A stretch of DNA of 64,000 nucleotides from Mitsuaria chitosanitabida ATCC BAA-476 = NBRC 102408 (GTDB lineage: Bacteria; Pseudomonadota; Gammaproteobacteria; Burkholderiales; Burkholderiaceae_C), in contig NZ_BCYP01000022.1 in assembly GCF_001598255.1 (NCBI RefSeq), positions 1 to 64,000 on the forward strand, written 5' to 3'. The translations under genes were made by a program, and so were the position numbers. Positions within the stretch are counted from its first letter, which is position 1; every line of letters begins with the position of its first letter. Below are positions 1 to 64,000 of the stretch, piece by piece. A model generated the notes under the pieces. It had not been told where the DNA came from and did not search any database. It saw nothing but the letters and a program-made list of their open reading frames with translations.

Positions 1-593
1 CCCCGCCGGCGGGCGCGCCCGCCTTCAGCGGCGCGGACCTGGAGACGGTGCTGGCGCATTACAACCAGGTGGTCGACCTGCCCGAGGACGACCTGCGCGC
101 GATCATCGACGAGGCCGGCCTGCTGGCCGCGCGGCGCCGGCTGAACACCTTGCGCTGCGCGGACGTGATGTCGCGCGAGCCGCGGGTGGTCGAGTGGGGC
201 ACGCCTTTGCAGGAGGCCTGGTCGCTGCTGCGCGAGCACCACATCAAGGCCTTGCCGGTGGTGGATCGCGCGCGGCGCGTGATCGGCATCGTGACCCTGG
301 CGGACTTCCTGCGCGGCGCGGTGCTGGACGATCACGCCGACTGGGCGGCGCGGCTGCGGCAGCTGATCCGCCCGACGCCGTCGACGCACAGCGACAAGCC
401 GGAGGTGGTGGGCCAGATCATGAGCCGCCAGGTGCGCGTGGCCAGCGCGGACCGGCCGCTGGCGGACCTGGTGCCGATGTTCGCGGCGACCGGGCACCAC
501 CACATCCCCATCGTCGGCGACGAAGCCCGTCTGGTGGGCATCCTGACGCAGTCGGACCTGGTGGCGGCGCTGGCGCGGGTGGACGGGCTCTAA
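1..593 (+). CDS. HPP family protein with tandem CBS domains (C-terminal part)
   Basis: The reading frame is open from the left edge (frame starts at base 3), so the gene begins outside the window. What is visible is a cytoplasmic C-terminal half with two CBS domains, at about 52-105 and 138-195 of the visible residues. Each carries the typical pattern of 'DVMSRE' or 'QIMSRQ', then 'ALPVVD' or 'HIPIVG', then 'GIVTLADFL' or 'GILTQSDLV'. CBS pairs bind adenine nucleotides and regulate an attached domain. The stretch 'YNQVVDLPEDDL' before the CBS pair resembles HPP integral-membrane proteins, whose four-helix membrane domain would lie upstream. The HPP assignment is inferred from that linker; the CBS domains are plain. 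The V/GTG at 48 is internal, not a start. Confidence 0.8.
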   Translation, partial: PPAGAPAFSGADLETVLAHYNQVVDLPEDDLRAIIDEAGLLAARRRLNTLRCADVMSREPRVVEWGTPLQEAWSLLREHHIKALPVVDRARRVIGIVTLADFLRGAVLDDHADWAARLRQLIRPTPSTHSDKPEVVGQIMSRQVRVASADRPLADLVPMFAATGHHHIPIVGDEARLVGILTQSDLVAALARVDGL

Positions 594-677
594 GGTCGCG
601 CTCAGGTCGCGGCGCTAGACTCCGCCGGCTCCGGCCCTCGTGGCCGGCCGTTCCGACCTCCACTCCCCGCGACGCCG

Positions 678-1298
678 ATGGACATCGATCCCGAAGAACT
701 CATCGAGAGCGCCCGCCAGGCGCATGACCTGCCGGACGCGCCGGCGCCGCAGCGCCAGTCGCGCCTGAACGTGGCGGTGGCCGTGACGGTCGCGCTGCTG
801 GCGACCTTCATGGGCATCTGCAAGGTCAAGGACGACAACATCAACCAGAACATGCAGCAGGCCCAGGCCGACAAGATCGACCACTGGGCCTTCTACCAGG
901 CGCGCAACGCCCGCGAGGAGACGGCCAAGGCCACGCTGACGCAGCTCAGGCTGCAGGCCATCGGCGCGCCCGCCTCGGCCGCCGAGGGCTACCAGCAGGC
1001 CATCGCCCATTACGAGTCGCTGGCCGCCGACCAGGCCGCGAAGAAGGACGAGCTCCGCAAGCAGGCCGAGGCCGATCAGCAGCGCTACGACGCGCTCAAC
1101 TACCGTGACGACCAGTTCGACCTGTCGGATGCGCTGCTTGCGATCTCCATCGCGATGCTGGCCATCACCGCGCTGACGCAGATGTGGTGGCTCTACGTCG
1201 TGACCCTGGTGCCCACCTTCTTCGGTGTGCTGATGGGCCTGGCCGGGCTCGCCAGCTGGCCGCTGCATCCGGACATGATCGTGCAGCTGCTGTCCTGA
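678..1298 (+). CDS. DUF4337 family membrane protein
   Basis: A 206-residue protein with one membrane segment at about residues 30-48. A long polar, probably coiled stretch rich in Gln, Ala and Glu follows (about 55-145, including 'HWAFYQARNAREETAK'). Two closely spaced membrane helices sit near the C-terminus (about 153-195). This layout and the 'W.FYQA' motif match DUF4337, a family with no established function. The ATG at 678 is the first in frame after the upstream stop. The gene is followed by a strong hairpin at 1354-1376 and converges on ubiA, so it appears monocistronic. Confidence 0.8.
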   Translation: MDIDPEELIESARQAHDLPDAPAPQRQSRLNVAVAVTVALLATFMGICKVKDDNINQNMQQAQADKIDHWAFYQARNAREETAKATLTQLRLQAIGAPASAAEGYQQAIAHYESLAADQAAKKDELRKQAEADQQRYDALNYRDDQFDLSDALLAISIAMLAITALTQMWWLYVVTLVPTFFGVLMGLAGLASWPLHPDMIVQLLS

Positions 1299-1353
1299 CG
1301 GGCTTCGGCATCGCGGTCGACATCGAGGTCGGACGCGGCCTCCCGAAACGACG

Positions 1354-1376
1354 ACGGGCGCCCAGTGGGCGCCCGT
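1354..1376. terminator. Hairpin between convergent DUF4337 gene and ubiA
   Basis: A perfect 10-bp inverted repeat (ACGGGCGCCC/GGGCGCCCGT) with a 3-base loop lies between two convergent genes. There is only a short T run after it, so termination is inferred mainly from position and stem strength. Confidence 0.5.
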
Positions 1377-1404
1377 TCGCATTCATGCCGATGAGCGAGC
1401 GCGC

Positions 1405-2322
1405 TCAGCGCATCGCCAGGTCCAGCGCGGTGCCCGCGAAGATCGCGAAGCCGACCCAGTGGTTCTCGCGGAAGGCCTTGAAGCAGCCCTCGCGGCCTCG
1501 GTCCTTGATCAGCGTGTAGTGCCAGACCACCTGCGCGGCCGCGACCGCCAGGCCGGCCAGGAACCAGTGGCCCATGCCCAGGCGCAGGCCCAGCACGGTC
1601 CACATCGCCAGGAACACGACGTAGAAGGCCATCACGCCGATCACGTCGAAGCGGCCCAGGGTCAGCGCGGAGGTCTTGATGCCGATGCGGATGTCGTCGT
1701 CGCGGTCGACCATGGCGTACTCGGTGTCGTAGGCCAGGACCCAGAACAGATTGGCCACCAGCAGGCCCCAGGCGGCCAGCGGCACCGAGGCGCCGATCGC
1801 CTGCAAGCTCCACTCGCGCCCGCCCAGCGCGGCGGAGAAGGCCATCGGGATGCCGAAGGAGAAGGCCACGCCCAGCACCGCCTGCGGCATCGAGATCCAG
1901 CGCTTGGTGAAGGGGTAGAGGATGGTCACGCCCAGTGCCGCGAAGGACAGCAGGATGGTGGGCGGGTTGGTGGTCAGCACCAGGCCGAAGGCGATCAGCG
2001 AGAGCGCCGCGCCCAGGCGCAGCGCGTCCTTGACGGTGATGGCGCCGGAGGTCACGGGCCGGTTGGCGGTGCGCTTGACGTGCTTGTCGAACTCGCGGTC
2101 GGCGACGTCGTTGACCGCGCAGCCGGCGCTGCGCATCAGGAAGGTCCCGAGCGTGAAGACCGCCAGCAGATGCCAGCCCGGCCAGCCGTCCGCGGCCATC
2201 CACAGCGCGGCCAGCGTGGGCCACAGCAGCAGATAGGTGCCGGCCGGCCGGTCCCAGCGGATCAGGTTCAGGTAGAGCGAGAGCCTCGATGGCTCGGCGG
2301 GGGAAGGGGCGGCGGGGGTCAT
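1405..2322 (-). CDS. ubiA: 4-hydroxybenzoate polyprenyltransferase
   Basis: UbiA joins the polyprenyl chain to 4-hydroxybenzoate in the inner membrane, the first membrane step of ubiquinone synthesis. The 305-residue protein is strongly hydrophobic with about eight membrane segments. It carries both aspartate-rich prenyl-diphosphate/Mg motifs: 'NDVADREFD' at residues 71-79 and '[13 protein letters not shown]' at about 196-208. The N-terminal '[18 protein letters not shown]' is typical of proteobacterial UbiA. Length is normal for the family (about 290-305). The ATG at 2322 is the first plausible start. It stands alone between the DUF4337 gene and the liv cluster. Confidence 0.95.
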
Positions 2323-2405
2323 GGCGGGGATTGTCGCGCCGGGCAGCCTCGACAGCGAGTCGCCATCCCGGTGCTCGCACAGCCGGCGCCGGAGGATTCA
2401 GCCTC

Positions 2406-3383
2406 TCAGCTCGGCTTGCGCAGCCGCTCCCACAGCGCCCCCGCCTCCCCCACCAGCCCGCGCCGGAATGCCAGCACGCACAGGATGAAGATCAGCCCGG
2501 TGACCAGGCTGACCGATTCGCCCAGGCCGGTGAACCACTGCACGCCGGTCACGCCGGCCAGCCACTGGCCGAGGTCGCCGATCTTGTTCTCCAGGGCGAT
2601 GATCACCAGCGCCCCGACGATCGGGCCGACCATGGTCCCCATGCCGCCCACCAGCGTCATCAGGATCACCAGGCCCGAGGTCGTCCACACCGCGTCGGTC
2701 AGCGTCGCGAAGCCCAGCACCAGGGTCTTGGTCGCGCCCGCCATCCCGGCCAGCCCCGCCGACAGCACGAAGGCCAGCAGCTTGAAGCGGGCCGCGTCGT
2801 AGCCCAGCGAGGTGGCGCGGGCCTCGTTCTCGCGGATCGAGGTCAGCACCTGACCGAAGGGCGAATGCACCGTCCGGTAGATCAGCCAGAAGCCCAGCAC
2901 GAAGATCGCCAGCACCACGTAGAACAGCGCGACGTCGTTCTCCAGGTCGATGCCCAGCAGGTGACCGCGCGGCACCGACTGCAGGCCGTCCTCGCCGCCG
3001 GTAAAGGGCGCCTGCAGGAAGTAGAAGAACAGCATCTGCGCCAGCGCCAGCGTGATCATCGCGAAGTAGATGCCCGAGCGCCGGATCGCCAGCAGCCCGA
3101 ACACCAGCCCCGCCAGCGCCGCCATCAGCGTGCCGAAGGCGATGCCCAGCAGCGGCGGGAAGCCCCAGACCTTCAGCGCGTGGCCGGCCGCGTAGGCCGC
3201 CGTGCCCAGGAAGGCCGCGTGACCGAAGCTCAGCAGCCCGGTGAAGCCGATCAGCAGGTTGAAGGCGCAGGCGAACAGCGCGTAGCACATGACCTTCATC
3301 GCGAAGATCGGATACACGCCCAGCCACGGCAGCAGCGCCACGGCGATGAAGAGGGCGGCGTAGCCCAGCGGTTTCTTGTTCAT
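2406..3383 (-). CDS. livM: Branched-chain amino-acid ABC transporter, permease LivM
   Basis: The second inner-membrane permease of a LivGFKHM-type importer. The 325-residue protein has about ten hydrophobic segments and the family motif region 'LIGFTGLLSFGHAAFLGTAAY'; the cytoplasmic loop that contacts the ATPases contains 'SIRENEARATSLGY'. The start chosen is the ATG at 3383, which overlaps the stop of livH by four bases (ATGA), the usual translational coupling between these permeases. The open frame runs much further upstream (to about 4094), but that extension lies antisense-frame over livH and has no permease sequence. It is the last gene of the operon. Confidence 0.93.
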   Translation of the reverse strand: MNKKPLGYAALFIAVALLPWLGVYPIFAMKVMCYALFACAFNLLIGFTGLLSFGHAAFLGTAAYAAGHALKVWGFPPLLGIAFGTLMAALAGLVFGLLAIRRSGIYFAMITLALAQMLFFYFLQAPFTGGEDGLQSVPRGHLLGIDLENDVALFYVVLAIFVLGFWLIYRTVHSPFGQVLTSIRENEARATSLGYDAARFKLLAFVLSAGLAGMAGATKTLVLGFATLTDAVWTTSGLVILMTLVGGMGTMVGPIVGALVIIALENKIGDLGQWLAGVTGVQWFTGLGESVSLVTGLIFILCVLAFRRGLVGEAGALWERLRKPS

Positions 3384-4267
3384 TTCTCTTTGCCGAACAG
3401 GCCGGCCGGACGCACCAGCAGCACCAGGGCCATGATGACGAAGACGACGGTGTTGGAGCCTTCCGGATAGAAGACCTTGGTCAGGCCCTCGATCACGCCC
3501 AGGCCCAGCCCGGTCAGGATCGAGCCCAGGATCGAGCCCATGCCCCCGATCACCACCACCGCGAAGACGACGATGATCAGGTTGGACCCCATCAGCGAAT
3601 TCACCTGCAGGATCGGCGCCGCCAGGACGCCCGCGAAGCCCGCCAGCGCCACGCCGCCCGCGTAGGTCAGGGTCACCAGCCGCGGCACGTTCACGCCGAA
3701 GGCCTGCACCAGCTTCGGGTTCTCGGTGCCCGCGCGCAGCGTCGCGCCCAGCGAGGTCTTCTCGATCAGCACCCACACCGCCAGGCACACCACCAGCGAG
3801 GCCACGACCACCCAGGCCCGGTAGTTCGGGAGGATCATGAAGCCCAGGTTGGTCGCGCCCGACAGCGCCTCCGGGACTTGATACGGCTGGCCGCCGACGC
3901 CGAAGAAGGACCGGAAGACGCCTTCGACCACCAGCGTCAGCCCGAAGGTCAGCAGCAGGCCGTACAGGTGGTCCAGCTTGTAGAGCCACTGCAGCAGCAG
4001 CCGCTCGATGACCAGCCCGAACGCGCCCACGATCAGCGGCGCGATCAGCAGCATCGCCCAGTAGTTGATGCCCAGGTACTCCAGGCCCATCCACGCGAGG
4101 AAGGCGCCCATCATGTACAGCGCCCCGTGGGCGAAGTTGATGATGTTCAGCATGCCGAAGATCACCGCCAGCCCCAGCGACAGCATCGCGTAGAACGAGC
4201 CGTTCACCAGGCCCAGCAACAGCTGGCCCAGCAAGGCGGGCAAGGGAACTCCAAAGACCTCAGACAT
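3380..4267 (-). CDS. livH: Branched-chain amino-acid ABC transporter, permease LivH
   Basis: The first permease subunit, 295 residues, with about eight membrane segments. The N-terminal 'GLVNGSFYAMLSLGLAVIFG' and 'NFAHGALYMMGA' are hallmarks of the LivH family. The loop 'EKTSLGATLRAGTENPKL' is the predicted coupling helix to the ATP-binding subunits. It is followed by livM with an ATGA overlap and preceded by livK across a 121-base spacer that holds a strong hairpin (4337-4373). The substrate is not fixed by sequence: this family also transports amides, urea and aromatic acids. Confidence 0.93.
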   Translation of the reverse strand: MSEVFGVPLPALLGQLLLGLVNGSFYAMLSLGLAVIFGMLNIINFAHGALYMMGAFLAWMGLEYLGINYWAMLLIAPLIVGAFGLVIERLLLQWLYKLDHLYGLLLTFGLTLVVEGVFRSFFGVGGQPYQVPEALSGATNLGFMILPNYRAWVVVASLVVCLAVWVLIEKTSLGATLRAGTENPKLVQAFGVNVPRLVTLTYAGGVALAGFAGVLAAPILQVNSLMGSNLIIVVFAVVVIGGMGSILGSILTGLGLGVIEGLTKVFYPEGSNTVVFVIMALVLLVRPAGLFGKEK

Positions 4268-4336
4268 AGCAAGCGCTCTTCCTGCGTTTCAGTCCCGCGC
4301 GATCCGCCGCCTCAGACGGGCGGCCCCGGTCGCGCG

Positions 4337-4373
4337 ATCGCCCCCGCCGGCGTCATGCCGGCCGCGGGGCGAT
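4337..4373 (-). promoter_or_regulatory. Intercistronic hairpin between livK and livH
   Basis: A nested inverted repeat lies just after the livK stop: outer arms ATCGCCCC/GGGGCGAT and inner arms GCCGGC/GCCGGC around a GTCAT loop. There is no T tract. Hairpins at this place commonly protect the binding-protein mRNA or reduce read-through into the permease genes, so that the periplasmic protein is made in excess. That role is inferred. Confidence 0.5.
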
Positions 4374-4388
4374 GCCATCACTTGTGGA

Positions 4389-5597
4389 TCACTTCTTGAC
4401 CAGCGGGCACTTGGAATCGGCCAGCTTGGTGAAGGCGTCCTCGCCCGGGATGCGGGTCACGACCTTGAAGTAGTCCCAGGGCTCGGTTGACTCCTTGGCC
4501 GACTTCACCTGCAGCAGGAACATGTCGTGCACCGCGCGGCCGTCCTCCTTGCGGATCGTGGCCTTGGTGTAGAAGTCGTTGACCGGGGTGGCCTTCATCT
4601 GCGCCATCACCTTCTCGCCGTCGTCGCTCTTGAGCGCCTCGACCGCCTTCAGGTAATGCGTCACCGCCGAGTAGTCCGCCGCCTGCAGCGACGAGGGCAT
4701 GCGCTTCATCTTCTCGAAGAAGCGGCGGCTCCAGGTGCGCGCCTCGGGGCTCTGGTTCCAGTACCAGCTGTCGGTCAGGTACATGCCCTCGGTGGTCTTC
4801 AGACCCAGCGAGTGCACGTCGTTGATGAACATCAGCAGACCGGCCAGCTTCATGGTCTTGGTGATGCCGAACTCGTTGGCCGCCTTGACCGCGTTGATGG
4901 TGTCGCCGCCCGCGTTGGCCAGGCCCAGGATCTGCGCCTTGGAGCTCTGCGCCTGCAGCAGGAAGGAGGAGAAGTCGCTCGCGTTCAGCGGATGCTTGAC
5001 CGCGCCCAGCACCTGGCCGCCGCTCTTGGTCACCACGGCCGAGGTGTCGGCCTGCAGCGAGGTGCCGAAGGCGTAGTCCGCGGTCAGGAAGTACCAGGTC
5101 TTGCCGCCGGCCTTGGTCACCGCCGCGCCCGTGCCGTTGGCCAGGGCCACCGTGTCGTAGGCGTAGTGGATGGTGAAGGGCGAGCACTCCTCGTTGGTCA
5201 GGCGCGAGGTGCCGGCGCCGATCGAGATGAAGGGCTTCTTCTTCTCGGCCGCGACCTTGGCCATGGCCAGGCTGGTGCCGGAGTTGGTGCCGCCGATCAG
5301 CAGGTCCAGGCCTTGCGTGTCGAACCACTCGCGCGCCTTGGAGGCGGCCACGTCGGCCTTGTTCTGGTGGTCGGCGAAGACCAGCTCGATCTTCTTGCCG
5401 GCCACCTGGCCCTTCATGTCGGCGATGGCCATCCGGATGGCCTCCACGCCGCCGGCGCCGTCGATGTCCGCGTAGACGCTGGACATGTCGGTGATGATCC
5501 CGACCTTCACCACGTCGCCGGAAATCTGGGCCTGCGCGGCATGGGTGCCACAGGCCAGCACCGAGGCCAGGGCAACGGTCTTGAGGGTCGTCTTCAT
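4389..5597 (-). CDS. livK: Periplasmic branched-chain amino-acid-type substrate-binding protein
   Basis: A type-1 periplasmic binding protein (Peripla_BP_6 family, 402 residues) that captures the ligand for the adjacent LivHMGF transporter. It has a Sec signal peptide ('MKTTLKTVALASVLACGTHAAQA', cut near residue 23), then 'VVKVGIITDMSSVYADIDG', the usual first strand and ligand loop. A good ribosome-binding site (AAGGAG, eight bases before the ATG at 5597) supports the start. It sits between livF and livH in the operon. The ligand is unknown; members with this opening can bind aromatic or aliphatic amino acids, amides or urea, so the gene symbol is by position and family. Confidence 0.88.
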   Translation of the reverse strand: MKTTLKTVALASVLACGTHAAQAQISGDVVKVGIITDMSSVYADIDGAGGVEAIRMAIADMKGQVAGKKIELVFADHQNKADVAASKAREWFDTQGLDLLIGGTNSGTSLAMAKVAAEKKKPFISIGAGTSRLTNEECSPFTIHYAYDTVALANGTGAAVTKAGGKTWYFLTADYAFGTSLQADTSAVVTKSGGQVLGAVKHPLNASDFSSFLLQAQSSKAQILGLANAGGDTINAVKAANEFGITKTMKLAGLLMFINDVHSLGLKTTEGMYLTDSWYWNQSPEARTWSRRFFEKMKRMPSSLQAADYSAVTHYLKAVEALKSDDGEKVMAQMKATPVNDFYTKATIRKEDGRAVHDMFLLQVKSAKESTEPWDYFKVVTRIPGEDAFTKLADSKCPLVKK

Positions 5598-5703
5598 CGC
5601 TTGTCTCCTTGTTGATCGGCCTCGACGGGCCTGGCGGGGTTCAGACTCGAAAACTCAAGCTCGGAAAGATTCGATGCGTCGTGGGCGGCGTCTCTCTCGG
5701 TCC

Positions 5704-6414
5704 TCAGACGCTCAGCAGCTCGTCGAGCAGCTTGCGCTTGCTCTCGAGCTGCGCGGCGGGGAAGGACTCGACGACCTGACCGTGCTCCATCACGACGAAG
5801 TGGTCCGCCAGCGGCGCGGCGAACCGGAAGTTCTGTTCCACCATCACGATGGTGAAGCCCTGCGCCTTGAGCGCCGTGATCATGCGGGCCAGCGCCTGCA
5901 CGATGACGGGGGCCAGGCCCTCGGAGATCTCGTCCAGCAGCAGGATGTCCGCGCCGGTGCGCAGGATGCGGGCCACCGCCAGCATCTGCTGTTCCCCGCC
6001 CGACAGCCGCGTGCCCGGGCTGTGCCGGCGCTCGGACAGGTTGGGGAACATGGCGTAGATCTCCTGCTCCGACATCACCTTGCCGCGGCCGCCCTTGAGC
6101 GGGGGCGGCAGGCGCAGGTTCTCCTCGGTGCTGAGCGAGGCGAAGATGCCGCGCTCCTCCGGGCAGTAGCCCAGCCCGAGTCGCGCGATGCGGTGCGTGG
6201 GCAGCTTGACCGATTCCTGGCCGTGGACCTTGATCGAGCCGCTGCGGCGGTCGGTCAGACCCATGATGGCGCGCAGCGTGGTCGTGCGGCCGGCGCCGTT
6301 GCGGCCCAGCAGCGTCAAGACCTGACCCTGCGGGACGGCCAAGTCGATGCCATGCAGGATGTGGCTCTCGCCATACCAGGCTTGCAGGCCCTTGATCTCC
6401 AGCGCATAGCTCAT
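5704..6414 (-). CDS. livF: Branched-chain amino-acid ABC transporter, ATP-binding protein LivF
   Basis: A 236-residue ABC ATPase of the LivF type. The signature 'RLSGGEQQMLAVARIL' and Walker B 'DILLLDEISEGLAP' are intact, and the family C-terminal 'MVEQNFRFAAPLADHFVVMEHG' is present. The Walker A reads GRNGAGRTT: the nearly invariant lysine is arginine at residue 43, read directly from CGC codons. The change may be tolerated in this subfamily. Only one base separates the livG stop from the livF ATG. livK follows after 106 bases. Expected to pair with LivG as a heterodimeric motor on the cytoplasmic face of LivHM. Confidence 0.93.
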   Translation of the reverse strand: MSYALEIKGLQAWYGESHILHGIDLAVPQGQVLTLLGRNGAGRTTTLRAIMGLTDRRSGSIKVHGQESVKLPTHRIARLGLGYCPEERGIFASLSTEENLRLPPPLKGGRGKVMSEQEIYAMFPNLSERRHSPGTRLSGGEQQMLAVARILRTGADILLLDEISEGLAPVIVQALARMITALKAQGFTIVMVEQNFRFAAPLADHFVVMEHGQVVESFPAAQLESKRKLLDELLSV

Positions 6415-6415
6415 C

Positions 6416-7186
6416 TCAATGCGCTCCCTGCAGCTCGGCGGCCTCGGAGCCCATGTAGGCCTCGAGCACCTTGGGATGCTTGGACACGGCGGCGTAGTCG
6501 CCCTCGGCCAGCACGGCGCCGCGCGCCAGCACGGTGATGCGGTCGGCGATGCTGCTGATGACCTTCATGTTGTGCTCGACCATCAGCACCGTGCGGCCCT
6601 GCGCGACGCGCTTGATCAGCGCGGTGACGCGGTCCACGTCCTCATGGCCCATGCCCTGCGTGGGCTCGTCCAGCAGCATCAGCTCGGGCTCCATGGCCAT
6701 GGTGGTGGCGATCTCCAGCGCGCGCTTGCGGCCGTACGGGAGGTCCGCCGCGCGGGCCGAGGCCATGTCGCGCAGGTCGACCAGCTCCAGCAACTCCAGC
6801 GCCCGGTTGTCCAGCTTGTGCAGCGCGGACAGGCCGGTCCAGAAGTGATAGCTGGTGCCGGTGAAGCGCTGCAGGCCGATGCGCACGTTCTCCAGCACCG
6901 TCAGATGCGGGAACACCGCGGAGATCTGGAACGAGCGGATCACGCCGCGTCGCGCGATCTGGGCGGGCTTCTCGCCGGTGATGTCGACGCCGTTGAAGAG
7001 GATCTGACCGCGGGTGGGGGTCAGGAACTTCGTGAGCAGGTTGAAGCAGGTGGTCTTGCCGGCGCCATTGGGGCCGATCAGCGCGTGGATGTGGCCGCGC
7101 TGCACTTGCAGGTCCACGGAGTCCACGGCGGTGAAGCCCTTGAACTCCTTGGTCAGTTTGCGTGTCTCCAGGATGAGGTTGCTCAT
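6416..7186 (-). CDS. livG: Branched-chain amino-acid ABC transporter, ATP-binding protein LivG
   Basis: The first gene of the liv operon: a 256-residue ABC ATPase with a normal Walker A ('GPNGAGKTT', about residues 38-46) and Walker B ('MLLDEPTQGMG'). Its C-terminal extension ('GAVLAEGDYAAVSKHPKVLEAYMG') is characteristic of LivG. The signature region reads 'ADLPYGRKRALEIA', the usual divergent LivG form. No strong Shine-Dalgarno precedes the ATG at 7186. The promoter should lie in the 284-base region shared with the divergent metallo-hydrolase gene. Confidence 0.93.
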   Translation of the reverse strand: MSNLILETRKLTKEFKGFTAVDSVDLQVQRGHIHALIGPNGAGKTTCFNLLTKFLTPTRGQILFNGVDITGEKPAQIARRGVIRSFQISAVFPHLTVLENVRIGLQRFTGTSYHFWTGLSALHKLDNRALELLELVDLRDMASARAADLPYGRKRALEIATTMAMEPELMLLDEPTQGMGHEDVDRVTALIKRVAQGRTVLMVEHNMKVISSIADRITVLARGAVLAEGDYAAVSKHPKVLEAYMGSEAAELQGAH

Positions 7187-7322
7187 CGGCGCAATGCGGG
7201 CGCCGTTGTCGGAGCCTCGTTGAGTGGAGCCAGGAATTTAGGGCTCCGGCAGGGGCCTTCGACAGCGTAAAACCCTTTACGCAGCATTGCGCAAGGGCTA
7301 ACCCTCGGATCGGAATCTCCTG

Positions 7323-7344
7323 TGGGAGAAGGGTGCTTCTCCCA
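7323..7344. promoter_or_regulatory. Perfect hairpin in the livG/metallo-hydrolase divergent region
   Basis: A 9-bp perfect inverted repeat (TGGGAGAAG/CTTCTCCCA, loop GGTG) is followed at once by a second dyad, TGTGC-GCA-GCACA (about 7345-7357). The intergenic region 7187-7470 holds no gene. Being between divergent genes, the repeats could be operators or a 5' leader structure for the downstream gene; no T tract follows. Confidence 0.35.
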
Positions 7345-7470
7345 TGTGCGCAGCACACGAGGAGGTCACCTGGATATGCTGCGCGCCGACCCTGACATCG
7401 CGTCGCGGATCCGCCTTGGCGGACCGCCGCGCGCGGTCGATGCCACGACGACAACCCTGGAGGTTCCCCC

Positions 7471-8433
7471 ATGACCCGTTCCGCTTTCCGTACCCCCCGA
7501 TTCGCCGCGCTGGGACTGGCGCTCGCGCTGGCCGCCGCGGGCGTGCAGGCGGCCGCGCCGCAGGTGAAGACGCAGGCGCCCGGCTACTACCGGATGATGC
7601 TGGGCGACTTCGAGATCACCGCGCTGAACGACGGCACGATCGACCTGCCTGTCGATCAATTGATGGACAAGGCCAAGCCCGGCACCGTGGTGAAGGCGCT
7701 CCAGAAGAGCTATCTCAAGCCGCCGGTCGAGACCTCGATCAATGCCTACCTGATCAACACCGGCACCAAGCTGGTGCTGATCGACACCGGCGCCAACGGC
7801 GCCTTCGGTCCGACGACCGGCAAGCTGCTGGCCAACCTGAAGGCCGCGGGCTACCAGCCGGAGCAGGTCGATGAGGTCTACATCACCCACCTGCACCCGG
7901 ACCACGCGATGGGTCTGGTGCAGGACGGCAAGGCGGTGTTCCCGAACGCCGTGGTCCGGATGGACCAGCATGACGCCGACTTCTGGCTGAACGCGGACAA
8001 CGCGGCCAAGGATCCGGCGCACAAGGACTTCTTCGGCGCGGCCGCGACGGCGCTCAAGCCGTACCAGGACGCGGGCAAGCTCAAGCCCTTCAACGGCGAG
8101 ACCGAGCTGGTCCCCGGCATTCGCACGCACGCCGCCTTCGGCCACACGCCGGGCCACACGGTCTACCTGGTGGAGAGCCAGGGCCAGAAGCTGGCGGTGT
8201 GGGGCGACCTGATGCACGTCGCGGCGGTGCAGTTCCCGGACCCGACGGTGACGATCAGCTTCGACACGGACTCGAAGCAGGCCATGCCGCAGCGCCAGAA
8301 GGCCTACGCGGACGCCGCGAAGAACGGCTACTGGGTCGCCATCGCCCATGTGTCCTTCCCGGGCCTGGGCCACGTCGCCGCCGACGGCAAGGGCTATCGC
8401 TGGGTGCCGGCGAACTACAGCATCAAGCCGTGA
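7471..8433 (+). CDS. Secreted metallo-beta-lactamase-fold hydrolase
   Basis: A 320-residue MBL-fold protein with a signal peptide ('LALALAAAGVQAAAPQ', cut near residue 28), so probably periplasmic. Zinc ligands are visible: 'THLHPDH' (His140, His142, Asp144, His145), 'GHTPGH' (His225 or His229) and 'WGDLMH' (Asp246), with a C-terminal His in 'IAHVSFPGLGH'. The 'LNDGTIDLP' opening and overall length resemble quorum-quenching lactonase-like or AidC/YtnP-type MBL proteins. Substrate cannot be decided from sequence. A GGAGG ribosome site precedes the ATG. It converges on a LysR gene, with an inverted repeat at 8441-8472 between them. Confidence 0.88.
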   Translation: MTRSAFRTPRFAALGLALALAAAGVQAAAPQVKTQAPGYYRMMLGDFEITALNDGTIDLPVDQLMDKAKPGTVVKALQKSYLKPPVETSINAYLINTGTKLVLIDTGANGAFGPTTGKLLANLKAAGYQPEQVDEVYITHLHPDHAMGLVQDGKAVFPNAVVRMDQHDADFWLNADNAAKDPAHKDFFGAAATALKPYQDAGKLKPFNGETELVPGIRTHAAFGHTPGHTVYLVESQGQKLAVWGDLMHVAAVQFPDPTVTISFDTDSKQAMPQRQKAYADAAKNGYWVAIAHVSFPGLGHVAADGKGYRWVPANYSIKP

Positions 8434-8440
8434 CGGACGC

Positions 8441-8472
8441 GGCGGGGCCGCGGGAGGCGGCCTCGCCCCGCC
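8441..8472. terminator. Convergent-gene hairpin
   Basis: Arms GGCGGGGC and GCCCCGCC, with further outer pairing (GACGGAC near 8432 and GTCCGTC near 8488), sit between the convergent hydrolase and LysR genes. No U-rich tail is seen, so this is a structural guess at a bidirectional terminator. Confidence 0.4.
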
Positions 8473-8491
8473 GGCTTCTCGGGCCGGTCCG

Positions 8492-9394
8492 TCATCGGCC
8501 CGCGCCGACGTGCCGGGCCAGGCCCGCGACCAGCGCCTCGAACACCACCCGGCAACGCGGACTGTCCCGCAGGTCCTCGTGCATGGTGAGCCAGGTCTCC
8601 AGCGGGATGCCGAGCTCGCGCTTGAGCACGCGCTTCAACGCGGGATCCCGTTTCGCCACCGCGACCTGACAGAGCCCCAGGCCCGCGCCGGCGCGGATCA
8701 GCGCCAGGTGGGCGAGGTCGCTGTCGGCGCGCACCGCGAAGCGCTCGCGGGCCATCACCGGGTAGCGCCGCGCGAGCTCGCGCACATAGGGCGCCGGCTG
8801 GTCGTAGCCGATCAGCGCGTGACCCTCGTCGATCAGCGCCCGCATCGAGCGCGGCGTGCCATGCGCCTTCAGATAGCGCTCATGCGCGTGCAGGCCGACC
8901 TCGATCACGCCGACGCGGCGTGCGATCAGCTGCTCCTGCTTCGGAGGCGTCATGCGGACCGCGATGTCGGCCTCGCGCCGCAGCAGGTCCTGCACCTTGT
9001 TGCTCAGCACCAGCTCGATCACCAGTTCCGGATGCTGCTCGCGCAGGTCCGCGATCAGCGGCGGCAGGACCTCGACGCCCACGACCTCGCTCGCGGTGAC
9101 CCGCACCACGCCGCGCACGCCGTCGCCATGGCTGCGGGCGGTGCGCTCCAGCGCGGCGGCCGTGCTGTCCATGGCCTCGGCGTAGGGGCGCAGGGACAGG
9201 GCCGCCTCCGTCGGCAGCAGCCCTGCGGGCGTGCGCACGAACAGCGATTGCCCGACCTGCGCCTCCAGCGCCGCCACGTGGCGCCCCACCGTCGGCTGCG
9301 TCAGGTCCAGCGCCCGCGCCGCGCCGGAGAGCGAGCCCTCCCGCAGCACGCCCAGGAAGGAGCGGTACCACTCCCATGCGATCGTCGTTGCCAT
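8492..9394 (-). CDS. LysR-family transcriptional regulator
   Basis: A 300-residue LysR regulator. The N-terminal winged helix-turn-helix contains 'LSGAARALDLTQPTVGRHVAALEAQVG', followed by a LysR substrate-binding domain (about 90-295). I place the start at the ATG at 9394 ('MATTIAWEWYRSF'), which aligns with usual LysR N-termini; the frame stays open to 9436 but the extra residues look non-coding. It is divergent from the SDR gene at 9550 across 155 bases, the classic layout for a LysR regulator and its target. The inducer is unknown. Confidence 0.9.
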   Translation of the reverse strand: MATTIAWEWYRSFLGVLREGSLSGAARALDLTQPTVGRHVAALEAQVGQSLFVRTPAGLLPTEAALSLRPYAEAMDSTAAALERTARSHGDGVRGVVRVTASEVVGVEVLPPLIADLREQHPELVIELVLSNKVQDLLRREADIAVRMTPPKQEQLIARRVGVIEVGLHAHERYLKAHGTPRSMRALIDEGHALIGYDQPAPYVRELARRYPVMARERFAVRADSDLAHLALIRAGAGLGLCQVAVAKRDPALKRVLKRELGIPLETWLTMHEDLRDSPRCRVVFEALVAGLARHVGAGR

Positions 9395-9549
9395 GCGGAA
9401 ATGTATAGCCGCTGGTCGATGCTCGGCAATTTTCAAACAGGACGTCGATGCCCAGAATCCGCTCCATGCCTTCCCGACACGGCCGCCTCAAGCGATGAGG
9501 CGCCGCGTTCCCAGGCCTTTCTCTCCAACCCCCTTCCCAGGAGCTGAAC

Positions 9550-10626
9550 ATGGATGCGATGACCTCGATGGATGCGATCGGCACGCTGGCCGCGATGACG
9601 GCGGTGGCCAAGCGGACCGCGCTGGTGCTGGGCGCGAGTGGCGGGATCGGCGGCGCGGTGGCGCGTGCGCTGCGCGATGCCGGGTGGACGGTGCGGGCGC
9701 TCAAGCGCGGCCTGGCCGGTGAGTCCGAACAGCGCGACGGCCTGCTCTGGCTGCGCGGCGACGCGCTCGAGGCCATGGACGTGCAGCGCGCGGCGCAGGG
9801 CTGCGAGGTGATCGTCCACGCGGTCAACCCGCCGGGCTACCGCCGCTGGAACGAGCTGGTGCTGCCGATGCTCGACAACACCCTCGCCGCCGCCAGGGCG
9901 CGCGGCGCCACCGTGGTGCTGCCGGGCACGGTCTACAACTACGGGCCGGACGCCTTCCCGCATCCCGGCGAGGACGCGCCTCAGCGGCCCCTGACCCGCA
10001 AGGGCGCGATCCGCGTCGAGATGGAACGTCGCCTGCAGCAGGGCGCCGAGCGCGGCGAGTTCCGCGCCATCGTCCTGCGGGCGGGCGACTTCTTCGGGCC
10101 CGGTGCCGCCAACAGCTGGTTCTCGCAGGGCCTGGTCACGCCGGGCCGCGCGGTGACGCGCATCCAGCAACCCGGCCGCGACGGCGCAGGCCACCAGTGG
10201 GCCTATCTGCCGGACGTCGCGGCGGCGATGAGCGCGCTGATCGAGCGCCGCGAGCAGCTGCCCGCCTTCGCCCGCTTCCATTTCGCGGGGCATTGGGACG
10301 CAGACGGGCGTCAGATGGCCGAGGCGATCCAGCGCGTCGTGCGCCGCCGCACCGGCGTCACGCCCAAGGTCTCGCGCTTCCCGTGGTGGGCGGTGGCCTT
10401 GGCCCGGCCGGTGGTGCCGCTGTTCCGGGAGCTCGCCGAGATGCGCTACCTCTGGCGCGAGCCGCTGCGCATGGACGGGGCCCGGCTCGCCCGCGAGCTC
10501 GGCCGGGAGGGGGGTGAGCCGCATACGCCGTTGGAGATCGCCGTCGAGCGCACGCTCGAATCCTTGGGATGCCTGCCCACGGACAAGAGCGAGCGACGCC
10601 GGACGACGTCGCCGTCGTTCAGTTGA
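9550..10626 (+). CDS. NAD(P)-binding epimerase/dehydratase-like SDR protein
   Basis: A 358-residue extended/atypical short-chain dehydrogenase. The Rossmann motif is 'LGASGGIGGAVARAL' (Gly28, Gly31, Gly34). A further nucleotide-binding region 'VIVHAVNPPGY' and the segment 'LPGTVYNYGPDAFP' are typical of NAD-dependent epimerase homologues that act on small substrates. The substrate is not identifiable. It has a Shine-Dalgarno AGGAG before the ATG at 9550. It is divergent from the LysR gene, which probably controls it. Confidence 0.85.
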   Translation: MDAMTSMDAIGTLAAMTAVAKRTALVLGASGGIGGAVARALRDAGWTVRALKRGLAGESEQRDGLLWLRGDALEAMDVQRAAQGCEVIVHAVNPPGYRRWNELVLPMLDNTLAAARARGATVVLPGTVYNYGPDAFPHPGEDAPQRPLTRKGAIRVEMERRLQQGAERGEFRAIVLRAGDFFGPGAANSWFSQGLVTPGRAVTRIQQPGRDGAGHQWAYLPDVAAAMSALIERREQLPAFARFHFAGHWDADGRQMAEAIQRVVRRRTGVTPKVSRFPWWAVALARPVVPLFRELAEMRYLWREPLRMDGARLARELGREGGEPHTPLEIAVERTLESLGCLPTDKSERRRTTSPSFS

Positions 10627-10732
10627 TCGAGGCGATCCCCCGGACGGAGAGGACGAAGGCGATCCGGCCGACCTGACGTCGCCATCCGGCCCTCGCGGGG
10701 TCGGCGCAACCGGACAGGTCGGCGCAGGCGCG

Positions 10733-11542
10733 TCAGCTGAAGTAGCGCTGCCGCAGGCGGTCGTAGCGCCCGTCGCGTTTGATGCGGTCCAGCGCGTCCT
10801 GCAAGCGCCGAGCGATGACCGGATCGGCATCCGCCGGCAGGCCATACCAGTAGGACTTGTCGACGTCCATGGCCAGCACCGGCGTCAGCGTCGCATAGGG
10901 CAGCTTGAGCTCGCGCAGGTGCCAGGCCGCGGCCCAGTCCAGCAGCACGATCAGGTCCATGCGGCCGGCCAGCAGCTTGCGCAGGTTGGTCGCGTCGTCC
11001 AGGCCGAGTTCCAGCTCCACCTCCGGCCGCAGGCCGTCCGCGATCAGCTGCTTGGCCGAGGCCGAATCCCGCGCCACGCCCAGGCGCAGGCCGTTCAGCT
11101 GCTTGAGGCTGGCCGGATGCGCATCGGTGCGGTGGCTCAGGCGGTAGACCAGGATGCGGCGCGGGCTGATGGGACCGACCCAGCGGTACTGGGTCTCTCG
11201 CTCCGGCGTGCGGGTCAGCGAGAACAGCACGCTGTCCGGCCGCCGCGCCGCCTCCTGCACCGAGCGCTGCCAGGGCAGCACTTCGATGCGCAGCCGCAGG
11301 CCCGCCTCGGCGGCCATGGCCTTGAGCAGCTCGGTGCTGAAGCCTTGCGCCTGGCCCTTGTCGGCGTAGTTCAGCGGCGGCAGGTTCTCGGTGTACGCGA
11401 CCAGTTCGCGCGCGTCCTCGTCCACCACCGATCGCGGGCCGGGCGGTGCCGCCAGCGACGGCGCCGCGGCCGCGAGCATGCCCGCCGCCAGCAGGAGGCA
11501 GCACAGACGGCGCTCCGGCGGGGGCTCGATCAGGTGGGGCAT
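10733..11542 (-). CDS. Stand-alone amino-acid-type periplasmic solute-binding protein (SBP_bac_3)
   Basis: A 269-residue type-2 periplasmic binding protein with a hydrophobic signal peptide ending 'AAAAPSLAAPP'. The fold-specific strand is 'LVAYTENLPPLNYADKGQAQ', and 'LLKAMAAEAGLRL' follows. I start it at the ATG at 11542 ('MPHLIEPPPERRLCC'); the frame extends 50 codons further without signal-peptide character. There is no permease or ATPase gene beside it. The C-terminal half contains '[12 protein letters not shown]', nearly identical to a segment of the protein at 29285-30055, so the two are paralogues. Confidence 0.85.
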   Translation of the reverse strand: MPHLIEPPPERRLCCLLLAAGMLAAAAPSLAAPPGPRSVVDEDARELVAYTENLPPLNYADKGQAQGFSTELLKAMAAEAGLRLRIEVLPWQRSVQEAARRPDSVLFSLTRTPERETQYRWVGPISPRRILVYRLSHRTDAHPASLKQLNGLRLGVARDSASAKQLIADGLRPEVELELGLDDATNLRKLLAGRMDLIVLLDWAAAWHLRELKLPYATLTPVLAMDVDKSYWYGLPADADPVIARRLQDALDRIKRDGRYDRLRQRYFS

Positions 11543-11731
11543 CGGGGCAGTGTAGGGAGTCGGGATGACAGGCCGACAACGGTGTCGGCCCGGGGCCGCT
11601 CCCGGGGCGCCAACAAATTCACAGCGCCCAGGCGGGCGAGGGGGGATACGCGCGCGGCGGCCCGGCCAGACCTGACCCCGCGGAGGGGACACCCCGGCGC
11701 GATGCCAGGACGACCGGGGCGACCCGGGCGA

Positions 11732-13378
<1,647 letters not shown>

Positions 13379-13527
13379 GGCGCGAGAGGGGCTGCGCGCG
13401 CCGCGTCGAGGTCGACCGTGCGCGCTGGGATCGGTGAAGGGATCGGGCCGCGGGCGCTGGGCCCGGCGGCGAACCCGCGATTATCGGCGAAGGGCCGCCC
13501 CGGGCGGCGCCCGATGCCGGCGCCGCC

Positions 13528-14139
13528 TCATCCGGCCTCGGGATCCATGAAGGGCCGCACGCGGGCGAGCAGCCGTTCCACGTACTCCGCCTTCTCGCCC
13601 ACCGGCGCGGCGTAGGTCAGCGCGTCGCGCGCGGCGGCCTCCCCGGCCTTGCGCCACATCAGCCAGGCCGACAGGTACTGCGAGGCCAGGCAGCCGCCCG
13701 CGCTGGCCACCGGGCCCCGGGCGTGGAAGGGCTCGTCCAGCACCCGCACGCCGGCCTCGACCAGCCAGGGGCGGGTGGTGGTGTCGGTGCAGGCGGGGGC
13801 GTTGCCGATCAGGCCCAGGCGCGCCGCGATCAGCGCGCCGGAGCACTGGGCCGCGATCAGCTGGCGGGTCGGATCGATCTGCAGGCGGTCCAGCAGGGCG
13901 GAGTTCTCCGCGATCGCCCGGCTGTAGATGCCGGAGCCGAACCAGACCGCGTCGGCCTCGTTGGCCCATTCCAATGGGCGCTGCAGCTGCACCGAGACCC
14001 CATTCATCGAGGTCACCGCGGCGCCGGGGCCGCAGAGCTCGGCGGACCAGCCCAGCGGCTTGAGCCGGTTCAGCAGACCGAGCGGGACGAAGCTGTCCAG
14101 CTCGTTGAAGCCGTCGAAGGAGAGGATGGCGATGCGCAT
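13528..14139 (-). CDS. DJ-1/PfpI family protein
   Basis: A 203-residue class-I glutamine amidotransferase-like protein of the DJ-1/PfpI superfamily. The nucleophile elbow is 'AAQCSGALIAARLG' with Cys at about residue 99. It opens with 'MRIAILSFDGFNELDSF', as in isonitrile hydratase and AraC-linked DJ-1 proteins, but has no DNA-binding domain. A downstream 'LGLIGNAPACTDTTTRPWL' loop carries the usual Thr/His-rich position but with no clear catalytic His. Enzymatic function cannot be assigned. Upstream of prfC on the same strand, separated by 149 bases, so probably not co-transcribed. Confidence 0.85.
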   Translation of the reverse strand: MRIAILSFDGFNELDSFVPLGLLNRLKPLGWSAELCGPGAAVTSMNGVSVQLQRPLEWANEADAVWFGSGIYSRAIAENSALLDRLQIDPTRQLIAAQCSGALIAARLGLIGNAPACTDTTTRPWLVEAGVRVLDEPFHARGPVASAGGCLASQYLSAWLMWRKAGEAAARDALTYAAPVGEKAEYVERLLARVRPFMDPEAG

Positions 14140-14205
14140 GGCGGGACCCGCGAGGCGATGCGGCCGACTGTAGCGCCGCCCTCCGGATCGCCCAAGCGGG
14201 TGGGG

Positions 14206-14598
14206 TTATTGCGCGCCGCCCTCGCTGTCGCTTTCGGCGCGGGGCAGCGGGCCGTCGAGCGGGCTGCCCTCGGCGGGCACGCCCAACTGCGTCCCGATGC
14301 GCACCATCAGGTGCTGGCGCACGCGCTGGATCACCTGGGTCGCGTCGGCGGGGCCGAGTTCCTCCGCCAGGCGGGTCTGGACCTCGTAATGCAGGTAGAG
14401 CATGCCCCGCAGTTTCTCGAAGCCGGTTTCGTGACCATCAGGGCAGATGCGCAGGTCGTTGTCGAGCACGTGCTCGATCACGCCGGGTTCCAGCAGGCGG
14501 ATGCGGCACATGATCGCCAGCTGCGCGATCTCCAGGTCCACGTCCTCGACGGTCTTCTCCCACTCCTCGGCGCTGTAACGCTGCTTGGGGGTCCTCAT
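14206..14598 (-). CDS. Conserved hypothetical protein, 130 residues
   Basis: I do not recognise this protein. It is mostly charged and helical, without membrane segments or signal peptide: 'EEWEKTVEDVDLEIAQLAIMCRIRLLEPGVI' then 'DATQVIQRVRQHLMVRIGTQLGVP', ending in an acidic, Gly-rich tail. There is a good start (GGACACC...ATG at 14598) and codon use is like its neighbours. The 238 bases upstream (14599-14836) hold no gene. A small cytoplasmic adaptor would fit but is a guess. Confidence 0.7.
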   Translation of the reverse strand: MRTPKQRYSAEEWEKTVEDVDLEIAQLAIMCRIRLLEPGVIEHVLDNDLRICPDGHETGFEKLRGMLYLHYEVQTRLAEELGPADATQVIQRVRQHLMVRIGTQLGVPAEGSPLDGPLPRAESDSEGGAQ

Positions 14599-14836
14599 GG
14601 CGGTGTCCTTTCACAGGCGGGATGGCGGTCCATCCCGATGGATGCGGGGGAAAACGTTATCGGCCCGGCCGCGCAAGGGCGCGCGGCATCACGGGCGTCC
14701 ATCGTCACGGGAATCGGGGAAAAAGGCGAGCGGTGAACAAGGGATCGCCCCGCGCGCGGAAGCAAGGAAACAAGGAATCGGCTCGGCGTGGCCATGATCC
14801 GCGCGCTCGGCGTGTCGATCGGTGGATCGTGACGGC

Positions 14837-16054
14837 TCATTCGCCGGCCAGCAACCGGAAGGTGTGGCGCGCCATCATGAGCTCCTCGTCGGTGGGAATG
14901 ACCCAGGCTTCGCACCGGCTGTCGACGGCGCTGATGCGGCGCTCCGGCGCGCCCTCGCGGTTGGCGCCGTCGTGTCCGGTCAGCCCCAGCCACAGGCAGC
15001 GCGACATCACGCGGCGGCGGATCTCCGCGGCGTGCTCGCCGATGCCCGCGGTGAAGACGACGCCGTCCAGACCGCCCATCTCGGCGGCCAGCGCGCCGAT
15101 CTCGCGCGCCACGCGGTGCACGAAGACGTCCACCGCGAAGCGCGCCCGCGGCGCGTCGCTGGCCAGCAGCTGGCGCATGTCGCTGGAGACGCCCGACAGG
15201 CCCAGCAGGCCCGACTCCTTGTAGAGCAGCGCCTCCAGCTCGCGCGCGTCCATGCGGCGCTCGTCCATCAGGTAGATCAGCACGCCCGGATCGATGGCGC
15301 CGCTGCGGGTGCCCATGGGCAGGCCGTCCAGCGCGGTGAAGCCCATGCTGCTCGCGACACTGCGGCCGCGCTGCATCGCGCAGGCGCTGGCGCCGTTGCC
15401 CAGGTGCAGCACCACCGCGCGGCCGTCGGCCAGGCGCGGCGACAGCGCCGGCAGGCGCGAGGCGATGTACTCGTAGCTCAGCCCATGGAAGCCGTAGCGC
15501 CGCACGCCGGCCTCGAACAGCGCATAGGGCAGGGCGAAGGCGTCGGCCACGTCGGACTGGCCGCGATGGAAGGCGGTGTCGAAGCAGGCGACCTGCGGCA
15601 GCCCGGGCAGCGCCGAGAACGCGCGCCGGACCGGGGCCAGGTTGTGCGGCTGATGCAGCGGGGCCAGCGGGATCAGCGCCTCCAGCTGGCGCAGCACCTC
15701 GGGCGTGACGACGATGGGCGCGTCGAAGCCGGTGCCGCCATGCACGACGCGGTGGCCGATGCCCAGCATCTCGAGCCGCGGGAACTCGTGGCGGACGAAC
15801 TCGACCAGGTGGTCCAGCGCGCCCTCGTGCGACAGCCCCTCGCCGACCGGCCAGTCGCGCGATCCGGCCGGCGAGCCGTCGGCATGGCGCGCCTCGAAGT
15901 GCGGCGTGGTGCCCAGGCCCTCGACCTGGGCGCGCAGCTCCAGGCGCAGCGGGCCGCGGCTGCGGTCCTCGTGCAGCGAGAACATCGACAGCTTGATGCT
16001 GGACGAGCCCGCGTTGACGACGGCGATGAACTCACCTTCCAAGCGTGGATCCAT
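14837..16054 (-). CDS. ackA: Acetate/propionate kinase family protein
   Basis: Acetate kinase converts acyl phosphate and ADP to carboxylate and ATP. The 405-residue protein has the ASKHA-fold signatures 'VVNAGSSSIKLSMF' near the N-terminus, 'HRVVHGG', 'FDTAFHRG', 'LHLGNGASACAM' and 'GLDGVVFTAGIGEHA'. It is the last gene of an operon after a FabI-like reductase, with a 3-base gap, and it lies near a divergent phosphate acyltransferase. That context suggests it works on the acyl phosphate made by that neighbour, perhaps with a substrate other than acetate. Confidence 0.94.
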   Translation of the reverse strand: MDPRLEGEFIAVVNAGSSSIKLSMFSLHEDRSRGPLRLELRAQVEGLGTTPHFEARHADGSPAGSRDWPVGEGLSHEGALDHLVEFVRHEFPRLEMLGIGHRVVHGGTGFDAPIVVTPEVLRQLEALIPLAPLHQPHNLAPVRRAFSALPGLPQVACFDTAFHRGQSDVADAFALPYALFEAGVRRYGFHGLSYEYIASRLPALSPRLADGRAVVLHLGNGASACAMQRGRSVASSMGFTALDGLPMGTRSGAIDPGVLIYLMDERRMDARELEALLYKESGLLGLSGVSSDMRQLLASDAPRARFAVDVFVHRVAREIGALAAEMGGLDGVVFTAGIGEHAAEIRRRVMSRCLWLGLTGHDGANREGAPERRISAVDSRCEAWVIPTDEELMMARHTFRLLAGE

Positions 16055-16057
16055 CGT

Positions 16058-16858
16058 TCACCCCATGATGTGATAACCGCCGTCGACGAACAGCGTGGTG
16101 CCGGTGATGAGCCGCGCGTGATCCGCGGCCAGCATGGCGGTGGCGAAGCCGACGTCGTCGATCGTGGCCAGCGCATGCGCCGGCGCGCGCGCCGCGGCGT
16201 CGGCGAGCAGGTGGTCGAACTCCGCCAGCCCCGAGGCCGCCCGCGTCGCGATCGGTCCGGGCGAGATCGCATGCACCCGGATGCCCGCGGGCCCGAGCTC
16301 ATGCGCCAGATAGCGCACCGAGGCCTCCAGCGCCGCCTTCACCGGACCCATCAGGTTGTAGTGGTCGACCACGCGCGAGGCGCCCTGGAAGCTCATCGTG
16401 AACAGCGTGCCGCCGCCGCGCATCAGCGGTTCGGCCAGCCGCGCCATGCGGATGAAGCTGTGGCACGAGATGTCCATGGCCTGCGCGAAGCCGGCCGCGC
16501 TGCTGTCGACCAGGCGGCCGTGCAGGTCGTCCTTGGGCGCGAAGGCGATCGAGTGCAACGCGGCGTGCAGCACGCCCCAGCGTTCGGCGATGGCGGCGAA
16601 GACGGACTCGAGCGCCTCGGGCTGGCGCAGGTCCAGGGGCAGCAGCAGGTCGGCGTCCAGTGCCTCCGCCAGCGGCGCCACGTGCGGCAGGGCCTTGTCG
16701 TTGAGGTAGGTCAGCGCCAGGTTCGCGCCCATCGCGCGGAAGGCCCGCGCGCAGCCGTAGGCGATGGACTGGTCATTGGCGATGCCCGTCACCAGCACCT
16801 TGCGGCCGGCGAGCAGCGGGGGCGGCGGCGCGGGGTGCGCCTGCGAGGCGCCGCTCAT
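16058..16858 (-). CDS. fabI: Enoyl-ACP reductase (FabI-like)
   Basis: An SDR-family enoyl reductase of 266 residues. The cofactor loop 'VTGIANDQSIAYGCARA' matches the FabI pattern. The catalytic Tyr-x6-Lys is at Tyr167 and Lys174 ('YNLMGPVK'). The other Tyr conserved in FabI, ten residues upstream, is Phe here ('MSFQGA'). The ATG at 16858 overlaps the stop of the DUF3141 gene (ATGA); longer upstream frame is an antisense-like shadow. Because it sits in a DUF3141-FabI-AckA operon with a divergent phosphate acyltransferase, it may be a specialised reductase rather than the housekeeping fatty-acid enzyme. Confidence 0.9.
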   Translation of the reverse strand: MSGASQAHPAPPPPLLAGRKVLVTGIANDQSIAYGCARAFRAMGANLALTYLNDKALPHVAPLAEALDADLLLPLDLRQPEALESVFAAIAERWGVLHAALHSIAFAPKDDLHGRLVDSSAAGFAQAMDISCHSFIRMARLAEPLMRGGGTLFTMSFQGASRVVDHYNLMGPVKAALEASVRYLAHELGPAGIRVHAISPGPIATRAASGLAEFDHLLADAAARAPAHALATIDDVGFATAMLAADHARLITGTTLFVDGGYHIMG

Positions 16859-19341
16859 GCGGCGACCTTGCGGGACCGCGTGGCGGCCTTGCGCGCGGGT
16901 GTCCGGGTGGCGCCGGTGGTCGAGGCCGCCGACGCGCGCCGTGCGCGCGGCGCCGCTTCCTGACCGTTCGCGCGCTCCTTGGCGGCGGCCTTGGACGCGG
17001 GCTTCGATGCCGGTGTCGACGCGGCGCGCGAGCGCGGCCCGGGCACTCGCGCCGGTTGCGGCATCGGCGAGGCCGCGATCGTGACGGTGGCCGCGGGCGG
17101 CGTCGACAGCGACTGCGCCAGTGCCGCGACCCGGGCGGGATCGACCTCGAGCACGCGATGCACGTAGCGCGCGGCCGGCGAGCTCGGGTCGCTGAGCTCG
17201 GCCTCGCTCATCAGCACGGCGCTGGCCAGCGCGACCGCCTGCTCGCGATCGGCCAGCTCGGGCAGCAGGCGGGGCAGGGCGTCGATGGCCTCCTCCGGCG
17301 CGAAGGCGACGACCAGCGCCTGCCGATGCAGCAGCGAGGCCCAGTCCTCCGACGGGGCCGCGGCGGCCGCGCCTGCCATGCGGGTGGCCATGCGGCGATG
17401 CGAGTCGGCCAGCAGCTGGCCCAGGATCAGGCCGCGCCGCTGCAGCACGCCGCGATGCGCCAGGCCGGTCAGCAGGATGCGGCAGACCGCCTCGGCGAAG
17501 CCGCCCTGATCGACCTGCGCCAGCGCCACGCGCCGGCCCTCGGCCTCGTCGGCGAGGCTGTGGGCGGTGCTCGACGCGACGTCGTCGGCCCGCGGCGGCA
17601 GCAGCGCGCCCAGGCCGTTGGGTCCATAGACGGCCTCGACCCAGCGCACCAGCGCGCTGTCGCGCTGGTGGCCGACACGGTCCAGGCTCTCGCTGATCCA
17701 GCGCGAGCCCAGCTGTTCCCAGCGCAGCCAGGGGTTGTCGGCGTCCACGGGCGCGCGACGTTCCCGCGCGCCGTCGGCCGCCTGGCGGATCCAGGGCGCG
17801 AGCGGATGCAGGTCGGAGATCGCCAGATGCTGCTGCCGCAGCGGATGCAGCCAGCGCAGCAGCTCGCCCAGCGGCTTGTTGCCGACCGCGCGCACCGCGG
17901 GTTGCAGCCATTGGCGATAGGCGCGGATGTTGGACTCCGACACCTGCGCGATCGTGCTGAACAGCGCCTCGTCGCGGCGTCCGTCGGGATTGAGCGCGCG
18001 CAGGTCGTCGACCTTGCGGGTCTCGAAGCTCACGCTGTAGTCGCCCGACTCGAGCGCGGCCAGCGGGGCCTCGGGATCGCGCGCGTCGATCTTCATCTCG
18101 TACAGCCCGGGCGGCAGCGCGGCGATCTGCTCCAGCGTGTCGACGATCTGCTCATGCTCGCGCCGCGCGATCGCGCCGCCGACGAAGATGCCCAGGTGGC
18201 CGATGCGCGGATGCAGCATGTAGACGATGGTGCGGCCCGCCTTCACCAGCGCCTTCTCGCTGCCCCACACGTCGATGATCCAGTCCAGCGCCTGCTGCGG
18301 CGGGGTGATGTTGTCGCCCCAGGACGCGAAGATCACCATCGGCGCCGCGATGTTGCGCAGGTCCAGCTGGTAGCCCTCCATCTCTACCTCGCCGCGCGCC
18401 AGGCGGTTGCCGATGAAGAGGTTCTCGACGATGGACTCGATCTCCTCGCCGGTCATGCGGAAGTAGCCGCCCCACCAGCGCTCGAAGTCCAGGAAGCGCT
18501 CGCGCTCCGCGTCGACGTTGGCGTAGAGGTGGTAGTACTTGTCCCACCAGGTGTTGGCGAGGTTGAGGTTCTCGAAGTTGGAGACCAGATAGGCGCCGTC
18601 GAATCGGTCGCCGCACAGGTCGGCCGACAGCGCCGACAACCAGGCGCCGCCCAGCGCGCCACCCGCGTAGCGCATCGGGTTCTGCTGCGCGGAGCCGGCC
18701 CAGTAGGACAGCGGGGCCCCGTTGAGCACGATGGGGCCCATCAGGTCGCTGCGCACGGCGGCCAGCGCCGCGACGGCCCAGCCGGCCTGGCAGTTGCCGA
18801 TCACCGCCGGCAGGCCGGGCGCCTTGGGATGGCGGCGGCCGACTTCCTCGATGAACAGGGCCTCCGCGCGCGCCACGTCCAGCAGGGTCTGGCCCTCGAC
18901 GGGCTCGGGCTCGAAGGTGATGAAGTAGACCGGGTGGCCGGCGCGCAGCGCGACGCCGATCTCGGAGTCCGGCTTGAAGCCGCCGATGCCGGGGCCGTGA
19001 CCCGCGCGCGGATCGATGACGACGATGGGCCGGCGCTTGGGGTCGACGACCGAGCCATCCGGCGGCAGGATGCGCAGCAGCGAGTAGTTGCAGGGCTGCG
19101 GGAGGTCGTGGCCGTCCATCAGCAGTTCGTGCTCGAACTTGAGCAGGGCCGGCTTTCCCGCGTGCAGGTGGTCGAGGAAGACGTTGCCGCGCTCGCGCAT
19201 CACGTCCAGCGTCAGCACGGTGCGCTGCCAGGCATCGGCGGCATAGGCGCGCCAGGCCTCGGCGGCGCGGCCGGCCAGGTCGGGCGGTGCGAGGGACGTG
19301 CCCTCGGTGTCGGAGCCGGCTTGTCGGAGCCACTGGAACAT
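16855..19341 (-). CDS. DUF3141 protein: PhaC-like alpha/beta hydrolase with C-terminal basic tail
   Basis: An 828-residue DUF3141 protein. The N-terminal half has an alpha/beta-hydrolase core with a possible PHA-synthase-like triad: Cys184 in 'GNCQAG', Asp343 in 'WGDNIT', His382 in 'RIGHLG'. The region after about 430 is helical and has no recognisable domain. The last ~70 residues are rich in Ala, Lys, Arg, Pro and Thr, like histone H1 or PHA-granule DNA-binding tails. The start at 19341 ('MFQWLRQAG') has a strong ribosome site (19346-19353). First gene of an operon with fabI and ackA, divergent from the phosphate acyltransferase. The family's biochemical role is not established; polymer or acyl-thioester chemistry is inference. 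Confidence 0.88.
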   Translation of the reverse strand: MFQWLRQAGSDTEGTSLAPPDLAGRAAEAWRAYAADAWQRTVLTLDVMRERGNVFLDHLHAGKPALLKFEHELLMDGHDLPQPCNYSLLRILPPDGSVVDPKRRPIVVIDPRAGHGPGIGGFKPDSEIGVALRAGHPVYFITFEPEPVEGQTLLDVARAEALFIEEVGRRHPKAPGLPAVIGNCQAGWAVAALAAVRSDLMGPIVLNGAPLSYWAGSAQQNPMRYAGGALGGAWLSALSADLCGDRFDGAYLVSNFENLNLANTWWDKYYHLYANVDAERERFLDFERWWGGYFRMTGEEIESIVENLFIGNRLARGEVEMEGYQLDLRNIAAPMVIFASWGDNITPPQQALDWIIDVWGSEKALVKAGRTIVYMLHPRIGHLGIFVGGAIARREHEQIVDTLEQIAALPPGLYEMKIDARDPEAPLAALESGDYSVSFETRKVDDLRALNPDGRRDEALFSTIAQVSESNIRAYRQWLQPAVRAVGNKPLGELLRWLHPLRQQHLAISDLHPLAPWIRQAADGARERRAPVDADNPWLRWEQLGSRWISESLDRVGHQRDSALVRWVEAVYGPNGLGALLPPRADDVASSTAHSLADEAEGRRVALAQVDQGGFAEAVCRILLTGLAHRGVLQRRGLILGQLLADSHRRMATRMAGAAAAAPSEDWASLLHRQALVVAFAPEEAIDALPRLLPELADREQAVALASAVLMSEAELSDPSSPAARYVHRVLEVDPARVAALAQSLSTPPAATVTIAASPMPQPARVPGPRSRAASTPASKPASKAAAKERANGQEAAPRARRASAASTTGATRTPARKAATRSRKVAA

Positions 19342-19345
19342 GTCG

Positions 19346-19353
19346 CTTCTCCC
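19346..19353 (-). promoter_or_regulatory. Ribosome-binding site fixing the DUF3141 start
   Basis: On the minus strand this reads GGGAGAAG, ending four bases before the ATG at 19341. It supports this start over the in-frame ATGs at about 19404-19419. Confidence 0.6.
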
Positions 19354-19497
19354 TGCGTCGTCGACCCGCCGGAGCCCTTCGTCGGAACCCGGACGGCTTG
19401 TCATGTTGCACCGCAGCATGCATCATCGTCCGCGATCCGTTGTTAAAGCCCGAGGATCACGCAGGGTTAACGGAATTTCACGTCTCAGGGAGCACCA

Positions 19498-20508
19498 GTG
19501 ATCACTTCTCCGCCAGTTCCGCCCACGGGCGTCCGGACCTCGCCGACGCTGTCGTCCGGCGCCCATCCGCCCAGTGCCCATCCCCATTACGACCGGTTGA
19601 TCGACGCCGTGCGCCACCTGCGCCCGTTGCGCATGGCGGTCGTCCATCCCTGCAACGACGTGGCCCTGCTGGCCGCCGCCGAGGCCGCGTCGCTGGGGCT
19701 GATCGAACCGGTGCTGATCGGTCCGGCGGGCAAGGTGTCCGAAGCCGCGGCGCAGGCCGGCGTCGATCTGTCGCGGCTCACGCTGGTCGATGTCCCGCAC
19801 AGCCACGCGGCGGCGGAGGCGGCCGTGGCCATGGCGCTGAAGGGCGAGGTGGACGCGCTCATGAAGGGCAGCCTGCACACCGACGAGCTGATGGGCGCGG
19901 TGGTGCGCCGCGAGGGCGGGCTGCGGACGGCGCGCCGCATCAGCCACTGCTTCGTGATGGACGTGCCCGGACATCCGCAGCCGCTGATCATCTCGGACGC
20001 CGCGATCAACATCGTCCCCACGCTGGAGGACAAGGTCGACATCGTCCAGAACGCCATCGACCTGGCCCATGCCTTGCGGCTCCCGGAGGTGCGGGTGGCG
20101 CTGCTGTCGTCGATGGAGACGGTGAATCCGAAGGTGCCGTCGACGATGGACGCGGCGGCGCTGTGCAAGATGGCCGACCGCGGCCAGATCACCGGCGCGA
20201 TCCTGGACGGCCCGTTGGCGATGGACAACGCCATCGATCCGGAGGCCGCGCGCATCAAGGGCATCGTGTCGCCGGTGGCGGGCAAGGCCAACGTGCTGAT
20301 CGTGCCGGACCTGGACGCCGGCAACATGCTGGCCAAGAGCCTGAGCTTCCTGGCCCAGGCCTATGCGGCGGGCGTGGTCCTGGGGGCGAGGGTGCCCATC
20401 GTGCTGACCAGCCGGGCCGACTCGCGCGCCGCGCGGCTGGCATCCTGCGCACTGGCGTTGATGCTGGCCGAGGCCCGCCGGGCCGGGCGCATCAAGGCCG
20501 TGGGCTGA
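19498..20508 (+). CDS. Phosphate acyltransferase (PTA/PTB family)
   Basis: A 336-residue phosphate acetyl/butyryltransferase-family protein, commonly annotated as bifunctional enoyl-CoA hydratase/phosphate acetyltransferase, although no hydratase domain is present in this length. Family features: 'MAVVHPCNDVALLAAAEAASLGLIEPVLIG', 'DALMKGSLHTDELM', 'HCFVMDVPGHPQPLIISDAAINI', 'GPLAMDNAID' and 'VPDLDAGNMLAKSL'. It starts with GTG at 19498, preceded by AGGGAG; the first ~30 residues are Pro/Ser-rich. It would convert acyl-CoA to acyl phosphate, the substrate of the nearby kinase. It is divergent from DUF3141-fabI-ackA over 156 bases, which should hold both promoters. Confidence 0.9.
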   Translation: MITSPPVPPTGVRTSPTLSSGAHPPSAHPHYDRLIDAVRHLRPLRMAVVHPCNDVALLAAAEAASLGLIEPVLIGPAGKVSEAAAQAGVDLSRLTLVDVPHSHAAAEAAVAMALKGEVDALMKGSLHTDELMGAVVRREGGLRTARRISHCFVMDVPGHPQPLIISDAAINIVPTLEDKVDIVQNAIDLAHALRLPEVRVALLSSMETVNPKVPSTMDAAALCKMADRGQITGAILDGPLAMDNAIDPEAARIKGIVSPVAGKANVLIVPDLDAGNMLAKSLSFLAQAYAAGVVLGARVPIVLTSRADSRAARLASCALALMLAEARRAGRIKAVG

Positions 20509-20544
20509 GAGCACCGAGAGAAGCCGCCGACGAGAAAACGGGCA

Positions 20545-20562
20545 GGGGACCGTGAGGTCCCC
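20545..20562. terminator. Hairpin between convergent acyltransferase and dps
   Basis: A GGGGACC-GTGA-GGTCCCC stem-loop, with outer pairing CGACGA/TCGTCG, sits between convergent genes. On the minus strand it is followed by an A/T-containing tract (CCCGTTTTCTCG), so it fits best as the dps terminator. Confidence 0.55.
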
Positions 20563-20613
20563 GTCGTTCGTCGGCATCGCGCGTTCAGGCGGGTGCCCTC
20601 ACGCGCGGCGCGA

Positions 20614-21135
20614 TCACTCTTCCAGCAGCGAGCGCAGCATCCACGCGGTCTGCTCGTGCACCGTCAGGCGCTGGGTGAGCAGGTCGGCGGTGGGTTCGTC
20701 GCTGGCCTTGTCGACCAGGTCGAACAGCGCGCGGGCGGTGCGGGCCACGCCTTCATGGCCGTCCACCAGGATGCGGACCATGTCCAGCGCCTTGGGCGGC
20801 GTGGCGGGGGCGTCCGGCAGCGAGCTCAGCTGCGCGAACTGCGCGTAGGAACCCGGCGCCTTGTGGCCCAGCGAGCGGATGCGCTCGGCGACCGGGTCGA
20901 CCGCGTTCCACAGCTCGGTGTACTGGGCCATGAACATCGCGTGCAGCGAGTTGAACATCGGCCCCGTCACGTTCCAGTGGAAGTTGTGCGTGGTCAGGTA
21001 CAGCGTGTAGGTGTCCGCCAGCAGCTTGGACAGGCCTTGCGCGATCGCGGCGCGGTCCTTGTCGCTGATGCCGATCTGGATGGACGGCGCGCCCTTGGCG
21101 GATGCCTTGGCGGGAGAGGGGCTCTTCTTGGCCAT
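20614..21135 (-). CDS. dps: Dps-family DNA-protecting ferritin-like protein
   Basis: Dps stores iron with hydrogen peroxide as oxidant and coats DNA in stress. The 173-residue protein has the ferroxidase region '[23 protein letters not shown]' and '[23 protein letters not shown]', then '[19 protein letters not shown]'. The Lys-rich N-terminal tail ('[17 protein letters not shown]') is the kind that binds DNA in E. coli Dps. A clear AAGGAG ribosome site precedes the ATG at 21135. It is downstream of katA and oxyR on the same strand, in line with OxyR control of peroxide defence. Confidence 0.95.
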
Positions 21136-21247
21136 CGAGGGACTCCTTAGGGGAATGAATGAAACAAGAAAGACGCCGCGCAGCCTAACCCATCTGTGTG
21201 ACCCGGGGCGAGGCGGCGAGGCGTCCGATGGGCGTGACGCGACCCGA

Positions 21248-21355
21248 TCAGGCCACGCTGTGACGCATCCAGTCGACGAGCGTCTGGACGTTCAGCGCGG
21301 ACCCGGCCGCGACCAGCAGCCAGCCGATGGTGCGTTGTCCTGATTTCGGGGTCAT
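21248..21355 (-). CDS. 35-residue hydrophobic peptide between katA and dps
   Basis: A very short gene, missed by usual length cut-offs. It encodes a 35-residue peptide with a basic N-terminus ('MTPKSGQRT'), then one possible membrane or amphipathic helix ('[21 protein letters not shown]'), ending HSVA. The support is a near-ideal ribosome site (AAGGAG six bases before ATG), a normal stop, codon use like the neighbours, and its place 62 bases after katA and 112 before dps on the same strand. I do not recognise a family. It could act in the envelope during peroxide stress; that is a guess. Confidence 0.6.
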
Positions 21356-21361
21356 GTCGTG

Positions 21362-21367
21362 CTCCTT
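21362..21367 (-). promoter_or_regulatory. Ribosome-binding site of the 35-residue peptide
   Basis: Reads AAGGAG on the minus strand, six bases before the ATG at 21355. It is the main reason for treating this tiny frame as a gene. Confidence 0.6.
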
Positions 21368-21417
21368 GCAAATGAAATCGACGCCGACGTCCGCCGTCGA
21401 CGTCACCCGCGCGGCGA

Positions 21418-22902
21418 TCAGGCCGTGTGCTCGATGTCCAGTGCGCTGAGCGCGGCGCGGACGACCCGGCCGTAGTCGGGATCCGCCTTGTCGAAGTGGC
21501 CCAGTTGGCGGTCGATGATGAAGGCCGGCACGCCGCGCATGGACTCGGCGATGTTGCGGCCCAGGCGCTGCTGCTGCTCCGCGCCCAGCAGGCGGAACAG
21601 GGCGCCGGGCTGGCCGTAGTCGTCGTTGCCCGCGCGGTGGTCGAAGCGGGCCGCGTCGCCGGTCAGGCGCAGCGGGGGCTCGGCCACGGAGGGATCCTGC
21701 GTCGCGCCGCCGAAGCTGTTGGGCTCGTAGTAGGCGTCCGCGTTGCCGGTGGGCGTGCGGAAGAACTTCATCGAGCCATCCTTGTGATAGTGATGGACCG
21801 GGCACTGCGGCTTGTTGACCGGGAGCGCCTCGTAATGCGTGCCCAGGCGATAGCGGTGCGCGTCGGCGTAGCTGAAGATGCGGGCCTGCAGCACGCGGTC
21901 CGGGCTGAAACCGATGCCGGGCACGACGTTGCTCGGGGAGAAGGCGGCCTGCTCGATCTCCTCGAAGTAGTTCTCGGGATTGCGGTTGAGCTCCAGCACG
22001 CCGACCTCGATCAGCGGGTAGTCCGCATGGGGCCAGACCTTGGTCAGGTCGAAGGGGTTGTACGGGGTCTTGTCGGCGTCGAGCTCGGGCATGACCTGCA
22101 CGAACATCGTCCACTGCGGGAACTCGCCCTTGCCGATGGCGCCGAACAGGTCTTCCTGGAAGCTCTCGCGGGTCTGCGCGATGACGGCCGAGGCTTCGGC
22201 GTTGGTCATCGTGCGATGGCCCTGGCGGGTCTTGAAGTGGAACTTGACCCAGAAGCGCTCGCCGTCGGCGTTCCAGAAGCTGAAGGCGTGGGAGCCGTAG
22301 CCGTTCATGAAGCGCGGGCTGACGGGGATGCCGCGATCGCTCATCAGGATGGTGACCTGGTGCAGCGACTCGGGCGAGAGGCTCCAGAAGTCCCAGGCCG
22401 CGGTGGCCGATCGCAGGTTGCTGACCGGGTGGCGCTTCTGGGTGCGGATGAAGTCGGGGAACTTGAGCGGGTCGCGGATGAAGAAGACCGGCGTGTTGTT
22501 GCCCACCAGGTCCCAGTTGCCCTCGTCCGTGTAGAACTTGAGCGCGAAGCCGCGCACGTCGCGTTCGGCGTCGGCGGCGCCCTGCTCGCCGGCGACGGTC
22601 GAGAAGCGGGCCAGCATCGGCGTCTGCTTGCCGACCTCGGCGAAGAGCTTGGCGCGGGTGAAGCGGGAGATGTCGTGGGTGACGGTGAGGGTGCCGAAGG
22701 CGCCCCAGCCCTTGGCGTGGACGGCGCGCTCGGGGATGCGCTCGCGGTTCTGGTGGGCCAGCTTCTCGAGCAGCTGGTAGTCCTGCATCAGGACCGGGCC
22801 GCGGGGGCCGGCGGTCAGGGTGTTCTGGTTGTCGGCGATGGGCGCGCCGGCGGTCGTGGTCATGACCGGGCACTGGGCGGGATGATGGGGCTTGGCGCTC
22901 AT
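21418..22902 (-). CDS. katA: Catalase (monofunctional haem, KatA type)
   Basis: A 494-residue small-subunit clade-3-like catalase that breaks down hydrogen peroxide in the cytoplasm. The distal haem histidine region is '[25 protein letters not shown]' and the proximal haem tyrosine lies in '[23 protein letters not shown]'. Asn in '[13 protein letters not shown]...' and '[10 protein letters not shown]' are conserved. GAGGAG precedes the ATG at 22902. Directly downstream of oxyR on the same strand with a repeat-rich 190-base gap (possible OxyR sites), then the small peptide and dps follow. No signal peptide. Confidence 0.96.
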
Positions 22903-23008
22903 GGGGGCACTCCTCGATGCTGGGACTGGCTTTGTAGGCCGCTTCGATGGCCCGGGCCTCTCCCGGAGGAGGGGCGCCGGATCGGCATGAGGAGAGACTT
23001 TAGGGATT

Positions 23009-23053
23009 GGCTATTGATGAGGCTATTTGAATAGCCTAAGCGCGACCATAGCC
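23009..23053. promoter_or_regulatory. Cluster of four GGCTAT/ATAGCC half-sites upstream of katA
   Basis: GGCTAT at 23009-23014 and 23021-23026 is followed by ATAGCC at 23031-23036 and 23048-23053. The inner two form a perfect dyad GGCTAT-TTGA-ATAGCC. OxyR operators are built from ATAG/CTAT half-sites, and oxyR is the gene just upstream. The spacing (12, 10 and 17 between starts) differs from the E. coli ATAG-N7-CTAT pattern, so OxyR binding is likely but not certain. Confidence 0.5.
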
Positions 23054-23092
23054 AAAATCAAAGTGAGCGATTGAGCGCCTGCAGGCGCTCGC

Positions 23093-24013
23093 TCACGACA
23101 AGCGCTCCACCCCCTTCAGCTCGCACGCATAGACCGCATTGCGCAGGGCGGCGACGGCCTCGTAGCGGGTGAAGGTGCGGCGCCAGGCCAGCACCACGCG
23201 GCGCGTCGGGGCCGGGGCCTCGAAGGGCACGTAGCGCAGGTGCGCCGGGACCACGTCCGGCACGCTCAGCGCCGGCACCACGGTCACGCCCATCCCGGAC
23301 GCCACCATGTGCTTGATCGTCTCCAGCGAGCTCCCCTCGAAACTCTTGCGGATGCCCTCCGCGTCGGTCGAGAAGCGCGCGAACTCCGGGCAGACCTCCA
23401 GCACGTGATCGCGGAAGCAGTGACCGTTGCCCAGCAGCAGCATGGTCTCGGCCTTGAGCTCCTCGGCGCTGATGCGCTCCTTCTTGGCCAGCGGGTGGGA
23501 GGCGGGAACCGCGACGACGAAGGACTCGTCGTACAGCGGCGCCACCGCCAGGCCGGCGTCGGGGAAGGGCTCGGCCATGATGGCGCAGTCCAGCTCCCCG
23601 GTGCGCAGCATGTCCAGCAGCTTCTGGGTGAAGTTCTCCTGCAGCATCAGCGGCATGCGTGGGTAGAGGTCGATGCAATGCTTGACCAGCTCCGGCAGCA
23701 GATACGGGCCGATCGTGTAGATGATGCCCAGCCGCAGCGGCCCGTCCAGCGGGTCCTTGCCGCGCTTGGCGATGTCCTTGATCGCGCTGGCCTGCTCGAT
23801 CACCGACTGGGCCTGGCGCACGATGTCCTCGCCCAGCGGGGTCATGGTCACCTCGTTGGCGCCGCGCTCGAAGATCTTGACGTCCAGCTCCTCTTCCAGC
23901 TTCTTGATCGCGACCGACAAGGTCGGCTGCGACACGAAACAGGCTTCGGCCGCGCGGCCGAAATGGCGCTCGCGGGCGACGGCGACGATGTAGCGCAATT
24001 CGGTGAGGGTCAT
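23093..24013 (-). CDS. oxyR: Hydrogen-peroxide-sensing LysR regulator OxyR
   Basis: A 306-residue LysR protein. The HTH is '[29 protein letters not shown]'. The two redox cysteines that form the activating disulfide in E. coli OxyR fall at exactly the same numbers, Cys199 and Cys208, in '[13 protein letters not shown]'. The start at 24013 ('[10 protein letters not shown]') gives this alignment; an ATG three codons upstream is the alternative. katA follows on the same strand, then a small peptide and dps. panB is divergent, 86 bases away. Confidence 0.95.
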
Positions 24014-24099
24014 GGCCGGCATTGTCCTCAGAAAGCGCCCTCCTGGCACCGCCGGTACACTGCCGCCCCACCCATGGGCCTCCCTTCCAGGGGACACGC

Positions 24100-25813
<1,714 letters not shown>

Positions 25814-25828
25814 TCCGCGGCGCCGAGA

Positions 25829-25874
25829 GGCGCCGGATCGACGGGGCATGGACGCCCTCGGGCGCCGGATCGAC
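25829..25874. repeat. 14-bp direct repeat downstream of panC
   Basis: GGCGCCGGATCGAC occurs at 25829-25842 and again at 25861-25874. The region 25814-26070 carries no gene. The repeat may be a remnant duplication or part of the panC terminator region; no function is evident. Confidence 0.4.
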
Positions 25875-26070
25875 AGCGCGCCGATGCCCGACCGGCGGGG
25901 ACTTTCCTGGACGCTGGGTGAACTGCAACACCCGGTTAAGAAAGCGTTAGGGAAAGCCTGGGGTGCTCTCGTGCGGCGCACGCACGGCGGGGCTGGATTG
26001 TGTCGGGGCTGACACGATACTGCGCGCTTTCCACGCCCGACCGGGAGTCACGAACTCCCCGCCTCCTCCC

Positions 26071-26763
26071 ATGAAGTCCCACACCATCCCGAACGCCGGC
26101 CGTCTGCTGGCCCTGTCCGCCGCGCTCGGCGGCGCCGTCTTCCTGGCCGCCTGCGGCGGCGGTGGCGGCGATTCCGGCCCGCTCCTGCCCAAGCCGAACC
26201 CCGTGACCGTCGCGCCGACGACCAGCTGCAGCGCCGCGGGCATCGCCGCATCGACCGCCAGCACGGCCGCGCACACGGTCTGCATGCTGACCAGCGACGG
26301 TGAGATCGTCGTCGCGCTGGACGCCCGCGCGCCGCTGAGCGTCGACAACTTCCTGAAGTACGTCAACGCCAAGTTCTACGACAACACCATCTTCCATCGC
26401 GTGGTGCCCAACTTCGTGGCGCAGGGCGGCGGCTTCGTCAGCGGCGGCGCGGCCAAGACCGGCCTGAACGCGGCGATCAAGCTGGAATCCAACATCGCCG
26501 GCCTGTCCAACAAGAAGTACACGATCGGCATGGCGCGCACCGCGGCCGCCGACTCGGCGACCAGCCAGTTCTACTTCAACAGCGTCGACAACAGCGGCCA
26601 GCTGGACTACAAGGACGCGCTGAACCCCGGCTACGCGGTCTTCGGCAGCGTCATCTCGGGCACGGCCACGATCGACAAGATCAACGCCGAGCCGCAACTG
26701 GCTCCCGGCGCCGACACCCCGGCGACCGAGGTCCTGCTGTACTGGGCCATCCAGCTGAAGTGA
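26071..26763 (+). CDS. Lipoprotein cyclophilin-type peptidyl-prolyl isomerase
   Basis: A 230-residue lipoprotein with lipobox 'FLAAC' (Cys28), a Gly-rich spacer and a cyclophilin domain from about residue 75: 'DGEIVVALDARAPLSVDNFLKYVNAKFYDNTIFHRVVPNFVAQGGGF'. The catalytic Arg is in 'FHRV'. The segment 'GMARTAAADSATSQFYFN' matches the usual 'MAR...DSATSQFFIN'. It should help fold envelope proteins from a lipid-anchored position. The ATG at 26071 gives a proper lipoprotein signal, although an earlier in-frame start exists. No strong Shine-Dalgarno is seen. Confidence 0.9.
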   Translation: MKSHTIPNAGRLLALSAALGGAVFLAACGGGGGDSGPLLPKPNPVTVAPTTSCSAAGIAASTASTAAHTVCMLTSDGEIVVALDARAPLSVDNFLKYVNAKFYDNTIFHRVVPNFVAQGGGFVSGGAAKTGLNAAIKLESNIAGLSNKKYTIGMARTAAADSATSQFYFNSVDNSGQLDYKDALNPGYAVFGSVISGTATIDKINAEPQLAPGADTPATEVLLYWAIQLK

Positions 26764-26912
26764 TCGACGACCGGCCCGCGCGGCCGGTCCCGCCCAGCGC
26801 CGCCGCGGGGTCCTCCTGGGACCGCCGGCGGCGTTGTCGTTGGTGGCCGCTCGCGGCCACGGCGCGGGCCGTTGCGAGGCCATGGCGCGGGCCGTGACGC
26901 GCGCGGACGGGA

Positions 26913-29060
26913 TCAGGCCTTGAGGTACTCGGTCTTGTGGCCGAGCCAGCGCTCCACCTGCAGCTGCGCGGCGCGCGGCTGTTCGTCGAGCAGCTTGGGC
27001 GCCAGCGCCCGCGCCGCGCTCAGCAGCGGCGCGTCCTCCTGCAGATCGGCGAAGCGCAGCAGCTGCGCGCCGCTCTGGCGCGCGCCCATGAACTCGCCGG
27101 GGCCGCGGATGTCCAGGTCGCGCCGCGCGATCTCGAAGCCGTCGGTGGTCTCGGCCATCGCGCGCAGCCGCGACTTGCCGGTGTCCGACAGCGGCCCGGT
27201 GTAGATCAGCACGCACACGCTCGCGACCGAGCCCCGACCCACGCGTCCGCGCAGCTGGTGCAGCTGCGACAGGCCGAAGCGCTCGGCATGCTCGATCACC
27301 ATCACGCTGGCGTTGGGCACGTCGACGCCGACCTCGATCACCGTGGTCGCGACCAGCACGCTCAGCTGTCCGCCGCTGAACAGCGACATCACCGCGGCCT
27401 TCTCCGCCGGCGGCATGCGGCCGTGCAGCAGCCCCACCATGCGGCCGGGCAGCGCGGCGCTGAGCTCGGCGTGGGTCTCGGTGGCGTTCTTCAGGTCCAG
27501 CGCCTCGGACTCCTCGATCAGCGGGCAGACCCAGTAGACCTGGCGCCCGTCCTCGACCGACGCGGCGATCTTCTCGATCACGTCGTCGCGCCGTCCGTCG
27601 GCGAAGACGCGCGTGACGATGGGGCTGCGGCCGGGCGGCAGCTCGTCGATGGTGGACACGTCCAGGTCGGCGAAGTAGGTCATCGCCAGGGTGCGCGGGA
27701 TGGGCGTGGCGCTCATCATCAGCAGGTGGGGCTCCAGCGGGCCCGAACCCGGCGTGGAGGGATCCGCCACGCCGGCCGCCTCGTCGGCGAGCTTCTTGCG
27801 CAGCGCCAGTCGCTGCGCGACGCCGAAGCGATGCTGCTCGTCGATGATCGCCAGCCCCAGCCGGTGGAAGCGCACCTTGTCCTCGATGACCGCGTGCGTG
27901 CCGACGATCAGCGTGGCCTCGCCAGAGGCGGCCGCGTCCAGCATCTTCTGCCGCGCCTTGCCCTTGACGCTGCCGGTGATCCACGCGACGCGGATGCCCA
28001 GCGGCTCCAGCCAGCCGATCAGCTTGCGGAAGTGCTGCTCGGCCAGGATCTCGGTGGGCGCCATCAGCGCGCACTGCCAACCCGCGTCGATGGCCACGGC
28101 CGCGGCGATCGCGGCCACCACGGTCTTGCCCGAGCCCACGTCCCCCTGCAGCAGCCGGTGCATGGGCTGCGGGCGCGCGAGGTCGCCGGCGATCTCCTCG
28201 CACACGCGCCGCTGCGCGCCGGTCAGCGCGAAGGGCAGGGCGGCGAGCAGCCGCTCATGCAGTCCGCCCGGCTGGCCGCGCAAGGCGGGCGCGCGCAGAT
28301 GGGCGCGCTCGCGCTGGGCGCGTTGCTGGCTGAGCTGCTGGGCCAGCAGCTCCTCGAACTTGAGCCGCTGCCAGGCCGGATGGGTGTGGTCCTCCAGCGT
28401 GGAGAGTCCGGCCGAGGGCGGCGGGTGGTGCAGGAAGTTGAGCGCGTCGCGCAGCGGCGGCAGGCCGCGCGGGATCAGCGCCTGCGGCAGCACCTCGTCC
28501 AGCGGGGCGCGTCGCAGCCCTGAGGCGACGGCCTTGCGCAGGTAGGCCTGCGGCAGCTGCGCGCTGGTCGGATAGACCGGCGTGAGCGAGGTCGCCAGCG
28601 GCGTGTCCGCCTCGACCTTGCGGAAGTTGGGGTGGACCATCTCGCGGCCGAAGAAGCCGACGCGGATCTCGCCGCGCACCCGCACGCGCGCGCCCACGGC
28701 CAGGGTCTTCTGGTGCGAGGGATAGAAGTGCAGGAAGCGCAGCAGCAGCAGGGCGCCCTCGTCGTCGCGCAGCTTGACCAGCAGCTGGCGGCGGCCACGC
28801 ATCTCGATGCGGCTCTCGATCACCTCGCCCTCGCATTGCAGCGTGTCGCCGTCGCGGGCGTCGCCCAGCGGGGCCAGCGTGGTCTCGTCCTCGTAGCGCA
28901 GCGGCAGGTGCAGCGCCAGGTCGATGTCGCGCGTCAGGCCGAGCTTCTCCATGGCTTTCTGCGGGGCGGATTTCTGCGCCGGCGCCGCCTTGGCCGGCGC
29001 GTCGCCACCGGCCGCGCCGGGCGGCGGCTTCGACGACGGAACGGATCGGGCCTCGGACAT
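26913..29060 (-). CDS. recG: ATP-dependent DNA helicase RecG
   Basis: RecG remodels stalled replication forks and Holliday junctions. The 715-residue protein has the N-terminal wedge/OB domain (about 60-170), then helicase motifs: Walker A 'GDVGSGKTVVA' (about 306), 'APTEILAEQH', DEQH box 'IIDEQHRFGV' (about 405), 'MSATPIPRTLAMT', 'TTVIEVGVDVPNASVMVI' and 'QLRGRVGRG'. The ATG at 29060 ('MSEARSVPSS') is chosen; the longer frame is antisense-like. An Ala/Pro/Lys-rich linker occupies residues 10-45. It converges on the cyclophilin gene across 149 bases that hold only GC-rich inverted repeats. Confidence 0.95.
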   Translation of the reverse strand: MSEARSVPSSKPPPGAAGGDAPAKAAPAQKSAPQKAMEKLGLTRDIDLALHLPLRYEDETTLAPLGDARDGDTLQCEGEVIESRIEMRGRRQLLVKLRDDEGALLLLRFLHFYPSHQKTLAVGARVRVRGEIRVGFFGREMVHPNFRKVEADTPLATSLTPVYPTSAQLPQAYLRKAVASGLRRAPLDEVLPQALIPRGLPPLRDALNFLHHPPPSAGLSTLEDHTHPAWQRLKFEELLAQQLSQQRAQRERAHLRAPALRGQPGGLHERLLAALPFALTGAQRRVCEEIAGDLARPQPMHRLLQGDVGSGKTVVAAIAAAVAIDAGWQCALMAPTEILAEQHFRKLIGWLEPLGIRVAWITGSVKGKARQKMLDAAASGEATLIVGTHAVIEDKVRFHRLGLAIIDEQHRFGVAQRLALRKKLADEAAGVADPSTPGSGPLEPHLLMMSATPIPRTLAMTYFADLDVSTIDELPPGRSPIVTRVFADGRRDDVIEKIAASVEDGRQVYWVCPLIEESEALDLKNATETHAELSAALPGRMVGLLHGRMPPAEKAAVMSLFSGGQLSVLVATTVIEVGVDVPNASVMVIEHAERFGLSQLHQLRGRVGRGSVASVCVLIYTGPLSDTGKSRLRAMAETTDGFEIARRDLDIRGPGEFMGARQSGAQLLRFADLQEDAPLLSAARALAPKLLDEQPRAAQLQVERWLGHKTEYLKA

Positions 29061-29284
29061 GGGGCGGCATTCTGCCTGCGCCGTTTCCCGTCTCCGCGGA
29101 GTCACGCCCGTCGTGGCATCGGGGAGCGCCCGCCAGCGCGGACGACCTTCGTCGGATCGCCACGTCGCCACCCGGGTCTGTGAGTACGCGGAGGGCCCGC
29201 GCCGCCTGCTAGGCTCGCGCCCGTGCGGCCCCCGGAGCGGGCCGCGTGACTGGCCGACTCCGCCCGATCGGGCCCCCACCGTCC

Positions 29285-30055
29285 ATGACCTCCCGACGCG
29301 ACTGCCTGCTCCACCTCACCGCCGTGGCCGTCGGCGCCACCGCCGCCGGACTGGGCGTGCCCGCGCGCGCCGCGGACGCGCCGCTGCGCCTGGTCGCCAC
29401 CGAGTTCCCGCCCTACACCGGCAGCGCGCTGCCCGGCGGCGGCATCGCCAGCGAGATCACGCGGGCCGCGCTCGCCCAGGCCGGCCAGTCGGTGACCCTG
29501 AGCTTCCGACCCTGGGCGCGCGCGCTGCTGGAGTTCCAGCGCGGTGACTTCGACGCCGTCGTCGGCGCCTGGCGCTCCGCCGAGCGCGAACGCACGATGC
29601 GCTTCCCGACCCCGCTGGGCATCCTCAACCAGATCGGCTTCATGGCGCGCGCCGGGGCCGGGCTGCGCGTGGACGACCTGAGCGCGCTGCAAGGCAAGCG
29701 CATCGGCGTGGTCAACGGGTATGCGAACCCGGAGCGTTTCGAGGCCGCCAAGCTGCCGGTCGAAGGCGCGGTCGACGACCTGGCCAACCTGCGCAAGCTG
29801 CTGGCCGGCCGCGTCGACCTGGCGCTGATCGACAAGGGCGTGGCCATGCATCTGCTCGAGACCCAGCTGCGCGAAGGGGCGGGCAAGCTGGTCTGGCTGG
29901 AGCCCGCCGTGGCGGAGATCCCGCTGTACACCGCCTTCTCTCGCACCCGGCCGGAGGGCGAGCGGCAGGCCGCCGCCTTCGCGCGCGGCATCGGGGACAT
30001 GCAGTCCAGCGGTCGCCTGGCCGCGCTGCTGCACCAGGGCGCGCGCTGGCAGTGA
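29285..30055 (+). CDS. Stand-alone periplasmic solute-binding protein (SBP_bac_3), possible Tat signal
   Basis: A 256-residue type-2 binding protein. The signal peptide begins '[24 protein letters not shown]', with a twin-arginine pair, cut near 'ARAADAP'. The mature part opens '[19 protein letters not shown]', typical for amino-acid-type binding proteins. No transporter permease is adjacent. It shares '[12 protein letters not shown]' and surrounding pattern with the protein at 10733-11542. Divergent from recG by 224 bases. Confidence 0.85.
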
Positions 30056-30233
30056 GCGCGAGGCGGGGCGATCCCGCCGGCGGACGCATGGGACAATCGC
30101 GGCCTCCCCGCACCGACCGGGGCCTGGCGGCGTCCCCGAGGGCCCGGACAGGCCCGGCGGCCTCGGTGGCCCCGCGCGGCCGGTGCGATTCCCCCTCTCC
30201 GATTGGCACGGGTCCGTCCGGCCCTCAACGCGC

Positions 30234-31277
30234 ATGTCCCGACTCTTCACGGTGAGCGACTTCGATTTCGCTCTGCCCGACGACCTCATCGCCCAGCATC
30301 CCGCCGCCGAGCGCAGCGCCTCGCGTCTGCTCGACGGCCGCGTCGACCCGCCCGTGGACCGCGTGTTCCGCGAGCTGCCGGATCTGCTCAACCCCGGCGA
30401 CCTGCTGGTGTTCAACGACACCAAGGTCATCAAGGCGCGGCTGTACGGCCAGAAGTCCAGCGGCGGCGCGGTCGAGGCCCTGGTCGAGCGCGTGCTGCCC
30501 GGCACCCGCGAGGTCTGGGCCCACATGCGCGCCAGCAAGAGCCCCAAGGCCGGCGCGGTGGTGCGCTTCGCCGAGGCCTTCGACGCCGAGGTGCTGGGCC
30601 GCTGCGGCCCGGACGACGGCCTCTTCCACCTGCGCCTGTCCGGCGATCCGTTCGAGCTGCTGGAGCGCCACGGCCATGTGCCGCTGCCGCCCTACATCGC
30701 GCATGACGACTCCGCCGACGACGTGCGGCGCTACCAGACCGTCTTCGCGCGCGAGCCCGGCGCCGTCGCCGCGCCCACCGCCGCGCTGCACTTCGACGAG
30801 GCCCTGCTGGCCCGGCTGGCCGAGCGCGGCGTCGGCACCGCGCACGTGACGCTGCACGTGGGCGCCGGGACGTTCCAACCGGTGCGGGTGGAATCGCTGG
30901 CCGAGCACAAGATGCACAGCGAGTGGTTCCAGGTCACGCCCGAGACCGTGGCCGCGATCGAGCGCTGCCGGGCCGCGGGCGGCCGGGTGACGGCCGTGGG
31001 GACGACCACGCTGCGGGCGCTGGAGTCCGCCGCGCGCGGCGGGGCGCTGACGGCCGGCGCGCGCGAGACCGACATCTTCATCACCCCCGGCTTCGAATTC
31101 CAGGTCGTGGACCGGCTGGTGACCAACTTCCACCTGCCCAAGAGCACGCTGATGATGCTGGTCTCGGCCTTCGCCGGGTACGAGCCGATCATGGCGCTCT
31201 ACCGCCACGCGATCGCCCAGCGCTACCGCTTCTTCAGCTACGGCGACGCAATGCTGCTCGAGCGCCGCGGGGATTGA
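30234..31277 (+). CDS. queA: S-adenosylmethionine:tRNA ribosyltransferase-isomerase
   Basis: QueA forms epoxyqueuosine on tRNA from preQ1 using SAM as ribosyl donor. The 347-residue protein has '[24 protein letters not shown]', '[19 protein letters not shown]', 'VPLPPYI', '[12 protein letters not shown]' and '[17 protein letters not shown]', all QueA hallmarks. The ATG at 30234 matches the family start. Its usual partner tgt is 4.4 kb downstream, separated by an ECF sigma gene and three unrelated genes on the other strand. Confidence 0.96.
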
Positions 31278-31323
31278 CGTCACAAGCGGGTAGGCTGCGT
31301 CGTCTTGTCCACAGGACAAGCTC

Positions 31324-32475
31324 ATGACGACCGCGATGCCAGCCACCCACGACGCCACCGATCCGATCCCCGATCCGACCCTCGGTTCCATCGCCGATCC
31401 CCGGGTCGATCCACGGACCGATCCGGACCTCCCCCCGGCGCTGTCGCCGAGCGGGCCGCCGGCGCTCGACGCCCACTCGGCGGCCGCCCGCGCGCTGCGC
31501 TTCGACCGTGACCATGCGCGCTCGCTGCGGGCGCTGGCCTACCGGATGCTGGGCTCGCGGGCCGAGGCCGAGGACATCGTCCAGGAGGCCTGGCTGCGCT
31601 GGGCCGAGGTGGACGAGGCCACGGTGAACCATGCCGGCGCCTTCCTCTCGCGGCTGGTGACCAACCTGTGCCTGGACCGGCTGCAGTCGGCGGCCGTCCG
31701 GCGCGAGCAGTACGTCGGCGTCTGGCTGCCGGAGCCGCTGGTCGACGAGGCGGGCGACTGGTCGCCCAGCCCGGAGACGCAGGCCGAGTTCGCGCAGGAC
31801 GTGTCGGTGGCGTTCATGCTGACGCTGGAGCGCCTGTCACCGCTGGAGCGCGCCGCCTTCCTGCTGCGCGAGGTCTTCGAGCTGGACTTCGACGAGGTCG
31901 CCCGGCGCCTGAACCGCAGCGAGGCGGCCTGCCGCCAGCTGGTCAGCCGTGCCCGCCAGCACGTCAAGGCGGACTACGCCCGCCACGAGGTCGAGGACGA
32001 GGAGCGCCAGCGGCTGTTCGGCGCCTTCATGGACGCGCTGACCTCCTTCGACGTCGACGCGCTGGCCAAGGTGCTGACCGAGGACGCCGTGCTGCTGGCC
32101 GATGGTGGGGGCAAGGTCTCCGCGGTGCCCAAGGCGCTGGAGGGTGGGGCGCTGGTGGCGCGGGCCTTCGTCGGCTTCGCGAAGCTGCCGACCAGCAGCG
32201 CCTGGCGGGTGCGCCAGGCGCGGGTCAACGGTCTGCCGGGCTACATCGTCTACGGCCCGGACGGTGCGCCCATCCAGACCGTGGCACTGCGGCCGGCCGC
32301 CGAGCCGGGCCGGATCAGCGCCATCTACGTGCAGCGCAACCCGGACAAGCTGCGGCACCTGGCCCCGATCGCACCGCTGCCCGGCGAGGGCGCGCCGCGC
32401 GCGGCCGTCGTGGTGGTGGATCCGGCGTCTCCGGACGCCCTGGCGCCTCGGGGCGGGACCTCGCGCGACGCCTGA
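31324..32475 (+). CDS. sigJ: ECF41-type RNA polymerase sigma factor (SigJ family)
   Basis: A 383-residue ECF sigma factor with a C-terminal SnoaL-like (NTF2) domain, the ECF41 layout. After an unusual ~55-residue Asp/Pro-rich N-terminal extension come sigma-2 ('LAYRMLGSRAEAEDIVQEAWLRW') and sigma-4 ('LTLERLSPLERAAFLLREVF'). ECF41 signatures are present: 'WLPEP' (134-138) and 'DGGGK' (260-264), then 'NPDKLRHL'. In this group the C-terminal domain tunes sigma activity in place of an anti-sigma factor. The usual carboxymuconolactone-decarboxylase or oxidoreductase partner gene is not adjacent. A bidirectional terminator follows at 32517-32547. Confidence 0.9.
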   Translation: MTTAMPATHDATDPIPDPTLGSIADPRVDPRTDPDLPPALSPSGPPALDAHSAAARALRFDRDHARSLRALAYRMLGSRAEAEDIVQEAWLRWAEVDEATVNHAGAFLSRLVTNLCLDRLQSAAVRREQYVGVWLPEPLVDEAGDWSPSPETQAEFAQDVSVAFMLTLERLSPLERAAFLLREVFELDFDEVARRLNRSEAACRQLVSRARQHVKADYARHEVEDEERQRLFGAFMDALTSFDVDALAKVLTEDAVLLADGGGKVSAVPKALEGGALVARAFVGFAKLPTSSAWRVRQARVNGLPGYIVYGPDGAPIQTVALRPAAEPGRISAIYVQRNPDKLRHLAPIAPLPGEGAPRAAVVVVDPASPDALAPRGGTSRDA

Positions 32476-32516
32476 TGCCGGACGCGACGGGCGAGGCCTC
32501 CGCAAGCGCGGGACAA

Positions 32517-32547
32517 CAAAAAAGCCGCTGAGCGATCAGCGGCTTTC
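32517..32547. terminator. Bidirectional intrinsic terminator between sigJ and argG
   Basis: A 9-bp perfect stem (AGCCGCTGA-GCGA-TCAGCGGCT) is flanked by a run of A on the left and T on the right. Reading on the minus strand it ends in a run of six T, so it is strongest for argG; it may also stop sigJ. Confidence 0.85.
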
Positions 32548-32589
32548 TCATGGACGTCTGAAGCGACGTCGCGCTCCAGGCGGTGGACC

Positions 32590-34123
<1,534 letters not shown>

Positions 34124-34138
34124 GTCATGGTGCGCGCG

Positions 34139-36815
<2,677 letters not shown>

Positions 36816-36931
36816 GGTCGATCGGGCGGGTCATCAAGGCCGGCCCCCACCGGCTTTCATGCCAGGCCCAAGCCGGTTTTCCCGGCGTGGGCTTCATGGG
36901 CCCCTAAGGCGCCGCGTGTGAAGATCGAGCG

Positions 36932-37432
36932 ATGCTGAAGCTGCTCATCGCGCCGTTTCGCTGGTTGATCCGCGTGGTCCTGGCCATCGTCATCCTCTTC
37001 GAGGAATGGGGCTGGGAGCCGCTGCAGCGCGCGATGGCCGCCATCGGCCGGCTGCCGGTCTTCCGCCAGCTCGAGGCCGCCGTGAGGCGGCTGCCGCCCT
37101 ACCTGGCGCTGGTCGTGTTCTTCCTGCCCGGACTGCTGCTGCTGCCGATCAAGGTCGCCGCGGTGTGGCTGATGGGCGTCGGGCGACCGGGGCTGGGGCT
37201 CGCGGTGATCGTGCTGGCGAAGGTGCTCGGCACCGCGGTGGTGGCGCGCATCTTCGCGCTCACGCATCCGGCGCTGATGACGCTGCCCTGGTTCGCGCGG
37301 CTGTATGCGCGCTGGACGGTGTGGAAGGACGGACTGCTCGCGTGGGTCCGTACCAGCGCCGCGTGGCGCACGGCACGGACGATCAAGCTCCGGATCAAGC
37401 GCGCGCTGCGGCGGGGCGTGCGCAGCGCCTGA
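36932..37432 (+). CDS. Conserved membrane protein of unknown function, 166 residues
   Basis: I do not recognise a characterised family. The protein has an N-terminal membrane helix ('LIRVVLAIVILFEEWGW'). Two more follow at about 58-75 ('ALVVFFLPGLLLLPIKVAAVWLMG') and 85-105, and the C-terminus is basic ('TIKLRIKRALRRGVRSA'). The 'EEWGW.PL' segment near the first helix recurs in proteobacterial hypothetical membrane proteins. It is followed by a strong terminator. The 116 bases upstream hold only imperfect GGC-rich repeats. Confidence 0.75.
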   Translation: MLKLLIAPFRWLIRVVLAIVILFEEWGWEPLQRAMAAIGRLPVFRQLEAAVRRLPPYLALVVFFLPGLLLLPIKVAAVWLMGVGRPGLGLAVIVLAKVLGTAVVARIFALTHPALMTLPWFARLYARWTVWKDGLLAWVRTSAAWRTARTIKLRIKRALRRGVRSA

Positions 37433-37479
37433 AGACTGACCGGGAACTCCGAAGGCCTGACCATCGAAGCGTCCCCCCC

Positions 37480-37515
37480 AACGAAGAAGGCCTCCTTGCG
37501 GAGGCCTTCTTCGTT
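37480..37515. terminator. Strong bidirectional terminator
   Basis: A perfect 16-bp stem (AACGAAGAAGGCCTCC / GGAGGCCTTCTTCGTT) with loop TTGC sits between convergent genes. The stem base is A/T-rich on both sides, so it can work in both directions. Confidence 0.85.
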
Positions 37516-37525
37516 CAACCGGGGA

Positions 37526-39451
37526 TCATGCCTTGGCGGGTTGCGCCGTCATGCCGTCCGGCGTGCCGAGCAGGGCGCCGACCCGCTCGCGCAGCAGCTC
37601 GGGTGTCACGTCCTTCGCGGGGATCGGCGCGCCGGCCACCAGTCCGACGCGCGAGAACATCCCGCGCCGGAACGGCCGCACCATCGCCTCGCCCTTCTCC
37701 ACCCGGGAGAAGTACGAGCCCCACAGGTTCTGCAGCGCCATCGGCACCACCGGCAGGTCCGGGTGGTTCTCCACCAGCTTCATGACGCCGCCCTTGAAGG
37801 GCTGCAGCGTGCCGTCGCGGGTGATGCCGCCCTCGGGGAAGATGCAGACCAGCTCGTCGTCGTCCAGTACCGCGCGGGCGGCGGCGAAGGCGGCTTCGTA
37901 GGTCGCGGGGTCTTCCTTCTGCGGCGCGATCGGGATCGCCTTGGCCAGCTTGAACATCCAGCCCAGCACCGGGATGCGGAAGATGCGGTGGTCCATCAGG
38001 AAGCGGATCGGACGCGGGCTCGCGGCCATCAGCAGCACCGCGTCGACGAAGCTCACGTGGTTGCAGACCAGCACCGCCGCGCCCTGCGTCGGGATGTGAT
38101 GGTCGCCGCTCAGGCGGAAGCGGTAGACCAGGCGCGACACGACGAAGGCGATGAAGCGCAGCAGGTACTCCGGCACCACCAGGAAGATGTAGAACGCCAC
38201 CACCGCGTTGGCCACGCCCACCGCCAGGAACAGCTCCGGGATCGACAGGCCCGCGCCCAGCAGCGCGCCCGCGAGGACGGAGCTGGCGATCATGAACAGC
38301 GCGTTCAGGATGTTGTTGGCCGCGATGATGCGGGCGCGGTGCGAGGGCTGCGCGCGCATCTGGATCAGCGCATACATCGGCACGCTGTACAGACCCGCGA
38401 ACAGCGCCAGCAGCGCCAGGTCGGCCAGCACGCGCCAGTGGGCGTGCTGCGACAGGAACTGGCCCACGCCCAGGGCGTTCGCCGGCGGCAGGCCGCGCGA
38501 GGCGAAGTACAGGTCGATGGCGAACACGCTCATGCCGATCGCGCCCAGCGGCACCAGGCCGATCTCGACGTGGCGGCGCGAGAGCACCTCGCACAGCAGC
38601 GAGCCCACGCCGATGCCCACCGAGAACACCATCAGCAGCAGCGAGGCGACATGCTCGTCGCCATGCAGCACCTCCTTGGCGAAGGACGGGAAGTTGGCCA
38701 GGAACACCGCCCCGAAGAACCACATCCACGAGATGCCCAGCAGCGAGCGGAACACCGCCAGCTGACCGTGCGCCAGCTTCAGGTTGCGCCAGGTCTCGGT
38801 GATCGGGTTCCAGTTGATGGCCAGGTGCGGATCGGTGGACGGGCTGGCCGGGATGGCCTGCGCTGTCAGCCGGCCCAGGACCGCGACGATCACGCAGGCC
38901 ACCGCGACATGCTGCGGCCCGACGATGGGCGTCGCCACCAGCAGGCCGCCGGCCAGGTTGCCCAGCAGGATGGAGACGAAGGTCCCCATCTCCACCATGC
39001 CGTTGCCGCCGGTGATCTCGCGGTCGTCCAGGTGCTGCGGCAGGTAGGCGTACTTGACCGGCCCGAACAGCGTCGAGTGCAGGCCCATCAGGAACACGCA
39101 GCCCAGCAGCACCGGCACGTTGACCGTGTAGAAGCCGAAGGCGGCGAGCGCCATGATCACGATCTCCAGGCTCTTGACCAGCCGCATCAGCCGCGCCTTG
39201 TCGTACTTGTCGGCGAGCTGGCCGCTGGTGGCCGAGAACAGCACGAAGGGCAGGATGAAGAGCGCCCCGATCGCCAGGCCGGCCTGCTTGGGCGGCAGCC
39301 AGCTCAGGTTGAGCTGGTAGGTCACCAGCACGGTGAAGGCGAACTTGAACAGGTTGTCGTTGCCGGCGCCGAGGAACTGCGTCCAGAAGAAGGGCGCGAA
39401 GCGGCGTTGCCCGAGCAGGGCGAACTGGCTGGTGTGGGAGGAGTCGCTCAT
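37526..39451 (-). CDS. MFS transporter-acyltransferase fusion (LplT-PlsC type)
   Basis: A 641-residue inner-membrane protein. Residues 1-~420 form a 12-helix MFS domain like the lysophospholipid flippase LplT ('FFWTQFLGAGNDNLFKFAF' start). Residues ~440-600 are a PlsC-type 1-acylglycerophosphate acyltransferase with 'NHVSFVD' (HX4D, about 463) and 'IFPEGGITRDG' (about 537). In E. coli, LplT and the acyltransferase-synthetase Aas are separate; here only the acyltransferase domain is fused and no acyl-ACP synthetase domain follows. Predicted role: flip lysophospholipid inwards and re-acylate it. Confidence 0.9.
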   Translation of the reverse strand: MSDSSHTSQFALLGQRRFAPFFWTQFLGAGNDNLFKFAFTVLVTYQLNLSWLPPKQAGLAIGALFILPFVLFSATSGQLADKYDKARLMRLVKSLEIVIMALAAFGFYTVNVPVLLGCVFLMGLHSTLFGPVKYAYLPQHLDDREITGGNGMVEMGTFVSILLGNLAGGLLVATPIVGPQHVAVACVIVAVLGRLTAQAIPASPSTDPHLAINWNPITETWRNLKLAHGQLAVFRSLLGISWMWFFGAVFLANFPSFAKEVLHGDEHVASLLLMVFSVGIGVGSLLCEVLSRRHVEIGLVPLGAIGMSVFAIDLYFASRGLPPANALGVGQFLSQHAHWRVLADLALLALFAGLYSVPMYALIQMRAQPSHRARIIAANNILNALFMIASSVLAGALLGAGLSIPELFLAVGVANAVVAFYIFLVVPEYLLRFIAFVVSRLVYRFRLSGDHHIPTQGAAVLVCNHVSFVDAVLLMAASPRPIRFLMDHRIFRIPVLGWMFKLAKAIPIAPQKEDPATYEAAFAAARAVLDDDELVCIFPEGGITRDGTLQPFKGGVMKLVENHPDLPVVPMALQNLWGSYFSRVEKGEAMVRPFRRGMFSRVGLVAGAPIPAKDVTPELLRERVGALLGTPDGMTAQPAKA

Positions 39452-39497
39452 GGGAGGGGCTCGTGGTGGGAGTTCGGGGGGACCGCGGCGGCTGCGC

Positions 39498-40346
39498 TCA
39501 GGGCGCCTTGACCACCTGCGGCGCCTGGCCCAGGCCCTTGCGGGTCAGCCAGCTGAAGACGGTGTCGGCGGTCGTGGTGTCGATGTGGCCCGAGAAGCGT
39601 CGTGCCGACGGATGGTCGTCGAAGGCGACGTTGGCCATGCCGATGCGCGCGCCCAGCCGCTTGGCGGTCGACAGCCGCAGGTCGGTGGGCGTGTAGCCCT
39701 GGCGGCGCAGCCAGGCTTGCGCCTGCGGCCGGTTGAAGACCTCACCCGGCGCGGCCGCCGAGGCCAGGGTCTCCAGCGCCCACTGGTTGCTCTGCTGGTA
39801 CTCGGTCGCCCAGGGATAGGCCACCATGCTGTAGGCGGGGCTGTGCAGCGCGGCCGCGCGAGCGTTCTCGCGCAGCAGCGGCAGCAGCGCCTGCTGCAGT
39901 GCCGGCGCGAGCACGGCATAGGCCGCCTCGTAGCGGACCGGGTTGTCCATGAAGAACTCGCCCAGGCCCTGACGGTAGAGGTCCGCCAGCGCGGTGCCGC
40001 ACTGGTTGAGCTTGTGCATCACGCGCCAGACAGGCTTGGCGTCGGCGCCGCTGCCCATCGTGTCCCGATAGACGAAGCCCACGTGCGACCAGCGCAGGCC
40101 GTACTCGCTCAGGTCCTGGCCGGCGCGGGCCAGCAGCACGACGTCGGCGCCGCTGCGGTCCAGCGCCTCGGCCGTGGCCTGCGCCAGCGCCATGCCGCGG
40201 CGGATCTGGTCCAGCGTGGGCTTCTTGTCCTCGCAGGGGCGGCCGGCCTGGGCCGGCGCTGCCGCCAGCAGCGCGATCGGCGCGATCAGCGCCGCCGCGG
40301 CGAGGTGGCGCCGCAGGCCGCCCGACATGACGCGCAGGGCGCTCAT
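39498..40346 (-). CDS. DUF2145 family secreted protein
   Basis: A 282-residue protein with signal peptide (to about 'APAQAGRPC'). The body matches DUF2145: 'VVLLARAGQDLSEYGLRWSHVGFVYRD' and 'WRVMHKLNQCGTALADLYRQGLGEFFMDNP'. The 'LRWSHVGF' His and 'LNQC' Cys resemble catalytic Cys/His positions of NlpC/P60-like (YiiX) enzymes, so a periplasmic hydrolase is possible; function is not proven. Its start overlaps the stop of the next upstream gene (ATGA), so the two are co-translated. Confidence 0.85.
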   Translation of the reverse strand: MSALRVMSGGLRRHLAAAALIAPIALLAAAPAQAGRPCEDKKPTLDQIRRGMALAQATAEALDRSGADVVLLARAGQDLSEYGLRWSHVGFVYRDTMGSGADAKPVWRVMHKLNQCGTALADLYRQGLGEFFMDNPVRYEAAYAVLAPALQQALLPLLRENARAAALHSPAYSMVAYPWATEYQQSNQWALETLASAAAPGEVFNRPQAQAWLRRQGYTPTDLRLSTAKRLGARIGMANVAFDDHPSARRFSGHIDTTTADTVFSWLTRKGLGQAPQVVKAP

Positions 40347-40786
40347 CGCAGGACCCGGTCCTTGTCGGTGACGCGCTCGTTGTGGAGCAGCGAGGCGCCG
40401 ATCTCGTTCGGGATGAAGGCCACGGCCTCGCTGGCGGCGGAGAGCACGTAGCCGGTGCTGATCGCGGTGACGACGATGGCGGTGCCGACCGAGGTCGCGG
40501 CGCCGCTGAGCACCTTGCCGGAGAACTCCACGCTGATGCGCACGCCATCGGAGGCGCGCTCCAGCACCCAGACGGTGCCGCGGGCGGTGCTCTCGACGGC
40601 GACGACGACGAAGGCCGCCCCGCCGACCAGCACCGCGGAGGGCGCCACCACCGAGAGGGCCACCGGCACCGCGGACAGCGCGGCGCTGGCGTCGCTCGGG
40701 CCGCCGTGGGCCCGGGCCGCGCCGGTCGTGCCGAAGGCGAGGGCGGCGGCGGTCAGAACGCTGAGGAGAGAGGCGCGGGGTCGCAT
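40343..40786 (-). CDS. Small secreted hypothetical protein upstream of DUF2145 gene
   Basis: A 147-residue protein with signal peptide ('LAFGTTGAARAHG', cut about residue 27), then two long hydrophobic segments rich in Ala, Val and Ser and a charged C-terminal end ('NERVTDKDRVLR'). I do not recognise a family beyond its habit of sitting before DUF2145 genes, which I infer from the ATGA overlap here. The ATG at 40786 has AAGGAG upstream; the frame's longer extension is not needed. Confidence 0.7.
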   Translation of the reverse strand: MRPRASLLSVLTAAALAFGTTGAARAHGGPSDASAALSAVPVALSVVAPSAVLVGGAAFVVVAVESTARGTVWVLERASDGVRISVEFSGKVLSGAATSVGTAIVVTAISTGYVLSAASEAVAFIPNEIGASLLHNERVTDKDRVLR

Positions 40787-40854
40787 GACGAGGCTCCTTG
40801 GGGTCGATTCAAACGAGACAGGGGACTGGGGGGCGCGGGCGCTGTCGCCGCGGG

Positions 40855-41328
40855 TCACTCGGTGACGAGGCCGGCGGCGTCGCGATGGGCCTCGCGGCGG
40901 CCTTGCAGGCGGGCGTCGGCGAGGTCGGCCTCATGGGCGTCGCGCAGCATCTTGGCCAGGGTGAAGACGTTGGAGATCAGGTAGAGCCAGCACACCAGCA
41001 GGTAGGCCTTCCAGACCGGCTGGATCTCCATGCGCCACAGGCCCCAGGCGGTCAGCGCCATCGCCAGGCCGAAGCCGGCCCAGACGACCAGGCCCCACAT
41101 CGGGGTGTCGGAGCGGGTGCCCTGGTTGTCGCGGATGTACTTGGACAGGGCGAAGGCGGTGGAGAGGCAGAACACGTAGCCCATGACCATGAAGGCGCGA
41201 TCCAGGTCGGCGCCGGGCAGCCAGGCCAGGCCGATGGCGCACAGCGCGACGCTGATGCCGAAGGAGATCCACACCTGGAGGCGCCAGGCTTTGGTGTCGC
41301 GCTGGATGCGGGCGGGGTGGCTGGTCAT
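40855..41328 (-). CDS. YiaA/YiaB family inner-membrane protein
   Basis: A 157-residue protein with four hydrophobic segments arranged as two pairs. The repeated 'FCLSTAFALSKYIRDNQ' / 'YLISNVFTLAKMLRDAHEA' ends of the helix pairs are the YiaAB two-helix domain pattern. The C-terminal charged tail carries 'LADARLQGRREAHRD'. Function of the family is unknown. The ATG at 41328 has AGGAGG upstream. The 169 bases before it, shared with the next gene's end, hold no gene. Confidence 0.85.
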   Translation of the reverse strand: MTSHPARIQRDTKAWRLQVWISFGISVALCAIGLAWLPGADLDRAFMVMGYVFCLSTAFALSKYIRDNQGTRSDTPMWGLVVWAGFGLAMALTAWGLWRMEIQPVWKAYLLVCWLYLISNVFTLAKMLRDAHEADLADARLQGRREAHRDAAGLVTE

Positions 41329-41497
41329 GATGCTGTTCCTCCTGAGGGCCGGTCGTTCGACCGGCGGGTTGCCGGGGTTCGTCGCCCCCGTTCGTTGTTG
41401 CCGGGAGGCGATGACGTGACTGTCGTCGCGACCCGCCCGCCCGGCCGGTTGTTTCGCGGCGAGTATCGCCGCGCGGCTGGGTGGGTATCGGTAGCCG

Positions 41498-42784
41498 CTA
41501 CCCGGGGGAGACGGTCGACCGTGGTGTCGCGCGCTCGGGCCCGGCGCGCCGGGCGGCGAAGTGCCGCGCGGTCGCGTAGACCGGGGCGCCGAAGGCGTCC
41601 CCCTGCCACCGGGCCAGTCGCTTGAGGGCGAGATCAAACATCAAGGGATGGTGACCCCGCAAGGCCTCCAGAGGGGCGACGTGACCTTCGTCCAGCACCC
41701 CCGCACGGACGAGTCGCGACAGCCGGACCAGGGGCATCACCCCCGGCAGCGGGTAGTCGGAGCCGTGCAGCAGGCGCTCGTGCCAGTCCTGGCGGCGCAG
41801 CACCGAGCGCCAGACCTCGGGCCGGCGGTTGAACTGGAACATCGCCGAGACGTCGCCCAGCAGCAGGTCGTGCCAGGCCGGCTCGTCCATCAGGCGGGAG
41901 AAGAGCTCGAACGCCTGGGCGGGGCGGGGACGCGGCAGGTCCAGGTCCATCGCCAGGCCCAGCGACGCGCAATGCGCCGCGATCACGCGTACCCCGTGGC
42001 GCAGCGGCTCGCGCAGCAGCAGCGGGTTGCCCAGGTCCTGGCGGTCGGCGCCGGGGACGGCGTGCTCCTCGCCGCAATGGACGATCAGCGGCATCCGCGC
42101 CGCGGCGAGCCGGTCATAGAAGGGCCGCAGGCGCGGGTCGCGCAGGTCGATGGCCATGCTGCTGGGCAGCCACTTCATGGCCAGCGCCCCGCCGGCGATC
42201 GCGCGGTCCAGGCGCGGGAGCGCGTCCTCCCGGTTCGGATGGATGCTCGCCACCCAGCCGAACCGGTCGGGGCGGGCCTCGGCCACGGCGCGCGCGTAGC
42301 CGTCGGGGACATGGAAGGTCGTCCAGTCCGGGCGAGGCCGGCCGGTCGCGTCCACCGCCTCGTCGAAGGCGAACAGCAGCCAGCGCGCGCCGACCGGGAA
42401 GGCGTCGGCCAGGGCCGTGAGGCGGCGCACATAGGCGCGGTCGATGTCGGCGGCGGCCACGGCGCGGCGGTCCACGCAGGCGCCGTTGAGGATCGCGTGC
42501 TTGCGGCCCAGCTCCACCGGATGCCACCACTGCGACAGCGAGGGCGCGATCCAGCAGCCCGAGCCCGAATCGCCGGTGCCGATCAGGTGGGCGTGGACGT
42601 CCCAGAGCTGCGCGGGATCGAGGCCGTCCCAGACGCGCGTCAGCCAGTCCGGATCGACGCCGGGAATGGGCGGCGCGGGATGGCCGCAGGGATTGCGCCA
42701 GGGCCCGGCATCGGCCGCCAGCGCGCTGAAGAGACCGGCCGCGGCGGCAGCGCCGCAGCACAGGAGATGACGTCGTCGGAGCAT
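41498..42784 (-). CDS. Exported amidohydrolase-family protein
   Basis: A 428-residue metal-dependent hydrolase of the TIM-barrel amidohydrolase type. Signal peptide with N-terminal 'MLRRRHLLCCGAAAAAG' (twin-Arg-like). Metal ligands visible: 'DVHAHL' (His64, His66), 'VHCGEEHA', 'AAHCASLG' and 'LHGSDYPLPG' (Asp). The 'MKWLPSSMAIDL' segment places the bridging Lys. No close enzyme family is recognised; substrates of such exported members are unknown. It is the first of several envelope-related genes on this strand. Confidence 0.85.
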   Translation of the reverse strand: MLRRRHLLCCGAAAAAGLFSALAADAGPWRNPCGHPAPPIPGVDPDWLTRVWDGLDPAQLWDVHAHLIGTGDSGSGCWIAPSLSQWWHPVELGRKHAILNGACVDRRAVAAADIDRAYVRRLTALADAFPVGARWLLFAFDEAVDATGRPRPDWTTFHVPDGYARAVAEARPDRFGWVASIHPNREDALPRLDRAIAGGALAMKWLPSSMAIDLRDPRLRPFYDRLAAARMPLIVHCGEEHAVPGADRQDLGNPLLLREPLRHGVRVIAAHCASLGLAMDLDLPRPRPAQAFELFSRLMDEPAWHDLLLGDVSAMFQFNRRPEVWRSVLRRQDWHERLLHGSDYPLPGVMPLVRLSRLVRAGVLDEGHVAPLEALRGHHPLMFDLALKRLARWQGDAFGAPVYATARHFAARRAGPERATPRSTVSPG

Positions 42785-42931
42785 GACCGCCGCCCGAGGG
42801 AGTGGAGACGGACGTGATCGTCGGCAGGTCGGCGCGTCGCGCGGCCGGGGGATGGCGTCGGTATCGCGCGGCGGTCCGGCCGGTGTCGGCCGGCGCTACC
42901 GGGGGGAGGAAGTGCGCTAACGTCCGCCCCC

Positions 42932-43696
42932 ATGTCCAGCACCCAAACCCTGATCGACCTCATCAAGTCGGAGCTCAAGCAGTCCGGCGTCAGCTACGCG
43001 CAGCTGGCCAAGGAACTGGACCTCTCCGAGTCCAGCGTGAAGCGCATGTTCGCCGTCGGCGGCGAGATGCCGCTGTCGCGCATCGACGAGATCTGCCGGG
43101 TGCTGAGGACCGATTTCGCGGAGCTCTCGCAGCGCCTGGCGCAAGCGCAGCCGCTGCGCCGCGAGCTGACGCTGCAGCAGGAGCGCGAGGTCGTCGCCGA
43201 CGAGAAGCTGCTGCTGACGGCGATCTGCTGCCTGAGCCAATGGACCTTCGAGCAGATCGTCTCGACCTACCGGATGAGCGAGGCCGACGCGACGCGCGCG
43301 CTCGCGCAGCTGGACCGGCTGGGCATCATCGAGCTGCGTCCGCTCAACCGCTACCGGCTGCAGGTCGCCAAGACCTTCCGCTGGCGGCCGCAAGGGCCGG
43401 TGATGAGCTTCTTCCGCGACCACGTGATGCAGGACTTCTTCGGCGGCGGCTTCGACGGCGACGCGGAGCTGCTGATGCTGGTCCACGGCCAGCTCAGCCC
43501 CGGCATGGCCCGCGAGCTGCGCGACCGTCTGCAGCGCGTGGCCGAGGACTTCTCGCGCCAGCACCTGCTGGATCAGAAGCTGCCCGAGCAGGAGAAGCGT
43601 CAGTTCACGCTGGTGATGGGCATGCGCTGCTGGCTCTTCGAGCGCTTCAAGCACCTGCAGCGGCCGGCGGGCGTGGCCAAGGCGCTTAAGCGCTGA
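42932..43696 (+). CDS. XRE-type helix-turn-helix regulator
   Basis: A 254-residue protein with an N-terminal HTH ('SYAQLAKELDLSESSVKRMFAVGGEMPLSRIDEICRVL', about 18-55). A ~190-residue C-terminal part without a named domain contains a wHTH-like stretch ('LGIIELRPLNRYRLQVAKTFRWRP') and 'FFRDHVMQDFFGGGFDGDAELL'. This two-part arrangement recurs in proteobacterial Cro/CI-family regulators of unknown signal. No target is evident from neighbours. Confidence 0.85.
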   Translation: MSSTQTLIDLIKSELKQSGVSYAQLAKELDLSESSVKRMFAVGGEMPLSRIDEICRVLRTDFAELSQRLAQAQPLRRELTLQQEREVVADEKLLLTAICCLSQWTFEQIVSTYRMSEADATRALAQLDRLGIIELRPLNRYRLQVAKTFRWRPQGPVMSFFRDHVMQDFFGGGFDGDAELLMLVHGQLSPGMARELRDRLQRVAEDFSRQHLLDQKLPEQEKRQFTLVMGMRCWLFERFKHLQRPAGVAKALKR

Positions 43697-43765
43697 GGAC
43701 GGCTCGGGTCGCCGCCCTCCCTTCGGGCGAGTGGCGACGGCGTCGCGCCGGGCCGGGCCGGGGAT

Positions 43766-44440
43766 TCACCAGAACTCCCAGCGCCCGCTCCAGACGACCC
43801 ACGCGCCGAGCACGCCATTCGTCACCGCGTGCGCGATGACCGCCGTCCACAGCTTGCCGGTGCGTTGATAGAGCCAGGCATAGGCGGCGCCGGCGACGAT
43901 GGCGGCGAGCCACAGCGTGTGCGCCAGCATGAAGACGAAGGTCGAGAGCACCAGCGCCCGCAGGCCGGCCGCGCGCGGATCGACGGACTCGAACTGCGGG
44001 CTGGCGATCCAGCGCATCAGGAAGCTGCGCCAGAACAGCTCCTCCATCACCGGCACCAGCAGTGCCGCGCCGATCCAGCGGATCGCGATCAGCGGCCAGT
44101 CGGGCCGGCCGTCGGCCGTCATGGGCACGAAGGCGGCCGTGGCCTCGCCCAGCTGCATCCACGGCGCGTCCAGCGAGATCCACAGGCCGAAGACCACCAG
44201 CCCGACGACGACGCCCAGGCCGGCCTCGCGCAGGGTGGGGCGGTTCTGGCGGGCGAGTTCGCCGTAGCTGCGCCAGTACCAGGCCAGCGCGCCGCCGACG
44301 ACGACCAGGTTCAGCCCGTAGATCCAGCGCGCGTCCACGCCCCAGGCGTTGTGCTCGGGCAGCGCGCCGCGCAGCGCGAGCAGCCCCATGAACAGGGCGA
44401 AGGGGACGATGCGGGCCCAGGCGGCAGGACTCAATGTCAT
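43766..44440 (-). CDS. CAAX-type intramembrane protease (CPBP family)
   Basis: A 224-residue integral membrane protein with about seven hydrophobic segments and the CPBP/Rce1-like motif 'EELFWRSFLMRW' (Glu-Glu at about 131-132), then a second motif 'FVFMLAHTLWL' and a third 'IAHAVTNGVLGAWV'. This version is of the type often labelled CAAX prenyl protease-related, in some genomes near exosortase genes, but no exosortase is in the window. Start ATG at 44440; the longer frame upstream is not supported by sequence character. Confidence 0.88.
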   Translation of the reverse strand: MTLSPAAWARIVPFALFMGLLALRGALPEHNAWGVDARWIYGLNLVVVGGALAWYWRSYGELARQNRPTLREAGLGVVVGLVVFGLWISLDAPWMQLGEATAAFVPMTADGRPDWPLIAIRWIGAALLVPVMEELFWRSFLMRWIASPQFESVDPRAAGLRALVLSTFVFMLAHTLWLAAIVAGAAYAWLYQRTGKLWTAVIAHAVTNGVLGAWVVWSGRWEFW

Positions 44441-44504
44441 GCGGCCAATGTAGCGGCGACCCGTGAATCGACCATGGGGACAAGGCCTGACCCTGGTCGC
44501 GGTT

Positions 44505-45482
44505 TCACGGGATGCTGCTGTCCACCGCGCTGACGGCACTTGCGGCGCTTCCCGCGCTTCCGGCGGCGTTCCCCGCGGCATGTCCCGCCGCGCTTCCCGA
44601 GAACGCATGCCGGAGCGCCTCGATCGCGTGCCGGACCTTGGCCGGCTGGGCGTCGCGCTGCGGGGTCATGACGTGCACCGGCAGCACCGGCAGCGACCAG
44701 CCCGGCAGCAGCGGCAGCAGCCGGCCTTGTCCCTGCGCCTCGTCCACGTCCTCGGGGCTGAGCATCGCCAGCCCCATGCCCGCCTCGCACAGCTGCTGCA
44801 GGCTGAGCTGGTTGTTGCTGCTCGCGCGCGGCGTCACGCGCAGCAGCTCCTCCCGCCCGTCCGGCCCGCGCAGCGGCAGCGGCTTGGGCGCGCCGGCATC
44901 GGAGCGCAGGGCCAGCCAGTCGTGCCGGGTGAGGTCCGCCATCGAGGTCGGCACGCCGCGCCGCGCCAGATAGGCCGGCGCCGCATAGAGCCCGACCGTC
45001 TTCGCGCCGACGCGCTGCGCCACCCAGCTGCTGTCGGGCAGCCGCCCGAAGCGGACCGCCAGGTCGATGCGCTTGGCCACGAGATCGGTGAAGCCGTCGT
45101 CGACCTCCAGATGCAGGCTCATCAAGGGGTGCGCGGTCACCAGCGGCGCCAGTGCCGGCCCGATCTGCCGCGCCGAGCCCACCGGGGCGCTGATCCGCAG
45201 CTCCCCCTCCGGCGCGTCGCGCAGGTGGTGCAGCTGGGTCTGGGCCTCCCGCGCCGCGGCCAGCATGGCCTGGCAACCCTGCACGAAGCGCTCGCCCGCC
45301 GGGGTCAGGCTGATGCGGCGCGTCGAGCGGTGCAGCAGCGTCACGCCCATGTCGCGCTCCAGCGCTCGCAGCTGCTGGCTCACCGCGGAGGTCGTCGTCT
45401 GCAGCTGCCGCGCCGCGGCCACCAGGCTGCCCTGTTCCACGACGGTCGCCAGCACCGCCATCCGTCGCAATTGGTCCAGCAT
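44505..45482 (-). CDS. LysR-family transcriptional regulator
   Basis: A 325-residue LysR protein. HTH region 'GSLVAAARQLQTTTSAVSQQLRALERDMG', effector domain about 90-295. The C-terminus is an odd 25-residue tail made almost only of Ala, Gly and Ser ('SGSAAGHAAGNAAGSAGSAAS'), a likely low-complexity expansion. It is divergent from an NmrA-like SDR at 45635 across 152 bases with a dyad next to its start, so it probably regulates that gene and itself. Confidence 0.92.
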   Translation of the reverse strand: MLDQLRRMAVLATVVEQGSLVAAARQLQTTTSAVSQQLRALERDMGVTLLHRSTRRISLTPAGERFVQGCQAMLAAAREAQTQLHHLRDAPEGELRISAPVGSARQIGPALAPLVTAHPLMSLHLEVDDGFTDLVAKRIDLAVRFGRLPDSSWVAQRVGAKTVGLYAAPAYLARRGVPTSMADLTRHDWLALRSDAGAPKPLPLRGPDGREELLRVTPRASSNNQLSLQQLCEAGMGLAMLSPEDVDEAQGQGRLLPLLPGWSLPVLPVHVMTPQRDAQPAKVRHAIEALRHAFSGSAAGHAAGNAAGSAGSAASAVSAVDSSIP

Positions 45483-45496
45483 CGCGTTTGATTGTG

Positions 45497-45507
45497 TAGA
45501 TCGTCTA
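45497..45507. promoter_or_regulatory. LysR-box-like dyad in the LysR/SDR divergent region
   Basis: TAGA-TCG-TCTA, a perfect short dyad, lies 14 bases upstream of the LysR start, where autoregulatory LysR sites commonly sit. Short length makes chance likely. Confidence 0.3.
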
Positions 45508-45634
45508 AAGAATGAAAGCCGATTCTGAGGACTTCTGCTGCGATTGTGAAGTTTCTACAGTTCATCCCATCGCTGAAGCGCTTCTCTCCCCCCGAGACGC
45601 GGAGGCTTCTCCCCTCTCCTCGAAAGGAACTCCC

Positions 45635-46276
45635 ATGAAAGTCGCCCTGATCGGCCCCACCGGATTCGTCGGCAGCGCCGTGCTGAAGGAACTGCTGTCC
45701 CGCGGTCATGACGTCGTCGCCCTGGCGCGCGACCCGTCCAAGCTGGAAGCCCGCGCCGGGCTGACCGTGGTCAAGGCCGATGCCAAGCAGGCCGACCAGA
45801 TCGCCGCGGCGGTCAAGGGCACGGACGCCGTGGTCAGCGCCTACAACCCGGGCTGGTCGGTGGCTGACATCCACACCGAGTTCCTGGAAGGCACCCGCGC
45901 CATCTATGACGGCGTGAAGCGCGCCGACGTGAAGCGCCTGCTGGTGGTCGGCGGCGCCGGCAGCCTGTACGCCGCGCCCGGCCTGCAGATCGTCGACACG
46001 CCCGAGTTCCCCGAGCAGTGGAAGCAGGGCGCGCTGGCGGCCCGCGAGGCGCTGAACCTGATCCGCCTGGAAACCTCGCTGGACTGGACCTTCCTGTCGC
46101 CGGCCGTGCACCTGGAGCCGGGCGAGCGCCGCGGCAGCTACCGCGTCAGCCTGGACACGCCGGTGATGGACGCCGACGGCCCGGCCCACGTGTCGACCGC
46201 CGACCTGGCCGTCGCCATCGTCGACGAACTGGAGCGCCCGCAGCACATCCGCCGCCGCTTCACGGTCGGCTACTGA
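45635..46276 (+). CDS. NAD(P)-dependent oxidoreductase, NmrA/atypical SDR type
   Basis: A 213-residue atypical SDR. Nucleotide-binding start 'MKVALIGPTGFVGSAVLKELLSRGHDVVALARDP', then 'DAVVSAYNPGW' and 'LLVVGGAGSLYAAPG'. The family (YwnB/NmrA-like) includes redox sensors and reductases; the substrate is unknown. AAAGGA precedes the ATG at 45635. The divergent LysR gene is its probable regulator. A large hairpin (46350-46389) follows. Confidence 0.9.
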   Translation: MKVALIGPTGFVGSAVLKELLSRGHDVVALARDPSKLEARAGLTVVKADAKQADQIAAAVKGTDAVVSAYNPGWSVADIHTEFLEGTRAIYDGVKRADVKRLLVVGGAGSLYAAPGLQIVDTPEFPEQWKQGALAAREALNLIRLETSLDWTFLSPAVHLEPGERRGSYRVSLDTPVMDADGPAHVSTADLAVAIVDELERPQHIRRRFTVGY

Positions 46277-46349
46277 TCGGCGCGTCGATCCCGGGGCACG
46301 GGTCCCGGACGATCGATTCGACGAATCGCCGCGCCTCACGCGCGGCCCT

Positions 46350-46389
46350 GAAACGCGACGCGCGCCTCGAGGGCGCGCGTTGTCGTTTC
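46350..46389. terminator. Hairpin between convergent SDR and rlmJ
   Basis: A core stem ACGCGCGCC/GGCGCGCGT (46358-46380) with an outer GAAACG/CGTTTC pair gives a long hairpin bounded by AAA and TTT. Good bidirectional terminator position. Confidence 0.6.
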
Positions 46390-46421
46390 CACCGGGGAGC
46401 GCGCGGATCGCGCGCTTCGCG

Positions 46422-47276
46422 TCAGGCGGACTGCTGCTCCAGCAGGTAGTTGGCGTCGTCGTACTGGCCCAGCGTGTCGACCAGGATCGGCAGGCATTCG
46501 GCCAGCTTGTCGTGCAGCGTGAAGGGCGGGTTCACCACGAACATGCCCGAGCCCATCATCCCGAAGCCGCGCTCGTCGGCCTGGGTGACGGTGAGCCGCA
46601 CGTGCAGCCAGCCCTTCTTGGCGACCGGGTCGGCGGCGGACTTCAGGCGCTGCACCAGCTGGGCCGACTCGATGGTCTGCAGCTGCGGGTACCAGATCGC
46701 GAAGGTGCCGTCGGCGAAGCGCTGCAGGCCCTCGCGCAGCGCGGCCACGACCTTGCCGTAGTCGGCCTTGATCTCGTAGGGCGGGTCGATCAGCACCACG
46801 CCGCGGCGCGACGGGGGCGGCAGCTCGGCCTTCAGCGAGGCGAAGCCGTCCTGCATCATGACCTGCGTGTTGGGCCGGTCCTCCAGGTAGCTGGCGAGGA
46901 TGCGGTGGTCGGTGGGATGCAGCTCGTAGCAGCGCAGGCGGTCCTGGTCGCGCATCAGGAAGCGCGAGATCGCCGGGGAGCCGGGGTACTGCTCGAGCTT
47001 CTTGCCCGGGTTGAAGTCGTGCACCAGCTGGACGTACTGCTGGAGCGGCTCCGGCAGGTCGGTGCGGGCATACAGGGCGGCGATGCCGCCGGCGTGCTCG
47101 GCGTTCTTCTGGGCATAGCGGCCGTCCAGGGCGTAGCCGCCGGCGCCGGCATGGGTGTCCACCACGGTGTAGGCCTTGTCCTTCTCGCCCATGTAGCGGA
47201 GGACCTCGGCCAGCACCAGGTGTTTGAGCACGTCGGCATGGTTGCCGGCGTGGAAAGCGTGTCGGTAAGCGAGCAT
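46422..47276 (-). CDS. rlmJ: 23S rRNA (adenine(2030)-N6)-methyltransferase
   Basis: RlmJ methylates A2030 of 23S rRNA. The 284-residue protein opens 'MLAYRHAFHAGNHADVLKHLVL', as in E. coli RlmJ, which sets the start at the ATG at 47276 rather than the GTG three codons upstream. SAM-dependent methyltransferase motifs 'VVDTHAGAGGYAL' and 'GVVLIDPPYEIKADY' (about 164) are present. It ends where composition changes: the sequence from about 47350 onward is less GC-rich. Confidence 0.95.
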   Translation of the reverse strand: MLAYRHAFHAGNHADVLKHLVLAEVLRYMGEKDKAYTVVDTHAGAGGYALDGRYAQKNAEHAGGIAALYARTDLPEPLQQYVQLVHDFNPGKKLEQYPGSPAISRFLMRDQDRLRCYELHPTDHRILASYLEDRPNTQVMMQDGFASLKAELPPPSRRGVVLIDPPYEIKADYGKVVAALREGLQRFADGTFAIWYPQLQTIESAQLVQRLKSAADPVAKKGWLHVRLTVTQADERGFGMMGSGMFVVNPPFTLHDKLAECLPILVDTLGQYDDANYLLEQQSA

Positions 47277-47485
47277 GTCCGGCACTGTACCCGCGATCCC
47301 GGCGGCATCGCCGCCGCGAACACGATCGCAGCGTCCGCTCAGCGACTGAAACCGGCGAGTCGCGATCGATCAATGTTCCCGCGCGGCCCTGTTGGAAACG
47401 TCCCGAAAGAGATGGCTGCATCCCAAGGGCTGCGGATGACCTCTTCCGGGCCGGAGCAGGATCATGCCTTTCGAGGAGATGGCGC

Positions 47486-49099
47486 ATGAACACGAAGCTT
47501 CGTCAGTCCGACCTGCCAGCCGCTGTGCCGGTGCAAGACTTGTTTGGAGACATGTCCTCGACGGACATGATCGCGTCGACCCACACGCAGGAGCTCGTGA
47601 TTGCGTTGTGCGGGCCGATGGGATCGCCTCTCCACGAGGTCGCGTCGAAGCTCGAACTGATGCTCAAGACCACGTTCGGCTACGACTGCTCGATTCTTCG
47701 GCTCAGCGACTACATCCAGGATCACGCCAAGCGCGCGGGCCGCCCGCTGTCGACGAAGCCGGCGCCACGTCGCAACGACCTTATCAGTCTGGGCGATGAG
47801 ATGAGGGGTGTGTACGGGGCAAGCGTTCTGGCGGAGCTTGCCGTGAACGAGATACGACTCGGTAGAGAGTTGCATCACAAGGACAAGGCGACAGGGCAGT
47901 TTGCTCCGCGGCGCATGTGTCACATCATCGATTCGATTAAGAACCAGCAAGAGTTGGAGCTGCTGCGCACCGTCTATCGAGAGGTGCTGTACGTGGTCGG
48001 AGTCTTCTCCCCGCTTCCGAATCGTGAAGAGGCGCTGCGAAATCAGGGGCTGGACAACGGCGACATCGCCAAGCTGATGGACAGGGATTCCGGGGAGGAG
48101 TTAGCCGCGGGGCAGACCGTCGACGAGACGTTCCCGCAGTGCGACTTCTTTCTTCGTATGGATGCCAATACCGATACCCAGTTGCGCGGTCGAGTGGAGC
48201 GATTCCTTCACCTGATACTGGGGACACAGGTCATCACGCCGACGCGAGCCGAGACTGCGATGTACGCGGCCGCATCCGCAGCGGGGAACTCGGCCTGCCT
48301 TTCGAGGCAGGTGGGAGCCGCGGTGACCGACGAGGATGGCGAGGTGCTCGCCATCGGATGGAACGACGTGCCTCGGCCGTTCGGCGACCTCTACGTGACC
48401 GACCTCGCATCCGATCCGACTGGGGACAAGGACAAGCGTTGCTGGAACTACGGGGGAAAGTGCCACAACGACGAGGAGAAGAGCATCCTTGCTGCGCACG
48501 TCATTGAAGCCCTCGCGCCGTACATCCACGAGAACAAGCGAGCAGATGCCGCGCAGGCGGTATCGAAGAACAAGAAGCTGCGCGGGTTGATTGAGTTCTC
48601 CCGCGCCATTCATGCCGAGATGCATGCGATCCTCACCGCGTTGCGGCAGAAGGGGGATCGTGTGCGGGGAGGCAAGATCTTCGTCACGACCTACCCGTGC
48701 CACTCCTGCGCGAGACACATCGTTGCGGCGGGCATCAAGGAGGTCTACTTCATCGAGCCCTACAAGAAGAGCTTGGCCACCAAGCTGCATGGGGACGCAA
48801 TGACTGAAAGCGAGCAGACGTCCGACAAGGTGCGTTTGATTCCCTATGACGGGGTCGCGCCGACGCGGTACCTCAGCCTGTTCAAGATGAAGCCGAACTC
48901 TCGCAAGAAGGATGGCCGAGTCGTGCGCATTGCTCCTGACATCGCCACGCCGAAGCTTGAGAAGAGTCTTGAAGCCTTGCCAGCTCTGGAAGGGCTAGTC
49001 ATAGAATCGCTCCGTCGCCGAAGTCTCATCGAGACTCATCAACCCCTCGCTCCCTTGCACGCCGTAGAACATGAAGCACCCGGAACAGATCCCGTTTGA
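47486..49099 (+). CDS. Anti-phage dCTP deaminase (AvcD/DcdV type)
   Basis: A 537-residue two-domain protein. The N-terminal half (about 35-230) is a P-loop kinase-like domain, with a degenerate phosphate loop 'GPMGSP' (43-48) that lacks the usual Lys. The C-terminal half is a zinc cytidine/deoxycytidylate deaminase: His376-Ala-Glu378 ('HAEMHA') and Pro404-Cys405-x2-Cys408. This architecture is that of bacterial dCTP/dCMP deaminases that deplete deoxycytidine nucleotides when phage infection halts host transcription. A GAGGAG site precedes the ATG. Codons are markedly more AT-rich than neighbours, which points to acquisition. A short frame overlaps its 3' end. Confidence 0.88.
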   Translation: MNTKLRQSDLPAAVPVQDLFGDMSSTDMIASTHTQELVIALCGPMGSPLHEVASKLELMLKTTFGYDCSILRLSDYIQDHAKRAGRPLSTKPAPRRNDLISLGDEMRGVYGASVLAELAVNEIRLGRELHHKDKATGQFAPRRMCHIIDSIKNQQELELLRTVYREVLYVVGVFSPLPNREEALRNQGLDNGDIAKLMDRDSGEELAAGQTVDETFPQCDFFLRMDANTDTQLRGRVERFLHLILGTQVITPTRAETAMYAAASAAGNSACLSRQVGAAVTDEDGEVLAIGWNDVPRPFGDLYVTDLASDPTGDKDKRCWNYGGKCHNDEEKSILAAHVIEALAPYIHENKRADAAQAVSKNKKLRGLIEFSRAIHAEMHAILTALRQKGDRVRGGKIFVTTYPCHSCARHIVAAGIKEVYFIEPYKKSLATKLHGDAMTESEQTSDKVRLIPYDGVAPTRYLSLFKMKPNSRKKDGRVVRIAPDIATPKLEKSLEALPALEGLVIESLRRRSLIETHQPLAPLHAVEHEAPGTDPV

Positions 49100-49295
49100 C
49101 TTCGCGGTTTTGGAGGCGGTGCCTTGCGAGCCTCCGCGGGCGCAAGTTCTTCAACTCGCCGACGCTCGAGCGCGCAGGGAGGCCCAAGTGATTTCGGCAG
49201 CGTACGACGCCATCTTCGAGAGCATCCGCCACATCGACATCACCCGCGGCCGCCGCATGGCCGAGGCCCGCGAGCAGGTCACCCACACGCGCTGA
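49071..49295 (+). CDS. Small protein overlapping the dCTP deaminase gene
   Basis: A 74-residue frame that starts inside the last 29 bases of the deaminase gene, in another frame. The peptide is 'MKHPEQIPFDFAVLEAVPCEPPRAQ', then a predicted helix ('QLADARARREAQVISAAYDAIFESIRHI') and a basic end. No Shine-Dalgarno is seen, but stop-to-start overlap allows coupling. Composition begins as the island's and moves to the GC-rich host style. I do not recognise a family. It could be a real partner or the remnant of an older gene at the junction. Confidence 0.5.
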   Translation: MKHPEQIPFDFAVLEAVPCEPPRAQVLQLADARARREAQVISAAYDAIFESIRHIDITRGRRMAEAREQVTHTR

Positions 49296-49298
49296 TCC

Positions 49299-50504
49299 TC
49301 ACACCTGGAACGCCCCCGGCGAATACGCCGTCCCCGCCGGCACTTCCTTGAGCGCGCAGGGGTGCTGGTACTGCATCGCCGGCCGCAGCGATTGCCCGTC
49401 CACCTCACCCGGATCCACCGCCCGACCGATCAGCGGCGAGCCCGGCCGCAGGCGGAAGTCGTAGCGGTCCGCGTCGACGAAGGCGTCCAGGCCGACGAAG
49501 TAGTTGTGGTGCTGCTCCCGGTCCGGCCCGGCGGGCAGCTCCTGCTTGCCGTGCAGCAGGTTGTCGATCAGCCGCAGCTTCTGCGCCGGCTGGGCCATCC
49601 GCAGGTAGACGCCCCCCTGCGGCCGCCGGTCCACCAGCGTGTTGTTGATCAGGTGCAGCTCGTTGCGCGGGTGGCTCAGTCCCTCGCTGCCGTAGGCGAT
49701 CAGGTGGTAGTTCTCGGTCGACGGGCTTTGCTGGATCACGTTGCCCATCACCAGCGCCAGGCCGCCGTTGGGGAACTCCAGCTCGAAGCTGGCATGGCCG
49801 GTCTCGTCGGTGAGACGGTTGTAGAAGAGGTGGTTCACCGCCGCGCGGGTCTTGAGCAGGTGGCCGCTCGCGCCATGGTGGAAATAGCTGCCCAGCACGA
49901 CCAGCTTGCCGATCGCGCCGACGTAGCAGTTGTGCGTGTGACCGTCGCCCGGCGCGATCGCGCCGAAGTCGCAGGACTCGAGGCGCAGTTCGATCGAGGC
50001 GTCGTTCGCGGCCAGCAGGCCGTTCTCGTTGTCCTGGAAACGGCAGTCGCGCAGCGTCAGCGATCCCTGCTCCAGGCGGATGCCGGCACCGTTGCGGTCC
50101 GGCACCTTCGCGCCGATGAAGTCGAAGCCCTCGATCGTCATCCGCTTGCCGCGGGTGACGAAGATGCCCTTGCCCTGCGCATGCGCGCCGTTGGCGGGGA
50201 GGCGGACCCGGCCGCCCACCGCCTTCAGGGTCAGGTCGTCCTGCGACCAGGCGGCCACGTCGCCGGGGTACTCGCCGGCCTGGACCTCGATCGTCGTGCC
50301 CGGCTTGGCCTGGGCCGCGGCCGCGGCCAGCGTCTTGACGGGGTGATCGCGGCCGACCTTCAGCACGGGCCTGGACCCACCCTGCGCCCGCGCCGCCGGC
50401 AGCCACAGGGGAGACGCGGTCGGCAGCGTCAGCGCGGTGCCGGCCAGCAGCAGGCGGCGTCGGTGGCGGGAGAGCAGGGCCTGATCGAGCGCGGAACCGG
50501 ACAT
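49299..50504 (-). CDS. Exported right-handed beta-helix protein
   Basis: A 401-residue exported protein with a Tat-like signal ('SRHRRRLLLAGTALTLPTA', cut about 'ARAQGG'). The body is a right-handed parallel beta-helix with PbH1-like turns: 'GKGIFVTRGKRMTIEGFDFIGA', 'GAGIRLEQGSLTLRDCRFQDNENGL', 'IELRLESCDFGAIA'. Such proteins include pectate lyases and polysaccharide-binding proteins, but no catalytic signature is clear. The ATG at 50504 is chosen over an earlier frame. The next 287 bases up to the Old Yellow Enzyme gene contain no gene. Confidence 0.85.
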   Translation of the reverse strand: MSGSALDQALLSRHRRRLLLAGTALTLPTASPLWLPAARAQGGSRPVLKVGRDHPVKTLAAAAAQAKPGTTIEVQAGEYPGDVAAWSQDDLTLKAVGGRVRLPANGAHAQGKGIFVTRGKRMTIEGFDFIGAKVPDRNGAGIRLEQGSLTLRDCRFQDNENGLLAANDASIELRLESCDFGAIAPGDGHTHNCYVGAIGKLVVLGSYFHHGASGHLLKTRAAVNHLFYNRLTDETGHASFELEFPNGGLALVMGNVIQQSPSTENYHLIAYGSEGLSHPRNELHLINNTLVDRRPQGGVYLRMAQPAQKLRLIDNLLHGKQELPAGPDREQHHNYFVGLDAFVDADRYDFRLRPGSPLIGRAVDPGEVDGQSLRPAMQYQHPCALKEVPAGTAYSPGAFQV

Positions 50505-50791
50505 CGTGGGGACTCCCGGAAGGCCGCGCGGGGCGGCGACAGAGGCGTGGGGGCAGGCGGGATGCCAGGGCGACGGCGCTCCTTTCGGGAGCGGTGGCGC
50601 GCGGGGCCGGGCGAGTGTAGCCAAGCGACCGGTCCCGCCGGTGACGCCCGGCCAAGGCCCCAGCGGGCGTCCGGACTGTCGCCAACGCGCAGCGGCGGGC
50701 GGGGCATCTGGCTAAGCTGCGCGCCATGACTTCCGACCCGGCCGGGAACCCCGCGCCGCGTTTCCCCCTCACCCCGCATCCTCGAATCGAT

Positions 50792-51868
50792 ATGCCCAGT
50801 CTCTTCGACCCCTTGCAAGTCGGCGCCGTGTCGCTGGCCAACCGCATCGTGATGGCCCCACTGACGCGCAACCGCTCGGTCGGCCTGCTGCCCGGCCCGC
50901 TGGCCGTCGAGTACTACCGCCAGCGCGCCAGCGCCGGCCTGATCATCAGCGAGGGCGCCCAGATCACGCCCGAGGGCCAGGGCTACCTCGACACCCCGGG
51001 GATCTACTCGCCCGAGCAGACGGCGGCCTGGAAGCTGGTCACGGACGCCGTCCATGAGGCCGGCGGCAAGATCGCCGTGCAGCTGTGGCACGTGGGCCGC
51101 ATCTCCCACAGCGAGTTCCAGCCGAACGGCGCCAAGCCGCAGTCCTCCACCGACCGTCAGGCCAACAGCAAGACCTTCACCAAAGCCGGCTTCGTCGACG
51201 TGGCCGAACCGCGCGCGCTGGCCATCGACGAGCTGCCCGGCATCGTCCAGGCCTACGTCCACGCGGCCAAGTCGGCGATGGCCGCGGGCTTCGACGCGGT
51301 CGAGGTGCACGGTGCCAACGGCTATCTGCTGGACCAGTTCCTGCGCGACAGCGTCAATGACCGCAGCGACGCCTACGGGGGCTCGATCGAGAACCGCGCC
51401 CGGCTGCTGCTGGAGGTGATGAAGGCCATCGCCGAGGCCATCGGCGCGGACCGCACGGGTCTGCGTCTGTCGCCGGTCACGCCGGTGAACGACGCGGGGC
51501 AGGACAGCGACGCGCAGGCGCTGTTCAACTACGTCGTCGAGCAGCTGGCGCCGCTCAAGCTGGCCTTCCTGCATGTCATCGAAGGCCAGACCGGCGGTCC
51601 GCGCGACATCGCGCCCTTCGACTACAACGCGCTGCGTGAGCGCTTCAAGGGCGTGTACATCGCCAACAACGGCTACACCCGCGAGATGGCCATCGACGCC
51701 GTCGCGACCGGCCATGCCGATGCGGTGGCCTTCGGCCGCAGCTTCATCTCGAACCCGGACCTGGTGCGTCGACTCAAGCTGAACGCGCCGCTGCAGAAGG
51801 CGCATTCGGCCACGATGTATGGCGGCGGGGCCGAGGGGTATACGGACTATCCGGCGCTGGCGGACTGA
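50792..51868 (+). CDS. Old Yellow Enzyme family alkene reductase
   Basis: A 358-residue FMN-dependent reductase of the NemA/OYE family. Features: 'SLFDPLQVGAVSLANRIVMAPLTRNRS', the substrate-binding pair His-x-x-Asn in 'VEVHGANGYLLDQFLRDSVNDRSDAYGG', and the FMN phosphate-binding 'VAFGRSFISNPDLVRRL'. It should reduce electron-poor alkenes such as enones, maleimides or nitrate esters with NAD(P)H. Family alignment favours the ATG at 50792 over one 22 codons upstream, though neither has a strong ribosome site. Confidence 0.93.
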   Translation: MPSLFDPLQVGAVSLANRIVMAPLTRNRSVGLLPGPLAVEYYRQRASAGLIISEGAQITPEGQGYLDTPGIYSPEQTAAWKLVTDAVHEAGGKIAVQLWHVGRISHSEFQPNGAKPQSSTDRQANSKTFTKAGFVDVAEPRALAIDELPGIVQAYVHAAKSAMAAGFDAVEVHGANGYLLDQFLRDSVNDRSDAYGGSIENRARLLLEVMKAIAEAIGADRTGLRLSPVTPVNDAGQDSDAQALFNYVVEQLAPLKLAFLHVIEGQTGGPRDIAPFDYNALRERFKGVYIANNGYTREMAIDAVATGHADAVAFGRSFISNPDLVRRLKLNAPLQKAHSATMYGGGAEGYTDYPALAD

Positions 51869-51894
51869 CGGGGGAGGGCCGTCCGGCCCGAAGA

Positions 51895-52103
51895 CCCTCA
51901 CCCCCACCCTCTCCCGCAAGCGGGCGAGGGAGTCGTGGGGCTCGCTGCCTTCGGGCGGACCCAATGGCCGCTCGCCGGTTGCCTTCGAGCGGATTCGACG
52001 GGTTCTCAATCGCTGACCTCGGGCGGACCCGAGCGATCCTCCGCCGCTCGCCTGCGCTCACACCCTCTCCCGCGGGGCGGGAGAGGGCAGGGGTGAGGGT
52101 GGG
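51895..52103. repeat. Pair of inverted GC-rich repeats between genes
   Basis: CCCTCACCCCCACCCTCTCCCGC (51895-51917) and its near reverse complement ending at about 52101 (two mismatches in 23) face each other across about 160 bases. Each copy is itself partly palindromic ('CTCTCCCGC...GCGGG'). A short direct repeat, TCGGGCGGACCC, occurs between them (about 51952 and 52019). The gap 51869-52141 has no gene. This resembles the common CCCTCACCCC-type intergenic repeats of Burkholderiales and could be a small non-autonomous element. Confidence 0.55.
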
Positions 52104-52141
52104 AGCGTGGCAGGACGCCGGTCGCGCAGGCCCGAGGAGGG

Positions 52142-52714
52142 TCAGGCCTTGCCCTTCATCTTGGACCGGAAGATCTCCGCGACGGAGACCTCGCGCGGGC
52201 CCGGTCGCAGCGCGAAGGACTGACCCGCCTCGATGGTGCCGGGCTGGCGCACCGCCAGATAGAACCCGCACCAGCCGCTCTGCGACATCATCTTCACCGC
52301 CTTGTTGAAGCCCATCGCGGCGTTGAACTTGAAGCACGGATACCGCGGCTCGCTGATCGCCAGCTCGCAGCCGGGGAAGACCAGCACGTCGCCGATGTAG
52401 GCGTCGCCTTCCAGCAGCCCGCTCAGGCTGAGGTTCTCGCCCATCGCGCCCCAGGGCAGCGGCGCTTCCCAGCCCGCGACCTGCGCCTGCGCGCGCACGG
52501 TGCGCCAGAAGTCGTAGTGCTCGGTGGGATAGGCGTACACGGCCTTGGACAGGCCGCCGTGGACGCTGAGGTCGGCCTGCTCGTCGCCGTCGAGGCCCAG
52601 CGGCTTCACGATCCGTTCGCCGGTGACGGGACGCTTGCGGATGCCGGTGAGGACTTCGCGGCCGTCGATCAGCAGCGGCTCGGCGCGGGCGGTGTTAATG
52701 CTCAGGACTTGCAT
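52142..52714 (-). CDS. MOSC domain protein (YiiM-like)
   Basis: A 190-residue MOSC protein, the molybdenum-cofactor-sulfurase C-terminal fold. The signature Cys lies in 'SEPRYPCFKFNAAMG'. N-terminal 'VKPLGLDGDEQADLSVHGG' and 'GENLSLSG' are typical. In E. coli, YiiM takes part in Mo-cofactor N-hydroxylated base detoxification. The ATG at 52714 is inside the start overlap with the GAF sensor gene, whose stop is at 52695, so the pair is likely co-translated. Confidence 0.92.
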   Translation of the reverse strand: MQVLSINTARAEPLLIDGREVLTGIRKRPVTGERIVKPLGLDGDEQADLSVHGGLSKAVYAYPTEHYDFWRTVRAQAQVAGWEAPLPWGAMGENLSLSGLLEGDAYIGDVLVFPGCELAISEPRYPCFKFNAAMGFNKAVKMMSQSGWCGFYLAVRQPGTIEAGQSFALRPGPREVSVAEIFRSKMKGKA

Positions 52715-54011
52715 CGGGCGATTCTCCCGCACTGGCGCGGAAGCTCGCCGGCGCGGTGATCTGCGAATCGCTGCGGTAGTGCCGCAGCGCCTCGCGCGCC
52801 TCGTGCAGCGCGATGGCCTGGTCGCGCTCGCGCTGCAGGTACTCGAGCGCGAACGAGAGGTCGCCCGCCATCTCGTCCATCAGGCCCAGCACCTGCGGAT
52901 CGAAGAAGCCTTCCTCGCCCGCCAGCACGCTGAGCGCGCCGATGATCTCGCCGCCGCGATGCAGCGGGAAGGCCGCCATCGCCTCCACGCCGGGCGGAAT
53001 GACGGGGGCGCCGGAAACGACCAGGGTCGGGTCCTGCACCGCGTGATTGCTGACCTGGTGCACGCCGCCGATGATGGCGCGCGTGGCCATCGAGGCCCGC
53101 GCGAACGGCGACTCTCGCGACCAGCGCCGCGGCGCGCCGGGGATCAGGCGATCGCCCGGGCCGGACTCGGCCACCCGCTCGAACGCGTCGCCCTCGATCA
53201 GCACGACGGACGCGAAGCGCGCATGGCCGGTCTCGACGCAGATGCGGCAGATGTCCTGGAACAGGTGCTGCTCGGCGTGCTCGTCGGCGACGGCCTGCGC
53301 CTCGCGCCGGACGATCAGCTGGTTGGTCTTGGACAGCGCGATGTAGAGCTGCTGCAGCCGCAGCCGCGAGGCGTCGCCGGCACGGCGCTCCTCGTCGTAG
53401 CGGGCCCAGACCAGGCAGACCAGCACGCCGCAGACGGCGGCCGACAGCAGCACCAGCAGCAGGCCCAGGCGGGCCGCGTCGGTGGCGGCCTCCTGCGCGC
53501 GCTCGGTGTCGATGCGGGCCTGGCTGAGCTGGAAGGCCATCAGTTCGTCGACCAGCCGCATCACCGCGAGGCGGCGCTGGTTGATCTCGCGCAGCAGCTC
53601 GGGCGTGGGCTCGCCGGCCTGGGCCAGCGCGGCCCAGAGCTGGTCGAGCTGCGGCTGGACGCGCGCGATCAGCGCGAGCTCCGGCGGGGTCATGTGGGTG
53701 GCGAGGTAGCGGGTCCAGGCCTGGCGCGAGCTGTCGATGACGCGCTGGCTGGCGACGCTCATGCGCGCGCCGTCGGCCTCCTGGGCCTGCGAGATCAGCA
53801 GCGTGCCCAGCTGCTGAGCGCCGAGCACCTGTTCGATGTCGCGCAGCAGGTCCACGGGCACGAGGCGATCGTCGTAGAGCGATTGGGCGATGCGCGCGGC
53901 CTGACGCGACTGCCACCAGCCCAGCAGCGCCGAGGCCGTGACCAGCGCGAGCGCCAGCCCGAGCACGAGCAGCAGGCGGGCGCGGATGGACGGACCGGAC
54001 GGGGCGGACAT
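52695..54011 (-). CDS. Membrane sensor with GAF domain
   Basis: A 438-residue protein. Two membrane helices (about 15-38 and 187-207) bracket a periplasmic helical region ('DDRLVPVDLLRDIEQVLGAQ...') that resembles four-helix-bundle ligand-binding domains. After a coiled segment, a GAF domain covers about 250-395 ('RICVETGHARFASVVLIEGDAFERVAESG'). No kinase, cyclase or methyl-accepting output follows, so signalling would have to go through a partner. The ATG at 54011 is chosen from sequence character. It overlaps the MOSC gene start by 20 bases. Confidence 0.8.
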   Translation of the reverse strand: MSAPSGPSIRARLLLVLGLALALVTASALLGWWQSRQAARIAQSLYDDRLVPVDLLRDIEQVLGAQQLGTLLISQAQEADGARMSVASQRVIDSSRQAWTRYLATHMTPPELALIARVQPQLDQLWAALAQAGEPTPELLREINQRRLAVMRLVDELMAFQLSQARIDTERAQEAATDAARLGLLLVLLSAAVCGVLVCLVWARYDEERRAGDASRLRLQQLYIALSKTNQLIVRREAQAVADEHAEQHLFQDICRICVETGHARFASVVLIEGDAFERVAESGPGDRLIPGAPRRWSRESPFARASMATRAIIGGVHQVSNHAVQDPTLVVSGAPVIPPGVEAMAAFPLHRGGEIIGALSVLAGEEGFFDPQVLGLMDEMAGDLSFALEYLQRERDQAIALHEAREALRHYRSDSQITAPASFRASAGESPDASPEH

Positions 54012-54177
54012 GGTCGGGCGGGCGGCGAGAAGGGCGGACGCGGGACCCGGCGGGCCTGCCCGGGCGCAGGGGCCGAGCATAGGCGCAATTCGCACGCGGG
54101 CCGATCCCCGAGGCGATGGGGCCGTCCCGGGAATCCGGCGACGGGGCGCACCGCATCGGGGCGGGCCCGGACGTGAC

Positions 54178-54233
54178 GACGCCGCGGCGCGTGAGGCACG
54201 CCGCGGCGTCGGGGGGATCCCCGTCAGGGGATC
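54178..54233 (-). terminator. Tandem hairpins after the tpsA gene
   Basis: A 12-bp perfect stem (54178-54189 with 54199-54210, GACGCCGCGGCG/CGCCGCGGCGTC) is next to a 7-bp stem (GATCCCC-GTCA-GGGGATC, 54216-54233). They lie between the exoprotein gene and the GAF gene, both on the minus strand. No T tract is present; termination is inferred. Confidence 0.45.
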
Positions 54234-54252
54234 GGGGGAGCGAGCGTCGGGA

Positions 54253-57200
54253 TCAGCCGCGACGCAGCATCACGGCGCGGACGCTGGTCGGCGCGACGCC
54301 GGTCTGCTGCTTGAGCGCGCTCAGGGCGAGCGCGGCGATCAGGTCGTCGCTCAGCGCGTCGGCCGACTCGGGCGCCTGCACCCGCAGCGTGCCGTCGGCC
54401 ATCAGCACCACGTTCAGCATCGCCGACTGGCCGCCTTCCAGCGTCACCGCGGCGCGCACCTGGCGGGTCACGCCGGTGGCGGTGCGCTCCGTCGCCGGGA
54501 CCGGTTGCTGCAGCGGCTTCAGCGCGAGGCTGTCGCCCAGGTCGTCGACCCGGAACATGCCCAGCGGCTGCAGCGTCGGCTCGCCCTTGTCGGCGTAGAC
54601 CGGCAGCTGGCTCTGGCGCGCCTGGTCGTAGGCCGGGGCCTCGACCGCCAGGCTCACCTGGCCGCCGTCACGCAGCGTCTGCTCCAGGCTCAGCGTCGCC
54701 AGCGCGATGCCGTTGCCACCGTTGCCCTGACCGGCGCCGTCGCCCGGCGCGCCGGCCGTGCCGCCCGCGCCGTTGGCGTTGGACGCACCATTGCCGCCGT
54801 TGGCTCCCGCGCCGTTCACGCCGTTGCCGGCGGCCCCATTGCCGTTGCCGCTCAGGCCGCCGTTGCCGCCGCCCGCGTTGCCATTGCCACCGAGGCCAAC
54901 ATTGGCGTTGCCGCCCGCGCCGGAGCCCGTGCCCGGATCACCCAGGCCGACGGTGCCGTTCGGATTGCCCGACGGACCCGCCGCGACGGAGGCCACCGTG
55001 GTGCCCGTGCCGCCGCCGCTGCCGCCGTTGCCGGTCGGCACGTTGGCGGTCTTCGAGCCTCCATTGCCGTCGCCACCGCCCTGCGTGCCGTTGCCGCCGA
55101 CCGGCTGCACCACCAGGCCGTCGACCGGCGGCTTGGTCAGCGCGTTCACCGCGCCCGTCACCGTCAGCGTCGACGGCTCCAGGCGGTAGTTGAGGGCGTC
55201 CGCGCCCTGCAGCTGCAGCTGCACCGCCACCGACTTGTCGGTGCCGACATACGGGGTGTCGAAGCGGCCGGTGCCGCTCACGCTCACCTGGTCGCCCGCC
55301 AGCACGCCGCGCGGCGCGCCCACCACCAGCGTCGCCGTGGCGTCGCCGCTGTAGGTCGCGTCGACCACGGACACGCTCGGCGCCTGGATCGTGCGGGTGG
55401 TGATGTCACCGGTCGCGTGCTTCGTGCCCGAGGCCAGCTGGTAGTTGCCCGCGTCGGCGCCGGTCAGCGCCAGCGCCACGTCGACCGCCTTGCCGGTGCC
55501 GGCATTCTTGTCGTCGTACTGGCCCGAGACCTTGACGCCCAGCTGGTCGCCCGCCACGACGCCGATGGCGCCGCCCGTGCTGACCTGCGCGGTGCGCGTG
55601 CCGTCATAGACCTTGCCGGTCACCGTGATCGCGCCGACGTCCACCGTCTTGGGCGTGATCGCCGCGGTCGCGCCACCGCGCGTGTCCAGCACGTAGTTCG
55701 CCGCGTCCGCGCCGCTCAGGCCCAGGCCCGAGACATCGACCGCCTTGCCGGTGCCCGCGTTCTTGTCCAGGAAGCGGACCGATCCGGTCAGCGCCGTGTC
55801 GTCGCCGCGCACCAGGCCGGCGATGCCGCCGCTGGAGAACTGCGCCGAGGTCGTGCCGTCATAGACCTTGTCCTGCACCGCGCCGACCGCCACGGTCACC
55901 GTCTTGGGCGTGACCGTGCCGATGGCCGCGCTGGCCGAGTCGGACGCGAGGCGGTAGCCGTACACCGCGGTGCCGCCGTTGGCGCCGTCGGTGACCACCA
56001 GGCCGTCGACGGTCACGGTCTTGCCGGTGCCGACGTTCTTCGTGTCGTAGCGCGCGCCGCCGCTGCCGCCGATGCCCACGTGGACGACATCGCCGTCGAT
56101 CGCGCCGCCGGCTTGCAGCATGCCGGCGTCGACCGCCGCGCTCGTGTTGCCGTCGTAGACCTTGGACGTCGAGCCCGACAGCGACACCGTCAGCGTCGGC
56201 GCGACCGTGTACAGGAAGCCGTTGCCCGTCCCCAGAACCGTGGCGCCGTAGCCCGCGTCGTACTGCTTGAAGTCGGCCACCAGGCCGCCGCGCGTGTCGT
56301 TCAGCGGCGAGGTCGAGTAGACCTGCCAGTGCCCGCCGTGGCCGACCTGCACCGCGCTCGCGCCGGCCTGGTTGATGAAGTTGCGGCCCGCGACCAGGGT
56401 CACGCCCCGGGCCTGACCACCGGCATCATCGGCGCTCACCGCCTGCTGCAGGGTCAGGTCCGAGCTCGCGCCGAGGGCGGTCAGCTGGACGGTGCCGGTG
56501 GCATGGACGCCGCTCAGGCCGTCGACCGTGCCGACCGTCAACGAGCGGTCCGCGACCAGGGACAGCGAACCCACGTCCGCCGCGATCTGGCTGACGTGCT
56601 GGTTGGCCGTGAGGGCCGCCGCGCCGGTGCTGCGCAGTGCGAGCGCGTTCGCGGTGATCGCGGCCGAGCCGCTGATGCCCGCGCCGCCGCGCTCGTCCAG
56701 CGAGACCGTGCCGGTCGCCGACATCGCCTGCGCCACGTTGATGCCGCCCGCGCCGGCGCGCACCAGCAGGTCGCCGCCGGTCACGCCGATGCTGCCGCCC
56801 TGCGTGAAGGTGCCGCCCAGCAGCTCCAGGCCGCCGACGCTCACCGCCACCGGCGCGTTCACGTTCAGCGCGCGATCCGAGGCATCCACCCGCAGCGTGT
56901 CCACGCCGTTGAACAGGGTCAGCAGGCCGCTGCTCAGGTCGGCGCTCGCGCCGCCGACGGTCGTCGCCGCGCCCGCGCCGGTGGCCTGGAAGACCACCGT
57001 CGCCTGCGCGCCGTTGCTCATCGCCGGCGTGCCGGCGCGCGCCCAGGTCGGCGCCTGCAGCGTCAGCGTGGCGGCGGTGCCGGTGAAGTTCACCGGCGCG
57101 CCCAGTGTCAGCGCGCCGGTGCCCGCGTCGACGGTGACGTTCGCGCCGTTGCGCAGCGTCAGGCCGTTGAGCGTGTCGACCGTGCCGATCGTGTAGCCGG

Positions 57201-60099
57201 CCGCGCTCGACGGACGGATCAGCGTCGTGCCGCCGGTGTCCAGCGCCAAGGTGGTGAAGTTGAAGGTGTCGTCGGTCAGCGTCGCGCCCTGGCCGGCGGT
57301 CACGGCCACCTGGGCCGCGGCCACGCCGCCGTTGACGCCCAGCACCTGACCGCCGCTCTTGAGGTGCACGGTGGAGGCGTTGGTGCTGATGTCGCTGTCG
57401 AAGACCAGGTCGCCGCCGTCGGCGCGACCGATCTCCAGCGAGGCCGCGTTGACCTGGCCGATCGACGCGTTGCTCAGCCCGCCGCCCAGGTGCAGCGCGT
57501 TGGCCGCCGTCATCTGGCGGATCGTGACCTTGCCGGCGCCGCCGTTGGCGGTGACCGCCTGCGACAGGTTGACGTTGTCGCCGGTCAGGACGATGTTGCC
57601 GCTGGTGTTGGTCAGGGTGCCGGCCGAGATGTCGATGTTGCGGTCGACCATCTCGAAGCTGCCCGAGGCGCTGAAGCTGAAGTTGCCCGGCACGCTGATC
57701 GTGCCCGTGCCGTCGGCGCGGCCGACGGTCAGGTTCTTGATGCCCGGCAGCTTGGCCAGCGTCGCGGCCGAGGCGAAGCCGTTGGCGTCGCCCAGGATCA
57801 TGTTGGTGGCCGGGTCGAAGGGCTCCAGATGCAGCGACGCGGTGCTCAGGTTCTGCAGCGTCGCGGTGCCCCAGTCGATGTGGTTGGCCCGCAGCGTCAG
57901 CACGCCGGTGCCGGTGTCCAGGTTCACCGGGACGTTGCCGAAGTTGATCGAGCTGTCGGTGTAGATGCTGGCGCCGCCCTTGAACACGAAGGGCGTGTCG
58001 ATGTTGACGTCGCCGCTCACGCTCAGCAGGCCGGCCAGGATCTTCTGACCCGTGGTGTAGCTGCCGTCGCCGCGGAAGATCACCCGGCCGGCGCCCAGGA
58101 TCATGCTGGAGTTCAGCGTCACGTCGCCGCTGCCGGTGGAGACGTACAGGTTGCCGCCGCTGGTGTTGACCGGGGCGTTCAGGGTGAAGAAGCCGCCGCC
58201 CATGTTGTCGGAGTCGGCCCAGATGCGGACGTAGCCGCCGTTGGTCGTCAGCGACCCGCCCACCGTGGCGCCGTCGGCGCCGTAGATGGTGATGGAGCCC
58301 GCCAGCGGCGTGCCGCTGCCCGGGGCGGTGACGTCGTGCACGGGGAGGGCGCCGGACGGGTTGCCGCCGGCGCCGGAGGCGATCATCGTCGGCACGTTGA
58401 GCACGCGGCCCGAGGCCCTCGCGCCCGCCACCAGCATCAGGCTGCCGGTGCCGGAGACCTCCAGCACGTTGTTGGCGTTGGCGAACATCAGGTCGGTGTT
58501 GCCGGCGTTGCTGCCGTCGTTGGCGGCCGGGGGCGGCGCCAGGTCGCCGCCGCCCGCGGTGCCGGCCTCGATGCGCAGGCTGACGTTGGGCTTCATCGTG
58601 ATCCGACCGTCGCCGCCGTTGAGCGTCAGGTCGTTCACGCGGATGTCGCCGGCGGCTTGGAGCAGCACGTTGGCCTGCTGGGCCTCGATGTCCTTCTCAT
58701 AGACGATGGAACCGGTCAGCGCGCCGCTGCCGCTGCCGCCGCCGCTGATCTCCAGCGTGTCCGGGTCCAGCAGCAGATCGCCGGTGCTGCCCTTGGCGGC
58801 GAGCGCGTTGGCCCGGCCGCTGTAGGCCAGTTCCTTCTTGCCGGAGACCTCGATGCGGCCGCCGTTGCCGCCCTGGTCGCCGCCGCGCGACTCGACGCGG
58901 CCGGCGAACTCGGTGCGACCGTCCGACCAGGTCACCACCTCGCCGCCGTTGCCGTTCACCGTGGCGTTGGCCGCCAGCAGCGACGTGGCGTCGACCGTCA
59001 CGTTCCTCGCGTTGGCGATGCTCGCGTCCTTGCCCTGCCAGCCGCCGCCGACGTGGATCTGGCCGCCGCCGGTGGCGCCGCTGGCATCCAGCGTGGCGCC
59101 GCGCAGCGCGATGTCGCCGCCGGTGACGCGGATGTCGCCGCCCTGGCCTTGCGCGCCGCTCGCGTCCAGCCGGCCGGTCACGTGGACCTGGCCGTCGGCG
59201 CCGCCGTCCAGCACGATGCGGCCGCCTTGCGCGGACAGGCCCTTGGCCTCGACCACGCCGTCCATGTTGATGACGCTGGCGCGCAGCGCGCTGGCGCTGG
59301 GCGCGCTCAGCACGACCTTGCCGCCTTGCACCAGGCCTTGCTGGGCGAGCTCGGCGTCCAGCGCCGCCTGGTCCACCTGGACCTGCAGCAGCCCGTCGCC
59401 GCCGAAGTCCAGCGAGACCGACTGGGCCGCGACCATCGCGACCTGGCCGGCGCTGATGCTGCCGGTGTTCACGACCGAGGCGCCCAGCAGCGCGACCACG
59501 CCGTCGGCGCGGATCGTGCCCTCGTTGCGGACCTGCGCGGTGCTGGTGCCGGAGAAGCGGGCGCGGCCGGCCAGGAAGTCCGCGTCGCTGACGTTCAGCG
59601 TGCTGGCGACCAGACCGCCGACGTTGACGGTCGCGCCCTTGCCGAAGACCACGCCGCTGTTGTTGATCAGCCAGACCTGACCGTTGGCGGACAGGTCACC
59701 GAAGATCTGGCTGGGCGCGCCGCCGGTGACGCGGTTCAGCGCCACGGCGTCGGAGCCCGACTGGTTGAAGCGCACCGAGGCATTGCTGCCGATGTCGAAG
59801 CTGTTCCAGTTCACGACCAGCTTGTTGGTGGCCTGGTCGATGCGCAGCTGCGCGCCTTGCTGCGTCATCGAGGCCTGGCCGGCGGTGACCTGCGCGCCCG
59901 AGGGCAGGGCCCCGGGGTCGAGCGCGAAGGCGGGGCCGGCGAGGGCCGCCGCCGCGGCGCCGAGGACGGAGGCCGCCATCGCGCGGCGGACGGTGCCGCC
60001 GCTGCGCTTGCCGCGGCCGCGGGCGATTTCAGGCACCGCCACGAAGGCGCCGCAGAGCTCGTTCCAGACGAGTCGATAGCTGTGGTTCAACGATCCCAT
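54253..60099 (-). CDS. Large two-partner-secretion exoprotein (TpsA) with YDG repeats
   Basis: A 1948-residue filamentous-haemagglutinin-like exoprotein. The N-terminus is an extended signal peptide ('MGSLNHSYRLVWNELCGAFVAV', then a hydrophobic stretch ending 'AGPAFAL'). The TPS secretion domain follows (about 50-260, 'NSFDIGSNASVRFNQSGS', 'WLINNSGVVFGKGATVNVGGL'). The centre is beta-helix sequence. Four YDG/MBG-like repeats start at about 1313, 1411, 1495 and 1580 ('KVYDGTTSA' pattern). A Gly/Asn-rich linker of about 120 residues precedes a conserved C-terminal region. It lies 21 bases after its tpsB gene, in one operon. Probable role: surface adhesion or a biofilm matrix protein. Confidence 0.93.
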   Translation of the reverse strand: MGSLNHSYRLVWNELCGAFVAVPEIARGRGKRSGGTVRRAMAASVLGAAAAALAGPAFALDPGALPSGAQVTAGQASMTQQGAQLRIDQATNKLVVNWNSFDIGSNASVRFNQSGSDAVALNRVTGGAPSQIFGDLSANGQVWLINNSGVVFGKGATVNVGGLVASTLNVSDADFLAGRARFSGTSTAQVRNEGTIRADGVVALLGASVVNTGSISAGQVAMVAAQSVSLDFGGDGLLQVQVDQAALDAELAQQGLVQGGKVVLSAPSASALRASVINMDGVVEAKGLSAQGGRIVLDGGADGQVHVTGRLDASGAQGQGGDIRVTGGDIALRGATLDASGATGGGQIHVGGGWQGKDASIANARNVTVDATSLLAANATVNGNGGEVVTWSDGRTEFAGRVESRGGDQGGNGGRIEVSGKKELAYSGRANALAAKGSTGDLLLDPDTLEISGGGSGSGALTGSIVYEKDIEAQQANVLLQAAGDIRVNDLTLNGGDGRITMKPNVSLRIEAGTAGGGDLAPPPAANDGSNAGNTDLMFANANNVLEVSGTGSLMLVAGARASGRVLNVPTMIASGAGGNPSGALPVHDVTAPGSGTPLAGSITIYGADGATVGGSLTTNGGYVRIWADSDNMGGGFFTLNAPVNTSGGNLYVSTGSGDVTLNSSMILGAGRVIFRGDGSYTTGQKILAGLLSVSGDVNIDTPFVFKGGASIYTDSSINFGNVPVNLDTGTGVLTLRANHIDWGTATLQNLSTASLHLEPFDPATNMILGDANGFASAATLAKLPGIKNLTVGRADGTGTISVPGNFSFSASGSFEMVDRNIDISAGTLTNTSGNIVLTGDNVNLSQAVTANGGAGKVTIRQMTAANALHLGGGLSNASIGQVNAASLEIGRADGGDLVFDSDISTNASTVHLKSGGQVLGVNGGVAAAQVAVTAGQGATLTDDTFNFTTLALDTGGTTLIRPSSAAGYTIGTVDTLNGLTLRNGANVTVDAGTGALTLGAPVNFTGTAATLTLQAPTWARAGTPAMSNGAQATVVFQATGAGAATTVGGASADLSSGLLTLFNGVDTLRVDASDRALNVNAPVAVSVGGLELLGGTFTQGGSIGVTGGDLLVRAGAGGINVAQAMSATGTVSLDERGGAGISGSAAITANALALRSTGAAALTANQHVSQIAADVGSLSLVADRSLTVGTVDGLSGVHATGTVQLTALGASSDLTLQQAVSADDAGGQARGVTLVAGRNFINQAGASAVQVGHGGHWQVYSTSPLNDTRGGLVADFKQYDAGYGATVLGTGNGFLYTVAPTLTVSLSGSTSKVYDGNTSAAVDAGMLQAGGAIDGDVVHVGIGGSGGARYDTKNVGTGKTVTVDGLVVTDGANGGTAVYGYRLASDSASAAIGTVTPKTVTVAVGAVQDKVYDGTTSAQFSSGGIAGLVRGDDTALTGSVRFLDKNAGTGKAVDVSGLGLSGADAANYVLDTRGGATAAITPKTVDVGAITVTGKVYDGTRTAQVSTGGAIGVVAGDQLGVKVSGQYDDKNAGTGKAVDVALALTGADAGNYQLASGTKHATGDITTRTIQAPSVSVVDATYSGDATATLVVGAPRGVLAGDQVSVSGTGRFDTPYVGTDKSVAVQLQLQGADALNYRLEPSTLTVTGAVNALTKPPVDGLVVQPVGGNGTQGGGDGNGGSKTANVPTGNGGSGGGTGTTVASVAAGPSGNPNGTVGLGDPGTGSGAGGNANVGLGGNGNAGGGNGGLSGNGNGAAGNGVNGAGANGGNGASNANGAGGTAGAPGDGAGQGNGGNGIALATLSLEQTLRDGGQVSLAVEAPAYDQARQSQLPVYADKGEPTLQPLGMFRVDDLGDSLALKPLQQPVPATERTATGVTRQVRAAVTLEGGQSAMLNVVLMADGTLRVQAPESADALSDDLIAALALSALKQQTGVAPTSVRAVMLRRG

Positions 60100-60120
60100 G
60101 ATGTGTTCTCTTTGATCTGA

Positions 60121-61848
60121 TCAATAGTGGAAGGCGGCCTGCAGCCAGAAGCGCTGGCGGTCGGCGCGGCCGTCGGCATCGCGGCCCGCGGCGCTGCGGC
60201 CGGCGTTGTGGCCGATCGCGCGGGCCCAGCTGGCGCGCAGGGTCCAGCGCTCGCCGGCCAGGTTGGCGCCGACACCGGCGCCGCCCAGTGCGTACGAGTT
60301 CGGCTGGCCGCCCAGCGCTGTCGCCCACAGGCGCTCGTGCTGCTCGACGCGGCCGTAGTCGACGAAGCCGATCAGCTGCGCGGCGATGCCGCTGCCGACG
60401 CTCAGCTCGCGGCGCAGCTCGGCGGTGCCGACCCAGCCGTTGTCGCCGCTGGCCTCGCCGACCGGATAGGCGCGCACGCCCGACGGACCGCCCAGCAGGA
60501 ACTTCTCCGACGAGTCCAGGTTGCGCGCGCTCAGCTGGCCGTAGCCGCCGACGTACAGGCCCCAGCCCGGCAGGGCGTTGGCGGTCTGCAGGCGCGACAC
60601 GCGCCAGGTCAGCTTGTCGTAGCTGCCGGCGGTGCGGGCCGTGACCGAGTCGGCCACCCGGTCGGCCGCCTCGCGCAGCGTGACGGTGCCGTTGGTGACG
60701 CCCAGGCCGAAGTCGTTCTGCGCGCCGCCCAGGGTCGCGTCCCACAGGTTGCCGTAGAGGTTGACGGTCAGGCGGTTGAGGCGGCGGTCGCGCAGGGTCT
60801 GGCCCAGGGCCTCGTCGACCAGGGTGCGCTGTTCGGCCTCGGTGGAGATCCACAGGTTGCGCTCGCGGCCGCGCAGCAGCGGGTAGCTCAGGCCGGCCGA
60901 CACCGTGCGGGCGGTGCCGCGCAGGTCCAGGGGCTTGAGGTCCTCGCCGACGCGGTAGTCCATCCAGGTGGTGGCGAACTGGGCGCGCAGGCCCGACGGA
61001 TGCACGCCGAAGCCGTAGGCCAGGGCGGCCTGGCGGCTGCCGTCGGTGCGCGAGACGCTGGCCTGCAGCAGGTCCTCGCGGTTGAGCGGTCGGATCAGCG
61101 AGGCCGCCGCGCCGACGCGCCACTGGCCGGTGTAGCGGTTGTTGAAATCGTCCGCCGACGCGTCCAGGGCCCAGGCGCGGCCGGTGTCGGTGCGCACGTC
61201 CAGGCGGCTGGTGCCGGGCTCGTCGCCGCGTTCCAGCGTCGCGCGGGCCTGCACGCCGGGCACGTCGTTGATCAGCAGCAGGGCGCGCTCGAGCTGTTCG
61301 TAGCGCACGGGGCCCTGCGCCAGCGCCGTGTCGGCGATGGCGCCCAGGCGCGGCGCGAGGCGCTCGTCGGCGCCGCTCACGGTCACGCGGTGACGGCCCG
61401 ACTGCAGGCGACCGGACAGCACCGCGATCTCGAGCTCGCCCTGGGTCAGGTCTTGCCGGGGCAGGTAGGCGCGGGCCAGCAGGAAGCCGCGCTTCTGAAG
61501 CGCGGCGGTGACGCGCGCGGCCAGCGACTGCAGCTGGCTGTGGGACAGCTGGCGCCCCTTGGCGTCGGCGACCAGCGCCTGGAGCTCGGGCTCGGGCAGC
61601 AGGTCCTCGGCGCCGGTGAAGCGGATGCGGTCGATGCGCGCGCGCAGACCGGCCTGGCCGTCGTCCGCGAGCGGCGTGTTGACGGCGGGGCGTCCGTCCA
61701 GGTCGCCCCGCTGCGCGGGCGGGTTGAGGCGGCGTTGCTCGTTGAGCAGCTGACCCGCGTCGGGAGCGGCCGCCCAGGCCAGGCTCACCGACAGGCTCAT
61801 CACGCTCAGCCCCAGGACGGCCGCGGTGTGCCGCGTGCTGTACTTCAT
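60121..61848 (-). CDS. TpsB outer-membrane transporter (ShlB/FhaC/HecB family)
   Basis: A 575-residue Omp85-family outer-membrane protein that exports the adjacent exoprotein. Signal peptide 'VMSLSVSLAWAAAPD' (cut about 27). POTRA domains span about 65-210 ('RIRFTGAEDLLPEPELQALV' and 'LEIAVLSGRLQSGRHRVTVSG'). A 16-strand barrel ends in the outer-membrane signature 'RFWLQAAFHY' (terminal aromatic). A GGAGA ribosome site fixes the ATG at 61848. It precedes tpsA in the operon; a divergent response-regulator gene begins 249 bases upstream. Confidence 0.95.
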   Translation of the reverse strand: MKYSTRHTAAVLGLSVMSLSVSLAWAAAPDAGQLLNEQRRLNPPAQRGDLDGRPAVNTPLADDGQAGLRARIDRIRFTGAEDLLPEPELQALVADAKGRQLSHSQLQSLAARVTAALQKRGFLLARAYLPRQDLTQGELEIAVLSGRLQSGRHRVTVSGADERLAPRLGAIADTALAQGPVRYEQLERALLLINDVPGVQARATLERGDEPGTSRLDVRTDTGRAWALDASADDFNNRYTGQWRVGAAASLIRPLNREDLLQASVSRTDGSRQAALAYGFGVHPSGLRAQFATTWMDYRVGEDLKPLDLRGTARTVSAGLSYPLLRGRERNLWISTEAEQRTLVDEALGQTLRDRRLNRLTVNLYGNLWDATLGGAQNDFGLGVTNGTVTLREAADRVADSVTARTAGSYDKLTWRVSRLQTANALPGWGLYVGGYGQLSARNLDSSEKFLLGGPSGVRAYPVGEASGDNGWVGTAELRRELSVGSGIAAQLIGFVDYGRVEQHERLWATALGGQPNSYALGGAGVGANLAGERWTLRASWARAIGHNAGRSAAGRDADGRADRQRFWLQAAFHY

Positions 61849-62096
61849 TCCCAATCTCCGGTTGTGTTTCGCAAGGCCGCGGTTATCCCGTGGGCTCGCG
61901 ATCCGGAGTTCTTTCAAATCGCCGGCGACCTTTGACGATTCGTTAGCCGGCCCGGACCGCCTGGGTCCGCTGGCCGATTCCGGTAGTTTTTCCGCTGGTT
62001 TCCCTCCCCCTCAGATGGGCGGTTTGCTCGCTGCCCGCCCATCGGACGGGACGGCGCGCACCACTTCGGACGAGTCGCCACGGACAATTCCGCCCC

Positions 62097-63002
62097 ATGT
62101 CCCGAGCCGCGTCCGCCCCCGCTGTCCACCGTCCCCTGCTGCTGCTGGTGGACGACCAGCCGGAGGAGCTGCGCTGGCTGACGGCGCTGCTGCACCCGCT
62201 GTACCGGCTGGCCTTCGCGGAGAGCGGCCGGGTGGCGCTGCAGAAGGCGCAAGGCCTGGCCCCCGACCTGGCGCTGCTGGACGTCGGACTCCCGGACATG
62301 GACGGCTTCGCGCTGTGCCGACTGCTCAAGTCGGACCCGGCCACGCGCGAGATGCCGCTGCTCTTCCTGAGCGCGCACAACGACGTCGGCAGCCGCATCG
62401 AGGGCCTGTCCCATGGCGCGGTGGACTTCATCACCAAGCCCTTCCATCCGGAGGAGGTGCTGGCCCGCGTGCGCGTGCACCTGCGGCTGGCCACGCCGCG
62501 CGCGGCGTCGGCGTCCCAGGAGGTCGCGACGACCGAGCCCGAGGAGTCCGGCACGCCCGACCAGCGCCTGCTGGCCGCCGCGCGCCGCTACATCGGCGAG
62601 CACCTGGGCGAGCCGCTGACGGTCAACCAGATCGGCCGGCAGGTCGGCCTGACCGGACGCCGGCTGCTGGCGCTGTTCCGCGAGGAGCTGGGGCAGACCG
62701 TGTCCGGCTACATCAGCGACGAGCGCGTGCGCACCGGCCAGCGCCTGCTGGCCGATACCGACATGAGCGTGGCCGACGTGGCGTATCACGTCGGCTATTC
62801 CAACGCCGGCAACTTCGCCACCGCCTTCCGGGAACGCAACGGGCTGAGCCCGCAGGCCTACCGGTCCGCCACCCGGGCGCGCGATCGGGAGGATCTCGGC
62901 GACGCCGAGGCCCACGCCCCGGCGGACGCCGATGCCGATGTCGACGCCGATGCGCGGGGTGACGGGCACCGCGCGCGCGACGCCGACGGCCCGGTCGCCT
63001 GA
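62097..63002 (+). CDS. Response regulator with AraC-type DNA-binding domain
   Basis: A 301-residue regulator. The receiver domain (about 12-130) has acidic pocket 'VDDQPEELRW', phospho-acceptor Asp62 in 'LLDVGLPDMDG' and Lys114 in 'FITKPFHP'. The C-terminal AraC/XylS domain (about 155-265, 'SVADVAYHVGYSNAGNFATAFRERNGLSPQAYR') replaces the more usual OmpR or NarL domains. A low-complexity acidic tail follows ('ADADADVDADARGDG'). Its stop overlaps the start of the sensor gene (ATGA). It is divergent from the tpsB-tpsA operon and may control it. Confidence 0.93.
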   Translation: MSRAASAPAVHRPLLLLVDDQPEELRWLTALLHPLYRLAFAESGRVALQKAQGLAPDLALLDVGLPDMDGFALCRLLKSDPATREMPLLFLSAHNDVGSRIEGLSHGAVDFITKPFHPEEVLARVRVHLRLATPRAASASQEVATTEPEESGTPDQRLLAAARRYIGEHLGEPLTVNQIGRQVGLTGRRLLALFREELGQTVSGYISDERVRTGQRLLADTDMSVADVAYHVGYSNAGNFATAFRERNGLSPQAYRSATRARDREDLGDAEAHAPADADADVDADARGDGHRARDADGPVA

Positions 63003-64000
63003 TGCCGCGCCTGCGCCGATGGACCGCCGTCCTGGCGGCCGGAGCCGCCTTGTTCCTCGCCTGCCTCGCGGACGCCGAGGGTGCGCCGAGCGAGGCGCCG
63101 GTGATCGCCTTCCCCGCGGACATGCCGGCGGCCGCCGCCGATCCGCCGTCGCGGCCGGTGATCGCGTTGCACGGCGCGGCGACGGATCGCCTCCCGCTGG
63201 TCGACCGCGGCCAGCTGTGGATCGAGCGGGCGGACCCGCGTCCTGAAGCCGGCGTGCCGCGCTGGCGGCCTTCGGAGCAGCGGGCGCTGACGCCGGGCTA
63301 CACCCGCGATGCCTACTGGCTGCGCTGGACGCTGCGCCAGGACGGCGAGGCGGCGCGCTACATCCTGATGGTCGATCCGGCGCGGACCGAGTCGGTGGCG
63401 CTGTATCGACGGCGGCTGCTGCCGGACGGCGGGACGACGCCCTGGCAGCTCGAGCGCGCCGGCACCGACCAGCCCTTCGCGCACCGGCCGCTGTCGCTGC
63501 GCGAGAGCGCCTTCCCGATGCGCCTCGATCCCGGCGAGGTCTGGGAGCTGCGGCTGCGCGTCGCGAGCCGCAGTTCGTTGGCGGTCGAGCCCTCGCTGTG
63601 GGTGGCCGAGGCGCTGATCGGCGAGCAGCAATGGCGGGTGTGGCGCGACGGCATGCTGTCGGCGGTCGGCCTGACGCTGGCCGTGCTGGCGGCCGGTCTG
63701 GGTCTGGCCTTGCGCGACCGCGGCTACGCCTGGATCGCGGCCTTCCTGACCTGCGCGATGGTCTACGAGATGGCGATGCGCGGCACGGCCTTCGAGCGCT
63801 TCTGGCCCGAGGCGACCGACTGGGCCCAGCGGGCGCTGGGCACGACGGGCGCGTTGTCGACGGTCTTCCAGCTGCTGGCCCTGGCGGCGGTGCTGCGCCT
63901 GCGGCAGACCCAGCCGGTGCTCCACCGCGTGCTGGGCGTGGTGGTGGCCCTGAGCTTCGTCGCCGTGGCCGCCTGCATCTTCGGCGACTACCCGATCGGG
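63002..64000 (+). CDS. 7TM-DISM sensor protein, probable histidine kinase (cut by window end)
   Basis: An open frame from the ATG at 63002 to the window edge (333 codons, no stop). It has a signal peptide ('LAAGAALFLACLADA'), then an extracellular domain about 50-200 with the 7TMR-DISMED2 pattern ('DAYWLRWTLRQDG', 'ILMVDPARTESVALYRR', 'WELRLRVASRSSL'). The start of a 7TM bundle follows (from about 217, 'GLTLAVLAAGLGLAL', then 'AWIAAFLTCAMVYEMAMRG'). The kinase region would lie outside the window. ATGA overlap with the response regulator makes them a cognate pair. Confidence 0.88.
   Translation, partial: MPRLRRWTAVLAAGAALFLACLADAEGAPSEAPVIAFPADMPAAAADPPSRPVIALHGAATDRLPLVDRGQLWIERADPRPEAGVPRWRPSEQRALTPGYTRDAYWLRWTLRQDGEAARYILMVDPARTESVALYRRRLLPDGGTTPWQLERAGTDQPFAHRPLSLRESAFPMRLDPGEVWELRLRVASRSSLAVEPSLWVAEALIGEQQWRVWRDGMLSAVGLTLAVLAAGLGLALRDRGYAWIAAFLTCAMVYEMAMRGTAFERFWPEATDWAQRALGTTGALSTVFQLLALAAVLRLRQTQPVLHRVLGVVVALSFVAVAACIFGDYPIG

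Follow-up and report, generated by a model that had tools for sequence, protein, structure and literature searches.

Among the closest described systems, Vibrio AvcID is a type III toxin-antitoxin phage defence composed of the AvcD deaminase and the AvcI RNA (PMC10511110, PMC12409362), and the control and triggering of nucleotide-depleting deaminases have been worked out for this RNA-controlled form. A different kind of control is represented by Hda and HdaA, regulators whose N-terminal QLSLPL or QFKLPL ties them to the sliding clamp (PMC12309361, PMC3836487). The clamp is also the target of a pneumococcal toxin/antitoxin system (PMC12795458), which has the link between a toxin-antitoxin system and the clamp in common with our proposal; the title and abstract opening of that report name no deaminase.

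The locus described here lies in a 64,000-nucleotide stretch of the Mitsuaria chitosanitabida genome, the whole of which we call the window. Its deaminase belongs to the same family as that of Vibrio AvcID (NF041025) and likewise combines a kinase-like N-terminal domain with a dCMP-type deaminase. Unlike the Vibrio system, the window encodes an overlapping small protein downstream, and Rfam searches and a folding test of low power gave no RNA antitoxin. The likeness to Hda and HdaA is a candidate N-terminal motif resembling the QLxLxL type on the proposed regulator which, unlike them, has no AAA+ domain and is a short predicted helical protein encoded beside the deaminase.

The deaminase gene and its site

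The gene at 47486..49099 (forward strand, ATG start) encodes a protein of 537 amino acids that passes the NCBI equivalog model for anti-phage dCTP deaminases (NF041025, 462.2 bits, cut-off 400) and scores 532.7 bits with the PADLOC dCTPase model, in agreement with the AvcD/DcdV-type defence enzyme proposed in the initial annotation. The catalytic residues named there are in place. HAE (residues 376-378, 48611..48619, forward strand), which we take to provide the zinc ligand and proton shuttle, and PCHSC (residues 404-408, 48695..48709, forward strand), presumably zinc-binding, can be read in the translation as the expected His-Ala-Glu and Pro-Cys-x-x-Cys, and H376, A377, E378, P404, C405 and C408 are invariant in 28 aligned homologues. 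The P-loop kinase-like N-terminal domain is also recovered: positions 91-236 of a profile built from the 28 homologues give a match to SSO1041, an AdkA-like protein (E 1.1e-8), by which we judge the domain to be kinase-like. The loop itself, GPMGSP (residues 43-48, 47612..47629, forward strand), is non-canonical in that it differs from GxxxxGK[ST], with G43 and G46 invariant in the 28 homologues. The predicted structure of the deaminase was too poor for a fold search (mean pLDDT 46, 6 sequences). A pattern scan of viral contigs found no relative of the deaminase.

The PF00383 domain of the window deaminase is common to housekeeping dCMP deaminases, and the gene could be read as one of these. 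However, the enzyme carries the kinase-like domain and passes NF041025 but reaches only 47.1 bits with the ComEB model (cut-off 219.45), and 13 of the 16 genus genomes lack the gene at this site, so that a housekeeping role is extremely unlikely. The profile matches support the assignment to the AvcD/DcdV-type anti-phage dCTP deaminases, with putative dCTP/dCMP deamination and phage block.

The gene lies, as annotated, between rlmJ (23S rRNA methyltransferase, PF04378; 46422..47285, reverse strand), whose ORF opens with GTG at 47285 and has a conserved ATG start at 47276, and a gene with a profile match to right-handed beta-helix proteins (PF13229; 49299..50624, reverse strand). The A/T-richer third codon positions reported for it are borne out by a GC3 of 0.762, compared with 0.874-0.965 in nine neighbouring genes. 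Between 40 and 56 kb, the 600-bp windows mainly on the deaminase gene have a GC of 0.593-0.632 and the others 0.657-0.765.

This composition had been interpreted as recent acquisition. The deaminase occupies the rlmJ/beta-helix site in three of the 16 genus genomes, that of the window included, so that its presence is patchy. The three site copies (G000, G004 and G007) form one clade separate from the Hydrogenophaga homologue (support 95/92 in the deaminase tree), and the deaminases have diverged from that of the window (66% identity in G007, 62% in G004) while rlmJ of the same genomes is much closer (91% and 93%). The empty sites anticipated in sister genomes do exist, but two to three of the 13 still carry the 3'-terminal part of the small gene described below (G009, G002 and, weakly, G013), and such scars at gene-free sites point to loss of the cassette. 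Based on the occupancy, the single clade and the scars, we reject a recent insertion and regard the cassette as older and lost repeatedly. The shared tail in G002, IDITRGRRMA, may be flanking host sequence into which the small frame continues; in G009 the scar extends into the helical core of the small protein, which argues against the host-flank reading for that genome. Overall, what the initial annotation observed is confirmed, and its interpretation is partly supported.

A small gene overlapping the deaminase

Where a one-gene island had been assumed, we found a two-gene unit. The second gene, absent from the initial annotation, lies at 49071..49295 (forward strand), encodes 74 amino acids and overlaps the deaminase gene by 29 nt; the overlap is equally long in the Hydrogenophaga locus (L016). 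Relatives of the small protein are encoded directly 3' of related deaminases in several phyla. In plasmid records, tblastn with the small protein gave no match.

It could be argued that the deaminase is a single-gene system and the small ORF a chance frame, given that both matching curated models cover the deaminase alone and that the small protein has no family match in Pfam, NCBIfam, PADLOC or PHROGs. Against this stand the conserved adjacency, the motif enrichment described below and the dN/dS estimates, which are 0.19 between the window and L002 and 0.28, 0.26 and 0.17 in the close pairs L017/L018, L060/L074 and L080/L081. The close pairs show purifying selection on the partner gene, as estimated from codon substitutions; more distant pairs have higher values (0.39 for L001/L003, 0.47 for L001/L016, and 0.54, 0.56 and 0.66 for others). 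A chance frame is thus very unlikely, and comparison across loci shows a small gene that is real, selected and kept beside the deaminase.

The small protein is predicted to form a long helix over residues 23-73 (49137..49289, forward strand), the first part of which is common to relatives. The mean pLDDT is 84, with values of 80-98 in ten-residue blocks from residue 21 on; the N-terminal tail that precedes the helix is predicted with lower confidence. The kind of partner tracks the deaminase tree, and is either a predicted helical protein of 46-95 amino acids or, in another clade, an unrelated protein of approximately 170-200 amino acids.

The established role of AvcI in Vibrio systems (PMC10511110) and the 209-nt gap available upstream of the deaminase (47277..47485, forward strand) allow for a standard type III arrangement, in which an upstream AvcI-like RNA acts as the antitoxin and the small ORF has an auxiliary role. 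Rfam has no match in the gap or in a scan of 46-51 kb, and the flanks of the L002, L003 and L016 deaminases give none at threshold. Folding of 47283-47485 is not unusual (z-score -0.82), but the same test gives +0.40 at the ETEC p58 locus and so has little power. An RNA has reportedly been described for an ETEC system. Of 28 upstream stretches folded, just one, from a Photobacterium plasmid (L096), falls below -2 (z-score -3.26). By Rfam and folding we found no structured RNA upstream of the window's deaminase, although the fold statistic is not evidence of absence. The small gene is kept in G000, G004 and G007, but the sequence upstream of the deaminase in G000 differs from that in the other two. 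We regard the type III arrangement as distinctly improbable.

Small ORFs do occur upstream of deaminases in Vibrio, Photobacterium, enterobacteria and others, and 8 of 10 end C-terminally in Trp, like the downstream proteins. L096 and L115, two relatives from Vibrionaceae plasmids, have such an upstream ORF instead of a downstream one; it ends in Trp and has no clamp motif. In profile cross-matching of upstream and downstream small proteins against tiny databases, 3 of 10 and 2 of 23 gave E < 0.001, and their homology is suggestive only. ORFs inside the Vibrio RNA have reportedly been tested.

A candidate clamp-binding motif in the partner

Residues 6-11 of the small protein, QIPFDF (49086..49103, forward strand, partly within the overlap), form a candidate sliding-clamp-binding motif within the peptide MKHPEQIPFDFAVLE. 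The match is lenient, since F at position 4 places it outside QxxL(x)[LF]. Compared with the QL[SD]LF and QLxLxL-type forms of DnaN ligands, most partners in the window's clade start with a similar Q-L-x-L/F-x-L/F, and the motif is present in 16 of the 19 loci of this clade. Variants among partners of all clades include QLELDF, QLSLPL and QLSLF. The L083 partner has exactly the QLSLPL of the Hda tight-binding peptide (PMC12309361), and in the window's own genome the protein that best matches Hda starts with MKQIPLSL, to be compared with QIPFDF in the partner.

Across loci, the motif is found in 23 of 84 downstream sense ORFs, where 2.85 are expected (maximum of 7 in 400 shuffles), a significance that is overstated as the homologues are not independent. 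The antisense control gives 5 of 128 (3.11 expected), and the background in other short ORFs of the same loci is 25 of 1087. When Q is not required, it still directly precedes the hydrophobic pattern in 22 of 54 cases (background 5.0%). The motif also recurs in the unrelated larger partner of the other deaminase clade, as QLSLF, QLSFNL or QLNLPF in three of six. Among deaminase tails there is no match in the same three clades (0/76) and one in the other clades (1/64, in clade B); with 1 match in 140 tails over five clades, we rejected the motif as a property of the enzyme itself. The congeneric site partners L002 and L003 retain just a QL remnant, so that the motif is dispensable in some systems. 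It is missing in 11 of 14 clade 2 loci, including all 10 with a small ORF upstream.

Proposed role of the partner

We consider it probable, with moderate confidence, that the locus is a two-gene variant of AvcD/DcdV defence in which the partner couples the deaminase with the replication clamp and the activity follows the replication state. Based on family membership, the active deaminase would turn dCTP/dCMP into dUTP/dUMP and starve phage DNA synthesis. The small dedicated partner would have a flexible N-terminal tail, with its motif like those of ligands of DnaN (the beta sliding clamp), and a C-terminal helical module that may dock on the deaminase. It would thereby link the enzyme to the clamp, with activity held or released by the state of the replication machinery, and would stand in for the AvcI RNA of Vibrio systems. 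Whether the partner would restrain the deaminase or deliver it is about evenly balanced.

The partner could instead be a protein antitoxin that blocks the deaminase, with the Q-L-x-L/F segment plugging or pairing with the enzyme and not the clamp. Its layout is antitoxin-like (small, adjacent, overlapping and faster evolving than the deaminase), partner kinds track the deaminase tree, and AvcD has a known inhibitor, the AvcI RNA (PMC10511110). However, the motif is close to the clamp consensus, with QLSLPL and QLSLF as exact cases, and is found again in the unrelated larger partner, and its absence from most clade 2 loci is as for a detachable tail. We consider such an antitoxin rather unlikely.

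More broadly, we see an even chance that dedicated adaptors, unrelated between clades and alike only in the clamp-binding motif, connect a large clade of anti-phage dCTP deaminases to the clamp. Such a defence would take its signal from the replication fork or work there, whether in place of or besides answering transcription shut-off via an RNA antitoxin.

The clamp-link hypothesis is precisely testable, as it involves one short motif and one well-studied binding partner, DnaN. If the unit indeed comprises two genes, defence finders that seek only the deaminase would overlook half of it. A partner protein bearing a clamp motif would, if confirmed, represent a second control principle for nucleotide-depleting deaminases, and the clamp link would explain how the deaminase could act near phage forks. 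The partner motif suggests a new way in which such deaminases may be aimed or switched.

The deaminase and the history of its site

The gene at 47486-49099 (+, 537 aa) is present as the initial annotation described it, and its reading as an anti-phage dCTP deaminase is borne out by the NCBI equivalog model NF041025 (462.2 bits against a cut-off of 400, residues 36-470). The dCTPase model of PADLOC scores 532.7 bits and the Pfam dCMP/cytidine deaminase domain 61.1 bits. In a profile built from 28 homologues, the C-terminal half matches T4 and other dCMP deaminases and positions 91-236 match the AdkA-like protein SSO1041 (E = 1.1e-8). Thus, the proposed two-domain layout with a kinase-like N-terminal domain holds; the N-terminal loop reads GPMGSP, without the canonical GK[ST]. 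The predicted deaminase motifs, HAE376-378 and PC405xxC408, were found and are invariant across the 28 homologues. The protein thus adds a member to a family already known.

The GC and GC3 of the gene are below those of its neighbours, in line with the atypical composition noted at the outset. Lower GC3 by itself gives no date for the island, which had been described as recently acquired. The bordering rlmJ (46422-47285, -) and beta-helix gene (49299-50624, -) are adjacent and on the same strand in all 16 genomes of the genus, own genome included. Between the matched segments lie 1984-2019 bp in three of them (own genome G000 and congeners G004 and G007) and 33-240 bp in 13. In this comparison across sister genomes, proposed with the initial annotation, 13 of the 16 sites are empty and those of G000, G004 and G007 are filled.

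The own genome holds one copy of the deaminase. Matches at E = 0.001 or better were obtained in 17 of 60 genomes (own included), with full-length relatives in only five (G000, G004 with three copies, G007, G010 and G017); in the remaining 12 just 50-66 residues align, at E = 5.8e-5 or weaker. The three anti-phage dCTP deaminases of G004 belong to three different clades and lie on contigs C2, C5 and C27 (L003, L073, L089).

The site copies of G000, G004 and G007 form one clade, with the Hydrogenophaga homologue L016 outside (support 95/92). Two or three of the 13 short-gap sites still hold the last codons of the small gene that follows the deaminase: G009 matches at E = 4.7e-11, G002 at E = 7.3e-7 and G013, weakly, at E = 1.0e-4. 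At the other ten there was no match or one at E = 0.029 or worse. Given the clade of three site copies and these 3'-end remnants, an older, fast-evolving cassette with several losses fits better than a fresh insertion. The scars at the deaminase-free loci L124 (G009), L127 (G002) and L123 (G013, weak) appear to show a defence cassette in the course of its decay.

A small gene behind the deaminase

The small gene, at 49071-49295 (+), starts at an ATG inside the deaminase end, overlaps it by 29 nt, runs for 74 codons and closes just short of the beta-helix gene's stop codon. Searches of related loci by tblastn placed it immediately after the deaminase in G007 (58% over 52 residues, E = 1e-13). 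Weak matches at the same position came from G004 (E = 0.028) and from Hydrogenophaga L016 (E = 0.28); in L016 the overlap is the same 29 nt. Short ORFs were listed behind 77 fetched deaminase loci, and in several deaminase clades a small frame downstream is usual. With two truncated loci left out, 75 remain, and in 60 of them one or more sense ORFs of 40-200 aa open within the interval from -80 to +100 around the deaminase stop; these loci are what the searches returned and no random sample. Carriers in the window's deaminase clade (clade 1) come from Hydrogenophaga, Bradyrhizobium (two), an alphaproteobacterium, Pantoea and a flavobacterium, and from genomes of the window's own family and order.

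Based on Nei-Gojobori estimates with a Fisher test on the differences, partner dN/dS is 0.28 for L017/L018 (p = 4.6e-4), 0.26 for L060/L074 (p = 2.1e-3), 0.17 for L080/L081 (p = 8e-8), 0.47 for window/L016 (p = 9e-3) and 0.19 for window/L002 (p = 1.6e-6), the last with synonymous sites near saturation. Less clear are the more distant pairs L001 (the window)/L003 (0.39) and L002/L003 (0.66). In all five pairs with both computed, dN is higher for the partner than for the deaminase. Judged from these comparisons the small gene is coding. It is very probable that the two genes form a unit.

In the predicted structure of the small protein, residues 1-20 form a tail of lower confidence (block means 65-67), followed by one long helix (23-73); a lone predicted helix says little. 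Searches of Pfam, NCBIfam, PADLOC and PHROGs returned no match to the protein. When 20 relatives were run against the first three of these databases, a few individual members had unrelated matches at E = 0.0098 or weaker. The portions of the literature searched mention no protein partner or clamp link for this deaminase family, and the two founding 2022 papers might mention one.

Partner kinds, labelled by eye by the author, cluster by deaminase clade in a tree of 70 rows, made from the 75 loci after removal of two short rows and three over-long ones: the six labels require 10 changes, versus 41.9 in shuffles. Kind B, another small downstream protein (49-70 aa, often with an ATGA overlap, without the clamp motif), marks a third clade; ORFs of this type lie downstream in L053, L054, L058, L063, L073, L075, L076, L079, L082, L085, L086, L090 and L120-L122, and two kind-B pairs gave less clear dN/dS values of 0.54 and 0.56.

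Upstream RNA and upstream small ORFs

In Vibrio, the AvcI RNA holds AvcD in check and is lost by decay once phage stop host transcription (PMC10511110, PMC12409362). The 209 nt upstream of the window's deaminase have no Rfam match, and folding there is not unusual (z = -0.82 for 203 nt). The ETEC p58 locus, which we take to be one with a reported RNA antitoxin, scores +0.40 in a comparable test, and L096 is the one outlier (z = -3.26) among 28 loci folded; the fold test is thus no case against an upstream RNA. In Vibrio, Photobacterium and enterobacterial plasmid loci, ETEC p58 included (L117 722-907, L095 124-306, L097 705-887, L093 2709-2894, L096 2750-2920), the deaminase is closely preceded by an ORF of 56-61 aa, which five of the records annotate as a hypothetical protein. 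These ORFs look protein-coding in the one close pair tested, Klebsiella/E. coli L095/L097 (dN/dS 0.29, p = 4.7e-4); the evidence for L093/L115 is weak (p = 0.034). Most of those upstream of plasmid deaminases end in Trp, and they are positioned where an AvcI RNA would be expected.

A clamp-like motif in the partners

Across an alignment of 21 partners, a Q and an L are the only near-invariant columns after the start. Since the alignment program favours such columns, the motif was tested without alignment, as Q[LIMV]x[LFIM]x[LFIV] or Q[LIMV]x[LM]F. Because some sequences had been seen before this pattern was settled on, and relatives were counted as independent, the numbers overstate: the motif occurs in 23 of 84 downstream sense ORFs versus 2.85 expected (at most 7 in 400 residue shuffles), in 5 of 128 antisense ORFs of the same stretches versus 3.11 expected, and in 25 of 1087 further ATG ORFs (40-100 aa) from these loci (2 of 107 in the window); with the first position left free, 22 of 54 hydrophobic patterns are preceded by Q, versus a Q frequency of 5.0% (binomial 4e-15). 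One of the 23, in L066 (residue 54), is probably chance.

On the deaminase tree, the 23 ORFs with the motif belong to 16 of the 19 loci in the clade of the window, to 3 of 14 in clade 2 and to 3 of 5 in clade C; one lies elsewhere. Deaminase tails carry the motif in none of 76 cases in these three clades and in 1 of 64 in other clades. Just Q-L is left in the partners of L077 and of the congeneric site loci L002 and L003, and nothing of the motif in that of L089; it is absent from all ten clade 2 loci with a small ORF upstream. The window's motif, QIPFDF (residues 6-11), lies partly within the deaminase overlap, where the DNA is constrained by two frames. At L017, L018, L060, L061, L083 and L092 the small ORF starts past the deaminase stop.

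The consensus for binding the DnaN sliding clamp is given as QL[S/D]LF or QxxLF, with QLSLPL as a tight-binding Hda peptide (PMC12309361), and QL[SP]LPL, with QFKLPL in Caulobacter (PMC3836487). Partner motifs include QLSLPL (L083), the same as that Hda peptide (PMC12309361), QLSLDL (L017), QLELDF (L060), QLEFPF (L072), QLQLPF (L005) and QLKLNF (L019). The window's QIPFDF, with F at position 4, matches the lenient form only. The own genome's Hda-like protein, the best of 4 matches, scores 189.2 bits, just under the cut-off of 194.8. Its ORF (L139 1495-2166, TTG start) begins MKQIPLSL, apparently a non-standard clamp motif; the window's motif thus resembles the host's likely clamp peptide.

Clade C deaminases are followed by a different, larger partner of about 170-200 aa, unrelated to the small one (L118 3191-3709, L119 3102-3641 and downstream ORFs of L087, L103, L106 and L111). 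QLSLF, QLSFNL or QLNLPF is present in three of these six, and QPLLF or QYALSL, under a looser consensus, in two more; in several, the clamp-like motif precedes a conserved domain, and the two partners tested had no Pfam match. We consider it fairly probable that the motif truly binds the clamp, and the chances are about even that the partner mainly restrains the deaminase and does not deliver it. The occurrence of the same short motif in unrelated partners is the strongest argument that it has some specific role.
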